A DNA stretch of 64,000 bases. It comes from Bacteroidota bacterium (lineage in GTDB: Bacteria > Bacteroidota > Ignavibacteria > Kryptoniales > JAKASW01). A program made the position numbers and the translations under genes. Shown here piece after piece: positions 1-64,000 of this stretch. The stretch's first letter is position 1. The number at the start of each line of letters is the position of its first letter. The notes under the pieces are model-generated. The model saw only the letters and a list, made by a program, of their open reading frames with translations, was not told where the DNA came from and made no database searches. The DNA is taken from contig JAJZNW010000077.1 in assembly GCA_021811615.1 (NCBI GenBank), positions 1 to 64,000 on the forward strand, read 5' to 3'.

Positions 1-813
1 GTAGCCCAGTGTATCCGTGAAGGCAGCTCCCGTAGGCATACTCGAAAAGTTCTGTAAGATGATATACTTGTAGCCTACATCTCCCTGCTTGAAATAAGCC
101 TTGAACTTAAATCCGTCGTAATCGGCCATTGTCTTTCCTACAGGCAGGACGGCCTTTAGGATTGCAGCCGATCCGTAGTTGTGGTCGATGTTCTCGAGGA
201 CCTGGTGCCCGCTCGTCGGGTTCACCGGATCCAATGCCACGACGGGATCAACTTCTCCCAAATGAGGCAGTGTATCTCCGAGAGTATACGAATCGAATGT
301 CCACATCGTTGTCGGCACTGGTGCCGGTACGAGCTGGAGACTATCGACAAACCATTCAGTCGTGTCTCCTGCCGCTCCGACGCTTCCGGTACCTGCGCAG
401 TTGATGCCGAGGGTAAGATATACCGTATCGCTCATGCTCGCACTGCCGATGAATGGTATACTGATATTCTCCCAACCCGTCGATGCATTCGGATTAGCGC
501 GGTTATAGAAGCCCAGTGTATCCGCGAAGGCGGCTCCTGTAGGCATACTCGAGAAGTTCTGTAAGATGATATACTTGTAGCCTACATCTCCCTGCTTGAA
601 ATAAGCCTTGAACTTGAAACCGTCGTAATCGGCCATTGTCTTTCCTGAAGGCAGGACGGCTTTTAGAATTGCAGCCGATCCGTAATTGTGGTCGATATTC
701 TCGAGGACCTGGTGTCCACTCGTCGGGTTTACCGGATCCAGTGCCACTACGGGATCAACAGCTCCCAAATGAGGCAGTGTATCTCCGAGAGTATACGACT
801 GGAATGTAAACAT
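1..813 (-). repeat. 507-bp in-frame tandem repeat
   Basis: Positions 307-813 and 1-306 are two copies (the second cut by the window edge) of a 507-bp unit, 169 codons. The marker GAGAGTATACGA occurs at the same phase in both. Most differences are at third codon positions, so the two protein modules are nearly identical. This points to fairly recent duplication or gene conversion under protein-level constraint. Confidence 0.9.
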
Positions 814-894
814 GGTTGTTTGCGCCCGGGAGGTGCCGACCCCAAACGACAACAGGAACACGCTCAGTACGAGCGAGCTTATAAACGTTTTCAT
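1..894 (-). CDS. Secreted tandem-repeat protein, probable carbohydrate-binding N-terminus (partial)
   Basis: This gene starts at 894 and runs off the left edge, so only 298 codons are visible. The start ATG follows a GGAGG Shine-Dalgarno with short spacing, and the protein opens with a signal peptide (MKTFISSLVLSVFLLSFG...SRAQ). The mature part is a repeated module of 169 residues; one full copy and a partial second copy are seen. Each has an all-beta look, with a phrase of the type LPsGKTMADYDGFKFKAYF, which resembles the beta-sandwich binding modules found at the front of Bacteroidota GH10 xylanases. The downstream part, which would settle the function, is outside the window. A GH10 xylanase would fit the neighbouring GH43, GH8, GH115 and CE15 genes, but that is inference. 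It could equally be a non-catalytic surface protein. Confidence 0.75.
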   Translation of the reverse strand, partial: MKTFISSLVLSVFLLSFGVGTSRAQTTMFTFQSYTLGDTLPHLGAVDPVVALDPVNPTSGHQVLENIDHNYGSAAILKAVLPSGKTMADYDGFKFKAYFKQGDVGYKYIILQNFSSMPTGAAFADTLGFYNRANPNASTGWENISIPFIGSASMSDTVYLTLGINCAGTGSVGAAGDTTEWFVDSLQLVPAPVPTTMWTFDSYTLGDTLPHLGEVDPVVALDPVNPTSGHQVLENIDHNYGSAAILKAVLPVGKTMADYDGFKFKAYFKQGDVGYKYIILQNFSSMPTGAAFTDTLGY

Positions 895-1323
895 TTTTCC
901 TCCGAAGTTCTTTTTGAGATAACTTTCTTTGTGAAAAAGGTAGACCCACCCACTTCATGTGAATGAGCCAGGTAACTGAGCAAAGACACTTCAGAAAAAC
1001 TCTCCCTCGGCCTCATCGGCCTGGACAAAGAGTTTCTCCTTACAATTGTCACCAAATCTTCAACCACCTCCTCCCGAAAAGGCGCAAGCTGTCGACTCTC
1101 TACCGATCGTCGACTTCTGAAAGTTTGTCATCATTTGTCGCATCACTAAGTATGGCTCTTCGCAATTAAGAAATCGCCAGTCTGCAGACCTGATAGCCGG
1201 GATGGTCCGCGCATTCCCGGATACTGCATGACCCCGGCCCGAACGCCCGCCCGGAGCCGAAGAGGGAGAAGAAGCCGGAACAGTCGTATTCGGTTTTATT
1301 TCCGGAAATCGGCCTCACCCCTG
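895..1323. other. Intergenic region, 429 bp
   Basis: The region separates the repeat protein (start 894) from the stop of the acetylesterase at 1324. The only clear element is the Shine-Dalgarno of the 894 start. Short open frames here have no recognisable product. I see no convincing terminator hairpin or promoter. Confidence 0.6.
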
Positions 1324-3339
1324 TCACCTGTGTGCCGGATCCGTCTCAAACGGGGAAGCGGGCAATCCTTCCTTGTTGTAGAGGTTCGCGCCCGCCGGCG
1401 TATCCGCCCAGGCGTACCGTACGGACACCGGGTTTAGGACGCTGTCGCTCCAGACAATCACTTTGTCACCGGAGATTTTCGCGTTTGCCCACACGTACTT
1501 CCCGTCTTTTCCTTTTATCTCGAACTGTTTCAGCGGTCCTCCCTTTGCAAGAAGTCCAGTCCCGACATTCGTGAACGACACCACAATCTTGTTTCCTTCG
1601 ATCCTCGAAGATTTATATATCGGTCCGGAATAAGCTATGTCGTTGTCTCCGTAAGCTACGTGATATGCCGCAAGTGCGAGACGCTTGCCGACGTCGCCTT
1701 TGTCGACAGGATGGAGGTCGTTCCACTCGCCGATGTCATATGTTACGGCCATGCCTGTATTGGGAAGTTGAAGGGCACTCAGCTGTCCCGCTCTGACGCG
1801 CGCCCAGCCGCTCGGTCCCGGCTCGGATTTAACCGGTCCGTAATCGGGAAGCTGTACGAACAGGAAGGGGAAATTCCCCTCACCCCATTTCTGCCGCCAG
1901 TCTGTAATCATCGTCCTGAACATCCTGCCGTACCCCTTCGGGTTGTAGCCATTCGATTCGCCCTGGTACCATATGGCACCTTTGATCCTGTAATTCAGGA
2001 GCGGCGCGATCATCGCGTTGTAGCAGCCTTCCGGCATAAAGATAATGAAAGTCTCATAAGGCAGCTGCGGTGCCGTAGTGCCGACCTTGTATCGCCACTC
2101 GCCGGTCAGTGATATCTTTCTGTTTCCTATCTCGAGATAGTAGGGCTTGTCTGTAATGAACTGGATCGGGTTATGAATTCCGAATACGCGGACCGCGATC
2201 GTGTTTTTTCCAGCTTTCAAAATTCCCGGCGCGACATCGTAGTCTCTCTCGATATACTGGTTCGGGAGCGATCCGACGAAGATGCCGTTTATATAATCAT
2301 AATCGGAACTGACTATCCTTCCCATCAGGAGCTTTGCCGGTTTTCCATTGAGCGAGGCCGGGAGGTCGAACTCGCGCCTGAACCATACGACGCCGTAAGA
2401 GCTATCGATAACGTCATTGCCGTCGAAGCCGGGAATCTCGACCTTCGGCCAGCCGGCATCGTCGTAGGAAGGTGCGTACCATGGTATTTCTGCGCTCATT
2501 CCCTTGTCGTCCTGCCACACCTTTGCGTACCAACTATTGTTCAATGTGTCGTTAGCCTTTTCGACGCTGTCTATATAGCCGGGCTGAGCGAAATCTTCCG
2601 CCGTCTTGAGATCCTGGGGAAAATCCTTAAGCGCCTCTGCGCTCATCCACGACTGGATTGGCGTACCGCCGACGCTCGAGTTTATGAGCCCGATCGGGAC
2701 GTGATATTTTTCCCAGAGGTTTCTCGCAAAGAAATAGGAGACCGCGCTCCACCTGAGGATCGTCCATGGGTTTTCCGATTCCCAGGTTCCGTACGGGATT
2801 TCCTTCTGAGGACCCTTGAAGTTGTACAAGTTCGGGACGATGAACTCTCTTATTTCCGGGTTCACAGAGCGGGCGATGAGTTTCCTGTATTGCGATCTGA
2901 CGGCTATCATGGGGAGCTGCATGTTGGATTGTCCCGAGCAGAGCCATACGTCGCCGACCATGATATTATTCAGAACTATATGATTCGCCGCGTCGATTTC
3001 CATGCTGTACGGCCCGCCCGCATGCATTGGAGGAAGCATCACGGACCAGTCGCCGTCATCGGCGGTCTTTGCCGTATAAGTCTTTCCGAGAAATCTTATC
3101 GTGACCTCTTCGCCGGGTTTCGCCCAACCCCACAGCTTCACGTTTGCATCTCTCTGCAAAACCATTCCGCTGCCGACGAGGGCCGGCAGCCTGACTTGCC
3201 CGTAAGCCAATTGCGAAACCGAAAGGAGGAGAAAGAGGGGAAGCAGAAGGAAGTTAGGAAGTTGCGAAGTTAAGGGATTAGGTATTAATCGACTAACGCT
3301 CACGAGGCGTTCCGATCTTCCTATCCTCTTAACTTCCAT
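1324..3339 (-). CDS. SGNH acetylesterase, sialate O-acetylesterase/CE20 type (copy 3)
   Basis: Exported esterase of about 671 residues, one of three tandem paralogues. SGNH blocks are visible: GDVWLCSGQSNM with the nucleophile serine, GGTPIQSW, GAIWYQGESN, and EWNDLHPVDKGD with the Asp/His pair. A jelly-roll-like insert (WFRREFDLP...DYDYING) splits the hydrolase domain, as in sialate O-acetylesterases and the xylan-active CE20 family. With xylanolytic neighbours, removal of acetyl groups from xylan is the likely job; this is inference. I chose ATG 3339 because AGGAGT lies 7 bases upstream; a TTG at 3360 is the alternative and would overlap the previous gene. The signal peptide n-region (LIPNPLTSQLPNF) is encoded by a low-complexity dispersed repeat. 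Confidence 0.9.
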   Translation of the reverse strand: MEVKRIGRSERLVSVSRLIPNPLTSQLPNFLLLPLFLLLSVSQLAYGQVRLPALVGSGMVLQRDANVKLWGWAKPGEEVTIRFLGKTYTAKTADDGDWSVMLPPMHAGGPYSMEIDAANHIVLNNIMVGDVWLCSGQSNMQLPMIAVRSQYRKLIARSVNPEIREFIVPNLYNFKGPQKEIPYGTWESENPWTILRWSAVSYFFARNLWEKYHVPIGLINSSVGGTPIQSWMSAEALKDFPQDLKTAEDFAQPGYIDSVEKANDTLNNSWYAKVWQDDKGMSAEIPWYAPSYDDAGWPKVEIPGFDGNDVIDSSYGVVWFRREFDLPASLNGKPAKLLMGRIVSSDYDYINGIFVGSLPNQYIERDYDVAPGILKAGKNTIAVRVFGIHNPIQFITDKPYYLEIGNRKISLTGEWRYKVGTTAPQLPYETFIIFMPEGCYNAMIAPLLNYRIKGAIWYQGESNGYNPKGYGRMFRTMITDWRQKWGEGNFPFLFVQLPDYGPVKSEPGPSGWARVRAGQLSALQLPNTGMAVTYDIGEWNDLHPVDKGDVGKRLALAAYHVAYGDNDIAYSGPIYKSSRIEGNKIVVSFTNVGTGLLAKGGPLKQFEIKGKDGKYVWANAKISGDKVIVWSDSVLNPVSVRYAWADTPAGANLYNKEGLPASPFETDPAHR
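3249..3337. repeat. Low-complexity repeat in signal-peptide region
   Basis: GGAAGTTAGGAAGTT-type repeats at 3249-3275 and a related inverted stretch at 3316-3337 (CTTCCTATCCTCTTAACTTCC-like) surround a short unique segment. The translation contains TSQLPNF, a phrase I associate with dispersed repeats read through in many environmental genomes. It lies inside the first codons of the acetylesterase gene. Confidence 0.55.
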
Positions 3340-3356
3340 AGTTTTACTCCTGGTAA

Positions 3357-5354
3357 TCAATGCAATACTCCTGTCTTAAACGGCGATGCCTGGAGACCTT
3401 CTTTGTTGTAAAGGTTGGCGCCCATCGCATCGGTGGCCCAGGCGTAACGGGCTTCATCGGGATGCTGAACCTTGCCGCTCCATATGATCACCTTGCTGCC
3501 GGATATCTTCGCTTTCGCGAAGACATACTTGCCGTCCTTGCCGGCGATCTCGAACCACTTCAGCGGGCCGCCGCCTTCCGCTGTAAGACCCGTGCCTATG
3601 TGACTGAACCGGACGACTATTTTGTTCCCTTCGATCTTCGCCGATCTGTACGTCGGGCCGGAGTAAACGATGTTGTTTTCCCCGTACGCCACGTGCTCGG
3701 CTGCGAGCGCGAGTCGGTTGCCGACTCCCCGCTTATGCCAGGGATGGACATCGTTCCATTCGCCGAGGCCGATGGTAATTGCCAGACCGGTCCTGGGAAG
3801 TTCGAGAGCCTTCAGCTGATCCCACTGTACCTGGGCCCAGCCGCTGTTGCCCGGTTTTTTCCCGACAGGCCCGAAGTTGGGGAGCTGCACGATGAGAAAC
3901 GGGAAATTTCCCTCTCTCCATTTGGCTCTCCAGTCGGTTATCATGGATTTGAGCATCCTTGCGTAGCCTGTCGGGTCGCCGCCGTTGGACTCGCCCTGGT
4001 ACCAGATGGCGCCCAAGATGGTGTAATTCAAGAGAGGAGCGATCATGCCGTTATACAGGCCGCGGGGCTGGTACCAGATTACCGTCGTGGGAGCCATGGG
4101 TTTCGATGCGACTCCGAGCTTATAGTGCCACTTACCGGTAAGACTGATCGCCTGTTTCCCGAATACCAGCTCGTACGGTTTGTCCTTCACGAAGCCGCCG
4201 GCTCCGTACCTGTTGATGACCCGCACCGTAATGCTGTTCACGCCGGCATGGAGTATTCCGGCTGCGACGTTGTAGCGTCTCTCTGGATACTGGTACGAGG
4301 TGTATCCGACAAGCACGCCGTTGATGTAATCATATTCTGCGTTGACGACTCTGCCCATCAGAAGCCGGGCCGGCTTCCCTGCAAGGGACGCCGGAACGTT
4401 GAAATCTCTGCGGAACCAGACCGCGCCGTTCGTAAACTTCAGGCTCGTGCGGAACCAGAGGTGGGGGACTTCCATCGTAGGCCATGAAGACACATTATAT
4501 GAAGGCGAATACCAGGGCGTTCCCTTGAGGCCCCTGTCGTGTCGCCAGATGTAGGCGTTCCAGTCGCTCTGGATGGAATCGTTGCTCGCGATGACGCTGT
4601 CGAGATACGCTTTGCTCTCGAACTGGTCGGCTATTTCTCGCGTGGAAGGAAACTCCTTCAGGGATGCCGTGCTAAGCCACGATTGTATGGGCGTACCGCC
4701 GACAGCCGCGTTGATCATCCCGATCGGCACGTGATATTTTTTCCAGAGAGCCCTGGCAAAGAAGTATCCGGTCGCCGAGAAGCCGTTGATAGTCCAGGGG
4801 TTGACCGACTTCCAGCCGCCGCCCTGGAGATTGTTCCTCGGCCTGTTGAAATCATATCTTGCCGGGACGAGGAATTCTCTTATGTCCGGATTTGTGCAAT
4901 TCTCGATGATGTTCTGCCAATGAGGCGCAATCTCTTTCATGACGAGCCACATGTTGGACTGGCCGGAGCAGAGCCAGACATCGCCGATCATGATGTTGCT
5001 GATGACCATACCGTCTATATTCATGCTGTAAGGCCCGCCGGCTTTCATCGGCGAAAGCATTACCGCCCACTCGCTGTCGGGCCTCGTGACGGTTTCATAA
5101 GACTTTCCCATGAATTGTATGGTGACCTGCCGACCGGGTTTCGCCCATCCCCAGATTCTTACGCCCGTATTTCTTTGAAGGACCATGCCGTCGCTGACGA
5201 GGGCGGGAAGCCTTACCTGTGCTGAGGCCAATTTCGGAGAAGCGAGGAGGAAGGAAGATGCGAGAAGCAGGAATAAAATGGAATATTGGAATGATGGAAT
5301 AATGGAACGATGGAATTCGGATTCGTGCTTGAGCATATGATTCACGTGTTTCAT
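3357..5354 (-). CDS. SGNH acetylesterase, sialate O-acetylesterase/CE20 type (copy 2)
   Basis: A 665-residue exported esterase, paralogous over its whole length to its neighbours on both sides. It keeps the SGNH blocks (GDVWLCSGQSNM, GGTPIQSW, GAIWYQGESN, EWNDVHPWHKRG) and the inserted jelly-roll domain. Its ATG overlaps the stop codon of the upstream gene by one base (TGATG), with CAGGAGT in front, so translation is probably coupled. The signal peptide contains the repeat-encoded phrase RSIIPSFQYSI just before the hydrophobic stretch, then a cleavage region ending ASAQ. The likely substrate is acetylated xylan or its oligosaccharides, judged from the cluster. A true sialate esterase is less likely because no sialic acid gene is nearby. 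Confidence 0.9.
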   Translation of the reverse strand: MKHVNHMLKHESEFHRSIIPSFQYSILFLLLASSFLLASPKLASAQVRLPALVSDGMVLQRNTGVRIWGWAKPGRQVTIQFMGKSYETVTRPDSEWAVMLSPMKAGGPYSMNIDGMVISNIMIGDVWLCSGQSNMWLVMKEIAPHWQNIIENCTNPDIREFLVPARYDFNRPRNNLQGGGWKSVNPWTINGFSATGYFFARALWKKYHVPIGMINAAVGGTPIQSWLSTASLKEFPSTREIADQFESKAYLDSVIASNDSIQSDWNAYIWRHDRGLKGTPWYSPSYNVSSWPTMEVPHLWFRTSLKFTNGAVWFRRDFNVPASLAGKPARLLMGRVVNAEYDYINGVLVGYTSYQYPERRYNVAAGILHAGVNSITVRVINRYGAGGFVKDKPYELVFGKQAISLTGKWHYKLGVASKPMAPTTVIWYQPRGLYNGMIAPLLNYTILGAIWYQGESNGGDPTGYARMLKSMITDWRAKWREGNFPFLIVQLPNFGPVGKKPGNSGWAQVQWDQLKALELPRTGLAITIGLGEWNDVHPWHKRGVGNRLALAAEHVAYGENNIVYSGPTYRSAKIEGNKIVVRFSHIGTGLTAEGGGPLKWFEIAGKDGKYVFAKAKISGSKVIIWSGKVQHPDEARYAWATDAMGANLYNKEGLQASPFKTGVLH
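5270..5318. repeat. GGAATnATGGAAT simple repeat
   Basis: Runs of GGAATATTGGAATGATGGAATAATGGAA type occur within the signal-peptide codons of the middle acetylesterase. A related stretch occurs at 19513-19549 between GH115 and GH8. Confidence 0.6.
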
Positions 5355-7315
5355 CAGTGTATGACTCCTGTTTCGAATGGTGATGCAGGCAGATCTTCTT
5401 TGTTGTAAAGGTTGGCGCCCAAGGGATCAGCGGCCCAGGCATAGCGGACCATCTCAGGATTCGGGACTTTGGCGCTCCAGACGGTCACTTTGTTACCGGA
5501 TATCTTAGCATCCGCGAAAACATACTTGCCGTCTTTGCCGGCGATCTCAAACCACTTCAGCGGACCACCTTTGGACATCAGTCCCATTCCTGTATGCATG
5601 AAAGAGACGACGACCTTGTTCCCTTCGATCTTCGCCGATTTGTAAAGCGGGCTCGAGTAGACGATGTGATTATCGCCGTAAGCCACATGCTCCGCAGCCA
5701 AGGCAAGCCTCTTGCCGACATCTCCCTTGTCGAGAGGATGGATGTCGTTCCATGCGCCGATGTCGATCGTAACGGCCATGCCGGTATTGGGAAGCGAGAG
5801 CGCTTCGAGCTGCGCCTGCCTGACGTCCGCCCAGCCGCTCGATTCGGGCGGCTCAGTTGCCGGATCGCCGTAATTCGGAAGCTGCACGAATATGAAGGGG
5901 AAGTTTCCCTCGCCCCACTTCGCTCTCCAGTCTGTAATCAAGGACTTGAACATCGCGGCGTAGCCCGTCGGATCGCCGGTATTGGATTCGCCCTGATACC
6001 AGATCGTGCCTTTGATGGTATAGTTCAGGAGGGGTGCGATCATTCCGTTGAACAGCCCTTCCGGCTGGAACGCAAGGAACGTCGGATAGACCAGAGAATC
6101 GATTGCCACGCCGAGCCTGTAATGCCATTCCCCTTTCAGGTCGATCACGTGATTGCCGATCTTCAGCTCGTACGGCTTGTCTTTAATGAAACCGCCTTCG
6201 CCGCGTGTGTTGATCAGCCGGACGGTAATGGAATTTTTTCCCGGCTTCAGTATGCCGGCGGCGACGTCGTATCTTCTCGGAGGATACTGGTAAGTGATCG
6301 CTCCGACAGGGACGCCGTTCACGTAATCGTAGTCGGCATTGACGATCCTGCCCATGAGCAGCTTCGCGCGTTTCCCCGCGAGCGAGGGAGGAACATTGAA
6401 ACTTCTCCTGAACCAGATAACGCCGTGTGTCTGCTTCAGCGGCGTCACATCATAGAAATTAGGAACTTCCATCGTCGGCCATGACGAGTCGTTGTACGAA
6501 GGCGAGTACCAGGGTACATCGGCGCGGAGCCCTTTGTCCTCACGGTTGATTTTACCGTACCATGCGGCATCGGTCGTGTAGTTGTAATTGGATACGCTGT
6601 CCCTGTAGCTCGCCTGCTTGTAATCGTCGGCCACCTGCCGCGCTGCGGGAAATTCCTTGAGAGACGCGGCACTCAGCCACGCTTGTATCGGCGTTCCGCC
6701 GACGGCCGCCTCGATCAGGCCTATCGGCACATGGTGTTTCGCGTAAATGTTGGTCGCAAAGAAGAGCGAGGCCGCGCTGAAGTTCAGAATAGTCCACGGG
6801 TTTTCGGGAAGCCATTGTCCGTACTGAAGGTCTTTCTGAGGAGCATCGAAGTTATAAACGTCCGGGACCATGAACATTCTTATGTCGTCGTTGTAAGCAT
6901 GCGCGATGAATTCCCTGTACATGGGCTTCACTCTTTCCATGGGAATTACCATGTTTGACTGACCGGAGCAAAGCCAAACGTCGCCTATCATGATATCCTT
7001 CAGGACGACATGATTGCCGGGAATCCCGCTCGAGGGACTAGCGTCTATCTCCATGCTGTACGGTCCGCCGGCATTCATCGGCGAAAGCATGACGGCCCAG
7101 TCGCCGTCCTGCTTCGTCGTAGTATTGTAAGTCTTTCCAAGAAATCTTATGGTTACCTCTTGACCCGGTTTTGCCCATCCCCATAGCCGTACGCGGGTGT
7201 TTCTCTGAAGTACCATGCCGTCGCTGACGAGTTTCGGGAGTCTCACTTGGGCGAAAGCTGTCAGCGATGTAGTTAAAAGAAACAGACTAACCGAATAAAG
7301 GAATATTTTCTTCAT
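5354..7315 (-). CDS. SGNH acetylesterase, sialate O-acetylesterase/CE20 type (copy 1)
   Basis: First of the three tandem esterases in transcription order, 653 residues, with a conventional signal peptide (MKKIFLYSVSLFLLTTSLTAFAQ). Block I is GDVWLCSGQSNM, block III GTIWYQGESN, and the Asp/His block is AWNDIHPLDKGD. The beta-sandwich insert (WFRRSFNVP...DYDYVNG) is present. It is the only member of the trio without a repeat-derived N-terminus, so it may be closest to the ancestral form; that is inference. Its stop overlaps the next start by one base. Expected activity is deacetylation of xylan or xylo-oligosaccharides in the periplasm or outside the cell. Confidence 0.9.
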   Translation of the reverse strand: MKKIFLYSVSLFLLTTSLTAFAQVRLPKLVSDGMVLQRNTRVRLWGWAKPGQEVTIRFLGKTYNTTTKQDGDWAVMLSPMNAGGPYSMEIDASPSSGIPGNHVVLKDIMIGDVWLCSGQSNMVIPMERVKPMYREFIAHAYNDDIRMFMVPDVYNFDAPQKDLQYGQWLPENPWTILNFSAASLFFATNIYAKHHVPIGLIEAAVGGTPIQAWLSAASLKEFPAARQVADDYKQASYRDSVSNYNYTTDAAWYGKINREDKGLRADVPWYSPSYNDSSWPTMEVPNFYDVTPLKQTHGVIWFRRSFNVPPSLAGKRAKLLMGRIVNADYDYVNGVPVGAITYQYPPRRYDVAAGILKPGKNSITVRLINTRGEGGFIKDKPYELKIGNHVIDLKGEWHYRLGVAIDSLVYPTFLAFQPEGLFNGMIAPLLNYTIKGTIWYQGESNTGDPTGYAAMFKSLITDWRAKWGEGNFPFIFVQLPNYGDPATEPPESSGWADVRQAQLEALSLPNTGMAVTIDIGAWNDIHPLDKGDVGKRLALAAEHVAYGDNHIVYSSPLYKSAKIEGNKVVVSFMHTGMGLMSKGGPLKWFEIAGKDGKYVFADAKISGNKVTVWSAKVPNPEMVRYAWAADPLGANLYNKEDLPASPFETGVIH

Positions 7316-7333
7316 TGTATGTCCTCTTGCTGG

Positions 7334-7417
7334 AGAAACCTCGAGACCTTGCGAAGGTCCAACCTTCGCAAGGTTACCCCGCTTGCCTGGGTCGCTTCGC
7401 GTTCCAGGTTTCTCAGT
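7334..7417. repeat. REP-like nested palindrome
   Basis: An outer pair GAGAAACCT (7334-7342) and AGGTTTCTC (7409-7417) encloses a perfect 11-bp stem, CCTTGCGAAGG (7347-7357) and CCTTCGCAAGG (7363-7373), with a 5-base loop. The element fills the gap between the GH35 gene and the first acetylesterase and overlaps the last codons of the GH35 gene. It could act as an mRNA stabiliser or attenuator, or be a mobile REP sequence. Confidence 0.7.
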
Positions 7418-9122
7418 GATATGTATATAGTCTTACCTTCTGAATACTAAACTCGTTTCCGGGGAGGAAAAATTGTCTTCCCTGGTTTGTCTGGTCGCCG
7501 TTCAGGGCGAGATCGGTCACCCATTTCCCGTTCACGAACTTTCCGAGATAATCATATCCGATTCCCGCGCGGGCATTCACATCGTCCTTCGGCCGGAAAG
7601 TGACGAGCATGCCGGTCCCGGCGATTATGAATTCGTCTGGAGAAAGCTCGATTATCAATCCCCCGACTCTCGGAGTCGGACCCGGTTCATGTTGCCAATA
7701 CCTCCAGGCATATTCATGCTGGAACCTGAACACATAATTGCCGAGTGTGATATTGGATTCCTGGTCGGCGCTGTCGAACAGGACGCCTCTCATCGTTCCC
7801 ATTCCCTGGTTCTTCAGGATCAGCGGCGTGAGGTCCTGCAGGACTTTGTAACCCTGCTCTATCTGGTTGTGTGCGGGATCGGGGACACTCTCGATCGAGA
7901 AGGGGCTGAATCCCATGACATTATCTTCTGCGATCGCATAGTAAGCGTTCGCGATCCCCTGTGTGTTCTGGACTTCAGGAATGAAGAAATGGTTGTCAGG
8001 TGTATAGAACTTGTCCACCCACTCTTTGAATGTCGGGAAGTAGATATCCGGCGCAAGGAAGTTTATGTCCGGCGCGGCGGCTTTCCAGATGTTCATCAGG
8101 TGCGGGAGCGGACCGCCGCTCGGGTACATCCCGGGTTTATATCCCGGTCTGATCAGCGCACAATTGACGTACATCGGGAGCGTGTATTCGCGCTTGCCTG
8201 CTTCAGCGACGTAGTTCGCATATCTCGCGTAGTACCATGCAGTGAAAAACTCGTCCGTAGCCAAGCCTTCTCCGAAAACCTGGATCCATGTTCCAGACGT
8301 CCTGTACCCGGAACTCGCCCAATGCTCCTTGAGAGCCGGCGTCAGGGAGTCCTTGTGTTTCTCGAGATAATCCATCAATGCGGAAGGAACGTTCGCGTTA
8401 AACGCTTTTTCAGCCTCGGGGGAATAATCGCGCGCCTGCGGTATCATGCCCATCTCGTTTTCGACTTGTACCAGGATCACCGTATGCTGATTACCGTCCA
8501 CTTCCTTTATATGCTTCATGAGCGCGGCAAAAGCCTGCGCATCCGCATCGCGATTATTCCTGCTGAAAGCCGTCAGTATATCCAGGGGCTTTCCGTCGCT
8601 TGTCCTTGCGCGGGGAAAGCGCTTCTCGTCTGTCTTCACCCAGAGCGGAACATAACACGACATGCTGTTCTTCCATGTCCCGAACCAAAGGAAGACGATC
8701 TTGAGATGGTGAGCCCGCGCAGCATGGATCACGCTGTCGATCGTCGAGAAGTCGAAATGTCCCTCTTCCGGTTCGATAAGTTCCCAGTATGCCGGCACGA
8801 CGAGCGCGTTCATGTGCATTTCGTCGAAGTTCTTCCAATAAGGATCCAGATAAGACGGGACGGAGGCGGATGAATTTCCGGTCTCACCCGCGAGAATGAG
8901 CATAGGCTTGCCGTCAACGATCAATTGGGTTGCATCTCCATGTTTGACAAGATGGGGGATGCCCGTATCGCTCGTCTGAGCCTCGACGCGCATTACTGCG
9001 AACAAAGCAGTAAACAGAAATACGAAGAGTGAAATCGTTTGTCCATGCATCACTGAAATGCGCTGCGAATCAGAAAGGACATTCGCCGGTCCGCCTGCAA
9101 ATTCAGATTTTGCCATTTTCAT
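7413..9122 (-). CDS. GH35 family protein with DUF5597 domain, putative beta-galactosidase-type hydrolase
   Basis: Exported 569-residue TIM-barrel glycosidase. The N-terminal half reads as GH35/GH42-like (DGKPMLILAGETGNSSAS, then NALVVPAYWELIEPEEG). The acid/base is probably the glutamate of VQVENEMG and the nucleophile that of FFIPEVQN. The C-terminal part, with DEFIIAGTGMLVTF, matches the DUF5597 type of domain. Relatives are annotated as beta-galactosidases and occur in plant cell wall loci; here the substrate may be a galactose- or arabinose-containing xylan branch, which is inference. The chosen ATG is 9122, preceded by AAGGTTGAG; the methionine at 9050 directly before the hydrophobic signal sequence is a good alternative. 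Confidence 0.85.
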   Translation of the reverse strand: MKMAKSEFAGGPANVLSDSQRISVMHGQTISLFVFLFTALFAVMRVEAQTSDTGIPHLVKHGDATQLIVDGKPMLILAGETGNSSASVPSYLDPYWKNFDEMHMNALVVPAYWELIEPEEGHFDFSTIDSVIHAARAHHLKIVFLWFGTWKNSMSCYVPLWVKTDEKRFPRARTSDGKPLDILTAFSRNNRDADAQAFAALMKHIKEVDGNQHTVILVQVENEMGMIPQARDYSPEAEKAFNANVPSALMDYLEKHKDSLTPALKEHWASSGYRTSGTWIQVFGEGLATDEFFTAWYYARYANYVAEAGKREYTLPMYVNCALIRPGYKPGMYPSGGPLPHLMNIWKAAAPDINFLAPDIYFPTFKEWVDKFYTPDNHFFIPEVQNTQGIANAYYAIAEDNVMGFSPFSIESVPDPAHNQIEQGYKVLQDLTPLILKNQGMGTMRGVLFDSADQESNITLGNYVFRFQHEYAWRYWQHEPGPTPRVGGLIIELSPDEFIIAGTGMLVTFRPKDDVNARAGIGYDYLGKFVNGKWVTDLALNGDQTNQGRQFFLPGNEFSIQKVRLYTYH

Positions 9123-9202
9123 TTATACTCAACCTTATGCTTTCGCAACTTCATACCGGAAGGTGAGAGGACAAGACGAAGCTGCCACACCGGGTCTGTA
9201 TA

Positions 9203-10858
9203 TCACCGACCCGGTCCCTTTGCGTCGAAATACCTTGCCGCAAATTTCAGAAAGTACGGCCAGTTCGGTACGACGGTATGTGCTCCATGATGCTGACGGA
9301 ACGCAAGAGTACCCTTCATAAGAGGGGTTCCCATCGGCGGCATAGTATCTGTGCCGAGTCCCTTCCTGCCCAAAAACTCGTAGACAGGACTCGCGGCCGC
9401 TTCGGCCATGAACTGTCCGCGGTCGTCGACCCACCGACCTTCCACGAGCGGAGATCCGCAGCTGACGAAAACGGGCCGAGGCGCGCAGAGTGCGAAGAGA
9501 TCGTTAGAATCGACCGTCAGTCTGTCGGGATGCAGAACGTATTTCAGAAGATTGCCTGCGAACCAGTGGTATTCGCCTGATGAGCATATGTTTCCCATGT
9601 CCTCGCCGTAGTTCCGGCGGAAGAGCGCGGCCCCGCCCTTGCCGGATGACCCGACGAGTACGATAGCGAATCTCTGATCGTACGCCATCGTGACGAGGAC
9701 GGCCTTGCCGTATCGCGAGAGGCCTTCCAGTCCTACTTTCTTTGCGTCGATGGCCTTGTCGGTTTGAAAATAGTTCAGGCATTGACTGGCGCCCCAGGAC
9801 CAGGCGCGCAGTGCGCCCCACTGGTCTGGCTTGCGGAGTTTGCCTTTGTTCATCAGGCCGATAATACCTTCGTCCAGACCTGCGCCGTTGTCGGGCTGAA
9901 CGCTCGTGGGATCGTAGACCGCGGCGCCCCAACCTCTTTCGAGAACCTGCTCCTGCCAGCTCGGCCCTTTGGGCACGGGCATCCCCGGAAAATGAAAGCC
10001 GGGAGGGAAGTCGAAGCTGAAGGCCAGTATCACCGGAACCGGACGAGTGATTTTCGCGGGAAGTGTCAAAGTCAAACTGATGTTCACATTTATCTTCGGG
10101 TCGATGGAATTATCGACGTGACCGACGAGCCGCCGCGTGACTGCGTCCACCTTGCCGATCAAAGTATCTCTCTTACTGATAACCTCCCAGTGTACCGGCG
10201 GCGTATGCTTCGGTGCCCAGCCGTAAATTTCGTCGTTGAACTCTCTGATTATCTGCGGTCTTCGTACCTTCCACCACATCGCGGCGTTCTTTACCGGCTT
10301 GCCGTCGTTCATTACGAGCGGGTTGGGAAGTTTCGGGTAAGGGTTCGCTTTGGCCTCGTCGTAGTTGTTCCATGTTCCCCATGCCGAGCGGGTATAAAGA
10401 TCTCCTCTCTTCTTACCATACCAGTTGCTCGAGCCCTTTTTCTGGTATGTATCTTTCGGCCTGTTGGGATCATTCGCAGCGGGCGGGAGCTTCGGCAGCC
10501 TGATGTGAAGAATGTCGATCATCCTCGTCCAGTTCTGGTAAGACTCTTTGTCGATCTTCGCGAAGTACGCGGCACGCTCCTTCGGCGACATCTCGAAGAT
10601 GTTCTGGGAACGGGCCGGGATTGCCACGACGCATGTCAGGAAAAAGACCAGGAACAGAGCGGTTCTTCGCACCGGAAGGCCGGTGAGTCTATATCCCTCG
10701 CGGCTTGAACATGGCACATCAAATTCTTTTGTCTCTGTGTTACTCTGTGCCTTCTCAGTGTCTCTCCGTGTGATTGCTCTTCTCTTACACAGAGTGCCAC
10801 GGAGAATCACGGAGTTCCACAGAGAGAACATTGTCTTCTCATCAGATTTATGCATCAT
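9203..10858 (-). CDS. CE15 glucuronoyl esterase
   Basis: Esterase expected to cleave the ester between lignin alcohols and 4-O-methylglucuronate on xylan. The serine motif is GLSRYGK (Ser381), matching the GxSRxGK signature of CE15, and the histidine region is RQHHGAHTVVPNW. Intervening conserved blocks (FPGMPVPKGPSWQEQ, WGALRAWSWGASQCL) also fit the family. The ATG at 10858 overlaps the GH43 stop by 4 bases with GAGGAC upstream, indicating coupled translation, yet the signal peptide (TALFLVFFLTCVVAIPARSQ) begins only near residue 66. The first 60 or so residues are encoded largely by a CACAGAG/CACGGAG repeat. Real initiation could therefore be an internal GTG near the signal peptide. Neighbouring GH115 genes remove the same glucuronate after de-esterification. 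Confidence 0.88.
   Translation of the reverse strand: MMHKSDEKTMFSLWNSVILRGTLCKRRAITRRDTEKAQSNTETKEFDVPCSSREGYRLTGLPVRRTALFLVFFLTCVVAIPARSQNIFEMSPKERAAYFAKIDKESYQNWTRMIDILHIRLPKLPPAANDPNRPKDTYQKKGSSNWYGKKRGDLYTRSAWGTWNNYDEAKANPYPKLPNPLVMNDGKPVKNAAMWWKVRRPQIIREFNDEIYGWAPKHTPPVHWEVISKRDTLIGKVDAVTRRLVGHVDNSIDPKINVNISLTLTLPAKITRPVPVILAFSFDFPPGFHFPGMPVPKGPSWQEQVLERGWGAAVYDPTSVQPDNGAGLDEGIIGLMNKGKLRKPDQWGALRAWSWGASQCLNYFQTDKAIDAKKVGLEGLSRYGKAVLVTMAYDQRFAIVLVGSSGKGGAALFRRNYGEDMGNICSSGEYHWFAGNLLKYVLHPDRLTVDSNDLFALCAPRPVFVSCGSPLVEGRWVDDRGQFMAEAAASPVYEFLGRKGLGTDTMPPMGTPLMKGTLAFRQHHGAHTVVPNWPYFLKFAARYFDAKGPGR
10728..10835. repeat. Imperfect inverted repeat of CTCTGTG/CTCCGTG units
   Basis: Left arm (about 10732-10773) has CTCTGTGTTACTCTGTG and CTCTCCGTG; right arm (about 10788-10830) has CACAGAG, CACGGAG, CACGGAG and CACAGAG. 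The arms are imperfect reverse complements and could form a long hairpin in the GH43-CE15 mRNA. The element lies inside the N-terminal codons of the CE15 frame. Confidence 0.65.
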
Positions 10859-12831
10859 TTGTCCTCACGTTCTTTGGCATTGAATACAAACGACTCCATT
10901 CTAAAAAGCTGTCCGGTATCTTTTCCGACAAATCTCAGATATACATCGTGGACTCCGCTCACCGCGCGAACCGGAGCCGTAAATGTCTCGTATTTGTTCC
11001 ACCCGCCGGTCGGACGAATCCTGCACTCGCCGATTTCTTTCCCGGTGCCGATCGCGTCGAGCCACACCTGGACGGTTCCGCCCGCTCCGCCGCTCGCGGC
11101 AGTGACACTCATTGAAACAGGGACCTTCGGATAATCCTTCCCGCCGAACTCCACTCCCGCGTACATTGCCCACGAATCGTTCCCGATACTATCGAGGGGA
11201 CACACTTTATGACTGTCGATGTTGTGCCATGTTCCATATTGATTTGCCGGGCACTCGGCTATTATCGGCGTATAGGCATCGCGGTAAATATAAAGATCGA
11301 AGTATGCCGGACTCCCTTCTATGTAGAGGCCCTGCCTGTTTCCTGTCCAGGCGTTGTAGTCCGGCTGCTGAACATCCATGCTCGCGACATTGACCGTATC
11401 GCCGATCTCTTTCCAGTCAGAACCGTTTGCGCTGTAGTAGCCGCTTATGTTATGGTTGACGCGGACGAGTCTCAGCCAGAGCGTATCGCCGATGGCGTTG
11501 GGGACACTATACCTTGTCTTGTCGAATGAGAACACGATGACTTTTTGCCCGTTGTCATAAGAGCTGTAGACTTTCGCAGCGAGAGTGCGCAGTCCTGTCA
11601 TGACCCTGAGGCCGGCTTCATCTTTGGAGGACTTCGGGTCCGAATCGACGCGGGTGATCAGCGAGTAGTTGTGCTCGGCGTCGCTTTGCACGATCGTGTT
11701 TTCCTGGTCGACAGGTTTAAGATACAGCCATCCCGGCCGCTTCGTCAGTGAATAAGGCAGCTGCGGGCAATATCCGAGAAGCTGCCAGGCGGGACTGAGT
11801 GTGTTGGAATTGAAGAAGTCCGCCTTCGGCACCATCCACGGTATGCCGCTGCTCGGAAGATCGGGTGCTGCGAGAGGCTCATTCACCGGGAACTGTGCCA
11901 CCGGTTTGCCTTCGGCATTGTAGGTGACCTGACTCAGGAGGCCCTGCCGTCCCTGACCCTGCCACTGTGGAGTGGAGTAAGCCGGAGTGAGGATCCACCA
12001 GGTGCCGTTTGGACCAGGAACGACCGCCGACGAATGATTCGGCGAAGGGAAAGACGACTCTGCCCTGACTGCCGAATCGCCGTTGAAGAAATCCCCGAGG
12101 TTCTGCCAGGCGCTGGAGTCGGAGGTGAGCGTGCGGCTTCGGAAAATTCTCTGTCCCGCGTAAACGTTTATCGCGAAGCAGTAATAATAATAACCGTCAT
12201 GTTTCCACATCACGGGTCCTTCGGCCCAGGAGAACGGGTGATCGGGCGCGGGATTCAGCCAGCACAGATTGTAGATCGCGCCAGCGGGCTGACCATCCGC
12301 TCCCAATTCGAGTATCCAGTTGTTCGACTGCCCGTTCTTGACGAGGAGATACCATTTCTGGCCGTCGATGAATATCGAGTTGTCCATGCCGAGTCCCGGC
12401 ACGCTCTTCGGACAATTCATCTCGACGGGTTCGGTCCACGGCCCTTCAGGTCTCTGAGCGGTGACGAAATACATCTTCGAACGGTTTCCGAAGAAATCCC
12501 AATATTTGTTTTCATGATAAACCACATCGCCGCCCCAGCATCCGTCAGTCGGAGTTCCCTCGAAACCTTTCCATGAGTTCGAGACCGGGTGACATATCGG
12601 TTCCCAGTGAACGAGGTCTGTCGAACGATAGATTGTCGGAGAAGTGCTGAACGACGAGCCTGTGGTATAATAATATTTGCCGACCTTCGAAAGAGTGCAG
12701 TCGGGATGATCGCCGGGGAAAACCGGATTGGTATAAGTCCGGTCCGAAGGATTTTCCTGAAGCGACGGCGATCGTCCGAACGCTGACGCAGATAGAAATA
12801 GAATAGAGCCGAGAAGCACGACGATTCTCAT
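10855..12831 (-). CDS. GH43 beta-xylosidase/alpha-arabinofuranosidase with C-terminal CBM6
   Basis: Exported 658-residue enzyme that should release xylose or arabinose from xylan oligosaccharides. Signal peptide MRIVVLLGSILFLSASAFG; start supported by AGGAAAGG upstream. The GH43 five-blade propeller occupies roughly residues 30-330: catalytic base Asp44 in GDHPDCTL, pKa modulator Asp150 in LGMDNSIF, and acid Glu204 in SWAEGPVMW. A beta-sandwich follows (about 335-530), and the last 130 residues resemble CBM6 (YAGVEFGG...VQVWLDAIGTGKEIGECRI...HDVYLRF). Xylosidase and arabinofuranosidase activities cannot be separated by eye. The gene is translationally coupled to the CE15 gene. Confidence 0.92.
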   Translation of the reverse strand: MRIVVLLGSILFLSASAFGRSPSLQENPSDRTYTNPVFPGDHPDCTLSKVGKYYYTTGSSFSTSPTIYRSTDLVHWEPICHPVSNSWKGFEGTPTDGCWGGDVVYHENKYWDFFGNRSKMYFVTAQRPEGPWTEPVEMNCPKSVPGLGMDNSIFIDGQKWYLLVKNGQSNNWILELGADGQPAGAIYNLCWLNPAPDHPFSWAEGPVMWKHDGYYYYCFAINVYAGQRIFRSRTLTSDSSAWQNLGDFFNGDSAVRAESSFPSPNHSSAVVPGPNGTWWILTPAYSTPQWQGQGRQGLLSQVTYNAEGKPVAQFPVNEPLAAPDLPSSGIPWMVPKADFFNSNTLSPAWQLLGYCPQLPYSLTKRPGWLYLKPVDQENTIVQSDAEHNYSLITRVDSDPKSSKDEAGLRVMTGLRTLAAKVYSSYDNGQKVIVFSFDKTRYSVPNAIGDTLWLRLVRVNHNISGYYSANGSDWKEIGDTVNVASMDVQQPDYNAWTGNRQGLYIEGSPAYFDLYIYRDAYTPIIAECPANQYGTWHNIDSHKVCPLDSIGNDSWAMYAGVEFGGKDYPKVPVSMSVTAASGGAGGTVQVWLDAIGTGKEIGECRIRPTGGWNKYETFTAPVRAVSGVHDVYLRFVGKDTGQLFRMESFVFNAKEREDK

Positions 12832-12971
12832 TGGCTTTCCTTTCCTGAAGTGACATTGAAGAAACGGAGGCGAGGTTCAAACGGAGCCCTCTGTCCGTCT
12901 CTCTTACTGTAAATTCGGCTCCCGTTTCCGTAATTGCAAAAGGAATCGGGTGCTGAGCGTATGAAAATCAC

Positions 12972-13002
12972 ATTCTCGTTTTCCGTGTTCCATTCTCCCT
13001 TT
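12972..13002. repeat. TTCTCCGTT-type simple repeat downstream of GH115
   Basis: A short stretch ATTCTCGTTTTCCGTGTTCC and ATTCTCCC in the gap between the first GH115 gene and GH43. It resembles, in the same orientation, the longer array at 16219-16300 on the other side of that GH115 gene. Confidence 0.45.
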
Positions 13003-13026
13003 TAGCAGGACAGGACAATTGTGCCA

Positions 13027-16000
13027 TCATCTTTCGTTCATCACGTCCCTGTGAAAACTCTCCGGCGGACCGAGGTAACTCTTTCTCATATTGACGAACC
13101 GCATGAAAGGTCTCTTGCCGTCGGCAGGCTTTGGCTGCGGATGAGGCTGCGGTCCGCATTTCACGACGATCTTTTCCAGCACGAGACCGGGATTGACCAT
13201 CCATATCTTGAGAGTATGATAACCCGGCTTCGCCACCTTGAGTGAGGTATCGCTGTAACGGGCGTTGTCCATAGCCGACAGGGCCCAGTTGAAGTTGAAC
13301 CCCCAGCTGTTGTAATTCTTCGGAACGAGTGTTACGATCTTCGGCGGCTGGTTATCGAACGCGACGGCATACTTAAGTCCGTGTGCCGGATTGAAATTGA
13401 GGGAAGGACCGAAAATCCCTTCCACATCCACCTTGCCCGAATCGAACAGATACATCCTGTATTCGAGACAGGGAGCGTTCTTGCCGGGGACTGCGGCCGG
13501 GTAGTCGACCGGCGACGTCGCTCTCATTCCGGACAGCGTGCGCCCGTAGTCCTGGACATTGATCCAGCGGTTCTTCCCCTGGCCGGTAAGCGCGGTGTAG
13601 TGCGCCGCTTCGATCGACACGAAACCATCTCCCTCGACAAAACCCTTGACATCGTTTCTCTTCGGATACGACGGATCGCTCACTTTAGCAAAAACGGTGA
13701 CCCTATTCTGAGTACCGTTTTGACTGATGTAGATCGGCACCGTGTGTGTCCCCGCCGGCGCTTTCTTCCAGTCGACGGTTACATAGACACGACGCTGTCC
13801 GGTCACTTCACCATTTTCGGGAGAGATTCTCACATAGGGCTCGCCGGATCTTATCGTGTAGTCGTACGGCAACTTTCCGCGATTGAATACGTCGATGTGA
13901 CAAGTCTGCCTGTCATAGGGATCGAACTGTGGAAGCACCGGTGTGGCTTGCGGCTTCGAGTTTCCACTATCCACTCCAGGCCAGGCGTCGCTCGATCCCT
14001 GGATCGCTATTCCCATCAGAGCCGAGTCCGGCGGGTTCACCTCCTCGAGGTGAATTGCGCTCAGGCTGTTCTCACGAGGCTGGTTCCAGCTCGTGTAGCC
14101 GAGCACCGGCTGGTCCATGAAGCCGTGCCACTCGCCGTGAGCCAGTGTGTCGTTGAAATAATTGATCAGACTCATTTCCTTATCGAACAGCCGGTGAGTT
14201 CTCGATGCCATGTCGTCGGCCGTCGCGCGGCCCTGTTTCGCATAGAGTTCGTTACGCCCAGCCGCATAGTAAAGATCGTTCAGTATGCAGCTCGCTTTTG
14301 TCGGGAAGAGTACCGTCTCGTAAAATGCGTCCCTTTCGTCCGCAGGAAGTTCTGCATAGATCTTCTCGGCCTCCTTCGTCAGAGCTTTGTAATCCCCGAC
14401 CACGTTCTCAGCTTCGTTGTAATTGACGATGCTGTAGGTTGTGGGACTAAGGAGTTCCGGCTTTTTTCGTGCGTTGTACTTGCTGTAGGTCATCAGTATA
14501 TGTGCAATCTCGTTCTCATACTTAGGACCAAACTGCTGGCGCGCCCACAGACGTGCGAACTCGACTATATTGCTGTTCGTCCACCTCTTTACGTCCCAGG
14601 CAAGGTTCATGAAGTACGAGATCGGGAGCGAGTAACCTTTCAGATGGCCGACATTTACTATCCAGATCCTGTTCGCGCCGTACTCGTTTGCGAGAGTCAT
14701 CTGATCCCATATCTTCGGAAGCGCGTTTGTGTTGATCCATTCGTAGCACCTGGGTCCGCCGTGAAAATCGAAGTGATAATAGATGCCCGCCCCGCCGCTC
14801 CATTTTCTCTCAGCCGGTGTCGGAAGCCTTCGCAGGTCTCCATAGTTGTCGTCCGGCCAGAGTATCGTCACATAACCCGGTACTCGGAACCCGGCGTTGA
14901 AATAGCTCAACACTTCGGAGTATGGGCACCATAACTGCCGGATCCTGGCGGGATCGGCGTTCATCTCGTCGGCAAGTATTTTTTCCTGCACCCTGACGAT
15001 CTTTCCGAGGAGGGTCGTGTCCTGTTTGAGAGTTCCTCCGGGAATCATCGGCGTATCGTTCTCACCGCGAAGTCCGATCGTCACTATCTCGCGGTAGTTT
15101 TTGTTCCGCTCTATCCCGGCTTTCCAGAAGTTTATCAGCGTATCGGGGTATTTGGCAAAATTCCAACTACCGAGAGTCTTCATGTACCGCCTGTCCCACT
15201 CCTTCTGTGCCCGCATCATGGGTTCCTGGTGAGACGTTCCCATGTAAATGCCGTACTTGTTTGCCAGGACAGGGTTAAGAGAATCGTCCTCGTTGAAGGC
15301 GTTGTTCCACATAGCGGGCCACAGGTAGTTCGCCTTCAACCGGAGCAGGAGGTCGAAGACATGCTCGTAGAATTTGTGGCCGTAGTTCGCGACTCCCGGC
15401 GGTATCGGAGGATTCTCGCCCGGCTTGACGTATCCATACCTGTGTATTACCCAGTTCGTCAGATCGGGAGCCTCGTCGTTCAGGAATATTCCCCGAAATT
15501 TCACTGTGGGCGGACCTTCCTCGAAAGTTCCAGGCTTCACATACAGAGCGGCGTGATGCTGAGGCGGAACGTTATCCCACCAGTACCACGGCGAAACGCC
15601 GATCTTCTCGGACACATCATATATACCGTAGATCGTGCCGAGCATGTCGCTTCCGACAATGACAAGCGCCCTATCGACTCCGGGGAAAGGCCGGTTGACA
15701 ACTTCTATTATGAACGATTCCCATTTCCCATCGATCTGACGAACGTTTATCTTCCTCTCTTTTATCAGTTCGTCAATCAGGCTGCTCTTCCCAATCGTCC
15801 CCGCAACGACAATCTCCTTCACCTTCGGCGGGTTCCCCGTAAACAACTGCGGCTCAGAACCTGTCACCTTCGTAATATCCGACTGTAGATCCTTCAGGGC
15901 GTGCTTGACTCCCCAGTGGTCGTTTGCGCTGACACATAGAGGCGCCGACTTTCCAGATGCGGAGAGTACGAATTCGCCCGGCTCCATCTTCGCCGTTATG

Positions 16001-16110
16001 TACGTTCTTGTGCCAAGTGCAAAAGAATTCTTCACGGAGAAGGCGATCATCAAAAGGATGATCGGAAAGATGACCCGGACTTCTCTTCTCACGAATCTGA
16101 GACGCCGCAA
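13027..16110 (-). CDS. GH115 xylan alpha-glucuronidase (paralogue 2 in transcription order)
   Basis: Large exported enzyme (about 1027 residues from the chosen start) expected to remove (4-O-methyl-)glucuronic acid side chains from xylan, including internal residues. GH115 is recognised from the N-terminal block (TYITAKMEPGEFVLSASG), WGVKHALKDLQSDI, GTIYGIYDVSEKIGVSPWYWW, RGIFLNDEAPDLTNW and YLWPAMWNNAFNEDD, with a beta-rich C-terminal domain. The open frame extends to a TTG at 16317, but that stretch is built from ACGGAGA repeats and looks non-native. I prefer TTG 16110, which has GGAAGG 6 bases upstream and gives a basic n-region before a hydrophobic segment; GTG 16092 is also possible. It is a full-length paralogue of the next gene upstream, with a short C-terminal insertion. 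Confidence 0.9.
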   Translation of the reverse strand: MRRLRFVRREVRVIFPIILLMIAFSVKNSFALGTRTYITAKMEPGEFVLSASGKSAPLCVSANDHWGVKHALKDLQSDITKVTGSEPQLFTGNPPKVKEIVVAGTIGKSSLIDELIKERKINVRQIDGKWESFIIEVVNRPFPGVDRALVIVGSDMLGTIYGIYDVSEKIGVSPWYWWDNVPPQHHAALYVKPGTFEEGPPTVKFRGIFLNDEAPDLTNWVIHRYGYVKPGENPPIPPGVANYGHKFYEHVFDLLLRLKANYLWPAMWNNAFNEDDSLNPVLANKYGIYMGTSHQEPMMRAQKEWDRRYMKTLGSWNFAKYPDTLINFWKAGIERNKNYREIVTIGLRGENDTPMIPGGTLKQDTTLLGKIVRVQEKILADEMNADPARIRQLWCPYSEVLSYFNAGFRVPGYVTILWPDDNYGDLRRLPTPAERKWSGGAGIYYHFDFHGGPRCYEWINTNALPKIWDQMTLANEYGANRIWIVNVGHLKGYSLPISYFMNLAWDVKRWTNSNIVEFARLWARQQFGPKYENEIAHILMTYSKYNARKKPELLSPTTYSIVNYNEAENVVGDYKALTKEAEKIYAELPADERDAFYETVLFPTKASCILNDLYYAAGRNELYAKQGRATADDMASRTHRLFDKEMSLINYFNDTLAHGEWHGFMDQPVLGYTSWNQPRENSLSAIHLEEVNPPDSALMGIAIQGSSDAWPGVDSGNSKPQATPVLPQFDPYDRQTCHIDVFNRGKLPYDYTIRSGEPYVRISPENGEVTGQRRVYVTVDWKKAPAGTHTVPIYISQNGTQNRVTVFAKVSDPSYPKRNDVKGFVEGDGFVSIEAAHYTALTGQGKNRWINVQDYGRTLSGMRATSPVDYPAAVPGKNAPCLEYRMYLFDSGKVDVEGIFGPSLNFNPAHGLKYAVAFDNQPPKIVTLVPKNYNSWGFNFNWALSAMDNARYSDTSLKVAKPGYHTLKIWMVNPGLVLEKIVVKCGPQPHPQPKPADGKRPFMRFVNMRKSYLGPPESFHRDVMNER

Positions 16111-16218
16111 GAACCGCCTTCCATCTTTGGTTCTCGAAGCTCCCTCCACGGTTTCGGGTGCAGTTGTAGTTTTGCTACACTGAGTCATTCGAAAAGCCGC
16201 GGAAAACCACAGAGAATC

Positions 16219-16300
16219 CCTTCTCCGTTCTCCGTTCTCCGTTTCCCGTTCTCCGTTCTTCGTTGTCATCTCTCCGTTCTCCGTTTTCCGTTCCCCGTTT
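16219..16300. repeat. TCTCCGTT degenerate tandem array
   Basis: About ten degenerate copies of TTCTCCGTT occur between the two GH115 genes. On the minus strand they read ACGGAGA and translate to repeated TENGER phrases if the upstream TTG is used. The neighbouring phrase RDSLWFSAAFRMTQ also looks like a dispersed-repeat translation. Confidence 0.75.
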
Positions 16301-16320
16301 ATCGCGTCAGTTTTCAAATT

Positions 16321-19311
16321 TCATCTCTCATTTCTAACGTCCCGATGAAAACTTTCCGGCGGTCCGAGATAGCTCTTTCTTACTTCGCCGGCGTTAACCA
16401 CAATTTTTTCCAGCACAACGCCCGGGTCGACCATCCATATCTTCAGAATATGATACCCCGGTTTGTCGATGTCGAAAGAAGTGAAGCTCTTCCTGACATT
16501 ATCCTCGACGGTCTTGTTCCAGTCGGCACCGGAACCGGCATCATAATCTGCAGGGACAAGCGTGACGGTTTTCGGAGCGCCGTTGTCGATGGAGATTGCA
16601 TACTGAAGTCCGCGGCCCGGCATAAAATTCAGAGTCGGGCTGAAAATTCCTTCCACATCGACCTTACCCGAGTTGAACAAAAACATTCTGTACTCGAGGC
16701 ATGGAGAATCTTTTCCCGGCACCGCGGGCGGAGCGTCAACAGGCGAGATCGCCCGCATCCCCGAAAGCGTGTTTCCGTAACCCTGGATATTTATCCACCG
16801 GTTTTTGCCTGCGCCGGTGAGCCCGGAATAATGGGCCGCTTCAATCGAGACGCATCCGTCCTCTTCCACAAAACCTCTGAGCGTTTTTCGGGTTACCGCT
16901 GAAGGATTTTCCACATTCACCCTGACCGGCACCTGCTCACCGGTCCCACGGATCGTCACCGTCCCGTGCGATGAACCTTCAGGGACCTTGCCCCAGTCTA
17001 TGCCGACCATGAGACGCGTTTGTCCGTGAACTTCTCCCTTCGGATGAGAAACGGTAATCCACGGTTTGTCGGCGACGGCGGTGTACTCAAAGGGCTTTTT
17101 GCCTTTGTTAAACACATCTATATAATGACGAGTCTCATTGAACGGATCGAAACCGGGGAGAACGGGCTGTGCGGCCGGTCCCGGCCATGCCGACTCGGAT
17201 CCATCAACGGCAACCCCCATCGATGCGGCATCAGGAACGGAAATGTTCTTAAGGTCGACCGCATCGAGATTGTTCTCGCGAGGCTGGTTCCAGCCCGTGT
17301 ATCCGATGAAAGGCTGATCCATGAAGCCGTCCCACTTGGCGTGATCGAAAGTATGATTGAAATATCCCATCAGGCTTGTGTCGGCAGCGAACAGCTTGCG
17401 TGTCCTCGCGGCCATTTCGCCGGTCGTCGCGCGCCCCTGGCTGGCGTACAGCTCGTTCCGGCCAGCCGCATAGTACATGTCGTTGAGGATATACGATGCC
17501 TTTGTCGGGAAGAGGACGAGTTCATAAAACGCTTTCTTCTCGCCGACGGGAATCTCCCTGTAAATCCTCTCCGCTTCGTCCGTGATCTTTTTGAATTTCC
17601 CGACGACATTTGCCGCTTCGTTGTAATTGACGGTGCTGTAAGTAGTCGGGCTGAGAAGCTCGGGTTTGCGCCTGCTGTTGTATTTCGAATATTTCAGGAG
17701 GATATTCGCGATCTGGCCGGCGTACCTTTCACCGAACTGCTGACGCGCCCACATGCGGGCATACTCGTCGATATTGTTGTTCGTCCATCGGTTCGTGTTC
17801 CATGCGAGGTCCATGAAATATGAAATGGGGAGCTCATATCCTTTCAGGTGTCCGACGTTGACGATCCAGATTCGGTCGGCGCCGTACTCTTTCGCGAGGG
17901 ACATCTGGTCCCATATTTTGGGAAGTGCGTTGGTATTGATCCACTGGTAGTTTCTCGGCCCGCCGTGATAGTCGAAATGATAATAGATGCCGGCACCGCC
18001 GCTCCGTTTTCTTTCGGCCGCGTCGGGGAGGCGGCGGAGGTTTCCGTAATTGTCGTCGGTCCAGAGAATCGTGACGTAGTTCGGGACACGGAAACCGGCA
18101 TTGTAGTAACTCAGGACTTCTTTGTATGGACACCAGAGCTGTGGGATATTTGCAACGTCCGGGTTCATGTACTTTGCAAGTATCTTTTCCTGCACCCGGA
18201 CGATCTTGCCGAGGAGGGTCGTGTCCTGCGTGAGTGTTCCGCCGGGAATCATGGGAGAATCGTTCTCGCCCCGGAGACCGATGGTGACAATCTCGCTGTA
18301 GTTCTTGTTCCGCTCGATGCCGTGCTTCCAGAAATTTATGAGCGTATCGGGATACTTTGCGAAGTTCCACGAACCGAGTGTTCTCATGTACCGCCTGTCC
18401 CATTCCTTCTGAGCACGCATCATGGGTTCCTGATGCGACGTGCCCATGTAGATGCCGTACTTGTTCGCCATGACGGGGTTCAGCGTGTCGTCTTCGTTGA
18501 AGGCGTTGTTCCACATCGCGGGCCAGAGATAGTTGGCCTTCAAACGGAGAAGAAGATCGAAGACTCTCTCGTAGAACCTGTGTCCGTAATTCGCGACGTA
18601 TGGAGGAACCGGCGGATGAACGCTCTGCTTCGCGAATCCGTAGCGGTGGATAACCCAGTTCGTAAGGTCGGGCCACTCGTCGTTCAGAAAGATACCGCGG
18701 TACTTGACGGAAGGCGGGCCCTCTTCGAAAGTCCCGGGCTTAACGTAAAGAGCGTCGCGGTGTTTAGGCGAAACGTCAGCCCACCAGTACCATGGCGAGA
18801 CGCCGATCTTCTCAGAAACGTCATAGATGCCGTAGATAGTACCGAGTTTGTCGCTCCCGGCGATCACCAGCGCACGATCGACGCCGTGGAACGGTTTGTC
18901 GACGACTTTTATTATGAAAGACTCCCATTTACCTTCGATTTCCCTTACGTCGATTTTCTTTTCATCGACCAGCCTGGTTATGAGCGGACTTTTGCCGATC
19001 GTACCAGCGACGACAATGTCCTTAGCAGACGGAAGTTTGGCCGTCGACAGTTCGGGCTTCGATCCCGTTACTTTTGCTATGTCGGATTGCAGATCGGTAA
19101 GTGCGTGAATTACTCCCCAGTAGTCTTCGGAGCTCACGCACAGCGGCGCCGATTTGCCGGATGCGGAGAGAACAAACTCACCCGGTTCTTTTTCTGTGGT
19201 GATATATGTCTTCGCGCCGAGGGCGAACGAATCACGCGGAATGGAAAGGAAGATTGCAATGGTGACGGCGGCGCCGAACGCCGATGAGCAAAAGATTTTC
19301 AGGATTTTCAT
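16321..19311 (-). CDS. GH115 xylan alpha-glucuronidase (paralogue 1 in transcription order)
   Basis: A 996-residue exported GH115 with a clear signal peptide (MKILKIFCSSAFGAAVTIAIFLS...SFALG). It shares the long conserved blocks of its neighbour, such as GTIYGIYDVSEKIGVSPWYWW, FLNDEWPDLTNWVIHRYGF and MGTSHQEPMMRAQKEWDRRYM, and both end in almost the same peptide (RKSYLGPPESFHRDV). Size and domain layout are usual for the family: N-terminal domain, TIM barrel, helical domain and C-terminal sandwich. Two GH115 enzymes side by side suggest division of labour, for example between internal and terminal glucuronate or between methylated and unmethylated sugar; that is inference. It acts with the CE15 esterase and the acetylesterases. 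Confidence 0.93.
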   Translation of the reverse strand: MKILKIFCSSAFGAAVTIAIFLSIPRDSFALGAKTYITTEKEPGEFVLSASGKSAPLCVSSEDYWGVIHALTDLQSDIAKVTGSKPELSTAKLPSAKDIVVAGTIGKSPLITRLVDEKKIDVREIEGKWESFIIKVVDKPFHGVDRALVIAGSDKLGTIYGIYDVSEKIGVSPWYWWADVSPKHRDALYVKPGTFEEGPPSVKYRGIFLNDEWPDLTNWVIHRYGFAKQSVHPPVPPYVANYGHRFYERVFDLLLRLKANYLWPAMWNNAFNEDDTLNPVMANKYGIYMGTSHQEPMMRAQKEWDRRYMRTLGSWNFAKYPDTLINFWKHGIERNKNYSEIVTIGLRGENDSPMIPGGTLTQDTTLLGKIVRVQEKILAKYMNPDVANIPQLWCPYKEVLSYYNAGFRVPNYVTILWTDDNYGNLRRLPDAAERKRSGGAGIYYHFDYHGGPRNYQWINTNALPKIWDQMSLAKEYGADRIWIVNVGHLKGYELPISYFMDLAWNTNRWTNNNIDEYARMWARQQFGERYAGQIANILLKYSKYNSRRKPELLSPTTYSTVNYNEAANVVGKFKKITDEAERIYREIPVGEKKAFYELVLFPTKASYILNDMYYAAGRNELYASQGRATTGEMAARTRKLFAADTSLMGYFNHTFDHAKWDGFMDQPFIGYTGWNQPRENNLDAVDLKNISVPDAASMGVAVDGSESAWPGPAAQPVLPGFDPFNETRHYIDVFNKGKKPFEYTAVADKPWITVSHPKGEVHGQTRLMVGIDWGKVPEGSSHGTVTIRGTGEQVPVRVNVENPSAVTRKTLRGFVEEDGCVSIEAAHYSGLTGAGKNRWINIQGYGNTLSGMRAISPVDAPPAVPGKDSPCLEYRMFLFNSGKVDVEGIFSPTLNFMPGRGLQYAISIDNGAPKTVTLVPADYDAGSGADWNKTVEDNVRKSFTSFDIDKPGYHILKIWMVDPGVVLEKIVVNAGEVRKSYLGPPESFHRDVRNER

Positions 19312-19356
19312 TTTCGTGCTCGACTCGTTTACTTGTCTTCATTTGGGAAAGAATAT

Positions 19357-19549
19357 GTCACCCCTAAAGGGGCTCCGACGGAAGGCTTGCTGCCTCTTTC
19401 TACAAACATGTCGTCCTTATGGGACTCGATGAAGATTTTGTCAGGTACCCATAGATTCTACGTTCCATCGACCTACCGCAAGTCATTATTCCGAGAAACG
19501 TCTCGCGTCGGACAGTATTCCATCATTCCAGTATTCCATTATTCCTCAA
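19357..19549. repeat. Dispersed-repeat-like segment between GH115 and GH8
   Basis: The 261-bp gap contains a palindromic CCCCTAAAGGGG (19361-19372 region), a CTACAAACATGTCGTCC...GGGACT phrase that looks like a dispersed repeat, and a run of ATTCCA units (19513-19549) related to the repeat in the middle acetylesterase gene. A weak stem GCCTGA/TCAGGC (19552-19568) lies just after the GH8 stop but has no T-tract. Confidence 0.45.
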
Positions 19550-19572
19550 TTGCCTGAAACAGTCAGGCTGTC

Positions 19573-20844
19573 TTACCTTCCAGCTGGAGCGTAAATTCTG
19601 AAATTTCCGCTGACCTGGAGCATGCCCAGCATGTACAACATACCATCGTAATACCTGTAGTAACCCGACGGGATGGGAGCATCCCATAAAGCCTTGACAA
19701 ATTCCTTCCGGTTCTTATTGGTCGATGCAAGTGCCGCGACTGCGTTCATCGACACCAGACCGGTACTGTGATTTTTCCCAAGCTCCTTGCCGCTCAGCGT
19801 GTACTGGTTGCCGTAAGTATTTATTCCCTGGCTGCTGAAGAAATTGAGAAGCCTGTTGCACTCGGTGACCTCCCAAGGATCCGTCCCGAACCATTCGTGA
19901 TCGACGGCAGCGTTCATACCGACGCGCCACGCGTCGAAGCGAAAATCGTTGTGCCCGCCGAACCATGATTTGACGGCGGTCCCGTTGAAATTACAGTAGT
20001 CCGGGCACAAGCCGGTTTGAGGATTCGCCGCGTTCCTCAGGAGTTCGCGGCTCGAGTCGGCGGCGTCGCGCCAGAAATAATTATCCCGGTCGGCAAATCT
20101 CGCCCATAGCTCGTAGAAATGCGGAAGCTGGTACGACGGATCGGTGAATCTATCGGCACGTTTCGCTGGAACGAACACGACGAGCTTCTTCTCTTTATTG
20201 AACATGTCGGTCACCCTTCCGCGATCCGGCTGAGAATCCTTCTGAAGCATCGTATTGAGTATGTCCTGTGCCTGCTTCCCGTAATCGTAAATCCCTTTCC
20301 CGTTCCCCCATCTCGCGGAAGCGAAGAAGAGCGACATGACAAACCAAGACTCACCGTCGGAAGCCGCATTTGAATCGAGGACAGTTCCGTCGGGCTTGCA
20401 ATGCCATGCGAAGTATCCCTTATGCGGACCGCTCTTGTTCTGCATGTAAGTCTTTGCCCACTTCCATATTCTGTCGAAGACATCCTTCCTGTTCATCTGG
20501 ACGGCGATCATCATACCGTAGGACATGCCTTCGGTGCGGACATCGTGGTCGCTGACGTCTTTGATATATCCCATATCTTTCCCGACGGGATAGTAGACCC
20601 GCTGCGTGGAATCGTTTCCGAAGAAGAGCTGATGAAATGCGGCGTCCACCCTCCCCTCCACCTCGGCATCGCTTTTATGGAGGAGGCTGACAAAAAGATC
20701 GGGATACTTCCCGGTGGTAAACGATCCCCTGCCTTTGCCGCCGGACAGGACCGAAGCGCGCGCGTCTTTGCTCACGGAGAAAAGGACGCCGGCTATGATC
20801 AGAAGGCACAGGGCGAAGTGCTTTACGAGAGTTTTGTTATTCAT
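19573..20844 (-). CDS. GH8 reducing-end xylose-releasing exo-oligoxylanase (Rex type)
   Basis: Exported GH8 glycosidase, about 423 residues, likely to release xylose from the reducing end of xylo-oligosaccharides. The (alpha/alpha)6 family motifs are VRTEGMSYGMMIAVQ with the general acid Glu, FAWHCKPDGT, NAASDGESWFVMSLFFA and WFGGHNDFRFDAWRVGMN. These fit the Rex-like branch better than chitosanase or cellulase branches. I chose ATG 20844, which gives a proper signal peptide (MNNKTLVKHFALCLLIIAGVLF); an in-frame GTG/ATG extension to 20907 lacks support and would run into the upstream terminator. No Shine-Dalgarno is evident, not rare in this group. Confidence 0.9.
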   Translation of the reverse strand: MNNKTLVKHFALCLLIIAGVLFSVSKDARASVLSGGKGRGSFTTGKYPDLFVSLLHKSDAEVEGRVDAAFHQLFFGNDSTQRVYYPVGKDMGYIKDVSDHDVRTEGMSYGMMIAVQMNRKDVFDRIWKWAKTYMQNKSGPHKGYFAWHCKPDGTVLDSNAASDGESWFVMSLFFASARWGNGKGIYDYGKQAQDILNTMLQKDSQPDRGRVTDMFNKEKKLVVFVPAKRADRFTDPSYQLPHFYELWARFADRDNYFWRDAADSSRELLRNAANPQTGLCPDYCNFNGTAVKSWFGGHNDFRFDAWRVGMNAAVDHEWFGTDPWEVTECNRLLNFFSSQGINTYGNQYTLSGKELGKNHSTGLVSMNAVAALASTNKNRKEFVKALWDAPIPSGYYRYYDGMLYMLGMLQVSGNFRIYAPAGR

Positions 20845-20905
20845 GTTTTCGACGTGAAGTTTGATTGGTTTTATTTTTATCCGTGCCGAAGAAAAATCCC
20901 ACCCC

Positions 20906-20942
20906 AAAAAAGTACACCGGCTCCGGACAAAGCCGGAGCCGG
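20906..20942 (-). terminator. Terminator of the triple-repeat surface protein gene
   Basis: Perfect 10-bp stem CCGGCTCCGG (20917-20926) and CCGGAGCCGG (20933-20942) with a 6-base loop. On the minus strand five bases follow and then TTTTTT (20911-20906). It lies 24 bases after the stop at 20966, so GH8 and later genes probably depend on read-through or their own promoter. Confidence 0.65.
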
Positions 20943-20965
20943 CATACTAACCATAGGGAGGATAC

Positions 20966-23900
20966 TTACTTGATTAACATCATTTTGTCCACATGAACGT
21001 AGCTGCCCGCTACGAGTCTCACGAAGTAGACTCCGCTGGCAAATTTATCCATGCTGAAGTTCACCTTGTACATTCCTGCGGCCTGGTTGCCGTTTACAAG
21101 CGTGGCCACCTGTCTGCCGAGTACGTCGTAGACCGTGAGGGTGACATGAGAAGCTTTCGGCAACGCGTACTGGATCACCGTCGAAGGATTGAACGGGTTC
21201 GGGTAGTTCTGATCCAGAGCGAAGGCTTTGGGCACTCCCGCGCTGGACCCGCTCTCGACACCGGTGACAGTGGGCGGTGCCGCCATCGTGACTTCCACGT
21301 TGCTCACGTTCATGGCGGTGACACCCGACTCCTTAGCAAGGCCCAGGATAACGCTGTTAAACTGGGTGGTAATCGGGCTATGATCATCCACTGTAGTCTG
21401 TCCGAACGAGTAATTGCCGGGGTTCGCGCTGTCGGCAATTTCAAAGCCTACGTCCTGCGCGCCGCTGGCCGTCGGTGCAATGGATATTTCGAAGGTGTAC
21501 GTGCCGGGTCCTGCAGTCGCGCCTGCGGGTTTCAAGACGCCATCGCCAAGGACATATCCGCTGTTCGTACTGTCCCAGACACCGTTAACAACACCGCCCC
21601 ATGAGCCGGAGGTATTGCCGTACCATGTCATCGGTCCGCCCGAGCCGCTCATCGGGATGAAAAGGTAACCTGAATTTGCGGAATCGGCTCCGGACCAGAC
21701 CTGGCTTGTATCGGCGGACGTATCCACCTGCACTGTTCCAGGATCTTTGCTGTTGAACAGTCCAAGACGGAACTCTCCTGTCTTGAAACCGCCGCCGACA
21801 AATTGGACATCACCCGTTATCACCAGCGTGGAATCTTTGCCGTTGATGGGAGAAGCCGGCGCGTAAAATCCGGCGCGAACGGCGACGGGACCGGTCATGG
21901 CAGAGCCGCCGATCGTGGCGTTACCGGTAAGCGGAGTTCTAAGACCCCAACCTCCGGTACGGCTGCCATAGAATCCCCAGTCGCTCGTCAGTATGTAATA
22001 GTTTGTCCATGGTGCACGCGGAATACTGATCGGGGTCCCCATGTTGACTTCAGCATTCTGGACATCGAATTCGGTTTCAGTGCCGCCTTTTATCCAGAAT
22101 CCGATGCCATTGAATTTGTGGGTGAACGCAGGAGCATCAACAACACCGCCAATCCAATAGCTGTTATTTGTTGCGATCAGATACCATCTTACCTCATTGG
22201 TGGTGTCGTTTATTTGCTCGACCGAAATAGCCCAGTTGTATGTTCCTGTCGCCATTGATGCATTTGGAGGGGCCGGGTCCACAACCGACCCAATGACTCC
22301 GCCTCCGTTACCATAGGTACTGGGCCACTCACCATTACTGACTCCCCATACGGAACCATCGCCACCGCCGCCGTTTGGCTGGACGCTATGATCGCCGCTT
22401 CTCGGTGTGAATTCGTAACCGTAGTAACGGTTGTCAGGACCTACCCAGCTGGCTGTGTCCGTGTATTGATTCTGTAAAGTTATGCTGTCTGAATTGAAAA
22501 TGGCGAAACGGACCGGAGTATAATCAATGCCGGGGCCGCCGCCAACAAATTTAAGCTGACCGCTCACTATGATAGCCTTGCCTGTGGGTATGTCGAAGGA
22601 TTGACCAAAACCGCCGACGAGGTCGGCTCCGTTCGATCCGACAGCCATGGTGTCTGAAGTACCGGCAATACTTGCGTTACCGATGACAGTGGAAGAATCG
22701 TTCATTATCGGCCAGCCCTTTCCGAATCCATCGCCTGTTACGCCCCATTCTGAAATGTAGAATGAGGAGAACGGAGCAGTCGGAACCGTGATTGGGTTGC
22801 CCATCTGAGCCTTGACACCAGAGACTGCGAATTGACTTTCTGTACCGCCTTTCATCCAGAATCCTACATAATTGAATTTACTAGTCATCGCAGGGGCATC
22901 GACCGTACCCCCAAACCAGTAACTGTTGTCAGACTTGACTATGTACCAGCTTACCTGATTTGTTGTGTCATTTATCTGCATTACCGAAATAGCCCAGCTG
23001 TACGTTCCTGCCGACATTGACGCGCCGATAGGAGCCTGGTTGACTACCGGTCCAATGACTCCACCGCCATTACCATAGGTGCTGGCCCATTCACCGTTTT
23101 GAACTCCCCAGACCGAACCGTCACCGCCGCCGCCGTTTGGCTGGAGAGCGTGACTGGAGCCGCTTCTTGGTGTAAACTCGTACCCATAGTAACGATTGGC
23201 GGGACCTGCCCAACTTGCTGAGTCGGTGTACTGATTCTGGAGGCTCACGCTGTCTGAATACATCAAGGCAAAACGAAGCGGGGTATAGTCAGCGCCGGGG
23301 GCTCCGCCTACGAATTGAAGTTGTCCGGTGACAACCACAGCCTGGCTGGTGGTTGCCGTAAGAGTATCGAAACCGCCTACCAAATCCGCTCCATTGGATC
23401 CGACGGCCATCGTATCAGAAGTGCCGCCGATACTCGCGTTGCCGGAATCCGCAGCTGAAGCGCCATATTGCATCATTGGCCAGCCCTTTCCGAATCCGTC
23501 GGCTGTTACACCCCACTGAGTGACAGTGGCAGGATTGATAGGAGCGGAGAGGGTTATGTCGTCGACATAGAAAGTGTCGAGCGCAGTGGAATCAGCGTGT
23601 GTCGCTTTCGGGATGGCCTGAATACCGATCCTGAGAACAGCCGTATTGATGGAATCAAACTTGATTCCAACCAGGTTCCACTGATTTGCCTTTAGATCGC
23701 TGACTGGGATTAACTTACCGTTCCAGCCACTCCAATTGTTGTCCTGCCAGTACAATTGGTACTCCGACGTGTGCGTCGTATCGCTGACAGTTGGATATAC
23801 CCAGAAAGAAAGACTATCATGAAGCGCGACCATAGACGGGCTATCGAGTTGAAGATTGGGCTGCCAGCAACTGTCGCCCTTTTCCACTACAGCGCACTTG

Positions 23901-24103
23901 GTTCCGCCATGAGCGAATGAAACGGTGGTATCTGCCACATATGGGGCGGTACCGCTCTGATAGGCTCCTGCCCCGTACCAGCTTTGCAGGCCAGATTCGA
24001 AGTTCCAAGTTTGTACCGTGGAATAAGTCTGCGCCTGAGAGGTGCTCATTCCTATCACTAGAAACAAGACGGCCGCTCCAAGCGAACGTACAAACGTTTT
24101 CAT
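20966..24103 (-). CDS. T9SS-sorted surface protein with N-terminal binding domain and three repeats
   Basis: A 1045-residue exported protein. Signal peptide MKTFVRSLGAAVLFLVIGMSTSQAQ; GGAGGAACA sits right before the ATG. Residues about 27-195 resemble a galactose-binding-like carbohydrate module (WNFESGLQSWYG...FYVDDITL). Three copies of a roughly 230-residue beta module follow, each opening with a phrase like WGVTADGFGKGWPMM. The C-terminus has the type A T9SS sorting domain (QNYPNPFNPSTVIQYALP...MLIK). No catalytic domain is recognised. A xylan-binding or surface-display role is suggested by its place between the TonB receptor and the xylanolytic enzymes; this is inference. Confidence 0.82.
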   Translation of the reverse strand: MKTFVRSLGAAVLFLVIGMSTSQAQTYSTVQTWNFESGLQSWYGAGAYQSGTAPYVADTTVSFAHGGTKCAVVEKGDSCWQPNLQLDSPSMVALHDSLSFWVYPTVSDTTHTSEYQLYWQDNNWSGWNGKLIPVSDLKANQWNLVGIKFDSINTAVLRIGIQAIPKATHADSTALDTFYVDDITLSAPINPATVTQWGVTADGFGKGWPMMQYGASAADSGNASIGGTSDTMAVGSNGADLVGGFDTLTATTSQAVVVTGQLQFVGGAPGADYTPLRFALMYSDSVSLQNQYTDSASWAGPANRYYGYEFTPRSGSSHALQPNGGGGDGSVWGVQNGEWASTYGNGGGVIGPVVNQAPIGASMSAGTYSWAISVMQINDTTNQVSWYIVKSDNSYWFGGTVDAPAMTSKFNYVGFWMKGGTESQFAVSGVKAQMGNPITVPTAPFSSFYISEWGVTGDGFGKGWPIMNDSSTVIGNASIAGTSDTMAVGSNGADLVGGFGQSFDIPTGKAIIVSGQLKFVGGGPGIDYTPVRFAIFNSDSITLQNQYTDTASWVGPDNRYYGYEFTPRSGDHSVQPNGGGGDGSVWGVSNGEWPSTYGNGGGVIGSVVDPAPPNASMATGTYNWAISVEQINDTTNEVRWYLIATNNSYWIGGVVDAPAFTHKFNGIGFWIKGGTETEFDVQNAEVNMGTPISIPRAPWTNYYILTSDWGFYGSRTGGWGLRTPLTGNATIGGSAMTGPVAVRAGFYAPASPINGKDSTLVITGDVQFVGGGFKTGEFRLGLFNSKDPGTVQVDTSADTSQVWSGADSANSGYLFIPMSGSGGPMTWYGNTSGSWGGVVNGVWDSTNSGYVLGDGVLKPAGATAGPGTYTFEISIAPTASGAQDVGFEIADSANPGNYSFGQTTVDDHSPITTQFNSVILGLAKESGVTAMNVSNVEVTMAAPPTVTGVESGSSAGVPKAFALDQNYPNPFNPSTVIQYALPKASHVTLTVYDVLGRQVATLVNGNQAAGMYKVNFSMDKFASGVYFVRLVAGSYVHVDKMMLIK

Positions 24104-24341
24104 TGTTCCTCCAACATTTTTTGTGTTTACTCAAATCGAGAAGAAGTCCGCGTCTCCTCACGTCCGGTGAGGGAGCCCGACTTCACATCAAACACAATTC
24201 TGAAACGACTCATCCCAAAAGCGTGAAGAGTCGAACTCATATCAGCTCGTAGTCTTACAAGCCTTAATCTTATCACCTCCTTCTCCAATTGATAGGAAGC
24301 CGCGACACACATAAGGATGCGTGCCGCGCTCCAATTCTCAT
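24104..24341. other. Leader region of the triple-repeat protein gene
   Basis: This 238-bp minus-strand leader holds a 12-bp RNA-type stem (24301-24328, with G-U pairs and a 4-base loop) just after the upstream stop, then a perfect AAGGAGGTGAT (24272-24282) complementary to the 16S rRNA 3' end but with no good gene start behind it. The only near start is a TTG followed at once by TAA. The hairpin may be a terminator or processing signal although no T-tract follows. Confidence 0.45.
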
Positions 24342-26177
24342 CTACTTGATCAACATCAGTTTCTTTGTCATCTGGACAGTGCCAGCATCGAGCCGGTAGA
24401 AGTAGACGCCGCTTGCCAGACTGCTGCCGTTGAAAGTTGCAGTATATTCGCCGGGAGATCTCATACCGCTGAATAGCGTCGCGACTTTCTGACCGAGGAT
24501 GTTATACACATTCAACGTCACGAAGCTGTTCTTCGGTACGCTGTACTCTATTAGCGTCGTGGGGTTGAACGGGTTCGGATAATTCTGGCTCAACGTGAAT
24601 GTCCTGGGTTGATTCGCCCCTGGAGACTGAAGGACCGGGGTCGGGCCGCCAATCGCCGCCAGATCTCCCGTCATTTCTGCCTTGGTGATGTTTGCATCCT
24701 GTGTAGCTTCCACCGCCTTCCACTGCGAGTAGTAGTCGGTCCCGCCGTTGCTGCCGTTCCACCAGTGGTAAAGGTCTCCCAGCGGAAATCCGTTGATGCC
24801 GGCCGTCATGAGAGTATCGTTTGTATAGGCGAGATTACCGGGTAACGGCCAAACCTGGTTGAGATCACTGTCCGGCTCGAAGGCCCAGTTGACATCGTTA
24901 TCCGCTGTCCAGTGCTCATACAAAAAGCCCTCGATTGAATCGATGTTCGACAATTGGGCGACGAATTCCGGATTCACGCCGTTATAGCGATTGACTTTAT
25001 ACCAGTTCATATAAGGGAAGGCTTTGGCGCCTGACGAGTCTTTCATCGTGAAGAACTTCTCCGTGGCAACATTGAGCATGCTGTCGGGCATAGGTATCGA
25101 CGAGTCCGCTCTGGTCTGTATCAGGCTCTTGGTATACGGACCGTTCGCCATATAGTTCAGGAGCCACGGCTCGTAGGAATAGCTGTTGTTCGCAAACAGA
25201 ATATGCCGTTGTTGATCGGTGAACGGCACCGAGAAACCGAATGTCGACACACTGTCGATCGGGAACACGCCGCTTCCGCCGCCGCCGCCGGAGTTGATGG
25301 AGGCCTGGGTCTCACCATACATCCAGGGGTTGTCGACTATGCAATTAGTGAAGACAAGGTTCTTCCACCAGCCCGATTCGAGGACAAACTCTATGACGTT
25401 TTCGAAAGTGCAGTGATTGAACCATACGTTGGAGCTGTATTCGCTTCCTTCCTGCATCAACACGTATCCCAAATTCGCGAAGGTGCAGTTGGTGAACGAA
25501 ACGCTGTCCGTGTGCCAGCCTACTGAGTTATACGGGAACGAGACCGCCCTTCCGTAGTAAAGGAAGTGCGTATCCACGTCGTTTCTGAAAAAGCAGTTGG
25601 TAAATGTTCCCTTGAAGTCCTTGCACGATACGTTCACATCTCCACCGCCGGCGGCTATCGGACAGTAATCGAAGATCACGTCGTCGAAAGTACCGCGTTC
25701 CCCCGCGCCGGAAAGGTCTGCGAGGGAATCATCCTCCATCTGCAATGAAGATCCCACCTGCGCTCCGCTCTTGTTGGCATACATCAACCACACGTTCTTC
25801 AGATAAATGTTGCCGAAACAATCGAAGTTATAGGTCTCGGCGGGGTTTCCCGTGGCGGTCCATATTATCTGCGGGAGAGCTGTCGCCTGGGTATTTCCAG
25901 GAGTCGGCCCGACGATGTTCAGAGTCTCACCTAGCGGAACCGTGATAGTCCCCGTCAGAACGTACTGGTCGTTCGCAGTCAGTTTAAATACCGTGCTGGA
26001 CAACTTGTCCGTGTTGTTCAACGAATCTGCGCTTTCCACGGCGCTGACGGAATCGTTGAGGGTACCCTCAACGCCCGTAGCGTAGACGCCAGGGACGGAC
26101 ACAGTATCCATCTGGGCGCGCGCCGTAATCGGCACCATTGCTGCTGCAAAAAGCAACAGGTAAATAACCCTTTTCAT
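24342..26177 (-). CDS. T9SS-sorted parallel beta-helix surface protein
   Basis: Exported protein of about 611 residues. I chose ATG 26177 because it starts a signal peptide (MKRVIYLLLFAAAMVPITARAQ) and has GAGGAG 8 bases upstream; the open frame extends to 26315 but that would overlap the TonB receptor gene. The middle contains right-handed beta-helix rungs with repeated phrases such as FTNCFFRND, FTNCTFANL, FNHCTFENV and FTNCIVDNP. The C-terminus is a type A T9SS sorting domain (QNYPNPFNPTTLIEYSVP, ending MLIK). Beta-helix proteins include polysaccharide lyases and esterases, but no catalytic signature is visible, so a binding or unknown enzymatic role on xylan remains open. Confidence 0.82.
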   Translation of the reverse strand: MKRVIYLLLFAAAMVPITARAQMDTVSVPGVYATGVEGTLNDSVSAVESADSLNNTDKLSSTVFKLTANDQYVLTGTITVPLGETLNIVGPTPGNTQATALPQIIWTATGNPAETYNFDCFGNIYLKNVWLMYANKSGAQVGSSLQMEDDSLADLSGAGERGTFDDVIFDYCPIAAGGGDVNVSCKDFKGTFTNCFFRNDVDTHFLYYGRAVSFPYNSVGWHTDSVSFTNCTFANLGYVLMQEGSEYSSNVWFNHCTFENVIEFVLESGWWKNLVFTNCIVDNPWMYGETQASINSGGGGGSGVFPIDSVSTFGFSVPFTDQQRHILFANNSYSYEPWLLNYMANGPYTKSLIQTRADSSIPMPDSMLNVATEKFFTMKDSSGAKAFPYMNWYKVNRYNGVNPEFVAQLSNIDSIEGFLYEHWTADNDVNWAFEPDSDLNQVWPLPGNLAYTNDTLMTAGINGFPLGDLYHWWNGSNGGTDYYSQWKAVEATQDANITKAEMTGDLAAIGGPTPVLQSPGANQPRTFTLSQNYPNPFNPTTLIEYSVPKNSFVTLNVYNILGQKVATLFSGMRSPGEYTATFNGSSLASGVYFYRLDAGTVQMTKKLMLIK

Positions 26178-26262
26178 TTGTGATTCTCCTCTTGGTTTAA
26201 TTCCCGAAGGTGCTGCTTCGGAAAAGTTGTGACGATTTTTGAAAAACATGTGCTCTACCCTC

Positions 26263-29200
26263 CTACATTTGGTATCGAATACCGATGTCAGCAGTGAGAC
26301 CATAATTCTCTTCATTCGTGAAGCCGCCTATTGACGGCTGGACGGACTTGTTCCACTCGCTATTCAGGTTACTTGCATCAAGAAAGAGCTGGAATCCCGG
26401 CAAGGGCAGATTTTGTTGGACCTGGACATCCATCCTGAAGTAATTAGAAGTGAACCCGTCCGTAACCGGATAATTGCCGATGTAACTGACTGAGTTGCCC
26501 TGGAACAGGAAAGACAACCTCGCCGAGAAACCTTCAAAGTCGTATCCGACATAAGCGTTCATCAAATTGTTCGGCTGATCGACCAGACGTCCGGAAACTG
26601 AACTATCCACAATGACGGTCTCACTCTTGTGTATCCCGTTTACGGTAGTGTAAATGGTTTTCTGGTCGATGAAGGGATAGGTAGCATTGGACGACATGAG
26701 AGTATAGTTGATGCCGGCAAGCAGGCCGCTGAAAGCGCCGGGCAGATACCAGAATCTCGTTTCGAAGCTGAATCCGAGTCCCCTCACGTAGGCCGCATAT
26801 TTGCTGTTCACGAACGTGAAGAACGTTGCAGCGTTGGCCTCCGGTGTCACGCCATTTATATTTATATCCGCAGCGTCCAAGAATCCCGGCGTCGGGGTGG
26901 ACAGGAGAGGATATTGGGTTGAATAGACAAAATTTTTCAGGGTCTTGTAAAATCCATCCACTGAGAACAGACCCAGAGAGTTACTGTATGCGGTGATTAT
27001 CAAGTCGTGGTTGAATGCCCGGCCTGGTGTAAGACTAGGGTTGCCTCCCCAAACAGTCCGTCTGTACGCATCGATGGCGAGGTGAGGCGACATTTCCGAA
27101 TAGGCAGGCCGCGCAAGAGTCTGAGTGTAGGCATACCGGATATTGAGCCAGTTCGTTATGTCGAATTTTGCCTGTACCATCGGCAAGAGGTAGTGATTCT
27201 GCGGATATGTTGTTACTGTGTCGATGGGTTGATTCTGCGGATCTCGATTGTCAACCAGGTTATATACCCGGTACAACCCCTTTTCCTGTTCAAAGCGCGC
27301 GCCGCCAACCACCATCAGGTTGCCTACGTTAAACTGCGCCATTGCGTACGCAGCGTAGTACTTATCGATGAATTTGTAGTCATTGGCCAGGGTTTGATAC
27401 GCTCCGTCAAACCATCCGCCGGGCTGGGAAACGTTAAAGAGCGGGCCGCTCGCGCTGAACAGCGGATTGGAGGCCACGTAGTTGACCATATTATTGAGCA
27501 ATCCGGCGTTTCCGGCCCAATAGAAGGGACCAAACTGATTATTCAGAAAAGAATTGTAAAGACTGGAATTTCCGGAAGTGAAACTGGTCGAAGGAAACTT
27601 TCCGGCTGCGGAATCGAACACCGCTGAGAAGTTGTTCCGGATCCCCGCTACTATCGAATCCTGAATGGGGGTTCCGGTACCCAACGCGGCGTAGGGAGTG
27701 TTCTGAGAATTCGTGATGTAATTGTAGCGATACTCTCCGCCGACCTTGAAGAATCCGGTGAAGTTCGAAGCAACGGTCAGAGGAATCTTGAAGTCCACCT
27801 TGTAGTGTTGGTCATTCTCTTTGTAATCGGAGCTGAGCAAAGAAACGGCATCCAGGTAGTTGGTCGCGTTGCCGTAGTAAGTGTCCAGATTTGTAAGATC
27901 CTGAGGAAGGGTGTTGGCGCTGATTCCTCCAGGAGCGACACCGCCGGTCTGGTTTAGCTGGAAGTTGGCCTCCGGGGGAAGGAGGTTCCGCGAGTAAGTA
28001 TTTGCGGCCAGCACATCCACTGACATGAAACCAAAATCGTTCTGCCACTCCAGTGAATTGACGGCCTGTGTGACGGTATTTTTTCCCGAAGTGAAACCGA
28101 AATTCATTCCGTGTCCGACGTAATCGAGCTGCTGAGTGTAGTCCTGGGCGTTGGAGACCAGCTCGCTGAACATATTGATGGACCTGATCACCCCGTGCGG
28201 AAGCTTGTAATCCAGAATCGCGTTTGCTCCATACCTGTTCCTGGTCTCTATGTGCCTGTCAAAGGTAACGCTGGTCACCTTCACCGGAGGGTAGCCGTTG
28301 GACAGGGGGGCATTGGTAACAGGGGCGTAACCGGCATTCATGATGTCTGCATCCCGGTTATATGACTCCGCATCGCCGAGGACGTAAACACCCAGCATGT
28401 TATTGAAAAACCTGTCGCTGGCCGATGCTACCGCCCTGTAGTTACCGTATGTGTTCGCCTTCTGCCCATAACCCGACTGCCAGAGAAGGTTGCTGTGAAA
28501 TCCCCTAGGTGCCTCTCTGAGCTGCATGTTCACATAACCTCCGACGGCATTCGCATTCATGTCGGGCGTCAGGTCTTTGTAAACTTCAATCGACTTGATC
28601 ATATAAGGTGTCACCGAGGCAAGGTCGACGCTCCTGGTGTTATTGAGAGAGCCTGCTGTCCCTCCCTGGGATGAAACGCCGATCTGGTCGCTCCCCGTGG
28701 ATGCCAGTGTTACACCGTTGATGGCGACCTCGTTATATTGAGGCTGCATGCCATTGATCACGACCTTCTGTGCTTCTCCGTCGCCCCTGACCACGGACAC
28801 TCCGGGGAGGCGGCCGATGGCACTCGCGGCATTGAAGTTCGGCAGCGATTGGATCTTCGCGGCGGACACGATATTGACGATCTTGTTCGACGCCAGCTGC
28901 TGGTTGATCGCCTGTATCTGACCTTCAGCCTGTGCAGTGACAACGACGACCTTACCTTGCACCGCCGTTGCGGTAAGGTAAAAATCCTTGGTGAGCGTCT
29001 GGTTGGCAGGCACGTCCACCTTCTCATCGAAGGGGGAGTAACCGACATATTGCACTACTATTGTTTGTTGGCCGGCCGGTACGTTGTGGATCACGAAACC
29101 GCCGTTTAGGTCCGTCGACGCCCCTATGCTCGTCCCCTTGACGAGCACTGTTGCACCCGGAAGGGCCTGCTTGGTATCCTTATCGAACACCCTTCCTTGA

Positions 29201-29304
29201 AGTGTCGCGGACCCGGCTGCGAAAACCGTTTGAGCGGCGAGGAATATTACCAGACCTGCCGCGATCTGAATGCTTGTGAGCAGTTGCCTGAACAGCTTTG
29301 GCAT
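26263..29304 (-). CDS. TonB-dependent outer membrane receptor (SusC-like, without SusD)
   Basis: A 1013-residue outer-membrane transporter expected to import oligosaccharides with energy from TonB. After the signal peptide comes a CarboxypepD-regulatory-like domain (about residues 32-115: LQGRVFDKDTKQALPGATV...DLNGGFVIHNVPAGQ). The plug follows (LPNFNAASAIGRLPGVSV...VVINGMQPQYNEVAINGV), and then a 22-strand-type barrel ending in an aromatic-rich strand (GLTADIGIRYQM). GGGAGAAGC precedes the ATG. No SusD-type lipoprotein is found beside it, so this is not a classic SusCD pair; the following T9SS proteins could supply surface capture. Substrate is inferred from the xylan genes downstream. Confidence 0.93.
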   Translation of the reverse strand: MPKLFRQLLTSIQIAAGLVIFLAAQTVFAAGSATLQGRVFDKDTKQALPGATVLVKGTSIGASTDLNGGFVIHNVPAGQQTIVVQYVGYSPFDEKVDVPANQTLTKDFYLTATAVQGKVVVVTAQAEGQIQAINQQLASNKIVNIVSAAKIQSLPNFNAASAIGRLPGVSVVRGDGEAQKVVINGMQPQYNEVAINGVTLASTGSDQIGVSSQGGTAGSLNNTRSVDLASVTPYMIKSIEVYKDLTPDMNANAVGGYVNMQLREAPRGFHSNLLWQSGYGQKANTYGNYRAVASASDRFFNNMLGVYVLGDAESYNRDADIMNAGYAPVTNAPLSNGYPPVKVTSVTFDRHIETRNRYGANAILDYKLPHGVIRSINMFSELVSNAQDYTQQLDYVGHGMNFGFTSGKNTVTQAVNSLEWQNDFGFMSVDVLAANTYSRNLLPPEANFQLNQTGGVAPGGISANTLPQDLTNLDTYYGNATNYLDAVSLLSSDYKENDQHYKVDFKIPLTVASNFTGFFKVGGEYRYNYITNSQNTPYAALGTGTPIQDSIVAGIRNNFSAVFDSAAGKFPSTSFTSGNSSLYNSFLNNQFGPFYWAGNAGLLNNMVNYVASNPLFSASGPLFNVSQPGGWFDGAYQTLANDYKFIDKYYAAYAMAQFNVGNLMVVGGARFEQEKGLYRVYNLVDNRDPQNQPIDTVTTYPQNHYLLPMVQAKFDITNWLNIRYAYTQTLARPAYSEMSPHLAIDAYRRTVWGGNPSLTPGRAFNHDLIITAYSNSLGLFSVDGFYKTLKNFVYSTQYPLLSTPTPGFLDAADININGVTPEANAATFFTFVNSKYAAYVRGLGFSFETRFWYLPGAFSGLLAGINYTLMSSNATYPFIDQKTIYTTVNGIHKSETVIVDSSVSGRLVDQPNNLMNAYVGYDFEGFSARLSFLFQGNSVSYIGNYPVTDGFTSNYFRMDVQVQQNLPLPGFQLFLDASNLNSEWNKSVQPSIGGFTNEENYGLTADIGIRYQM

Positions 29305-29981
29305 GTGCTTCTCCCTTTTTTGAATTGTAAAACAAACACCTTAGGTCAAAATCAAATTCCGATGTATCCGGCAGCGCAACTTCCTGAAACGTCGCCGGAG
29401 TTACTGAATGAATACTGGTTCAAGCCTTAATCAAATCTCATGTAGCCTTTCCTTTCGTCGTGTGTTTTTCTGAATCGCACCCGTCCATACCTCAACGCCA
29501 CGGAGAAAGAATCACCCCTCCCATTTCCCGATCGAGACATATGGGGGTGCATTTGGCGGCAATAGTAAGTTGCCGGCCGCAAACCGTTCAATGGGGTGAG
29601 ATGCGTGTGATGAGAAAACTCAAAGGGCGGGATTTGTTTGGCATTCTCCCGGTCGGCCGGGGGGAGGTCTTTTCGCTCTGTCGCAGAAGCGACACGGCAA
29701 TCCATGCCGTGGGCCTGGCCCGGCAATGAGGCGACAACGGATTTGCTCTCCGCTGCCGTTGTGCCGTTCTTCCTTTTGAGAAACCCTACCGGGGTTTCCG
29801 GATCAAAGAATCGCGGTAACCTTCTCCGAAGGTTTGTTACGACTGCCTTTTCCGTAAAGGTGGTGCTTAGGCATCTTGCCTGTTGCAGATACATCGTACT
29901 TGCTGCTGCTCCATTTAATTGGTGCGTCGTCGAATTCAATCACGCATAATGGTGCACAGATAATATTTGTTTCCATGAATA
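29305..29981. other. Intergenic region upstream of the TonB receptor, 677 bp
   Basis: The part next to the receptor is AT-rich and likely holds its promoter (a TACAAT hexamer lies about 22 bases before the start). The middle has open frames with no family resemblance. A REP-like element is at 29780-29840. I see no gene. Confidence 0.55.
29780..29840. repeat. REP-like double hairpin
   Basis: Two small palindromes in a row: GAAACCC/GGGTTTC (29780-29798) and AACCTT/AAGGTT (29818-29834), the latter flanked by GTAAC-type inverted bases. The core AACCTT...AAGGTT resembles that of the element at 7347-7373. Confidence 0.5.
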
Positions 29982-31535
29982 TCAACTTACTTCGAAAGCC
30001 TTGTGTCTTTCTGCCAGCTCGTTCTGGATCTGAAGGTTCAGTTTCTTGTCGATGCCGTAGAAGAAGATCGCAACGACACCTATGAAGAACGTCAGGGCCG
30101 GGTAAAGGCTCGACGCCATGCGAATTCCGAACAATGCGTGAGCCGTCTGCGCGACGTTAGGCACATAGCCGTATCCAGAGAGTATCCAGCCGCAGATCGC
30201 GCCGCCTAACCCGAGCCCGGCTTTCAGACCGAAAACTATCCCCGCAAATACAAGTCCCGTCGCCCGCCTGTTCGATTTCCATTCCGAGTAATCCGCAACG
30301 TCAGCCATCATCGCCCACAAGAGGGGGATGGTCGGTCCGTAAGCGAGTGACTTCAGGATGTTCAGCAGAAACGCCATGCCGATAGCCTGTGCGGGCAGCA
30401 ATATGAACAATCCGGTGAACAGCGCCGTGAAGAAAAGCCCGACCATGAACACTGCCTTCTTGCCGAATCGCGTCGCAAGGGCAGTCGAGACGATGACACC
30501 GATTATGGTGACGAATTGTCCCGCCATGTTGAACAGGCTGAATCCCACCGATGCGGTATTGCTCCCGTCTTTGCTGACGATAAGTCCGAAAGCGTTCATG
30601 ATACCGTACACGAAGCCGCCGTGTCCCGAACTGACTTTTCCGAGTCCGATCGACTGGAGGAAATTAAACAGCGCATTCTTGTCGGCGTAATATGTGAAAT
30701 AGTAAAACATCCCGCTTCCCCACATCGCGAGAGTGATGAAGACGAATAACGTGGCAACGAACATCGAAATCCATGGCCCGGTCTTAAGCAGGCCCAGCAG
30801 GTCCTTCTTCGGTGAAGACTTCTGCTTGGGATCCGGCTTTATCCTCTCTTTGGCCGCAAAAAAGGTTATGAGAAGAAAGACAACTATTATGATGCCATAG
30901 ACACCCATCGTCATCGACCATCCCTTCTGGGCATCTCCGTGGCCGAACTTATCGACCAGCGGAAGAGTCAAACCCTGGACAAGGAAAGCGATCGACATAG
31001 AAAAGAAAAAGCGGAAAGAGGAGAGAGACGTTCTTTCATTTACATCGCCCGTCATCACGCCGTTGAGAGCCGAGTAAGGTGTATTGTTCATCGAATAGAA
31101 AGCCATCAACAGGATGTAAGTCACGTAAGCGTAAACGAGTTTTCCCGTTGCACCGAAGTGAGGAGTGGTGAACGCGAAGATGAATACCGCGGCAAACGGT
31201 ACGGCCGTCCATAGAACCCAGGGACGGAACTTCCCCCACTTCGTCTGCGTCTTGTCAGCCATGATGCCAACGAAGGGATCAAAGAACGCATCCCAAAACC
31301 GTCCGACGAGCAAAAGTATCCCTGCCGAGACCGCACTGATACCGAAGACGTCTGTGTAAAATGGAAGCTGGAATATCAACATTGTCTGGAAGACGAAGTT
31401 TGCCGCACCGTCTCCCAGGCCGTACCCGACCTTTTCCCTTACGGAGAGTTTGCCGAACGCTTCGCGTATCGCGGCCTCTGCCGCATTTTTCTTCGCGTTA
31501 TCGTCCAAAAGCAGTCCTTCAGTGCTGTTCTCCAA
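29982..31535 (-). CDS. GPH family glycoside/pentoside:cation symporter (MFS)
   Basis: A 517-residue inner-membrane transporter with about 12 hydrophobic segments. The N-terminal phrase KVGYGLGDGAANFVFQ and the loop DPFVGIMADKTQTKWGKFRPWVLW are typical of the glycoside-pentoside-hexuronide symporters (MelB/XynP/UidB type). It would carry xylosides or glucuronate-bearing oligosaccharides from periplasm to cytoplasm with Na+ or H+. The start is TTG 31535 with AGGGTGA a few bases upstream; the 35 residues before the first membrane segment are longer than usual, so an internal start is possible. Its placement at the head of the xylan locus, downstream of a consensus promoter, suggests substrate-controlled expression. 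Confidence 0.88.
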   Translation of the reverse strand: MENSTEGLLLDDNAKKNAAEAAIREAFGKLSVREKVGYGLGDGAANFVFQTMLIFQLPFYTDVFGISAVSAGILLLVGRFWDAFFDPFVGIMADKTQTKWGKFRPWVLWTAVPFAAVFIFAFTTPHFGATGKLVYAYVTYILLMAFYSMNNTPYSALNGVMTGDVNERTSLSSFRFFFSMSIAFLVQGLTLPLVDKFGHGDAQKGWSMTMGVYGIIIVVFLLITFFAAKERIKPDPKQKSSPKKDLLGLLKTGPWISMFVATLFVFITLAMWGSGMFYYFTYYADKNALFNFLQSIGLGKVSSGHGGFVYGIMNAFGLIVSKDGSNTASVGFSLFNMAGQFVTIIGVIVSTALATRFGKKAVFMVGLFFTALFTGLFILLPAQAIGMAFLLNILKSLAYGPTIPLLWAMMADVADYSEWKSNRRATGLVFAGIVFGLKAGLGLGGAICGWILSGYGYVPNVAQTAHALFGIRMASSLYPALTFFIGVVAIFFYGIDKKLNLQIQNELAERHKAFEVS

Positions 31536-32166
31536 TGATTCACCCTGGATAAGTTTGAGTTACTGAACTGTATTTCAATCTATGAATACGACCGCTGTTT
31601 ACGCGTGACGCGTGACAAATGTGCCGCCATGATAAATCTTGGACCAAAGGATTCTTGATGTCCCGTTCGGTTGTGGTATGGAGAGAACCGGCTGGGTTAG
31701 TCAAATGAATTAACAAATTGCCGGGAGTATAGAATGCGGAGCGTAGAAACGACTTGGCTGACGAAACGGATCGAAAGATACCGCATCCTCCTGATCCGGT
31801 ACGGACGCAACCATTCGTAGGATGAAACCGTGGGCCGCTGAGACACGAACCCACTTCTGCATGGAACGCCAACGTCAGCTCTCTTCCCCCGATGCTAAGC
31901 ATTTGCGCTTCTCCTCCTTCGATGGTCGCTTAGTTCAATGGATCGGCATCACCACCTTACGGTACTTTCAGCCGAGCATCTCTTCGATTATCAGTATCTT
32001 ACCGTGCCAACAGAATCGACGACTGTACAAACCGTCACCTCTCTCAAGTCTCACGATCGAATCCACATCAGGTGACAGAACCGAATAAGGTGATCCTCAA
32101 TCAACCACCTGCACCATAATTACATACAGGCCTTAGAGCAGACTTGCTACAACAGTTCAATTCTAT

Positions 32167-32208
32167 TTGAACCGGTTTAATTATACAAACATTAAAATCT
32201 AATGTCAA
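32167..32208 (-). promoter_or_regulatory. Consensus sigma70-type promoter with LacI-type operator
   Basis: On the minus strand a perfect TTGACA (32208-32203) and perfect TATAAT (32185-32180) are separated by 17 bases. Directly downstream, at the expected transcription start, is the near-palindrome TTAAACCGGTTCAA (32180-32167) with a perfect AACCGGTT core and central CG, the form of many LacI-family operators. It points toward the xylan locus (GPH symporter). The regulator is not in the window. Confidence 0.7.
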
Positions 32209-32455
32209 CAACAAACCACCGGATGCTTCGCGAAATCCTCTGTTCACGTGGGGGAGGAAGACTCTTTGTGGGAACCAACAAATCGACTCCTTTCTACCGG
32301 CGATGTTTATCATTAAAATTTTGAAAAACAAAAGGTCTCACGATTCGGCCGAACAAATTGAAAGGCAAGTCATACCAAAATTGGTTAACTGCGTATGATA
32401 GTAACAATAAGAACCATTAACTGGTGCCCGAATCCTATCCCGCGGGAAAAGAAAT

Positions 32456-32506
32456 TGAAAAGGCCGGGGCGAAACGGCGCTGCAGCGCACATCTCGTCCC
32501 GGCCTT
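32456..32506 (-). terminator. Terminator of the porter-SGNH-FucP-ROK operon
   Basis: Minus-strand stem AAGGCCGGG...CCCGGCCTT with an extra CGA/TCG pairing and an inner GCGCTGCAGCGC hairpin, followed by TTTTC. It begins about 34 bases after the ROK stop codon. Confidence 0.75.
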
Positions 32507-32539
32507 CGAACGGTCGTTGATCGGCTGACCAGGGTTCGT

Positions 32540-33643
32540 CTATTTGTCCAATGAATTCAAAGCAAAAGCGTAGGCGCCGATGGCTATGGCTTCACTAGTC
32601 CCGATCTTCGAGATACCGACTCCGATCCTCATCTCCGAATCATATTTGACCTTTTTCTTCGAGCCGTAGACGGTTATCTCCTTCGTCAAGCCGCGTACGA
32701 ATTTCTCCCGGTCAGCTTCGTCCTCGAGGTTATAGACTCTGGCGGCGAGGCGGTGGAACTTGCTGCCGTTAGGGGATGTGAAAGTGCCGTTCATCTCTTC
32801 GACCAAATAGGGAAGGAAGACCGATGAGGCACCCGCGAGGCCACCACCGATCACCACCAATCCGTCAATCAGCGTGATCGCGTTTGATATCGCATCGCCA
32901 GCGGCCTCAGCCATCTCCCGGAACGCCGAGATTGCCGCCTGTTTGTTGCCTTTCTTTTCTCCGATCGCTATTTCATATATATCCTTCGGTTCGGGAGCCT
33001 CTTCGAAATTAATCTTCGCCTCGTTGGCGTAACCTCTTTTTACTCCTCTGATGCTCGCGTGCTCTTCGACATTCATAGCTGGATTGAGTTTGTCCCTGAG
33101 AAGCCAGACCTCACCGGCAATCGAGTTATCTCCGACGAACAGAGTGCCGTCGCGCACGATGCCGCCTCCGAAGCCGGTACCGAGGGTCAGACCGAGAAGA
33201 TTTTTGTATCTTTTGGGACTTCCTGCCTTTTCCAGAAGCTGATTCACATACGGGAGAAAACCGGCGATCGCTTCGCCGTAGGCATAAAGGTCACCGTCAT
33301 TATTTATGAAGACCGGAAGGCCGAATTTTTCCTCGAGCATCGGGCCGAGCGCGATGCCGCCGCGGAACGCTGGGAGGTTGGGAAGATCCCCGATTATTCC
33401 GTTCGGATAGTCGGCCGGACCGGGGAAAGCAAAGCTGATCGCGACAGGCTTCTCTTTCAATCCGGACTTCACGCGGTTGAATCCGTCCGCGATTGTAGCC
33501 ATGCATCGGTCCAAATTGTCGGCGTTAGAGGGAAGCGTGATCTCCTTGAGGACCTGCTTATTTCCGCTTATCGCCGTGAATACTAAATTGGTTCCCCCGG
33601 CGTCCAGTGTCATTACTGTTCGTTTATCATTATCGTACTTCAT
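32540..33643 (-). CDS. ROK family sugar kinase (glucokinase-like)
   Basis: Cytoplasmic kinase of 367 residues that should phosphorylate an imported hexose. The phosphate-binding motif is LDAGGTNLVF, the catalytic aspartate lies in INNDGDLYAYGE, and the second glycine motif is LGLTLGTGFGGG. The cysteine zinc motif common in ROK repressors and many ROK kinases (CxCGxxGC) is absent; the equivalent stretch reads EEHASIRGVKRGY. No DNA-binding domain is present, so it is an enzyme rather than a repressor. It is the last gene of a four-gene operon after two different sugar transporters, 10 bases behind the FucP-like gene. The specific sugar cannot be read from the sequence. Confidence 0.88.
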   Translation of the reverse strand: MKYDNDKRTVMTLDAGGTNLVFTAISGNKQVLKEITLPSNADNLDRCMATIADGFNRVKSGLKEKPVAISFAFPGPADYPNGIIGDLPNLPAFRGGIALGPMLEEKFGLPVFINNDGDLYAYGEAIAGFLPYVNQLLEKAGSPKRYKNLLGLTLGTGFGGGIVRDGTLFVGDNSIAGEVWLLRDKLNPAMNVEEHASIRGVKRGYANEAKINFEEAPEPKDIYEIAIGEKKGNKQAAISAFREMAEAAGDAISNAITLIDGLVVIGGGLAGASSVFLPYLVEEMNGTFTSPNGSKFHRLAARVYNLEDEADREKFVRGLTKEITVYGSKKKVKYDSEMRIGVGISKIGTSEAIAIGAYAFALNSLDK

Positions 33644-33653
33644 TTTAAAACCT

Positions 33654-34826
33654 TCATGCTTGGGATGTTCTTAAATTCTTGATTGAGGTCCATGCTATAT
33701 ACAGGAAAGCTATGAGAGGGACAAAGAAGCCGTACTCGAGTTTCGTCTGATCCGCGATAAAGCCCATCAAAGGCGGGAGGAACGCTCCACCCACGATCGC
33801 TGTCACCATAAGGCCGGACAGCTCGTCCGATTTATCAGGCATCGCATCCACCGTAATCGAGAATATCAGCGGGAAAACGTTTCCGAAGGCGAGACCCGTA
33901 ACAATCACGCAAGCCACGACTACCCCGGCGATTCCGGTAAACAAACCGAGTATTGCCAGGATCGAGATCGCCACCGTGCTGATGAGGAATTTCCGGGGGG
34001 ACATCCAGTTCAGTATCACGCCGCCGAGAAATCTTCCGATCATCAGGCAGGTGAAGAAGAGCCCGGTGCCGAGCAATCCCACCTTTTCCACGTTCACTCC
34101 GAACTTCGAGTGGAGGTAGAGAGGTATGCCGGAACTCATGCATACTTCCGAGCCGACATAGAGGAAAATCGCCGCGACCATCATGGCGACATAGCCGTTC
34201 TTCAGAAGGGCAAGACACGACTTCAAAGTCACCGGCGCCTTTTCGTTTTCCGCTTTCTCCTCTACTTTCAGCGTCGCGACAAAGATGATGGTAATTATCA
34301 CGAGAACTGAGTAAATCGGGAAGAGGACTTTCCAGCTCGCTCCGGAATAGTAAGCGGTGATTGCCGGGATGGAGACTGCTATCGTAGGTATGATCGGACC
34401 CGTGAGTGAGCCGATCGCCTTCACGAACTGTCCCAGGGACAAGTTCCTCGAATATTTCCCTTCAGGAGAGACATCTCTCATTATCGGGTTGCCGGCCACC
34501 TGAAGTATCGTTGCACCTGCGCCGAGGAACAGGACCGTCACGAGGAGAACGCCGAACGACGACAGGCCGAAATTAGGTATGAGAATTCCGAGAAGCATAA
34601 CCGATAGCCCGAGTAGAAGGATGAATTTTCTTCCTTTCTTTGCCTGGTATACGCCCATCGGAACGGAAATTATGCCGAACATTATGAAACCCATGAACGC
34701 CGTAAGGAAAGCGACGGTGTTGGAGAGGTGGAACTCGCCCTTGGCAAGCGAAACGAATGGGCCGACCGCGTCGCCGAATCCCATTGCGAGGAAAGCGAGA
34801 AAGACGGGAAGCGTCTTATTCTTCAT
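33654..34826 (-). CDS. FHS-type MFS sugar permease (FucP/GlcP-like)
   Basis: A 390-residue inner-membrane protein with about 12 hydrophobic segments. The pattern (AMGFGDAVGPFVSLAKGEFHLS, then GAGATILQVAGNPIMRDVSP) fits the fucose-galactose-glucose:H+ symporter family, in which the AGNP-type motif is characteristic. GGAGTGATAT precedes the ATG. It sits between a secreted or periplasmic SGNH hydrolase and a ROK kinase, so it likely brings the released sugar to the kinase. Confidence 0.87.
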   Translation of the reverse strand: MKNKTLPVFLAFLAMGFGDAVGPFVSLAKGEFHLSNTVAFLTAFMGFIMFGIISVPMGVYQAKKGRKFILLLGLSVMLLGILIPNFGLSSFGVLLVTVLFLGAGATILQVAGNPIMRDVSPEGKYSRNLSLGQFVKAIGSLTGPIIPTIAVSIPAITAYYSGASWKVLFPIYSVLVIITIIFVATLKVEEKAENEKAPVTLKSCLALLKNGYVAMMVAAIFLYVGSEVCMSSGIPLYLHSKFGVNVEKVGLLGTGLFFTCLMIGRFLGGVILNWMSPRKFLISTVAISILAILGLFTGIAGVVVACVIVTGLAFGNVFPLIFSITVDAMPDKSDELSGLMVTAIVGGAFLPPLMGFIADQTKLEYGFFVPLIAFLYIAWTSIKNLRTSQA

Positions 34827-34888
34827 ATATCACTCCGTTCAATTTTTTTGTTTGATGTGTTTTTCATTCTCAAGCGTGATCTTCAGGG

Positions 34889-35779
34889 TCAGCGATCTTT
34901 CGCCACCTCCACCTTTATCATGCTCGTGTCACAAACTGTTCCTGAGGTTATCAAAGTGTAAACGCTCGTCCGTTCCGGATGCACGACCAGCGAATCCGAT
35001 TCGTTCACTTTCCGGCCGTCAAGGGTCACGCCTGATCCTTTCGTCGTTTGCCAGTATAACGTAACCGGTCCTGCCGCGGTAAGCCGGTTCCTGCTCGCGC
35101 TGAAATTTCTTATGACCCCGGACGGACTACTTTCGATCGCATCGTAGACAATCCGGGCCATAATTGAATCACCTGTCGAATCGGGATGGACTCCATCGAA
35201 GAAATCCGCGCTGTCCTTCGTCATGTCGTCGTAATAATCGATCAGCGACGTATTCGATGAAATCTGCACCGCCCTGATGATCGGAATCACCTGCAGATGA
35301 ACGATGGAATCGGTGATGCCGAATTTCGAATGGAACACCGGCGGCGGGAGGCAGACGAAGATTTGCACTTTCGGATTGACTTCTCTAAACGCCTTCATCA
35401 TGTCCATGTAGTCGTCGAAAAAGTCAGCTTTGTATTTCCAGTTCCACGGCTTGCTGTCGTTAGTACCGAGGCAGATCGTGACTATTTCAGGTTTAAAGGC
35501 GAGAGCTTCTCTGTAAAATCTCTCTTTCCAGTACGGGTAGTCGCCCTTCTTCAGCATAGTCCTGCCGCTGACGCCGAAGTTCCTGACGTCATAACCATTC
35601 CCGAGCAGTCTCCCAAGCTGCTGCGGGTAGGCGCTGTTCCGATCGGGGAGGCCGTACCCGATCGTTATACTGTTCCCGACACAAGCGACACGAACCGGCG
35701 GCATCTGTGCCGCGGCCGTGACAAAGCTCAGCAAAGAAAGGGCGATAACCATCCTGGCAACATTTAACATCTTCACCAT
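34889..35779 (-). CDS. Exported SGNH/GDSL hydrolase with C-terminal Ig-like domain
   Basis: About 296 residues. The start ATG 35779 follows AAGGTG and yields a signal peptide (MLNVARMVIALSLLSFVTAAAQ); the longer frame to 36085 would overlap the porter gene and is not credible. SGNH blocks: VGNSITIGYG with the nucleophile serine, NFGVSGRTM, LGTNDSKPW and DGVHPDSTGD with the Asp/His pair. A beta-rich tail of about 80 residues follows (ASRNRLTAAGPVTLYWQTTKG). It is likely a carbohydrate esterase that deacylates a sugar before import. Sequence alone does not separate it from a lipase-like or thioesterase-like GDSL enzyme. Confidence 0.85.
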   Translation of the reverse strand: MVKMLNVARMVIALSLLSFVTAAAQMPPVRVACVGNSITIGYGLPDRNSAYPQQLGRLLGNGYDVRNFGVSGRTMLKKGDYPYWKERFYREALAFKPEIVTICLGTNDSKPWNWKYKADFFDDYMDMMKAFREVNPKVQIFVCLPPPVFHSKFGITDSIVHLQVIPIIRAVQISSNTSLIDYYDDMTKDSADFFDGVHPDSTGDSIMARIVYDAIESSPSGVIRNFSASRNRLTAAGPVTLYWQTTKGSGVTLDGRKVNESDSLVVHPERTSVYTLITSGTVCDTSMIKVEVAKDR

Positions 35780-35829
35780 TTTCACCTTAATCTGTTTCCT
35801 GATCAATGCAAAACTATTTGCCTGCCGGT

Positions 35830-37155
35830 TCACTGAACGACGACGATCCTCTCGAGTTCTTCGAGGGTTTTCCCCTTCGTCTCCGGCATAACCTTCCAGA
35901 CAAAGAAGAAGAACGGTATCATCATCACGGCGAAAAACATGAACACATTTCCGCCGCCGACGCCGGCGAGTGCGATGGGAAAAAGGAGACCTATCACGGC
36001 ATTCATTATCCAGTGCGTGAATGAACCGAGTGCCTGTCCTTTCGACCTCACTTTGTTTGGGAATATCTCGGCAAGGAAAACCCATATGACGGCTCCCTGC
36101 GAGAATGCGAAGAACGCTATGAACCCGACTATAAAAGCGACGATGCCGGTGCTGCCGAAGAGGGTCTCGTCATAATAGTGAAGCGCCGCACCTGCAAGCG
36201 AGAGGAACATTCCGACTGCCCCTATCAGTAATAATGTCTTTCGCCCGAACTTATCGATGAAAAACATAGCCGCTATCGTGAAGAGCATATTCGTAACGCC
36301 GACTGCGACCGCTTCCAGCATGGCGGCGTTGGTGCTCGCGCCTGCCTTCTCGAAGATCATCGGCGCGTAGTACATTATTACGTTAATCCCTGAGAGCTGG
36401 TTGAAGGCAGCAAGAAGCATCGCACACATTATCACGAAGCTGTATTTCTTCTGAAGCAGCTTCGTGGTATGCTGTCCGGCTTCCTCCTGGAGCGAGCTTA
36501 CGATCTCCGACATCTCACTGCCGACATTCCCGACTCCGATGCTCTCCAGTACATCCCTCGCTTCGTCTACGCGCGATTTCTTAACGAGCCAGCGCGGGCT
36601 CTCCGGCACGAAGAAGAGGAGTAGAAAGAAGAGTGCGGAAGGGATCGCCATTACGCCGAACATCCACCTCCAGCTGTCCGGCCCAATACCGAGGAGAAGA
36701 TAATTGGAGAAGAATGCCACAAGTATGCCCAGAACAATATTGAACTGCGCCACCGCCACGAGCCTTCCTCGAAGACGTCCCGGCGCCAGTTCGGCGATGT
36801 ACATCGGTGCCATCACAGAAGCCGCTCCAATAGCCAGACCTCCTGCGAACCGGGAAATGAGAAGGGTATGCCACCCCGAAGAGAAAGCACATCCGAGAGA
36901 AGAGAAGAAGTACAATACCCCGCATATCGAAAGGAGTCTTTTGCGGCCGAGTATGTCGCCCGGCTTCCCGACCGCTATTGCACCGATGACCGTTCCCCAG
37001 AGAGCAATGGAGACCGTTATTCCTAGCGTCGCATCGGTGAGATGAAAATAACCGGTAATGAATTTTGTCGTTCCAGATATGACCGCCGTGTCGAAGCCAA
37101 ATAGGAAACTGCCCAACGCCGACACGACCGTCGCAAAAAGAAGCTTACGGCTCAT
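35830..37155 (-). CDS. Sugar porter family MFS transporter (XylE/GLUT-like)
   Basis: A 441-residue proton-coupled or facilitative sugar transporter. Signatures of the sugar porter family are present: FGFDTAVISGTTKF in the first segment, GRKRLLS and PESPRWLVKK around the central loop, QLSGINVIMYYAP in segment 7, and PETKGKTLEELE at the C-terminus. GGAGAACCTC precedes the ATG. It heads an operon with an SGNH hydrolase, a second permease and a ROK kinase. XylE-like proteins carry xylose, glucose or related sugars; xylose would suit the xylan locus next door, but no xylose isomerase or xylulokinase gene is in the window. Confidence 0.9.
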   Translation of the reverse strand: MSRKLLFATVVSALGSFLFGFDTAVISGTTKFITGYFHLTDATLGITVSIALWGTVIGAIAVGKPGDILGRKRLLSICGVLYFFSSLGCAFSSGWHTLLISRFAGGLAIGAASVMAPMYIAELAPGRLRGRLVAVAQFNIVLGILVAFFSNYLLLGIGPDSWRWMFGVMAIPSALFFLLLFFVPESPRWLVKKSRVDEARDVLESIGVGNVGSEMSEIVSSLQEEAGQHTTKLLQKKYSFVIMCAMLLAAFNQLSGINVIMYYAPMIFEKAGASTNAAMLEAVAVGVTNMLFTIAAMFFIDKFGRKTLLLIGAVGMFLSLAGAALHYYDETLFGSTGIVAFIVGFIAFFAFSQGAVIWVFLAEIFPNKVRSKGQALGSFTHWIMNAVIGLLFPIALAGVGGGNVFMFFAVMMIPFFFFVWKVMPETKGKTLEELERIVVVQ

Positions 37156-37182
37156 GAGGTTCTCCGCTCGATAACGAGATGA

Positions 37183-37212
37183 AATTTACCACATTTGAAC
37201 GTTAATTCAACG
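37183..37212 (-). promoter_or_regulatory. Promoter with imperfect palindromic operator upstream of the sugar porter
   Basis: On the minus strand TTGAAT (37210-37205) and TAAATT (37188-37183) are 16 bases apart. The -35 is covered by CGTTGAATTAACG (37212-37200), an inverted repeat with CGTT/AACG arms. Similar AAGCGTTnAA phrases recur just upstream, at about 37213 and 37270, which suggests repressor or activator sites. Confidence 0.4.
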
Positions 37213-37346
37213 CTTAAAACAGGCCGGTGTTGGATAAAAGCGTCGGTCGTTTTCCTGAACTTAAACGCTTATGAGGAAATGAATGGCGCCGCCGGCTCGC
37301 GTGGGTGAGCTATCTGCCGAGAGCGCAATAGAGGAAGGCGGCTGCT

Positions 37347-39260
37347 TCAGAGTTCGTGGTCCGCTCCGAGCGATTTGGATTTTTCTCCATCCTCAGCGGC
37401 AAAGAACTCCTTTATATTAGCCGCGGCTTTCGTGCCGACGACTGCCGCAAGTTGTTCTGCCGATGCTTCCTTTATTCCCTTCACCGAGCCAAACTCGCGC
37501 AGGAGCCTGGTAGCTTTCGCCTGACCGACGCCTTCAATATCTGTCAGTTGTGTGGAGATTACCCGTCTTTCCCTCAGCGACCGGTGGAACGTAATTGCAA
37601 ATCTGTGCGCCTCGTCGCGGATGTGTTGGAGAAGTTTAAGTGCGGACGACGTCCGCGGAAGGAGTATCGACTCGCTTTCGCCGGGAACAAATACTTCTTC
37701 GAGCCTCTTGGCAAGTCCTACGATCGGCTGGTTTGGGAGATCGATGGAGTGCAATGTCTCGACCGCCGCGGATAGCTGGCCTTTGCCGCCGTCGACGACG
37801 ACGAGATCCGGGAGCTGTCCTCCCTCGCGCATGACTCTCGTGTATCTGCGCTCTATGACTTCCGCCATGCTGGCGAAGTCGTCCGCGCCAACGACCGTCT
37901 TTATCTTGAACTTCCTGTAATCGCTCTTTCTCGGCTTGCCGTCGACGAAGACGACCATCGACGCGACCGGATCGCTTCCCTGTATGTTCGAGTTGTCGAA
38001 GCACTCGATGCGTCTCGGCGGTGCTGGTAAATGCAGGTCGCGCTGAAGCGCCTGGAGGGTATGCGGGACCGTCTCCTTTCCCTTTTCCTTCTGGATCTTC
38101 AGCTCGTCCAACATGAACTTCGCGTTCGCCCGGCACATCCTGATCAGCTTCAGGTCCTCGCCCTCATCAGGGACGGTTATCTTGACATCGCCACTTCGCT
38201 TCGTTGTGAGGAGCTGTTCCACCATCTCGATATCGGTCGGCTCGGCAGAAAGGAACAGTTCCGGGGGGACGTAATCTGACGTTATGTAATATCTCTCGAT
38301 AAGAGTCTCTATCATTTCGGACTCCGATCGCTCCGATACATTGGAGAGATAGAAATGCTGCTTGCCGATGAGCTTCCCGTCACGAACCTTGAAGATTACC
38401 CCGCAGCCGTCGTCGTCTTCGCTCACGGCGGCTATTATATCCCGCTCGATGAGCTCGAACGATACCATCTTCTGCTTCTCCGTGTAAACCTTGATCGCCG
38501 AGATTTTCTTCTTGGTCTCGCCCGCTTTTTCGAACTCGAGCCTGTCGGAATACTCCTGCATTTTCTCAGTAAGCTGGCCGATAAGATCCCGCGTCTTCCC
38601 CTTCAACAGTCGCTCGACCTGGGAGATCATCTCGTTGTATTCTTCGAGCGAAACCAATCCTTCACATGGTCCGCCGCATTTTCCGATGTGGTAGTCGAGA
38701 CAGACTTTCCACTTCTTTCTGGCGATTCCCTCTTCGGTCAGCGGGAGTTTGCAGCTCCTTATCTGGAAAATGTCGCGGACGGATTTCAGTGCGAACCTCA
38801 TCGTTTTTACGTCGGTATATGGCCCGTAATACCGGGAACCGTCCTGTCTTACTTTCCGGGTGACGTAGACCCTCGGAAACGGCTCGTTGGTCACGACTAT
38901 ATAAGGATAGCTCTTGTCATCGCGGAGATCGATGTTGTAGCGCGGTTTGAGCTTCTTTATGAGCGTGTTCTCGAGTATGAGCGCTTCCATCTCCGAGTCC
39001 GTGACGATCACTTCCAGGTCCGCGATTTTGGATACGAGTACTTTCGTCTTCGGGTCGTGGTTATGACCTTTCTGGAAATAGGAGCGGACGCGGTTCCTGA
39101 GTATCTTCGCCTTGCCCACGTAGATGATCTTACCGTCGGCGTTCCTGAACTGGTAGACGCCCGGCAGACGCGGGAGGTTGTCGAGCTTCTCTTTAAGCCC
39201 GAAGCCGACTTCCTGGATCTCTATGTCTTCGTAAAGGCCTGGCATCAAAGCAAAGCGCAT
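37347..39260 (-). CDS. uvrC: UvrABC excinuclease subunit C
   Basis: Nucleotide excision repair endonuclease subunit, 637 residues, normal length. The N-terminal GIY-YIG domain is seen in LPGVYQFRNADGKIIYVGKAKILRNRVRSYF. The UVR motif lies near residues 215-250 (EYSDRLEFEKAGETKKKI), the RNase H-like C-terminal nuclease domain has CFDNSNIQGSDPVASMVVF and VVDGGKGQL, and two helix-hairpin-helix motifs end the protein (LTDIEGVGQAKATRLLREFG). The methionine six codons later (39245) is an alternative start. It belongs to the housekeeping block and has no evident link to the sugar operons. Confidence 0.97.
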   Translation of the reverse strand: MRFALMPGLYEDIEIQEVGFGLKEKLDNLPRLPGVYQFRNADGKIIYVGKAKILRNRVRSYFQKGHNHDPKTKVLVSKIADLEVIVTDSEMEALILENTLIKKLKPRYNIDLRDDKSYPYIVVTNEPFPRVYVTRKVRQDGSRYYGPYTDVKTMRFALKSVRDIFQIRSCKLPLTEEGIARKKWKVCLDYHIGKCGGPCEGLVSLEEYNEMISQVERLLKGKTRDLIGQLTEKMQEYSDRLEFEKAGETKKKISAIKVYTEKQKMVSFELIERDIIAAVSEDDDGCGVIFKVRDGKLIGKQHFYLSNVSERSESEMIETLIERYYITSDYVPPELFLSAEPTDIEMVEQLLTTKRSGDVKITVPDEGEDLKLIRMCRANAKFMLDELKIQKEKGKETVPHTLQALQRDLHLPAPPRRIECFDNSNIQGSDPVASMVVFVDGKPRKSDYRKFKIKTVVGADDFASMAEVIERRYTRVMREGGQLPDLVVVDGGKGQLSAAVETLHSIDLPNQPIVGLAKRLEEVFVPGESESILLPRTSSALKLLQHIRDEAHRFAITFHRSLRERRVISTQLTDIEGVGQAKATRLLREFGSVKGIKEASAEQLAAVVGTKAAANIKEFFAAEDGEKSKSLGADHEL

Positions 39261-39333
39261 GGGGCAGAGAGCATGGAGCGGATCAGGAGAGGCATCCCCC
39301 CGCGTTTCGCGCTCTGCGCTGTGCTGCTCCTTC

Positions 39334-39741
39334 TCATTTCATTTTTTCGCTCAACTCAACCAGCACGCCGCCGGTAGTCCTCGGATGTAAGAAGGCGATC
39401 AGGTGTCCGTCCGCTCCGAGCCTCGGCGTCTCGTCGATGAGCTGGAAACCGGCTTCCTTCAGGCGCGCAAGCTCCGCCTTGATGTCCGAGACTTCAAAGC
39501 AGATATGATGTATCCCCTCGCCGCGCTTCTCTATGAACTTAGCTATCGTCGATGTGGAATCGGTAGGCCCGGCGAGTTCGAGACGCGACTCACCTATCGG
39601 AATCATACCGACTTTCACTTTCTGGTCGGGCACCTCTTCGACGGCCTGCACCTTGCTGCCGACGAGAGTCTCGAACGCTTTCTTTGCCGTCTCAAGGTCT
39701 TCAACGGCGATTGCTATGTGGCTTATCTTCAGGAAACTCAT
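39334..39741 (-). CDS. mce: Methylmalonyl-CoA epimerase (VOC family)
   Basis: Cytoplasmic enzyme of about 135 residues that interconverts the (R)- and (S)-methylmalonyl-CoA epimers in propionate metabolism. The vicinal-oxygen-chelate fold is seen as two beta-alpha-beta-beta-beta modules, with metal ligands likely in SHIAIAV, GIHHICFEV and GGVLVELSE. The phrase GEGIHHICFEVSDI is typical. I chose ATG 39741 because GGAGG lies 7 bases upstream; the open frame to 39804 would run into the ssb terminator. Confidence 0.93.
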   Translation of the reverse strand: MSFLKISHIAIAVEDLETAKKAFETLVGSKVQAVEEVPDQKVKVGMIPIGESRLELAGPTDSTSTIAKFIEKRGEGIHHICFEVSDIKAELARLKEAGFQLIDETPRLGADGHLIAFLHPRTTGGVLVELSEKMK

Positions 39742-39802
39742 CTCAAGTCCTCCGGAAAAATTTAGCCGATTCGCGGGCCAAAGTCTATGAAAGTACAGAT
39801 AC

Positions 39803-39833
39803 AAAAAGGGTCGTCCTTTTTCCTGGACGACCC
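39803..39833 (-). terminator. Terminator of ssb
   Basis: Perfect 9-bp stem GGGTCGTCC/GGACGACCC (39808-39816 and 39825-39833) with an 8-base loop and, on the minus strand, TTTTT immediately after. It starts 27 bases beyond the ssb stop codon. Confidence 0.9.
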
Positions 39834-39859
39834 TGGATCAGGAAATATTTCTTCAAGAA

Positions 39860-40294
39860 TCAGAACGGAAGGTCATCTTTTTCTTCCGAGACCGACGGAG
39901 GCGCGCCCGGTGCGGATTCCTCCTTCCCGAACGATCCGCCCGACGATTCTCCGCGCTCCTGGCGTGAACCGAGCATGACCAGGTCGTTGGCTACTATCTC
40001 GGTAATGTATCGTTTGTTGCCGTCCTTACCCTCATAGTCCCTGTATTGGATTCGTCCTTCGACGTATATCTTGTTCCCTTTCTTCAGGTATTCCGCCGCG
40101 ATCTCCGCGAGTTTCCCCCACATCACAATGTTGTGCCATGAGGTCTTTTCCTGCGGATTTCCTTCCTGATCTTTCCACTGCTCGCTCGTCGCAAGACTGA
40201 AGTTGACGACTGCGGCCCCGCTCGGAGCATAACGCAATTCCGGATCCTTGCCGAGATTGCCGATCAGAACAACTTTGTTTACACTACGAGCCAT
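39860..40294 (-). CDS. ssb: Single-stranded DNA-binding protein
   Basis: A 144-residue SSB that coats single-stranded DNA in replication and repair. The OB fold covers about residues 1-105 (NKVVLIGNLGKDPELRYAPSG, WHNIVMWGKLAEIAAEYLKKG, YVEGRIQYRDY). A flexible Gly/Ser/Pro-rich linker leads to the acidic protein-interaction tip EEKDDLPF. ATG 40294 has AAGGAG 5 bases upstream; the frame to 40375 is spurious. The gene has its own strong terminator. Confidence 0.97.
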   Translation of the reverse strand: MARSVNKVVLIGNLGKDPELRYAPSGAAVVNFSLATSEQWKDQEGNPQEKTSWHNIVMWGKLAEIAAEYLKKGNKIYVEGRIQYRDYEGKDGNKRYITEIVANDLVMLGSRQERGESSGGSFGKEESAPGAPPSVSEEKDDLPF

Positions 40295-40413
40295 GACTAC
40301 TCCTTCCTGTTTTGAATTTAGGCGATTAAAAATAACAGCGGACGATTTCTTAACCAAACGGAAGAGCGTCGACAACGGCGCGCGCTCTCCCGTCCTCCGC
40401 TATTCAGATCGAA

Positions 40414-40641
40414 TCAGAGATTGACTCCCAACTCGGGCGCGACTTTCTTGAGCGCGTCCAGGACCGGCGTAAGTCCTTCCTTGAAGATGATGATTCTTTG
40501 GCGATCGAACTTTCCATCCTGATTCTTCCGGCTCTCGGTCAGGACCAGGTACTTGGACCCGGTCTTCGCCTCCTTCACATCAAGGAAATAGTTTCGCTGA
40601 CCCGCCTGAATTCTGATTGCTTCTGATTTCTCGTCAGACAT
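40414..40641 (-). CDS. PUR-alpha-like DNA/RNA-binding protein (DUF3276)
   Basis: A 75-residue protein matching the short bacterial PUR-alpha-like family: one PUR repeat with RIQAGQRNYFLDVKEAKTGSKYLVLTES and RIIIFKEGLTPVLDALKKV. Such proteins bind single-stranded nucleic acid in structural studies of a Borrelia relative, and the family is common in Bacteroidota. GGAGGGAACA precedes the ATG. It lies directly upstream of ssb on the same strand and could be cotranscribed with it, which would suit a role in nucleic acid transactions. Confidence 0.88.
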   Translation of the reverse strand: MSDEKSEAIRIQAGQRNYFLDVKEAKTGSKYLVLTESRKNQDGKFDRQRIIIFKEGLTPVLDALKKVAPELGVNL

Positions 40642-40757
40642 TGTTCCCTCCAGTTTTTCTTTCCGTTTTTGAATTAGGCCCCAAATCGCGGATTTTCACG
40701 ATTTTTCTATCCTACACCGGTTTCCGAAGCACGATTTCAGAGACCCGTTAACAGCAG

Positions 40758-40786
40758 AAACTAAGTTACAGGGTTATCAAAGTCAA
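40758..40786 (-). promoter_or_regulatory. Candidate promoter of the PUR-alpha-like gene and ssb
   Basis: Minus-strand TTGACT (40786-40781), a 17-base spacer and TAGTTT (40763-40758), about 115 bases before the start codon. Confidence 0.35.
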
Positions 40787-40994
40787 CTCGATTGCAGAGG
40801 AAAATATCTCCGGCAAATCGCGGGGCCGGTCCATCATGTCAAGACTAAATTAGTGACTTTGAAAATACGAACACACGATGTGCCGGTGTATGCAAATTCT
40901 TTTCAACAAGAAGTCTTCCGACCGGCCACGGCGCCTCCAGATGAAATCGTTTGCCACCCTGATCTGGCCTGTACCATGACACAGGCCGATCATG

Positions 40995-41025
40995 AAAAAG
41001 CCCGCCGGCAATCGCTGCGGCGGGC
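40995..41025 (-). terminator. Terminator of the SLBB polysaccharide-export gene
   Basis: Perfect 8-bp stem GCCCGCCG/CGGCGGGC (41000-41007 and 41018-41025) with TTTTT following on the minus strand (40999-40995), 26 bases after the stop. Confidence 0.9.
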
Positions 41026-41050
41026 CCTTTGTCATACTTGCGGTTGTTCT

Positions 41051-42787
41051 CTATTTACCCTGCAATGTCCGTATAAGCAGGATTGCGGTAACGGCTACCG
41101 ACGCGACGGAACCGACTGTGCCGATTATGTCCTTGAAGAGATTCCACGAATACAATTCCGGCTTTATCGAAATACGTGGGACGAAGACTAAATCGCCGGG
41201 TTCAATCTGAGTCTCACCGGGCTTGTACCATTGGTAGGTCCCCTGTTTGAGGATCCTGACTACGCTCTCGGCTCCTTCTTTGGCTCCCCCGGCGGCAGCG
41301 ATGTAGTCTTCCGAGTTCCAGCCGCTGTGATAGCTGATGTATCCCGGATAGCGAACCTGGCCGAACACGTAAACGGCACGCTGACTCTGCGGAACATATA
41401 TGCTGTCTCCGGCGCGGAGCGTGACGTTGTATTTTTCTTCCTTGTCGACAAACAACTTCAGAAAATCCGTGGAGACGACTTCTCTGCCGGCCCGCATGGA
41501 GAGTTCCTGTGAGGCGTATGCGAGATCTTCCTGGCTAACGTCGGCAGCGCGATTAGTGAAGAATGACGGGTTCGTCGGCTGCGGAGGAGTAAAGGCGTTT
41601 GGTTCCCTCGTTCTGTAAATCACCGCGGCCGGAAGCGAAGCCCATTTCGTAAATCCTCCCGCAAGCTTGATGATCTGAGTCAGCGTCGTAGTGTCCGGAG
41701 AAATCGGATAGATCCCTGGGACGTTCACCTCTCCGTCCACATACACGTAGTAATTATCCATCTTATTCCTATCGATGGGAACTACGACCCTCGTGTTCGC
41801 GGGGATCGGCATATCTATCGAAGAAGAATCATCGAGGTTCACTATTCTCTCGGCGTATCCGCCGTGCCCGTTCGGCTCGAAGACCTCGACGTGTGAAGAG
41901 TCGGCAATTCGCGTGAGTCCCTGCGATATCTCAAGCAAGTCTTTTATCCTGTCGCCGTGTACATATTCGTAAGTCCCGGCCATCTTGACGCCTCCGGAGA
42001 TGCTCAGACTTCCGAGCGCAAAGTCTTCCCTCGGGACCACCACGGCATCTCCTTGCTGAAGGTACGGATCATCGGAGACGTCGCCCGACTGATAGAACTT
42101 CAGCAGGTCGACGTTCTGGACCTTGCCGTCGGGGTGAACGAGTTTTATTCTTCTCAATGAAAATGGGGGAAGTGGGGATGCGTCGCCGGCAAACTTCGGG
42201 AGGTTAGCCAGGGTGAAGACCCGGTCGACCCGGTCGAATGCATTCACCATATAGCGGGCGGGGGTTTTGACCTCGCCAGCCACGATCACGTAAAATGTCC
42301 TCGGGTAAACGAGTGTCAGAGTGATCTTTGCGTTCTTATACTGCTCGCCGAGGAGTCTGACCGCGCGGTCTTTTGCCGCCGCTATCGTCATGCCGCCGAC
42401 TCTGAGAACGCCGTAAGCCGGAATAACGAGAGTTCCTTCCGGGGTTACGCTGAGTGTGTAGGACATCGGTGTGGCTCCCCAGACTCCTATATTTACAAGA
42501 TCGCCCGGACCGAGGACGTACTTGTTGGTGTCTACCGGAGCATCATATGCCGGCGGCTGAATGGTAACGCCCTGACTCTGCAGGTTACGGTACAATTCGG
42601 CGCTAGATGTAAACATGCTGGTACTCGGGATCCCCATTCCCTGAGTCTGTCCGGTGGTGCCGCCGTACGGCGATTGGAGGACATTCATGGCGTTTTGCTG
42701 CTGTTGCTGCTGACCGTTCTGAGCCTGAGCAAATGCGATGGAAGAGCAGACGGCACAAATAGCCACTGCAAGGATGATTCTTTTCAT
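41051..42787 (-). CDS. SLBB-domain polysaccharide export protein (Wza-like)
   Basis: Exported protein of 578 residues, likely part of an outer-membrane or envelope channel for capsule or exopolysaccharide. I chose ATG 42787 because it begins a signal peptide (MKRIILAVAICAVCSSIAFAQ); the frame to 42967 has no support. A Q-rich stretch follows, then a polysaccharide biosynthesis/export domain (YVLGPGDLVNIGVWGATPMSYTLSVTPEGTLVIPAYG, about residues 90-180). Several SLBB modules come next (for example YVYVDGEVNVPGIYPI and VYVFGQVRYPGYISY), and a C-terminal membrane segment is present. There is no lipobox, unlike classic Wza. No glycosyltransferase or Wzc-type gene is adjacent, so the partner genes lie elsewhere. 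Confidence 0.9.
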   Translation of the reverse strand: MKRIILAVAICAVCSSIAFAQAQNGQQQQQQNAMNVLQSPYGGTTGQTQGMGIPSTSMFTSSAELYRNLQSQGVTIQPPAYDAPVDTNKYVLGPGDLVNIGVWGATPMSYTLSVTPEGTLVIPAYGVLRVGGMTIAAAKDRAVRLLGEQYKNAKITLTLVYPRTFYVIVAGEVKTPARYMVNAFDRVDRVFTLANLPKFAGDASPLPPFSLRRIKLVHPDGKVQNVDLLKFYQSGDVSDDPYLQQGDAVVVPREDFALGSLSISGGVKMAGTYEYVHGDRIKDLLEISQGLTRIADSSHVEVFEPNGHGGYAERIVNLDDSSSIDMPIPANTRVVVPIDRNKMDNYYVYVDGEVNVPGIYPISPDTTTLTQIIKLAGGFTKWASLPAAVIYRTREPNAFTPPQPTNPSFFTNRAADVSQEDLAYASQELSMRAGREVVSTDFLKLFVDKEEKYNVTLRAGDSIYVPQSQRAVYVFGQVRYPGYISYHSGWNSEDYIAAAGGAKEGAESVVRILKQGTYQWYKPGETQIEPGDLVFVPRISIKPELYSWNLFKDIIGTVGSVASVAVTAILLIRTLQGK

Positions 42788-43126
42788 GTTTTGTCTTACA
42801 CTCAGTTCTATAGGTGATAGAAACATTCGTCGAGGATTAATTATAGTAAGAAACAAAAAGGGTTTACTCAAGGTATTTCTGCTCCGGCCAGCCTTATTCC
42901 GGCAGACATCAAAACACGGAAGGGACCTTTTAGTATTTCTCCAATCATTAATATTGACTCTCCGCACAATCGGGAAAACGCGAAGTACTTTGCCTGCCTC
43001 TCAATCCATGTGACCCTGGACCGGATCCGTTCATTTGATGCCTTGAGTGTCCCGGCGATCAAATAATTCCTCTTTGCCAAATGCATTCTGCGGGGGTTAT
43101 ATTCTCAAATCAACCGGAGACTAAAA
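42788..43126. other. Divergent promoter region, 339 bp
   Basis: It separates the SLBB export gene (minus) from the small membrane protein gene (plus). A TATAAT hexamer for the minus strand lies at 42845-42840, about 53 bases before the start, without a clear -35. The plus-strand promoter is at 43074-43102. No gene is evident inside. Confidence 0.55.
43074..43102 (+). promoter_or_regulatory. Candidate promoter of the small membrane protein gene
   Basis: TTGCCA (43074-43079), a 17-base spacer and TTATAT (43097-43102), ending 24 bases before the ATG at 43127. Confidence 0.45.
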
Positions 43127-43471
43127 ATGTTCGAGCATCGAAACGATCCGCTCCTGCCGCGCACGAAATACGTCAGGAGAGTCGCCAGACATGGGCTGTT
43201 CTCATTTGCGCTGATATCGGTATCGCTTGCAATAGGGATAATCGGATATCATTTCCTCGAGGGACTCGGATGGATTGACGCCACCGTAAACGCTGCGATG
43301 ATACTCGGCGGAATGGGACCGGTGAACCGGTTGCACACAACAGCGGGAAAGCTGTTCGCGGCGGCCTACGCTCTGTTTTCAGGGATCATATTCCTCGCGG
43401 CAGTCGCAGTCCTCTTCGCACCGGTGTTCCACAGGTTCCTTCACAAGTTTCATCTTGATTCAAAGAAATAG
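43127..43471 (+). CDS. Small membrane protein of unknown function
   Basis: A 114-residue protein preceded by GGAG at good spacing. The N-terminal 20 residues are basic, followed by two clear hydrophobic segments (about 24-41 and 78-104). The loop between them has IDATVNAAMILGGMGPVNRLHTTAGKLFAAAYALFSGIIF. The layout of two membrane helices with a re-entrant-like glycine-rich loop recalls two-helix channel proteins, but the selectivity-filter TVGYG is missing. I know similar sequences only as hypothetical proteins. It lies alone in front of ilvD; no function is assigned. Confidence 0.75.
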   Translation: MFEHRNDPLLPRTKYVRRVARHGLFSFALISVSLAIGIIGYHFLEGLGWIDATVNAAMILGGMGPVNRLHTTAGKLFAAAYALFSGIIFLAAVAVLFAPVFHRFLHKFHLDSKK

Positions 43472-43587
43472 CGGGATACTTTTTCCGGGAGTTCCCTCTT
43501 CCCTATCGATGAAACGGTGGTCACTATTATTTATATTCCAACAGCAGAATTTTCAGATAATAAGAGTTCCGAAGGAGGAAAACAGAA

Positions 43588-45270
43588 ATGAAGAGCGGTT
43601 TGAATAAATACAGCTCGGAGCTGACACAGAAGACATCTCAGCCCGCCTCGCGGGCGATGCTGTACGGCGTCGGCCTGAAGGACAATGACATGGTAAAGCC
43701 GCAGGTCGGCATCGCAAGCATGGGATGGGAGGGAAACACATGCAATATGCACCTCAACGATCTCGCGAAAGTTGTAAAGCAGGGAGTTCAGGAAGCCGGC
43801 ATGGTAGGACTGATTTTCAACACGATCGGCGTGAGCGACGGCATCTCGATGGGGACCGAAGGAATGAAGTCTTCGCTCCCTTCGAGGGAAATCATAGCCG
43901 ATTCGATCGAGGCTGTGATGCGGGCACAGTGGTACGACGCGAATATCTCGCTTCCGGGATGCGACAAGAATATGCCGGGCTCCGTCATGGCGATGGGAAG
44001 ACTGAACCGCCCGAGCCTGATGATCTACGGCGGGACAATAAGGGCCGGCCACCTCGGTGAGCGGAAGCTGGATATCGTTTCGGTTTTCGAGTCATACGGC
44101 GAATTCATTGCGGGAAATATAAAGGAAGCCGAAATGAACGAGGTCGTGAAACACGCATGCCCTGGGCCCGGCGCCTGCGGCGGAATGTACACGGCAAACA
44201 CAATGGCCACAGCAATCGAGACTCTGGGCATGTCTCTTCCATACAGCTCGTCGCTTCCCGCGGATAGCGACGCGAAGAAGAAGGAGTGTCTAGCCGCCGG
44301 AAAGGCCATCCTGGGCCTTCTTGAAAAAGACCTGAAGCCGCGCGACATCATGACGAAGCAGTCGTTCATCAACGCCATCACGATGGTGACCGCTCTCGGC
44401 GGCTCGACAAACGCGGTGCTCCATCTCATAGCCATCGCGAAATCCGTCGGTGTCAGGCTGACGATCGACGATTTCCAGAACGTCAGCAACCGAGTGCCGT
44501 ACATCGCGGAGCTCAAGCCGAGCGGTAAATTCGTGATGGAGGACATCAACGACATCGGCGGGATACCCGCAGCGCAGAAAATGCTGCTTAAGGAGGGTCT
44601 TCTCGACGGCAACTGCATGACCGTGACCGGAAGGACACTCGGAGAGAATATCGAGAAGGTTGCAGATCTGAAGGCCGGGCAGAAGATCGTTCACCCGCTT
44701 TCCGACCCGATCAAGAAGACCGGTCATCTCCAGATTTTATACGGTAACCTCGCGAAGGAGGGAGCGGTCGCGAAGATCACCGGCAAGGAAGGACTGCGCT
44801 TTTCCGGCCCCGCCAAGGCTTTCGATTCGGAAGAAGATACTTTAAAAGCACTCGAAGAGAAGAAGGTCGCTCCGGGGGATGTGGTGGTAATCAGGTATGA
44901 AGGACCAAAAGGCGGACCCGGAATGCGTGAGATGCTGACTATCACATCCGCCATCATGGGCGCAGGGCTCGGGAAGAGCGTCGCCCTCATCACTGACGGC
45001 AGATTCTCCGGCGGCACACACGGCTTCGTCGTAGGTCACATAACCCCTGAGGCCCAGGCAGGCGGGGTGCTCGCGGTGGTGCACGACGGAGACAAAATAA
45101 CTATCGACGCCGAGAAGAACACGATAGTGCTTGAAGTGCCGGATGCAGAAATCGCGAGACGTCTGAAGGCGTGGAAGGAACCGCCTTACAGAGCAAAGAG
45201 CGGTATGCTTTATAAGTACATCAAGAACGTTTCTTCCGCTTCCGAAGGCTGCGTGACGGACGAGAACTAG
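43588..45270 (+). CDS. ilvD: Dihydroxy-acid dehydratase
   Basis: Enzyme of valine, leucine and isoleucine synthesis that dehydrates 2,3-dihydroxy acids to 2-oxo acids; 560 residues, full length. Iron-sulfur ligands are likely in [12 protein letters not shown] and [15 protein letters not shown], and the C-terminal motif [30 protein letters not shown] is diagnostic of the IlvD/Edd family; the length and motifs fit IlvD rather than 6-phosphogluconate dehydratase. A strong GGAGGAAAACAG precedes the ATG. No other branched-chain gene is in the window. A clear terminator follows. Confidence 0.96.
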
Positions 45271-45368
45271 AAGAATGGAATGTCGGAATCGTGGATTATG
45301 GGATTGTTCAACTCGCCCGGGCGATTTGATCCGTTGATTCGACGAAAGATTCCGATCCGCAACATATG

Positions 45369-45399
45369 AGGCCGGTTCACAACCGGCCTTCTTTTTTTT
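45369..45399 (+). terminator. Terminator of ilvD
   Basis: Perfect 9-bp stem AGGCCGGTT/AACCGGCCT with a 3-base loop, then TTC and a run of T residues. It lies about 100 bases after the stop codon. Confidence 0.9.
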
Positions 45400-45503
45400 A
45401 CGATCACGAAACGGAAATGCAAAAAAGCATGCTTCCGCCGGAATTGGAAGTGGAATTTCCCGGACTGCACCGGTTATATTGAGACAAATGCCGGAGGCTT
45501 ATC

Positions 45504-45956
45504 ATGGAACTCAGCCAACTCCTTCACGAGCGAATGAACGAGATAATCTCCGAAGCGGAGACTTCTCTTTCACGGTCTCATCTTACCCACTATGATAAAG
45601 AAGGTGCCGAGCACAACCGCCAGAAATTGAAAGCTCTCTACGTTCTTGCGGTCAGGGCGATCGCGGAGAAAAACCTCGGGCCGATGCTATCATACTCGGA
45701 GACCATCGCACGGGAACGATACGAAACAGGTTTCGATCTTTCTGAAGTCCAGACCGCTTTCAACGTGCTCGAAGAAGCGGCATGGAGGTTCGTCGTGAAG
45801 AACCTCCCGCCGGTCGAATACGGCGAGGCTATAGGCATGATCAGCACAGTGCTCGGCGCCGGTAAGGACATGCTCGCCAGGACGTACGTTATGCTGGCCA
45901 GCAAATCCAGGGCGCCTTCTTTCGACCTTCGCTCTATGTTTGCAGGAACTTACTGA
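45504..45956 (+). CDS. Stand-alone RsbRD_N-like helical protein
   Basis: A 150-residue, all-helical soluble protein. The body (HYDKEGAEHNRQKLKALYVLAVRAIAEKNLGPMLSYSETIARERYETGFDLSEVQTAFNVLEEAAW) resembles the N-terminal domain of RsbRD-type stressosome and related histidine kinase proteins (PF14361). In those it senses signals in front of a STAS or kinase domain; here no such domain follows. GGAGG precedes the ATG at good spacing. It is flanked by the ilvD terminator and the NADH dehydrogenase gene. Function unknown; a free-standing sensor or adaptor is possible. Confidence 0.75.
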   Translation: MELSQLLHERMNEIISEAETSLSRSHLTHYDKEGAEHNRQKLKALYVLAVRAIAEKNLGPMLSYSETIARERYETGFDLSEVQTAFNVLEEAAWRFVVKNLPPVEYGEAIGMISTVLGAGKDMLARTYVMLASKSRAPSFDLRSMFAGTY

Positions 45957-45963
45957 CCCGTTC

Positions 45964-46035
45964 CCAAACGACTGCAGGTACACACCCTCTCCCCGTATGC
46001 CTGTGCTCGCAGGTGTAGCAGCCGCGATCGTTTGG
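45964..46035. repeat. Inverted repeat downstream of the RsbRD_N-like gene
   Basis: CCAAACGA (45964-45971) and TCGTTTGG (46028-46035) are perfect inverted repeats around a 56-base centre that itself has CACACC/GGTGT matches. It may form an extended hairpin after the stop at 45956, though no T-tract follows. Confidence 0.4.
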
Positions 46036-46126
46036 CATAATGGAAGTTTCCCTTCTCCCGGATAAACTATCGGGGTGTATTTAGTGTTAGGTAACGAGAC
46101 ACCCTAACCATCGAAAGACAAACAAT

Positions 46127-47362
46127 ATGGCAGCCGAAAAACAGAGGTTGGCAATCCTCGGAAGCGGTTTCGCTTCTCTGAGCCTTGTCAAAAGGATCGA
46201 CCTCTCTCTATACAAAATCGCAATCGTGAGTCCGCGCAATCACTTTCTTTTCACGCCCCTTCTTCCCAGTACCACGGTCGGGACGATCGAATTCCGCAGC
46301 ATAATCGAACCGATAAGATCCTCAAGAAATGAGATCAGATACTACCAGGCGGAATGTATTTCGATAGATCCGGAGAAGAGCATTGTGAAATGCGAGACGG
46401 TACAGAGCAAGGAGATCTTTGACCTGGAATACGATCATCTCGTGATCACAGTCGGGGCGGTGAATAACACATTTGGGATACCGGGAGTTGAAAAGCACGC
46501 ATTGTTCCTTAAAGAGCTTCAAGATGCCCGTAAGATAAGGGGGAAGATAATAGAGAATTTCGAGCGGGCCGCCGTGCCGGGCACTGCCGACGAAGAAAAG
46601 AAGAGGCTTCTGCATTTCGTGGTGGTGGGCGGTGGGCCGACAGGCGTCGAGTTCGCGGCGGAACTCAGCGACTTCATAAAGGACGACCTCGTTAAATGGT
46701 ACCCGAAACTCGCACCTCATGCGACGATAACGCTGCTGGAAGCGGCAACACAAATTCTCGGCACATTCGACTCAAAGCTGTCGGAGTATGCCATGAAAAT
46801 ATTCCAGCGGCAGAACATCGTCATAAAGACCAATTCACCCGTGAAGGAAGTTCTGGAAAAAACCATCCTGCTCCATGACGGTACGGTGATCCAGCACGGA
46901 CTGGTAGTGTGGTCGACGGGAATCGGGCCGACGAAGCTTCTGCAGTCACTTCCTTTTCCGAAAAACCGCGCTTCCCGTCTCCTCACCGACGAGTTCCTCA
47001 GAGTTCCAGGTACCAGGAACATCTACGCAGCCGGGGACTGCGCGACATCCGAGGACGAGAATTATCCGGCCACTGCGCAGGTCGCGCAGCAGGAAGGGAA
47101 ATATCTCGCCTGCTCTTTCAATCGTACGGCACTCGGGAAGAAGGCGGAGCCGTTCCGCTACAAGAATCTCGGGATGCTCGCGTACATCGGCGACAGGCGC
47201 GCGCTCGCGGACCTTCCTAATGTTAAAGGACGTGGCTTTGCGACTTTTCTTTTCTGGAGATCCGCATACCTGACCCGGCTCGTAAGCATGAAGAACAAGA
47301 TTCTCGTGCTCTTCGATTGGATTAAGGCATCGATCTTCGGAAGAGACATAAGCAGCTTCTGA
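46127..47362 (+). CDS. Type II NADH dehydrogenase (NDH-2)
   Basis: Membrane-associated flavoenzyme of 411 residues expected to pass electrons from NADH to quinone without proton pumping. The FAD site is AILGSGFASLSLVKRID, slightly unusual with Ala for the third glycine. The NADH site is VVVGGGPTGVEFAAEL, and the second FAD motif is IYAAGDCATSEDENYPATAQVAQQEG. The C-terminal helix region (NLGMLAYIGDRRALAD...FWRSAYLTRLVSMKNKILVLFDWIKASIFGRDIS) is typical of NDI/NDE-type enzymes and anchors the protein. A clear Shine-Dalgarno is lacking. Confidence 0.93.
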   Translation: MAAEKQRLAILGSGFASLSLVKRIDLSLYKIAIVSPRNHFLFTPLLPSTTVGTIEFRSIIEPIRSSRNEIRYYQAECISIDPEKSIVKCETVQSKEIFDLEYDHLVITVGAVNNTFGIPGVEKHALFLKELQDARKIRGKIIENFERAAVPGTADEEKKRLLHFVVVGGGPTGVEFAAELSDFIKDDLVKWYPKLAPHATITLLEAATQILGTFDSKLSEYAMKIFQRQNIVIKTNSPVKEVLEKTILLHDGTVIQHGLVVWSTGIGPTKLLQSLPFPKNRASRLLTDEFLRVPGTRNIYAAGDCATSEDENYPATAQVAQQEGKYLACSFNRTALGKKAEPFRYKNLGMLAYIGDRRALADLPNVKGRGFATFLFWRSAYLTRLVSMKNKILVLFDWIKASIFGRDISSF

Positions 47363-47459
47363 CAAGCTATAAGCGGACAACATAACTACTCGTGTTTGAT
47401 TTTTAGCACGCCGGATAGCAACTTTCACCGTCAGGGAATGAAATCGCGGGGGGACGGAC

Positions 47460-50400
47460 ATGAAATGGAAATCTGCGCTTGCGGTGTGTATGGTGACGAG
47501 TGTGGGCTACGCACAAGTCGTGGTCAATGAACTCATGTACGCCCCTTCCGGCGGACAGCCGGAATGGGTCGAACTCTACAACAGCGGCCCCGACAGCGTC
47601 AACATAAAAGAGTGGACGATTCATAATAAGAACGGTGTCCGTTATGCTCTCAGGCTGTCGGACCGCTACATTTCTCCACACTCTTACCTTGTGCTCACAA
47701 ACTCGAATGAGTTCGCAAATTTTCATCCAGAGGCTGCCGGGAGCTACATCGTCGTCGACTGGTCGCAGTATTTTCTGGTGAACACCGGCGATACCGTCGC
47801 CGTCCATGATGAGTACGGCAAGCTCGTCGACTCCGTTTACTACGCTTCGTCATGGGGCGGCAGCGGAGGCAAATCGCTGGAGAGAAAATCCGCATCCGCT
47901 CCATCCAGAGTCCAAAGCAACTGGGGAACATCTGTCGATCCCGCCGGAAGCACGCCCGGGAGGATAAACAGTATTTCCATGAGGAGAATCGATCTCGCGA
48001 TCTCGCACTTCTCAGCTTCCTATTCTCCCGCCGAATCAAAACTTGAATTCGAAGTGCTTGTGAAGAATACAGGAAAAGAGCCGGTGACTTCATTTTCACT
48101 TAACATATTCATCGATTATGACGGCGACTCATCCGCACAACCTCATGAGCTTGCCGCTACTACTACAGGCAACACTCTCGAACCCGAAGATTCCCTTTGT
48201 CTTCACCTAATGAAGGAAATGAATCAACCGGGCCGCTCGAACGCCATCGCGGTTCTCGATCTGAATTCAGACGAGGACACGACCAATAATAAGTTCATTT
48301 CGAGAATTGTACTTTCGTACAAACCTGGTTCATTCGTGGTGAATGAAATCATGTATGCGCCTACAAGCCCGCAACCGGAATGGGTCGAGCTATTCAACGC
48401 TTCAACCGATTCCATTTCATTGGAGGGTTTCATGATTGGCGACAACTCCGGAACGATGTCGCGAGTGAAAGAACCGGATCGCGTCCTGCCGCCGTCGGGT
48501 TATGTCGTGATCGCGGATGACTCTTCATTCCTTGAATATCATCCCGGCCTTCAGTCTTGCGTAATCGTCCTGTCGATTCCTTCGCTCAACAATTCCGGAG
48601 ATGCCGTTATAGTACGCGATCAATCCGGGACGACAATCGACAGCGTCGCATATTCGCCTTCATGGGGAGGAAATTCAGGCGGGAAGTCGTTGGAACGAAT
48701 CCTCGCTAATGGAAGCTCGAACGATCCTCAAAACTTCGAGACGTGTATCGACACGTCGAAGAGCACACCGGGACGAATTAACAGCGTTACTCCGCGCGAT
48801 CACGACCTGGCAGTCGGCGCTGTCAGCTGGTCGCCCGCAACACTTCAATCCGGCAACGCGGCGGTGATAACTGCAAGCATCGTCAATGCGGGACTCCGCA
48901 CAAGCGGGACTTCAACCGTTTTTCTGTTTCAGGACTCGAACAGCGACCTTAGATACGATGCGAACGAATTACGCGATTCAGTCGTAGTTGGGGAGATATC
49001 TCCAGGAGATTCGGTAGAACTCAGCCTTAGAACCGGCGCGCTTACCTTCGGCTCCCACCGATTCGGAATAGTTGTCAACTCCGCCAGCGACGAAAGGACA
49101 TCCAATAATTCCAGGAGCTTCATTCTAAAAGTGGGGCTCGCCCCTTCTACCGTCGTGATCAACGAGCTGATGTACGCTCCCGTGAGCCCCGAAGCGGAGT
49201 GGATAGAATTGTACAACACGAGCGGCGCAGCGGTCGATCTTTCCGATTTCAGGATCTCGAGCCACACAAGTGCGGTGAGAATCAAGCCGGGGACAATTAT
49301 CGCGCCGGCCGGATATCTGGTGTTATGCAAGGATTCGTCCGTCCAGCGGCTTCATGACAATGCGAGAGACTTGGTGATCCAATCCGTGCCGACGCTGAAC
49401 AACGCCGGAGCGGGCGTCGCGCTTCACGATAATCTCGGAAGTCTGCTCGACACTATCGACTACCGTCCGTCCTTCGGTGGAGACACGGGACGGTCTCTCG
49501 AGAGGATAGACTTTCTTGCAGTAAGCGACTCCACGAACTGGGCGGAAAGCGCGGACACGACCGGAGCGACTCCCGGTTTGCTGAACAGTGTGGCGATTCT
49601 TCCCGTCGATGCCGCGATCAGACGCATCGACATCTCCGCCGCGCCGGCAGCTCCCGGACGCGCGGGAACTATCTCCGTCGTTGTGACCAACTGCGGCAGG
49701 CAACCCGTCTCCGGCATTCCGGTGAGCTTCGATGTCGCCGGCATCATCGACCCCTCGAGGATTTACAGGGAGACAAGGAACATCATTCAAACACTTTCTC
49801 CGAAAGACAGCATTAACGTGCAATTCGACTTTACTCCGCCGAATTCGGGCGCCTACGTCGTGAAGGCAGCCGTCTCGCTTAAAGACGACCCGAGAAACTG
49901 GAACGACACGCTGTCTGCCGTCTTCAGCGTCGGGTATGAACCTCAGTCGCTCGTCATAAACGAAATCATGTTCACGAAAGGATCGATGGGAGAATATTTC
50001 GAGTTATACAATCAATCCGCAAACCCGATCGATTTGTCGCGCTGGACGTTCAACACATCGTCTTCGCAGCCCAGGTTATTCCAATATTCCAAGTTTCCAT
50101 TATTCCTTGCCCAGGGCGACTACTATATTATCTCCTCCGATTCTTCCGTCCTGGCGCTCGTTCCCGACACGAACATGGTGGGTATCGTGAAATCGCTGAG
50201 TCTACGCGACGACGGCGATCGCGTCGTGATCGAGGACCCTTCCGGCAACATAGTCGACAGCGTGAGTTACCTTCCATCATGGCACAATGCCGACATTGCA
50301 AAGACGGCGGGTCGTTCGCTGGAAAAGATTAACCCAACCCTCCCTTCCGGTGAGAAGACAAGTTGGTCCACATGTGTCTCGAAGCCGGGAGGCACACCCG

Positions 50401-50762
50401 GAAGCAGAAACAGCCTCTTCATAAGCCCTTCACGGACAACCGGCAGCATCTCAGTGTCGCCGAATCCTTTCTCCCCGGACGGCGACGGGCATGACGATTT
50501 CACATTCGTCACCTACTCCTTTCCAGTCACCTCCGTGAAAATCCGGATCAGAATTTTCGACACGATGGGGAGATCGATCGCGACTCCGGCAGACAATATT
50601 GTCGTTCCATCTACGGGAAGGCTGGTGTGGGACGGCAGGGACGGCTCTGGGAAGATTGTTAGGTTCGGATTGTATATTTTATTCATGGAAGTAACCGGTC
50701 CAGATGGCAATTCGCTGGCGATATACAAGAAGCCGGTCGTGGTGGCGAAAAAGCTAAAGTGA
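47460..50762 (+). CDS. Multi-lamin-tail-domain (LTD) surface protein with FlgD-like C-terminus
   Basis: An 1100-residue exported protein. Signal peptide MKWKSALAVCMVTSVGYAQ. Four LTD modules are seen at about residues 20-170, 290-440, 568-715 and 855-990, each opening with a phrase like VVNELMYAPSGGQPEWVELYN and closing with GKSLERK...STPGRINS. CARDB-like beta modules lie between them (for example VTNCGRQPVSGIPVSFDV). The last 100 residues (VSPNPFSPDGDGHDDFTFVTYSFP...GRLVWDGRDGSGKIVRFGLYIL) match the FlgD-Ig/gliding-associated C-terminal type, which may serve as a T9SS-related sorting or cell-wall domain. LTD proteins in bacteria are often extracellular; the target is unknown. Confidence 0.88.
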   Translation: MKWKSALAVCMVTSVGYAQVVVNELMYAPSGGQPEWVELYNSGPDSVNIKEWTIHNKNGVRYALRLSDRYISPHSYLVLTNSNEFANFHPEAAGSYIVVDWSQYFLVNTGDTVAVHDEYGKLVDSVYYASSWGGSGGKSLERKSASAPSRVQSNWGTSVDPAGSTPGRINSISMRRIDLAISHFSASYSPAESKLEFEVLVKNTGKEPVTSFSLNIFIDYDGDSSAQPHELAATTTGNTLEPEDSLCLHLMKEMNQPGRSNAIAVLDLNSDEDTTNNKFISRIVLSYKPGSFVVNEIMYAPTSPQPEWVELFNASTDSISLEGFMIGDNSGTMSRVKEPDRVLPPSGYVVIADDSSFLEYHPGLQSCVIVLSIPSLNNSGDAVIVRDQSGTTIDSVAYSPSWGGNSGGKSLERILANGSSNDPQNFETCIDTSKSTPGRINSVTPRDHDLAVGAVSWSPATLQSGNAAVITASIVNAGLRTSGTSTVFLFQDSNSDLRYDANELRDSVVVGEISPGDSVELSLRTGALTFGSHRFGIVVNSASDERTSNNSRSFILKVGLAPSTVVINELMYAPVSPEAEWIELYNTSGAAVDLSDFRISSHTSAVRIKPGTIIAPAGYLVLCKDSSVQRLHDNARDLVIQSVPTLNNAGAGVALHDNLGSLLDTIDYRPSFGGDTGRSLERIDFLAVSDSTNWAESADTTGATPGLLNSVAILPVDAAIRRIDISAAPAAPGRAGTISVVVTNCGRQPVSGIPVSFDVAGIIDPSRIYRETRNIIQTLSPKDSINVQFDFTPPNSGAYVVKAAVSLKDDPRNWNDTLSAVFSVGYEPQSLVINEIMFTKGSMGEYFELYNQSANPIDLSRWTFNTSSSQPRLFQYSKFPLFLAQGDYYIISSDSSVLALVPDTNMVGIVKSLSLRDDGDRVVIEDPSGNIVDSVSYLPSWHNADIAKTAGRSLEKINPTLPSGEKTSWSTCVSKPGGTPGSRNSLFISPSRTTGSISVSPNPFSPDGDGHDDFTFVTYSFPVTSVKIRIRIFDTMGRSIATPADNIVVPSTGRLVWDGRDGSGKIVRFGLYILFMEVTGPDGNSLAIYKKPVVVAKKLK

Positions 50763-50789
50763 ATTGCCATAGGATTCGGAGAAGAAGGA

Positions 50790-51314
50790 ATGAAAAGAGA
50801 TCGCGATCTGATCCCCACAGAACTGATTGAAAGCAAGATACTCCTGGTAAGGGGCCGGAAAGTCATACTTGATTTCCATCTTGCGGCTTTATATGGCGTA
50901 GGGACGAAAGTTTTGCTACAGGCGGTGAAACGAAATGCCTCCCGCTTTCCTGAAGATTTCATGTTCGAGCTGAACGAACGCGAGTCTGCCCGTTTGAGGT
51001 CACAGATTGTGACCTCAAACCGGGGAGGCAGAAGATACCCTCCTCGCGCCTTCACTGAGCAAGGCGTCGCCATGTTGTCAAGCGTGCTGCGAAGCGAAAG
51101 AGCGATACAGGTCAACATCGCGATCATGCGCGCGTTCGTGAAACTCAGGGAGATCATCTCTGCCCACAAAGAACCGGCACTCAAATTGAAACGGCTCGAA
51201 ATGAAACTCGAAAAACACGACGAAGAAATTCAGGCGATATTCCGGGCAATAGCGGATCTAATGTCGCCTCCGCCGGAGAAACCTAAACGCCCGATCGGAT
51301 TCACAAGAGAATAG
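50790..51314 (+). CDS. ORF6N domain protein
   Basis: A 174-residue protein with an N-terminal ORF6N domain (IESKILLVRGRKVILDFHLAALYGVGTKVLLQAVKRNASRFPEDFMFELNERE), then a basic stretch and a C-terminal coiled-coil-like segment (KLKRLEMKLEKHDEEIQAIFRAI). ORF6N is a DNA-binding-type domain of phage and mobile-element origin, related in usage to KilA-N and antirepressors. The gene ends 6 bases before the helicase start, so the two are likely cotranscribed. Its role here is unknown; it could regulate or load the helicase, or be a domesticated phage gene. Confidence 0.85.
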   Translation: MKRDRDLIPTELIESKILLVRGRKVILDFHLAALYGVGTKVLLQAVKRNASRFPEDFMFELNERESARLRSQIVTSNRGGRRYPPRAFTEQGVAMLSSVLRSERAIQVNIAIMRAFVKLREIISAHKEPALKLKRLEMKLEKHDEEIQAIFRAIADLMSPPPEKPKRPIGFTRE

Positions 51315-51320
51315 GGAATC

Positions 51321-53894
51321 ATGAACCTTACGGAAAATCACGCTGATCTTCAAAAACGCATCTCACTTTACATCACGGCGCTCCAAAATGAAATCGAGGC
51401 GCTGAGAAATTACTCTTCACGAAACTACTCGCTCGTCGCAGGCAAATTCATCGGCAACGCCGACACGGAATTCCTCTACGAGTTCAGGCTGGAAGACGAA
51501 GTCAGGATAGTCGAGGACATGCCGGTCGAGATCGAAGTCGGCGGAGACATCACTCACGGCTCCGTCATATCCGTCGACGGCGACAGGATAGTCCTGCTTC
51601 TGCAGAACGACATTGGCGATGCCGTCGAACAGGCGACCCTGCGGACCGCGCCGTTCTTTCTCCTCGAGCAGCTGATCGAACGCCTCGACAGCCTGGAAGA
51701 CAAGGATATCGAGACGCTTGAAACGCTTTTCGATGAAGACGCTGAGAAGGCATTCGAGGATGACCTGACCCTCGATCCTAAACAATTAAATGAGTTTCAG
51801 ATCGGGGCCGCGCGAGCCGTGCTGAAGAAGCCGGTCTCGTTCGTGTGGGGACCACCGGGAACCGGCAAGACCCAGACGCTTGCATTCACCGCCGCTAACC
51901 TTGTCGCGCTCGGTGAAAAAGTGCTGATCATCTCGAACACCAACATAGCGGTCGACGTCGCGCTCCAGAAAACTCTCGAATACCTTCAGGAGGATAACGA
52001 ATACTTCGAGGGAAAATTCGTCCGCTTCGGAATACCGCGCCTCCCCGACCTTGCAGATTTCCCGTGGTCTCTCCCGCAGTACGTATCGCGCGACAAGAAT
52101 CCGGGGCTTTACGCGTCGATCGAGAAAATCGAGACCGACATCCGCGGCGTCATGACACGCATGAGAAATCCGCGATCGAAGCGGGGACCGAACCAGGAGA
52201 AGCTCTCCAACATGCGTGAGAAGCTTTACTCGCTTCGCGAGGAAGCTTACGGCAAGGAGAGCAAAATTGTCCAGCAGGCGAACCTCGTCGCATGTACCGC
52301 GGCAAAGGCCGCGATTTCTTCCCAGGTTTCGTCGCGGAAGTTCGACACCGTCCTGATCGACGAAGCGAGCATGCTGTATGTGCCCTATGTCGCTTTCGCA
52401 GCATCGCTCGCCAAGAAGAGGGTGGCGATATTCGGCGACTTCATGCAGATCCCGCCGATCACGCAATCGTCGACTAAGGTTCTGAACGTACTGGGGAAAG
52501 ACATATTCCGCGAAACGAAAATGCACCGTTTTATGGCGAAGCAGCATCCGCGGATGAGCACTCTGGAAATTCAGTACCGAATGCAGCTCGCGATCATGGA
52601 CCTCATAAACGACAGGATCTACGCCGGCAGGCTGAAGGCAAGCCAGCAGATAAAATCGTCCGAGCCTAAACAGGAGCCCGTAGTCTTCTACGATACCTCG
52701 AAGCTCGACTCGAAGGCTTTCCGCGAAGCCACATCGAACAGCCGTGTCAATATTTTCTCCGGAGTCACGGCAATAGATCTCGCGGTCGACGCTCTCAAGC
52801 ACGGTGCGAAAACCGTCGGAATCATTACGCCTTACCGCGCGCAGGCTCGGTTCCTTCGAAGCGTCCTGACAAGCATGAATCTCGACAGCGCCGTCATCTC
52901 GGCAGCCACGGTACACACATTCCAGGGCAACGAGCGCGACGTCATCGTATTCGACTTCGTCGACGACAACCCTCTCCCGCTCGGCGTCCTCCTTGCGACA
53001 TACGAGCGAGAGGATCCCGACGACATATCCGAAGGCGAGCGGCTACTGAACGTTGCCATGACACGCGCGAAGAAGCGTCTCCTCTTCGTCGGCAATTTCG
53101 AATACCTTTCCAAAAGGTCCACCGAAGGGTCGCTTCTCAGGTTCGTACTCGACAAGCTCAAGCGCGACAAAGTCGTTAACACCGTCCAGATCGACGACAG
53201 CAAAGCCAGGCACTACATCGGGAATAACTTTCCCGGACTCGCGATCCATCGTGGATTTGTCGACAGCACAGTCCCGCTTTTGCGTGACATACAGGAATCT
53301 TCGGAAGAGTTGCGACTCGTACAGCCGATAAAGGCCAAGCTTCAGTTTTTCAAGTACGTCCTCAACAAGGAAGTGGAGGCATCCAAGGAATTCAAATCGC
53401 TGGAGATGAGTCTCCTGCAGCAGAAGCTGAAGAACACGAACCTCGTGACGTCGGACAAGTCGGAGCTTTTCTTCTGGCTCATCGACAAGAAGTATCTCCA
53501 TGTCTTCGACTTACTCGGGAAAAAGGAACCGGTCGGCATAAGGATCGGCATTCCCGAGATAGCAAAGACCTTCAATTTTATTTTGCCGAGGAAGAGTTCA
53601 AAACTGACGGGCACGGGCAACCGGGAAGTGGATGCACACTGCGCCGTCTGCGGCGGGAAGATGGAGCTCAGGGAAATGAAGGGGATGATCGTGGCACAGT
53701 GCGCCGACAACCAGTGCGTCACGGTGCCGGCAGACGGGAAGATCATCGAGGCTGTTCTCGAAGAGAACGGACAGAGCTGTCCCATCTGTGCCGGGAAGAT
53801 TCGAGTGAAGAAAGGACGGCGCGGGTTCTTCGCCGGGTGCGCGAACTACCCGGGGTGCACCTGGACGGCGGAGCTGGGTGAGATACTGAGATAA
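51321..53894 (+). CDS. SF1 (UPF1/IGHMBP2-like) helicase with C-terminal topoisomerase-type zinc ribbons
   Basis: An 857-residue predicted DNA/RNA helicase. The first 150 residues form an N-terminal region with a beta-barrel-like part (VEIEVGGDITHGSVISVDGDRIVLLL). Walker A is GPPGTGKT at 177-184, motif II reads LIDEASMLY, and later motifs are STLEIQYRMQLAIMDLIN, VGIITPYRAQARFL, ATVHTFQGNERDVIVFDFV and NVAMTRAKKRLLFVGN. The C-terminus has two four-cysteine ribbons (CAVCGGKM...CADNQC and CPICAGKI...CANYPGC) like those of topoisomerase I. It may work in DNA repair, RNA surveillance or defence; tight linkage to an ORF6N gene is the only context. Confidence 0.88.
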   Translation: MNLTENHADLQKRISLYITALQNEIEALRNYSSRNYSLVAGKFIGNADTEFLYEFRLEDEVRIVEDMPVEIEVGGDITHGSVISVDGDRIVLLLQNDIGDAVEQATLRTAPFFLLEQLIERLDSLEDKDIETLETLFDEDAEKAFEDDLTLDPKQLNEFQIGAARAVLKKPVSFVWGPPGTGKTQTLAFTAANLVALGEKVLIISNTNIAVDVALQKTLEYLQEDNEYFEGKFVRFGIPRLPDLADFPWSLPQYVSRDKNPGLYASIEKIETDIRGVMTRMRNPRSKRGPNQEKLSNMREKLYSLREEAYGKESKIVQQANLVACTAAKAAISSQVSSRKFDTVLIDEASMLYVPYVAFAASLAKKRVAIFGDFMQIPPITQSSTKVLNVLGKDIFRETKMHRFMAKQHPRMSTLEIQYRMQLAIMDLINDRIYAGRLKASQQIKSSEPKQEPVVFYDTSKLDSKAFREATSNSRVNIFSGVTAIDLAVDALKHGAKTVGIITPYRAQARFLRSVLTSMNLDSAVISAATVHTFQGNERDVIVFDFVDDNPLPLGVLLATYEREDPDDISEGERLLNVAMTRAKKRLLFVGNFEYLSKRSTEGSLLRFVLDKLKRDKVVNTVQIDDSKARHYIGNNFPGLAIHRGFVDSTVPLLRDIQESSEELRLVQPIKAKLQFFKYVLNKEVEASKEFKSLEMSLLQQKLKNTNLVTSDKSELFFWLIDKKYLHVFDLLGKKEPVGIRIGIPEIAKTFNFILPRKSSKLTGTGNREVDAHCAVCGGKMELREMKGMIVAQCADNQCVTVPADGKIIEAVLEENGQSCPICAGKIRVKKGRRGFFAGCANYPGCTWTAELGEILR

Positions 53895-54010
53895 AATCAG
53901 CCTTGCGATCATAAGCCGGGCAGCTTAACTTGACCTAGATTCAGCGGGCCGGATGCATGCGTCGTTGCGGCCGGACAGTGCAAGCACAAACGTGCGGGGA
54001 GGTTTAACGG

Positions 54011-55078
54011 ATGAGTTTCTTCATATCGAGAAGGTCGGCAGCCTGCATACTATTTCCGTTGATCTTTACTTTGGCGGTGCGCGCACGAGCACAAGTCGGC
54101 GCCGACAGCGTCGCGCAGGACACGAGCGCTGACAGCGTTCGCTCCGCATTCGCGGCCACTTTCCTGACCGCCATGACGGGTACCATCCTTGAAGGAATCT
54201 CAGACGCGAACGGTTTTTCGATACCCTATTTCGGTGCCGTGCATTTCGCCGACGGAGGCTGGAAAGCTGGAACAGCATTTCTCGGTACTGAGCTCGGCTT
54301 GCTTCTGCTACGTAAACAATTGCTGGACGCCGCTGGCCCTTCCGGACCTGGATATCCGTTCACCGACAACAATCTGCTCTACCGGAGAGATGGAGGATAC
54401 AGCCCCCAATCCGATTCATATCTGGTGACCGCCCATGCCACGGACTGGTTGCTTGAGGACATCGGTTTCATGGACCTGTTTTCTTCTTTCAGGGAACTGC
54501 ACGACCGGACATCGACCATCAACAAGGTTACCATGGACCAGACGAGTATTCCGAGCCTGATGCTTTCGCCGTTCAAACCGAAATACCTGACCGACCCTTG
54601 GGTACTCGCTCCCGTGTTCGTCGGATGCGCCGCGAATTACTTATACAACAAAGACAGCAAACCACTTTCCCTGGCAAGAAACGTGACGATGTTCAACAGA
54701 ACAATGACTCCTGTGCAGGCAATGCTGCTCATGGGCGGTGTCGGCGCCTTACAGACCATTTTCGTCGCCGCGGGCGAGGAAATGATGTTCCGCGGTGTAG
54801 TGCAGACCGAAGCGACGGAGCTAAGCACTCCGGCAGTCGGTCTCGTCGTGAGTTCGGTGGTTTTCGGTCTGTGGCATGTACCGCGTGGGAATCTGGCTTA
54901 CGGCCTGAGTGCGGCTATCGGCGGTTTTTACATGGGCTGGCGCTACCAGGAAAACGGGTACAACCTTGGAGAAACAATTGCCATGCATTTCTGGAATGAT
55001 TTCGTGGCGAATTTGATCGTGATGGTACGCAACCCCAGGACTGCCGAATACGTTTACAGCATCAATTGGAAGTTCTAG
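54011..55078 (+). CDS. CPBP family intramembrane protease-like protein
   Basis: A 355-residue membrane protein with a signal-like N-terminus (SAACILFPLIFTLAVRARAQ). The C-terminal third is a CPBP/ABI domain: motif 1 AAGEEMMFRGVV, motif 2 VFGLWHVPRGN and motif 3 HFWNDF, which together give the Glu, His and Asn set of type II CAAX protease homologues. The N-terminal two thirds are less conserved, with a surface-exposed loop region and hydrophobic stretches. Substrates of bacterial CPBP proteins are mostly unknown. GGGGAGG lies a few bases before the ATG. Confidence 0.85.
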   Translation: MSFFISRRSAACILFPLIFTLAVRARAQVGADSVAQDTSADSVRSAFAATFLTAMTGTILEGISDANGFSIPYFGAVHFADGGWKAGTAFLGTELGLLLLRKQLLDAAGPSGPGYPFTDNNLLYRRDGGYSPQSDSYLVTAHATDWLLEDIGFMDLFSSFRELHDRTSTINKVTMDQTSIPSLMLSPFKPKYLTDPWVLAPVFVGCAANYLYNKDSKPLSLARNVTMFNRTMTPVQAMLLMGGVGALQTIFVAAGEEMMFRGVVQTEATELSTPAVGLVVSSVVFGLWHVPRGNLAYGLSAAIGGFYMGWRYQENGYNLGETIAMHFWNDFVANLIVMVRNPRTAEYVYSINWKF

Positions 55079-55257
55079 TCTGCCGCATTGTACTTATCGC
55101 GGACAGAGTTGCCAATGGGTTTGTCGATTCGAAGCGTGACTTGTCTCCGTGCTTGCGACAATCGCTTCCCCCTTGACGCGCGGAAAGGAGCATGATTCTC
55201 AAAATCGGTTTGGAACATTAAGACAAGAAATTCTTATCTTACTTCGTCAGAGCGGGC

Positions 55258-55476
55258 ATGAGCAAGAAGACTACAGATATACTCAAAGAAATCGAAGACC
55301 TACCTATCCAGGATCGTATCCTGGTAATTGAAAAAGCCCTCAAATCGCTTAAGAAAGAGGGAAATAAGAGAGAATTACGCCGGGCTGCGAGAGAGCTTCT
55401 CGAGGATTATAAAACCGACAAAGACCTCACTTCGTTCACAGATCTCGACATGGAAAACTTCTATGAACCAAGGTGA
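55258..55476 (+). CDS. MazE-like antitoxin of a type II toxin-antitoxin pair
   Basis: A 72-residue helical, charged protein (IEDLPIQDRILVIEKALKSLKKEG, then RRAARELLEDYKTDKDLTSFTDLDMENFYEPR). It has the form of an antitoxin: short, with a disordered acidic tail that can wrap the toxin. It overlaps the MazF-like gene by 14 bases, and pairing with that toxin is the main evidence. Confidence 0.8.
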   Translation: MSKKTTDILKEIEDLPIQDRILVIEKALKSLKKEGNKRELRRAARELLEDYKTDKDLTSFTDLDMENFYEPR

Positions 55477-55807
55477 CGTCTGGCTAATAACCCTCGACCC
55501 GACCGTGGGTGCCGAAATCTCGAAGGCCCGTCCATGCGTCATCGTCAACGACGATAACCTCGGCCGCCTGCCGCTCAAGATGGTGGTACCGATCACCGAC
55601 TGGAAAGACCACTTCTCAGTCGCACCATGGATGGTGAAGATCGAGCCGTCGAACGGGAACGGGCTCGACAAGGACTCTGCCGCAGATTGCTTCCAGCTCC
55701 GCTCGATATCGGAGCAGCGGTTAATCAGACGCATCGGGAAACTCGATGAACCTCAGGTCGAGCGAATCAAAGCAGCGCTTGCGATTGTACTGACTATAAA
55801 AGGATGA
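55463..55807 (+). CDS. MazF/PemK-type endoribonuclease toxin
   Basis: A 114-residue toxin beginning MNQGDVWLITLDPTVGAEISKARPCVIVNDD, the standard PemK-like opening. It continues with MVVPITDW and DSAADCFQLRSISEQRLIRRIGKL. These proteins cut mRNA at short sequences when the antitoxin is lost. ATG 55463 lies within the last codons of the antitoxin gene, giving a translationally coupled pair; the open frame upstream to 55328 is a shadow of the antitoxin gene. Confidence 0.92.
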   Translation: MNQGDVWLITLDPTVGAEISKARPCVIVNDDNLGRLPLKMVVPITDWKDHFSVAPWMVKIEPSNGNGLDKDSAADCFQLRSISEQRLIRRIGKLDEPQVERIKAALAIVLTIKG

Positions 55808-55948
55808 AGTTTCCGGACCCAAACTGTGGTCTTCCTCTCTCGGGCGGTAACTTCGAGGGAACGTATCCGTTATGACCAACGTTGGGATTGCGGCTTGATA
55901 TTCACGGATTCCGTAGGTAAGCCATATACAAATCGGAGCGAGAGACTA

Positions 55949-57517
55949 ATGGATAATACTGGTTCCAACGAGAATTCCGGGCGGCGCATCACGCACATCA
56001 TCTTCGCGTTTGCGCTCGCCGAGATACTGGTCCATCTTTTCTCAAATGCGTTCGCGCATTACGGCTATTTCCGCGACGAGCTCTACTACATCGCCTGCAG
56101 CAGGCACCTCGCAGCCGGGTATGTCGACCAGCCTCCACTCTCGAGCTTCATATTATTCATCAGCATTAAGCTCTTCGGCGACTCGATATTCGCGTTGAGA
56201 CTACTTCCTGCACTGGCGTCCGGCATAACGGTGTACGTGACCGGGCTGATCGCCCGAAAGCTCAACGGCGGAACGTTTGCGGTAACGCTCGCCTGCCTGA
56301 CGATGGCCATAACTCCGCAATTTCTCGGAACAAACACGATATATTCCATGAACAGCTTCGACTGGCTCTTCTGGTCGCTCGGGGCATATATCGTTTTGCT
56401 CATCGTTCAGTCGGAAGAGGGCGGTTTACGAATAAAACAATTGTGGATTCTCCTCGGTGTTGTTCTCGGTCTCGGATTGCTTAACAAGATAGACATGCTC
56501 TGGTTCGGATTTAGTCTTTTCGTCGGACTCCTGCTGACACCGCAGAGGATTCACCTCAAGACGATATGGCCGTACATCGCGGCGATTATCGCCCTCGTCA
56601 TATTCAGTCCGTACATCGTGTGGAACATTACGCACAACTTCGCGACGCTCGAGTTCATACACAATGCATCATCCATCAAATACGCATCTCAGAACCCTCT
56701 GAACTTTATATCGGACACGATACTGGCTATGAACCCTCTCGCTTTACCCGTCTGGCTGGCGGGAATTTATTTTTTCTTCTTCAATAAAGAAGGAAAGAAG
56801 TTCCGCCTGGTGGGACACCTGTTCCTGGTCTCTTTCGTAGTTCTGATTATCAACTGGCATTCGAAAGCCGAGTATATAGCGCCCGCGTTCCCGATACTCT
56901 TAGCCGGCGGCGGAGTGATGTTCGAGCGGAAAGCGTCCCGCCGCGGTTTCGGCTGGACGAGAATCGCGATACCTTCGGTGGTCACTATTTCCGGATTGCT
57001 CCTGCTCCCATTCGCCCTTCCGGTTCTCCCGGTCCAGACGTTCATCGATTATTCGAAGGCGACCGGGATCACCCCTTCTTCGGGCGAATCCAACGAAGTG
57101 GCGTCGCTTCCGCAATTCTATGCCGACATGTTCGGGTGGGAGAATATGGCCGCAACTGTCTCGAAGGTATATCTCTCACTTCCCCCCGATGAACGGAAAC
57201 AGACGGTAGTCTTTGCGCGCAACTACGGCGACGCCGGCGCGATAGACTTTTATCGCTCCCGATATCCGCTCCCTAAAGTAATCAGCGGACACAACAACTA
57301 CTGGTTCTGGGGAAAAGGAGACAGCACGTTCGCAACGGTCCTGGTGATCGGCGGGACTTTGAAAGGAAACCTTGAAGTCTGCGATTCGGTAACCGAAGCT
57401 GCGATCATACGCGACAAGTATTCCATGCCTTACGAGAACAATCTGCCCGTATTCGTTTGCAGGGGGTTCAATATCCCGTTCGCAGAGATTTGGAATCGAA
57501 TGAGGGTGTTTATCTGA
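55949..57517 (+). CDS. ArnT/PMT-like glycosyltransferase, family 39
   Basis: Polytopic membrane protein of 522 residues with about 11 hydrophobic segments, likely transferring a sugar from a polyprenyl-phosphate donor to a lipid or protein outside the inner membrane. The first periplasmic loop has the acidic motif FRDELYYIACSRHLAAGYVDQPPLSSF, characteristic of the PMT_2/ArnT group. The C-terminal soluble part (RKQTVVFARNYGDAGAIDFYRSRY) is common in these proteins. ATG 55949 is chosen over the longer frame from 55826, which crosses non-coding sequence. It converges with the next gene, one base apart. Confidence 0.88.
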   Translation: MDNTGSNENSGRRITHIIFAFALAEILVHLFSNAFAHYGYFRDELYYIACSRHLAAGYVDQPPLSSFILFISIKLFGDSIFALRLLPALASGITVYVTGLIARKLNGGTFAVTLACLTMAITPQFLGTNTIYSMNSFDWLFWSLGAYIVLLIVQSEEGGLRIKQLWILLGVVLGLGLLNKIDMLWFGFSLFVGLLLTPQRIHLKTIWPYIAAIIALVIFSPYIVWNITHNFATLEFIHNASSIKYASQNPLNFISDTILAMNPLALPVWLAGIYFFFFNKEGKKFRLVGHLFLVSFVVLIINWHSKAEYIAPAFPILLAGGGVMFERKASRRGFGWTRIAIPSVVTISGLLLLPFALPVLPVQTFIDYSKATGITPSSGESNEVASLPQFYADMFGWENMAATVSKVYLSLPPDERKQTVVFARNYGDAGAIDFYRSRYPLPKVISGHNNYWFWGKGDSTFATVLVIGGTLKGNLEVCDSVTEAAIIRDKYSMPYENNLPVFVCRGFNIPFAEIWNRMRVFI

Positions 57518-57518
57518 G

Positions 57519-58184
57519 TCAGTAAACAAAAGGTATCAGGCGCGCGGTTCGCTTCGCATAAGACCTGTACTCGTCGCCATAACGGTCTGCAAGATATTTG
57601 TCCTGCGCCGGTACGTTGGCGAACGCGAAGCTGCCGAACATCAGTGCCGGTATGATGAGAAGTGCAGGCTGCCCCGACATCAGAACCCACCCCGTAAAAA
57701 GGACAATATCTCCGAAGTAGTTCACATGGCGCGAAAGTCTCCACATACCGCCTGTGTAGAGATGACCTTTGTTCTCCGGACGCCGTTTCCAAACCATCCT
57801 CTGCCACTCCGATCCCGTATTGATCGCAGAACCCATTAGTACCATTACTCCGCCGACAAGCGTCCATATTCCTACCCTCACATCGCTCATCGCGCCGAAG
57901 TAGGCGATGAGAATATCGATGAGGCCCACCCACACGGCAATCATGGCGACTTCGCTCCAGCCAACTTTTCGTTTTATGAAGACAACGATTGTCGCCAGCA
58001 CGCGCAGGAAGTAAAGGCTCGCGGCCATCGCAAGCAATAAACGTCGCAGCGCCGAGCTTTCCTGATGTTGGCCGCCGAAGAGAATCAACAACGCCACAAC
58101 GACAATCAGGAAATGCAATGCGGCGAGAGTTCCCTTTGACTTAGGTGACGGCGATTTGTCCCGATATATTTCTGATTGATCCAT
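57519..58184 (-). CDS. DUF1295 family membrane protein (steroid 5-alpha-reductase/ICMT-like)
   Basis: A 221-residue protein with about six hydrophobic segments. The block GSEWQRMVWKRRPENKGHLYTGGMWRLSRHVNYFGDIVLFTGW, followed by DKYLADRYGDEYRSYAKRTARLIPFVY, is the signature of DUF1295, related to 3-oxo-5-alpha-steroid 4-dehydrogenases and isoprenylcysteine methyltransferases. These bind NADPH or SAM in the membrane; the actual substrate of the bacterial DUF1295 group is not established. It is the only minus-strand gene between 43 and 64 kb. Confidence 0.85.
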   Translation of the reverse strand: MDQSEIYRDKSPSPKSKGTLAALHFLIVVVALLILFGGQHQESSALRRLLLAMAASLYFLRVLATIVVFIKRKVGWSEVAMIAVWVGLIDILIAYFGAMSDVRVGIWTLVGGVMVLMGSAINTGSEWQRMVWKRRPENKGHLYTGGMWRLSRHVNYFGDIVLFTGWVLMSGQPALLIIPALMFGSFAFANVPAQDKYLADRYGDEYRSYAKRTARLIPFVY

Positions 58185-58327
58185 TTCCGCTCTTGCGTAG
58201 TTGCTTGTTGAAGTGATTTAGAATAATAGAGAACCCGATACTGAGAATCAATTATCGGAATACCTGCCCGCTTGAAACTTCCGCGCGAGAATTTTACATT
58301 TTTCCGGGATGCAGTAGGACGGGGCCG

Positions 58328-58354
58328 ATTATAACCGCGCTTTTTCAGAGTCAA
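58328..58354 (-). promoter_or_regulatory. Candidate promoter of the DUF1295 gene
   Basis: Minus-strand TTGACT (58354-58349) and a perfect TATAAT (58333-58328) with a short 15-base spacer, about 140 bases before the start codon. Confidence 0.3.
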
Positions 58355-58404
58355 GCACCAGCAGAATCGATTTCGCCAGGAATTTAAAGGAAGGACGATT
58401 CATA

Positions 58405-58473
58405 ATGGTAGCTGTATCGTGTGAGAAATTATCCCGAACTTCCGCCGGGATTCATCAGAGGACGACGAAGTAA
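58405..58473 (+). CDS. Possible 22-residue leader peptide upstream of the radical SAM gene
   Basis: A short frame, MVAVSCEKLSRTSAGIHQRT and two more residues, begins with ATG behind AAGGAAGGACG, the best Shine-Dalgarno in the region. Its TAA is one base before the ATG of the radical SAM gene (TAAAATG). It may couple translation or act as a leader; it may also be chance. It has no known family. Confidence 0.35.
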   Translation: MVAVSCEKLSRTSAGIHQRTTK

Positions 58474-58474
58474 A

Positions 58475-59716
58475 ATGATCCGGCGTGATCTCTCCAGGCG
58501 GGAGTTCATCTCCATATCAGGTTTAGCCGCCGGTAGCACGTATGCCGCGCTCTCTTCGCCAGCACTCTTCCGGCAACTCCTTTCGTGGGTGGAGCGGATT
58601 CCCGAGGTAAACCCATATCAGAAATTTCTCGCGGACCAGCCGATCGCGAGATACTGGGTGTCGACAGAATCGATAAACGCAGATTGCCTCAGATGCCACT
58701 CCTCCTCCGAGACAGGCGGCAGGAAAAGCTTTGACCACGAAGAAAGATTTGTGAAATGTCTTTTGTGCGCGCAGGGCTGTGTGATGAAAGAGAACGAGCG
58801 CGGGAAATGCAGGGCGAGGATGAATGTGAAGGGACGGCTCAGAAGCCTCGTCTACGGACGACCCATCGCGATTCATGTGGACCCGATAGAGAAGAAACCA
58901 TTCTACCATTTCCTCCCGGGAAACCAGGCATACTCTCTTGCCACCGCCGGATGTCCCCTGTCATGTCAGTTCTGCCAGAACTGGGAGATCTCACAGGCGA
59001 AGCCGGAGGACTACGATGTAAAATTCGTCCCGCCCGACAACATCGTATACAACTCGATGTCGGAAAGCGCACCTATTATCGCGTTCACCTACAACGAACC
59101 GACTGTCTTCGTGGAATACCTGACCGACATATCCCGTGCGGCACGGAAGAAGGGAATCAGAACTGTCCTGGTAAGCTGCGGTTTCATGAACGAGGAACCT
59201 CTTCGAGAAATGTGCGACGTACTCGACGCGATCAAGATCGATCTGAAGGGATTCAGCGAAGACTTCTACCGCAAGGTTTGCGGTGCTGAACTGAAACCGG
59301 TGCTTCGGAGCATAAAGCAGGTCGCGTCGAGCAGGGTCCATCTCGAAATCGTGAACCTCGTCGTTCCCACTCTGAACGACTCCGACAAGATGATGAGTGC
59401 CCTCTCGGAATGGATCGTCGGCGAGACCGGCACCGACGTCCCGGTTCACTTCACGAGGTTTCATCCCGATTATCGCCTGCTCAATCTTCCGCCCACTCCC
59501 ATTTCGACGCTCGAACGGGCGAGAGACATCGCCATTTCGAAAGGAATTCATTACGCGTTTGTGGGAAACGTCCCGGGACATCCTGGCAACTCGACCTACT
59601 GCCCTTCCTGCGGGAAGATCGTGATAAAGCGGAGCGGTTTCTTCCCGGTCGAATATCATTTGAAGGACGGCCGCTGTGAATTCTGCGGCCGTGAGATAGC
59701 GGGCGTCTGGAAATAA
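58475..59716 (+). CDS. AmmeMemoRadiSam system radical SAM enzyme with Tat signal
   Basis: A 413-residue radical SAM protein. The cluster-binding CxxxCxxC is at Cys160, Cys164 and Cys167 (TAGCPLSCQFCQNW). Upstream are the family-typical cysteines CLLCAQGC (95-102) and Cys112, and the C-terminus has two CxxC pairs (YCPSCGK, CEFCGRE). The N-terminus starts MIRRDLSRREFISISGLAAG, a twin-arginine signal, so the folded, cofactor-loaded enzyme may be exported. A CLRCH motif at 71-75 fits covalent haem c attachment, though Tat-folded export makes that uncertain. I chose ATG 58475; a GTG at 58421 is possible. Partners Memo and AMMECR1 are fused in the next gene. The reaction is not established. Confidence 0.9.
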   Translation: MIRRDLSRREFISISGLAAGSTYAALSSPALFRQLLSWVERIPEVNPYQKFLADQPIARYWVSTESINADCLRCHSSSETGGRKSFDHEERFVKCLLCAQGCVMKENERGKCRARMNVKGRLRSLVYGRPIAIHVDPIEKKPFYHFLPGNQAYSLATAGCPLSCQFCQNWEISQAKPEDYDVKFVPPDNIVYNSMSESAPIIAFTYNEPTVFVEYLTDISRAARKKGIRTVLVSCGFMNEEPLREMCDVLDAIKIDLKGFSEDFYRKVCGAELKPVLRSIKQVASSRVHLEIVNLVVPTLNDSDKMMSALSEWIVGETGTDVPVHFTRFHPDYRLLNLPPTPISTLERARDIAISKGIHYAFVGNVPGHPGNSTYCPSCGKIVIKRSGFFPVEYHLKDGRCEFCGREIAGVWK

Positions 59717-59775
59717 CTTGTCCGGAGCGTTCCGAGGTCTGACCGACATTAGTGCTCCATGAATGGAGGTGACCG

Positions 59776-61305
59776 ATGAAGGAAATAATATGTTGCTTCG
59801 CCCTTCTCCTGTTGATAGGTTCGTGCCGTGGCCAGAAAATCGAAACGCACGGATCGAAAGAGAAGCCGGTAAAGCCGGCCGCGTTCGCTGGTAAGTTTTA
59901 TCCTGCCGATTCGACCAAGTTGAGAGCGGCCATCAAAGCTTTTCTTGCTGATGCGAAACCAGCAGTCGCCGCACATCCCGTCGCCATCATCGTCCCACAC
60001 GCCGGCTATATCTTCTCCGGCCAGATAGCTGCCGACGCATATAACCAGACGAGGAACGGTGACTACGAACTGGTTGCCGTGCTCGGGACTAATCACACCA
60101 CTGCCGGATTCGAAGGAGCCTCAGTCTACAGCGACGGAGGATTCGGGACACCGTTGGGTACCTCGGCGGTTGACGACAGCACCGCGAATGAGCTCCTCAC
60201 AGCGTATCCCCCCGCGACGCTGGACATTGCCGTCCATGAGAACGAACACTCGGTCGAAGTACAGATCCCGTTCATTCAATATCTCTTTCCGAACGCGAGA
60301 ATCCTTCCCATCGTGGTAAGCGAAACAGATCCCGGCAACTGCGCCGCATTCGGACGCGCCCTTGCAGGAGTATTGAAGAATCGCAAAGCGCTGATTGTCG
60401 CGAGCTCCGACCTTTCACACTATCCACGGTTCGAAGACGCCGTAAGGATCGATTCCGCTTCACTTGAAGCGATAGCGAGCCTGGACATGGACCGGATGGT
60501 CTCTCATTTCAGGAAGACGATCCGACAGAGAGTTCCCCAGTTGTCGACGTGCGCGTGTGGTGAAGCGCCGATTATAGCCGCAGTAGCCGCGGCTAAGGAA
60601 CTCGGCGCGAGCAAGGGAACAATAATCAGCTACAGCAATTCCGGCTACAATCCAGCCGGAAAGAGCGACCAGGTAGTCGGGTACGGCGCCGTGGTGATAA
60701 CCGAAGGCGGGCAGACTCTTCCGCCGGAACCCGACACGGCTATTTCCGGCACCGGGTTCAAACTCGACCCGCAGGAAAAGTCGGCTCTCCTGAAATACGC
60801 GCGAAAGACACTCGAGCAGATCTTCGCCACCGAAACCGTCCCTCTCCCCCGCGATCTTGGGAGTATGGCGGAAGCGAGGCGCGGAGCATTCGTGACGCTG
60901 AGGAAAGGCGGCGAACTCCGCGGCTGCATCGGAAGCATGACCGACGACAGGCCTTTGGGAACAGTTGTCGGCGCGATGGCGCTCCATGCGGCATTCAACG
61001 ATCCGAGGTTCCCGCCCTTGAGAGAATCGGAATTGAAAGATGTCGAAATCGAGATATCGGTTCTCACTCCTTTCAAGGAAGTGCACGGTGCAGAAGAAAT
61101 CGTCCTCGGCCGCGACGGCGTGGTGATCAGGAAAGGAGACAGGCAGGCTGTATTTCTTCCGCAGGTCGCGACGGAAACGGGATGGGACAAGGAAACCTTC
61201 CTCGACCAGCTCTGCAACAAGGCCGGATTAATATCGGGAGATTGGAAGGATGCTCAGCTGTTCACTTTCCAGGCCGATGTTTTCGCCGAGCCTGCGGCAC
61301 ATTGA
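59776..61305 (+). CDS. AmmeMemoRadiSam proteins B and A fused: Memo-AMMECR1 lipoprotein
   Basis: A 509-residue fusion with a lipoprotein-type signal (MKEIICCFALLLLIGSC, acceptor Cys17). The Memo domain (about 33-310) has the residues that bind metal in human MEMO1: His75 in VPHAGYIFSG, His158 in ENEHSVEVQIPF and Cys261 in CACGEAPI. The AMMECR1 domain (about 325-505) has the conserved LRGCIG at 381-386 and FNDPRFPPL. GGAGGTGACCG precedes the ATG. In most genomes these are separate cytoplasmic proteins; here one exported lipoprotein follows a Tat-signalled radical SAM enzyme, so the module appears to work outside the cytoplasm. The activity is unknown; metal or redox chemistry is inferred. Confidence 0.9.
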   Translation: MKEIICCFALLLLIGSCRGQKIETHGSKEKPVKPAAFAGKFYPADSTKLRAAIKAFLADAKPAVAAHPVAIIVPHAGYIFSGQIAADAYNQTRNGDYELVAVLGTNHTTAGFEGASVYSDGGFGTPLGTSAVDDSTANELLTAYPPATLDIAVHENEHSVEVQIPFIQYLFPNARILPIVVSETDPGNCAAFGRALAGVLKNRKALIVASSDLSHYPRFEDAVRIDSASLEAIASLDMDRMVSHFRKTIRQRVPQLSTCACGEAPIIAAVAAAKELGASKGTIISYSNSGYNPAGKSDQVVGYGAVVITEGGQTLPPEPDTAISGTGFKLDPQEKSALLKYARKTLEQIFATETVPLPRDLGSMAEARRGAFVTLRKGGELRGCIGSMTDDRPLGTVVGAMALHAAFNDPRFPPLRESELKDVEIEISVLTPFKEVHGAEEIVLGRDGVVIRKGDRQAVFLPQVATETGWDKETFLDQLCNKAGLISGDWKDAQLFTFQADVFAEPAAH

Positions 61306-61327
61306 TGGATCGGAAGCCGCGGCACCA

Positions 61328-61360
61328 GGCGCCTCGTTCGCTCTTAGCGCCCGGGTTTTT
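61328..61360 (+). terminator. Weak terminator-like hairpin after the Memo-AMMECR1 gene
   Basis: Stem GGCGC/GCGCC (61328-61332 and 61347-61351) extended past one mismatch, followed by GGG and TTTTT. The stem is short, so read-through into the next gene is likely. Confidence 0.3.
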
Positions 61361-61410
61361 GCGTTTGAATTGAACACCTGCATCTTGATGCTACTTTGTT
61401 GCGGATCGAG

Positions 61411-63606
61411 ATGATAAAGAGCGGACGGTTACAAAATTCATCCACAGCATCATACCTGATCGCGGTTGGCTTCGTTTCCATTTTCGGACAGGTTGTAGTA
61501 CTTCGCGAGCTGAGCGTGTCGTTTTACGGAATAGAACTCATATATATCCTGTCACTCGGTATCTGGCTTCTCGGCACGGCTCTCGGTGCCGCTATCGGGC
61601 GCCGATCCGGCGACCCCGGCAAAAAGTGGGTGCATACCCTCTTCCTCATCGCATCTGCCTCACTGGCGATGGACATCGTATTCATCAGGGGAATGAGGAC
61701 GCTGTTTAACGCCGTCCCCGGTGGGTTTCTCCCGTTTCAGACTCAGATGATCGGCATGTCGCTGGCAATACTCCCGCTCAGTATGATCACAGGGCTCCTT
61801 TTCCGGTGGAGCGCGCGACTCTTTGCCGCCGGGGGGCACACACTTGCCGAATCATACGCGCTCGAAAGCGCAGGCGGAGTACTCGGAGGTCTGATGTCCA
61901 CCCTTCTCTTAGCCTGGGGACTTCAGAACATTTTCGCCGGGATCTTTTGCTGCGCCTGCTCACTCTTCGTCGTGAACGCCTGCTCATGGAAATCCGGATT
62001 CGAGGTGCAAAGGTACATTTCATTTGCAGGCCTGATCTTCCTTATCGTTGCCGCGGCGTTCTCGAACAGCCTCGACATGTGGATGACGTCGTGGGATCAT
62101 CCGGATTTGAGCGCGTCGCGAGATACACCGTATGGACGCATTACAGTCACCTCGCGAGATGGCCAGGTGATCGTTTTCGAAAACGACGCTCTCTCTTATG
62201 AAACGGAAACGACCTCGGCGGAAGAACTCGTTCAACTCTCCACCCTGCAGAGAGACGTTCCGCGAAAAGTCCTCGTTATCGGAGGCGGATTTGCAGGGGT
62301 TGTCAATGAGATGTTGAAACTCCCCGTCACAAGAATCGATTACGTGGAGATAAACAAAAGAGCTATCGGCATCCTCCGCATTCATCTCCCCGCGGAAATG
62401 TCAAGTTCGCTTAACGATGAAAGAGTCCGCATCATCTATGATGATCCGAGACGATTTCTTCGGACTCGAAACTCATATGACGCGATCCTGACGGCAATGC
62501 CGGAGCCGATGTCGGCGCAGGTAAATCGATTCTACACCACCGAGTTTTTCAGGCAATGTTCATCGAGTTTGAATTCGGGCGGAATATTCTCGTTCGCCAT
62601 CCGTTCCGCGGAGAATTTGTGGACACCTCACCTTCTAAACAGAAACAGGAGTGTTTACGCGGCGCTGAAAGCCGTCTTCAGGCATGTCGTGGTCGTGCCA
62701 GGTGTCACCAACATCTTCATCGCATCCGACTCCGCGCTCACCACCCATCCCGCCATTCTCGGGGAACGTCTTTCAAAAAGAAGAATCGAAACGCGGCTCG
62801 TCAGCATTGAGTATGTCAACTACCTTTACACAAACGACAGGTTCTCTGCCGTAAACACCGTACTCTCTCAGGAGATCTATGATCCCAATTCCGACACTCA
62901 TCCGGCATGTTACAGCCACACGATCTCCATATGGTTATCAAGGCTGCTTGTCGGTTTCGACTTGCCCGGTTTGCGTTCGTTTGGGTTGAACAGGATTCTT
63001 AAGTCTCCGGCATTATGGATTCTCGCCTTGGCGGCAGTTGTGTTGGGGGTTGGAAAAAGATTCGCCTCAACACGCAGGTTCATCGTGATGTTTCTGGCCG
63101 GGGCTGTCGGTATGATATCGGAGACAGTGATTCTGCTGAATTACCAGAGCTCGTGCGGGGCACTGTACCAGGACATAGGACTCCTTCTCATGATGTTCAT
63201 GACGGGGCTCGCCGCCGGCGCCGCGTTGACGGCAAGGTTGATATCCAAACGGCAATCCGCGGGAAGAAGGAACGGATGGTGGGGGGCGATAATTCTCGGC
63301 GGGCTCGGATTACTTAATCTCCTTGTATATTACGGAGTAAAATTCGATCTACTAGGCGGCCTTGCAATCGCATCAGTAATACTGGCACTAGACGGTGCTT
63401 TCGTCGCCGGAGTCTTCGCTTTTGAAAGCCTGCGCGGCATCGATGCGCGAACCGGTTTTATGTCATGGCTTTATTCCGCCGACCTGATTGGCGGGTGTAT
63501 TGGCACGGTAGCCGCGAGTCTGTTTCTCATACCTATCTTCGGGATACCGGTGACGACGCTTTCGGGAGCGGCGATTGCCTTCCTGGCCATCGCATTTCTG
63601 AGATAG
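61411..63606 (+). CDS. Membrane-embedded spermidine-synthase-like protein
   Basis: A 731-residue protein: about six N-terminal membrane segments (1-220), a SAM-methyltransferase-like SpeE fold (about 240-480) and about six C-terminal membrane segments (530-730). The nucleotide-binding loop reads VLVIGGGFAGVVNEML instead of the usual GGGDGG, VEIN is kept, and the canonical D-S-T-D-P catalytic stretch is TAMPEP, so the catalytic Asp is replaced by Ala362. It is therefore unlikely to make spermidine; it may bind SAM or a related ligand. I chose ATG 61411; the frame extends five codons to a TTG. It follows the AmmeMemoRadiSam genes on the same strand and probably belongs to the same system. Confidence 0.85.
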   Translation: MIKSGRLQNSSTASYLIAVGFVSIFGQVVVLRELSVSFYGIELIYILSLGIWLLGTALGAAIGRRSGDPGKKWVHTLFLIASASLAMDIVFIRGMRTLFNAVPGGFLPFQTQMIGMSLAILPLSMITGLLFRWSARLFAAGGHTLAESYALESAGGVLGGLMSTLLLAWGLQNIFAGIFCCACSLFVVNACSWKSGFEVQRYISFAGLIFLIVAAAFSNSLDMWMTSWDHPDLSASRDTPYGRITVTSRDGQVIVFENDALSYETETTSAEELVQLSTLQRDVPRKVLVIGGGFAGVVNEMLKLPVTRIDYVEINKRAIGILRIHLPAEMSSSLNDERVRIIYDDPRRFLRTRNSYDAILTAMPEPMSAQVNRFYTTEFFRQCSSSLNSGGIFSFAIRSAENLWTPHLLNRNRSVYAALKAVFRHVVVVPGVTNIFIASDSALTTHPAILGERLSKRRIETRLVSIEYVNYLYTNDRFSAVNTVLSQEIYDPNSDTHPACYSHTISIWLSRLLVGFDLPGLRSFGLNRILKSPALWILALAAVVLGVGKRFASTRRFIVMFLAGAVGMISETVILLNYQSSCGALYQDIGLLLMMFMTGLAAGAALTARLISKRQSAGRRNGWWGAIILGGLGLLNLLVYYGVKFDLLGGLAIASVILALDGAFVAGVFAFESLRGIDARTGFMSWLYSADLIGGCIGTVAASLFLIPIFGIPVTTLSGAAIAFLAIAFLR

Positions 63607-63850
63607 AAAATCATACCACTTCGCGCAAAACATTTCCATCATCTGTGACAATATCGGCTAATCCTAGAACGTAATCGAAGAAAAGGATGTTAATAGTCTT
63701 GTATTCGACGGATAACACCTTCCGCAGGCAAGGCTGCTGACAATCACAGGTCCGGCGGTGTCGATTACAGTGACTCCAAGTTTCACAAAAAACATTCCGA
63801 ATGAAGAAATCGAGAACGGCGTGTATTAATATCACCGGATTGCAAGCCAG
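63607..63850. other. Intergenic region, 244 bp
   Basis: AT-richer than the flanks, with no recognised element. A 74-codon minus-strand frame (63611-63835) has no family resemblance that I can see. Confidence 0.5.
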
Positions 63851-64000
63851 ATGAGCGGATCACGCAGGTGGCCGCGTCCATGGGCATTCGGCCTTTTGAT
63901 TTTGCCCGTCGCGGTTTATGTCGGTTTCACGACGACGACGCTCCCCTTCCTTCTAAGCAAAGCGGGAGTATCGGTCTATGAGATCGGGACTATCGGCTCG
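63851..64000 (+). CDS. MFS transporter, N-terminal fragment (AmpG-like), cut by window edge
   Basis: Fifty codons are visible: a basic start (MSGSRRWPRPWAFG), a first membrane segment (LLILPVAVYVGFTTTTLPFLL) and the loop SKAGVSVYEIGTIGS. The loop phrase is typical of AmpG/MFS_1 transporters. No Shine-Dalgarno is obvious. The rest lies outside the window. Confidence 0.65.
   Translation, partial: MSGSRRWPRPWAFGLLILPVAVYVGFTTTTLPFLLSKAGVSVYEIGTIGS

Follow-up and report, generated by a model that had tools for sequence, protein, structure and literature searches.

The AmmeMemoRadiSam system (TIGR04335, TIGR04336 and TIGR04337) is known as a soluble set of a radical SAM enzyme, Memo and AMMECR1, for which, to our knowledge, no reaction has been established. 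Memo and AMMECR1 have been linked in humans to metal handling and a developmental syndrome, and radical SAM enzymes in general are treated as cytoplasmic, because both SAM and low-potential electrons are found inside the cell. The three-gene set is widespread in anaerobic microbes, and one published model (PMC13386939) places AMMECR1 among the leading genomic markers of anaerobes. Individual parts of the locus described here also resemble glycyl-radical activases, such as PFL activating enzyme; human MEMO1, which in human cells binds copper (PMC9477392, which also describes its metal pocket) or iron (PMC11081632); and spermidine synthase (SpeE), together with the membrane-bound 7-TM SpeE proteins (PRK03612).

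This locus lies in the window, the whole 64,000-nucleotide stretch of contig JAJZNW010000077.1 that was analysed, and differs from the described AmmeMemoRadiSam system in three respects. Firstly, both its radical SAM enzyme and its Memo-AMMECR1 fusion carry predicted export signals. Secondly, a SpeE-like, transporter-like membrane protein is a fixed further component. Thirdly, this predicted exported module coexists with a cytosolic set. A search of the literature on radical SAM enzymes that are periplasmic or exported returned no relevant paper, and an earlier survey of Memo gene contexts (Burroughs et al. 2019), known here through its citation in PMC7159879, may already mention the SpeE-like association.

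The gene set and its predicted export

The three genes lie consecutively on the + strand, to which all coordinates refer, and encode in turn the radical SAM enzyme (58475..59716), the Memo-AMMECR1 fusion (59776..61305) and a 14-TM SpeE-like membrane protein (61411..63606). An earlier note on this DNA had the genes, their strand and order, their domain families and their signals right, and its start for the radical SAM gene, 58405, has been corrected to approximately 58475, the position of an ATG. Alternative starts exist for this gene (GTG at 58421) and for that of the SpeE-like protein (TTG at 61396). The arrangement is not a product of chance: the two other genomes of the genus that were sampled have an identical gene order, and the trio is found again across several phyla. 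Matches to all three AmmeMemoRadiSam families exceeded their cut-offs, at 370 against 220 bits for the enzyme (TIGR04337), 246 against 26 bits for Memo (TIGR04336) and 174 against 99 bits for AMMECR1 (TIGR04335).

The enzyme has the PFL-activating-enzyme fold, with a TM-score of 0.80 to 3cb8, and this activase is its closest solved structure by both sequence and fold. The radical SAM cluster motif CX3CX2C (C160, C164 and C167; 58952..58975) is intact and invariant. Unlike glycyl-radical activases, however, the enzyme adds a signal, an N-terminal CX2CX3CX9C motif (C95, C98, C102 and C112; 58757..58810) that is invariant in the exported family and may form a second Fe-S or zinc site, and C-terminal CxxC...CxxC knuckles (59600..59686), of which C376, C401 and C404 are invariant and C379 is retained in at least 90%. 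No glycyl-radical enzyme was found among the recurrent neighbours of the exported enzyme.

In the fusion protein, the Memo domain (59878..60693) aligns H75, H107, D212, H215 and C261 with the MEMO1 pocket residues H49, H81, D189, H192 and C244, all of which are conserved, whereas the human protein is neither fused to AMMECR1 nor a predicted lipoprotein. The AMMECR1 domain (60790..61284) contains the LRGCIG motif, in which L, R, G, C and the last G are invariant. That the module acts on metal or redox cofactors, as the earlier note suggested, is a conjecture.

Export signals were called from motifs, hydropathy, and conservation or replacement among homologues. The enzyme begins with a Tat signal region, MIRRDLSRREFISISGLAAGSTYAALSS (58475..58580), in which SRREFI matches the pattern S/T-R-R-x-F-L before a hydrophobic stretch; TatC is encoded in the same genome (contig C97), and homologues have Tat-like signals. 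The fusion protein begins with a lipoprotein signal, MKEIICCFALLLLIGSC followed by RG (59776..59826), a hydrophobic stretch ending at the lipobox cysteine (LLLLIGSC), and lipobox or Sec-type N-termini are found in many homologues. These signals are specific to the window's copy, since none are found in the second, ordinary cytosolic AmmeMemoRadiSam set that the genome also encodes (contig C118). Among exported enzymes, a label assigned by locus (SpeE-linked copies) and by inspected N-termini, as an automatic hydropathy threshold mislabelled many Tat peptides, 54 have Tat and six have Sec signals, and all of them fall on the same side of a branch with support of 96/85. Omnitrophota enzymes have the Sec signal in place of Tat; the signal type therefore changed within this branch while export itself appears to have been retained. 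In three archaeal loci from metagenome-assembled genomes, TatC adjoins the trio. The extracytoplasmic location predicted for both proteins, as the earlier note had proposed, is thus well supported by these lines of comparison. Chance occurrence of the signals was ruled out by setting this copy against its cytosolic paralogue and against homologues.

Coupling of the SpeE-like gene to the exported enzyme

The trio, in varying gene order, is found in Kryptoniota, Ignavibacteria, Bacteroidota, Thermodesulfobacteriota, Latescibacterota, Acidobacteriota, Spirochaetota and archaea, with most of these named relatives, including the archaea, represented by metagenome-assembled genomes. The SpeE-like gene is associated with radical SAM copies in three phyla. 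In that of the window, it is present in exactly seven of 296 sampled genomes, the same seven that have the exported-type enzyme; all 62 genomes carrying only cytosolic radical SAM copies lack it. Almost all SpeE-like genomes of Acidobacteriota have the enzyme (55/56), with two or more copies in 51, compared to 12/143 among the rest; the equivalent figures in Thermodesulfobacteriota are 74/74 with the enzyme, and at least two copies in 65/74 compared to 13/124. The SpeE-like gene goes with export of the radical SAM enzyme. The earlier note had specified that its reading would fall if this gene were not conserved beside the pair; it is conserved across phyla, and at 62 of 80 SpeE-like loci a further member of the trio is encoded on that stretch. 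The remaining 18 have neither partner, several being at contig ends. Correlated distances were found over 24 loci (r of 0.94, 0.85 and 0.86). No universal further gene was found among the trio loci, accessory genes being lineage-specific.

The partner appears with the exported form, and it therefore points to a need of the module that the outside does not supply. That need might be for a redox equivalent, electrons or some other, or for nothing more than an anchor for the other two proteins. SAM would then arrive by another route, for example by being loaded in the cytoplasm, ahead of export through Tat, in an amount sufficient for one turnover. Tat exports folded proteins, such that the enzyme could leave with SAM bound, and redox genes or motifs occur near or in the module. 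One is the CXXCH motif of the window's enzyme (CLRCH, residues 71-75; 58685..58699), which is followed by a conserved His and is a candidate c-type haem site; it is present in 11 of 42 aligned enzymes, including that of the window, in a genome that has Cytochrom_C_asm genes. Another is a DsbD_2 gene, which in five Omnitrophota loci separates the gene for the radical SAM enzyme from that for the SpeE-like protein. However, Pfam recognised no redox domain in the SpeE-like proteins, consistently giving only SpeE or methyltransferase folds, and the Sec-exported Omnitrophota enzymes travel unfolded, and so cannot carry SAM, yet the SpeE-like gene is kept. Hence a partner that serves only as electron donor or anchor is quite improbable. 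Counting against the reading favoured below, the SpeE-like gene accompanies the enzyme at the Omnitrophota loci with no Memo-AMMECR1 gene nearby. A haem common to all exported enzymes was rejected as an idea, as CXXCH is restricted to the window's clade, and has been lost in part of it.

The SpeE-like membrane protein

The protein consists of six TM helices and TM7, a Spermine_synth domain (72 bits; 62107..62955), and then TM8 and six further helices; an AlphaFold2 model reproduced this arrangement of seven helices on each side of the domain (pLDDT 87.7, pTM 0.89). TM1-6 and TM9-14 form a direct internal repeat (hhalign 98.2%, E 3.9e-14), as in transporters, and within the TM parts this repeat is the sole support for a transporter; Pfam assigned no transporter family to them. 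The positive-inside rule places the SpeE domain outside the membrane in all 49 sequences (K+R of 19.5 inside and 2.9 outside), which is accordingly its predicted side.

The same rule also places outside the SpeE domain of L136, a catalytically intact membrane SpeE with seven TM helices. Either an extracytoplasmic location extends to the wider membrane-SpeE family, or the rule is misleading in this case. An outside topology would be odd for a canonical cytosolic enzyme, and the export signals are read from sequence; both points favour signals that are non-functional, leaving the proteins at the inner membrane face and the SpeE-like protein an ordinary membrane-bound polyamine enzyme. This is very unlikely, given the restriction of Tat and Sec signals to one side of a supported branch, the paralogous set without signals, the linkage to TatC and the loss of the aminopropyltransferase residues.

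These residues also distinguish the protein from SpeE and PRK03612, with which it shares the SpeE fold (TM-score 0.73-0.78 to aminopropyltransferases), the adenosine-binding acids (E313 and D345) and the seven TM helices preceding the domain. The acid of GGG(D/E)G that reads decarboxylated SAM is present in none of the 49 members. The catalytic motif DxxDP retains its first Asp in only six of them, being without it in 43, and has Ala at this position in the window. The second TM block of the protein is homologous to the first, and its gene is coupled to that of an exported radical SAM enzyme, neither of which applies to SpeE or PRK03612. A membrane spermidine synthase was ruled out by the lost acids for decarboxylated SAM and polyamines.

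The full fold, the retention of one active-site acid (E/D365 in 47/49) and a strongly conserved motif of the domain's own, PEPxTAQxNRFYTxEFF, would suit an enzyme within a genuinely exported module, with the outside domain donating a part of SAM, either aminocarboxypropyl or methyl, or some other adenosine-linked group, to the substrate of the radical SAM enzyme, Memo and AMMECR1. We regard this as unlikely, as the acids described above are lost and the duplicated 6+6 TM repeat exceeds the needs of an anchor. An outside SpeE-like enzyme would likewise need exported SAM. The residues fit the predicted binding of SAM or adenosine, and the best reading of the sequence is that the protein probably handles SAM or a SAM product, as the earlier note had suggested.

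A proposed route for SAM

The TM repeat, the SAM-fold domain and the coupling to export suggest, indirectly, that the SpeE-like protein may be a SAM transporter. The reading we place just on the probable side of even is that this AmmeMemoRadiSam module works outside the cytoplasm, with a membrane partner that carries SAM, or products of SAM, from one side of the membrane to the other. Sequence and comparison indicate that the enzyme leaves the cytoplasm, in most cases through Tat and already folded around its Fe-S clusters, and that Memo-AMMECR1 is either held at the membrane as a lipoprotein or released through Sec, such that both act outside the cytoplasmic membrane. It is strongly suggested that the 14-TM partner, with its transporter-like repeat, holds its SpeE-fold domain on the same outer side, with adenosine-binding residues kept and the acids recognising decarboxylated SAM and activating polyamines lost. 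This partner could then move SAM outward, or clear 5'-deoxyadenosine and methionine, and hand SAM to the exported enzyme, thereby providing a cofactor absent from the periplasm. We know of no SAM pool in any periplasm, and of no SAM exporter of the SpeE-like type. Electrons might come from lineage-specific redox partners, the haem-c-like CXXCH segment in the window's clade and a DsbD_2 membrane relay in Omnitrophota, both suggestive only. The enzyme would produce a 5'-deoxyadenosyl radical, as in related glycyl-radical activases. This radical could modify one of the two domains of the fusion, AMMECR1 or Memo, or else a small molecule or a protein held as substrate in the metal-binding Memo pocket.

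Extended to many anaerobic bacteria and some archaeal metagenome-assembled genomes, the export of SAM through a dedicated transporter-like protein with a SpeE domain, feeding periplasmic or cell-surface radical SAM catalysis, is a tentative proposal that we rate somewhat short of even. If true, radical SAM chemistry would for the first time be known beyond the cytoplasm, and SAM export of this kind would also be without precedent. The conserved set in many phyla makes such chemistry, and the supply of SAM to it, directly testable, and provides a new handle on the unsolved functions of Memo and AMMECR1. Many genomes also hold a second, cytosolic set, which may do the corresponding job inside the cell.

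A signal-bearing AmmeMemoRadiSam set

The window covers 64 kb from the start of contig C47 (74.5 kb in all), part of a draft genome of 4.49 Mb. It carries three consecutive + strand genes (58475-63606) that, judged from their sequences, are an AmmeMemoRadiSam system by family. The first encodes a radical SAM enzyme that scores 370 bits in the TIGR04337 profile (cut-off 220); its cluster motif, CPLSCQFC, is intact, and its N-terminus, MIRRDLSRREFISISGLAAGSTYAALSS, is a good predicted Tat signal. The second starts with a predicted lipoprotein signal, MKEIICCFALLLLIGSC, followed by a Memo domain and then a fused AMMECR1 domain, while the third encodes a membrane protein of 731 residues with a SpeE domain mid-protein. 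The module differs from AmmeMemoRadiSam as known in its predicted location, its signal-bearing fusion and its fixed SpeE-like partner. The prior paper of most relevance is Burroughs et al. 2019, reportedly on Memo gene contexts (cited in PMC7159879), and a limited literature search found no description of exported radical SAM enzymes. The divergent neighbour (57519-58184, - strand) resembles DUF1295/isoprenylcysteine methyltransferase-type membrane proteins, and was not seen to recur beside the trio.

The same genome provides a control, as contig C118 (locus L046, 7962-10430) holds a second AmmeMemoRadiSam set, in which radical SAM, AMMECR1 and Memo are separate, overlapping genes. When N-termini were compared with those of the window copy, no export signal was found on any of these three genes; therefore the export signals are specific to the window copy. 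This pattern of a predicted exported copy alongside a further copy also holds in relatives: the radical SAM family is present in 34/34 genomes with SpeE-like loci, with at least two copies in 32 of the 34.

A Tat-type N-terminus (S/T-R-R-x-F-L or T-K-R-x-F-L) is found on nearly all SpeE-linked radical SAM enzymes, with an ordinary Sec signal in its place in six from Omnitrophota (e.g. MKKLAVTIILCLGIFLINSRA). A phylogeny of 96 enzymes, labelled as Tat, Sec or cytosolic by locus after inspection of N-termini, separates the 60 exported enzymes from the rest at a branch supported at 96/85, with the Sec-type enzymes nested within the exported group. Lipobox or Sec-type N-termini also occur on Memo-AMMECR1 proteins at many loci. 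TatC is encoded in the window's genome, and at three loci in archaeal MAGs (Altiarchaeota/DPANN) its gene adjoins the trio (L087 7760-8464, L093 4470-5162 and L112 11182-11883; E 1.8e-62 to 3.8e-56).

Conservation and co-occurrence of the three genes

Both other sampled genomes of the window's genus share its gene order (L036, L037), and other families of the class keep the trio in altered order (L038, L039, L040). In one of these genomes, cobalt/nickel uptake genes encoding CbiM, CbiQ and an ABC ATPase immediately precede the trio (L038 2233-4549). Scanning public genomes with an alignment of SpeE-like proteins identified 309 relatives, and 80 of them were retained; the closest named one, at 60% identity, is from a Candidatus Kryptoniota MAG. 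Hosts include Kryptoniota, Ignavibacteriota, Bacteroidota, Thermodesulfobacteriota, Latescibacterota, Acidobacteriota, Aminicenantes, KSB1, Spirochaetota, Omnitrophota and a few archaeal MAGs. The radical SAM gene is present at 57/80 of these loci, Memo or AMMECR1 at 52 (47 as a fusion), both partners at 47, and neither at 18, several of which lie at contig ends.

Within the window's phylum, the radical SAM family occurs in 69/296 genomes and a full-length SpeE-like protein in 7/296, which are exactly those with an exported-type enzyme (partial, at a contig end, in G097). None of the remaining 62 genomes with the radical SAM family has the SpeE-like gene (Fisher p about 9e-10, ignoring, like all the co-occurrence p values here, kinship among genomes). 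In Acidobacteriota, 56/199 genomes have the SpeE-like gene; the radical SAM family is found in 55/56 of these versus 74/143 others (p 1e-11), and at least two copies in 51/56 versus 12/143 (p 7e-30). The SpeE-like gene occurs in 74/198 Thermodesulfobacteriota genomes, all 74 of which have the enzyme, with at least two copies in 65/74 versus 13/124 others (p 6e-29). Across 24 loci, pairwise distances of the three trio proteins correlate (r = 0.94, 0.85 and 0.86).

The SpeE-like membrane partner

A confident AlphaFold2 model (pLDDT 87.7, pTM 0.89) predicts a SpeE fold, at around residues 233-515, that is preceded and followed by seven TM helices each. TM1-6 recurs as a direct repeat in TM9-14 (hhalign 98.2%, E 3.9e-14), an arrangement shared with major-facilitator transporters; a Pfam search of the protein detected no transporter family. 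By the positive-inside rule, both termini are predicted to be inside and the SpeE domain outside in 49/49 homologues (mean K+R 19.5 inside versus 2.9 outside, with both halves in agreement). The same rule also places the SpeE domain outside in a 7-TM membrane spermidine synthase with intact catalytic residues (L136). Two readings follow: the entire membrane-SpeE family may work outside, which if true would be notable by itself, or the rule may give the wrong topology in this family.

The best Foldseek matches of the SpeE-like domain are aminopropyltransferases. We take the GGGDG acid of SpeE to read the amine of decarboxylated SAM, and the equivalents of E313 and D345 to bind its adenosine part. 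These roles come from established SpeE structures and alignment to 3anx. Among the homologues, E313 is kept in 48/49 and D345 in 49/49; none of the 49 has the GGGDG acid, and 43/49 lack the first catalytic Asp of DxxDP. With the adenosine residues kept and these acids lost, the domain is read as a putative adenosine or SAM site no longer selecting decarboxylated SAM. Its residues are not those of a spermidine synthase. The protein also carries a new, nearly invariant motif, PEPxTAQxNRFYTxEFF.

Proposed chemistry and candidate electron routes

The exported radical SAM enzyme is nearest pyruvate formate-lyase activating enzyme in both sequence and fold. In alignment, the Memo domain keeps residues matching H49, H81, D189, H192 and C244 of the MEMO1 pocket (PMC9477392), and the AMMECR1 domain keeps LRGCIG. 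The most economical mechanism is that the SpeE-like protein would deliver SAM, from which the exported enzyme would generate a radical, which in turn would modify either the AMMECR1/Memo protein or a substrate held at the metal site of Memo.

Three features are candidates for, rather than proof of, lineage-specific electron routes. Firstly, the N-terminal extension of the window's enzyme has an extra CXXCH (58685-58699), which with a conserved downstream His is found in 11/42 aligned enzymes, from the window's genus, Melioribacter, Latescibacterota and part of Syntrophaceae; it is YXXCH in one close relative and lost in several Syntrophaceae. Cytochrome c assembly genes are present in the window's genome. 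Secondly, at five Omnitrophota loci the radical SAM and SpeE-like genes flank a DsbD_2 (CcdA-like) membrane gene, whose product has conserved cysteines (L078 2803-3453, L079 7291-7947, L083 7277-7924, L106 7312-7968 and L128 1965-2648). Thirdly, in Acidobacteriota and Aminicenantes the exported radical SAM gene has a DUF362 gene next to it (L088, where the latter is Tat-signalled, 12919-13941, and 13 further loci). A DUF6599 gene lies nearby in some of these DUF362-bearing loci.
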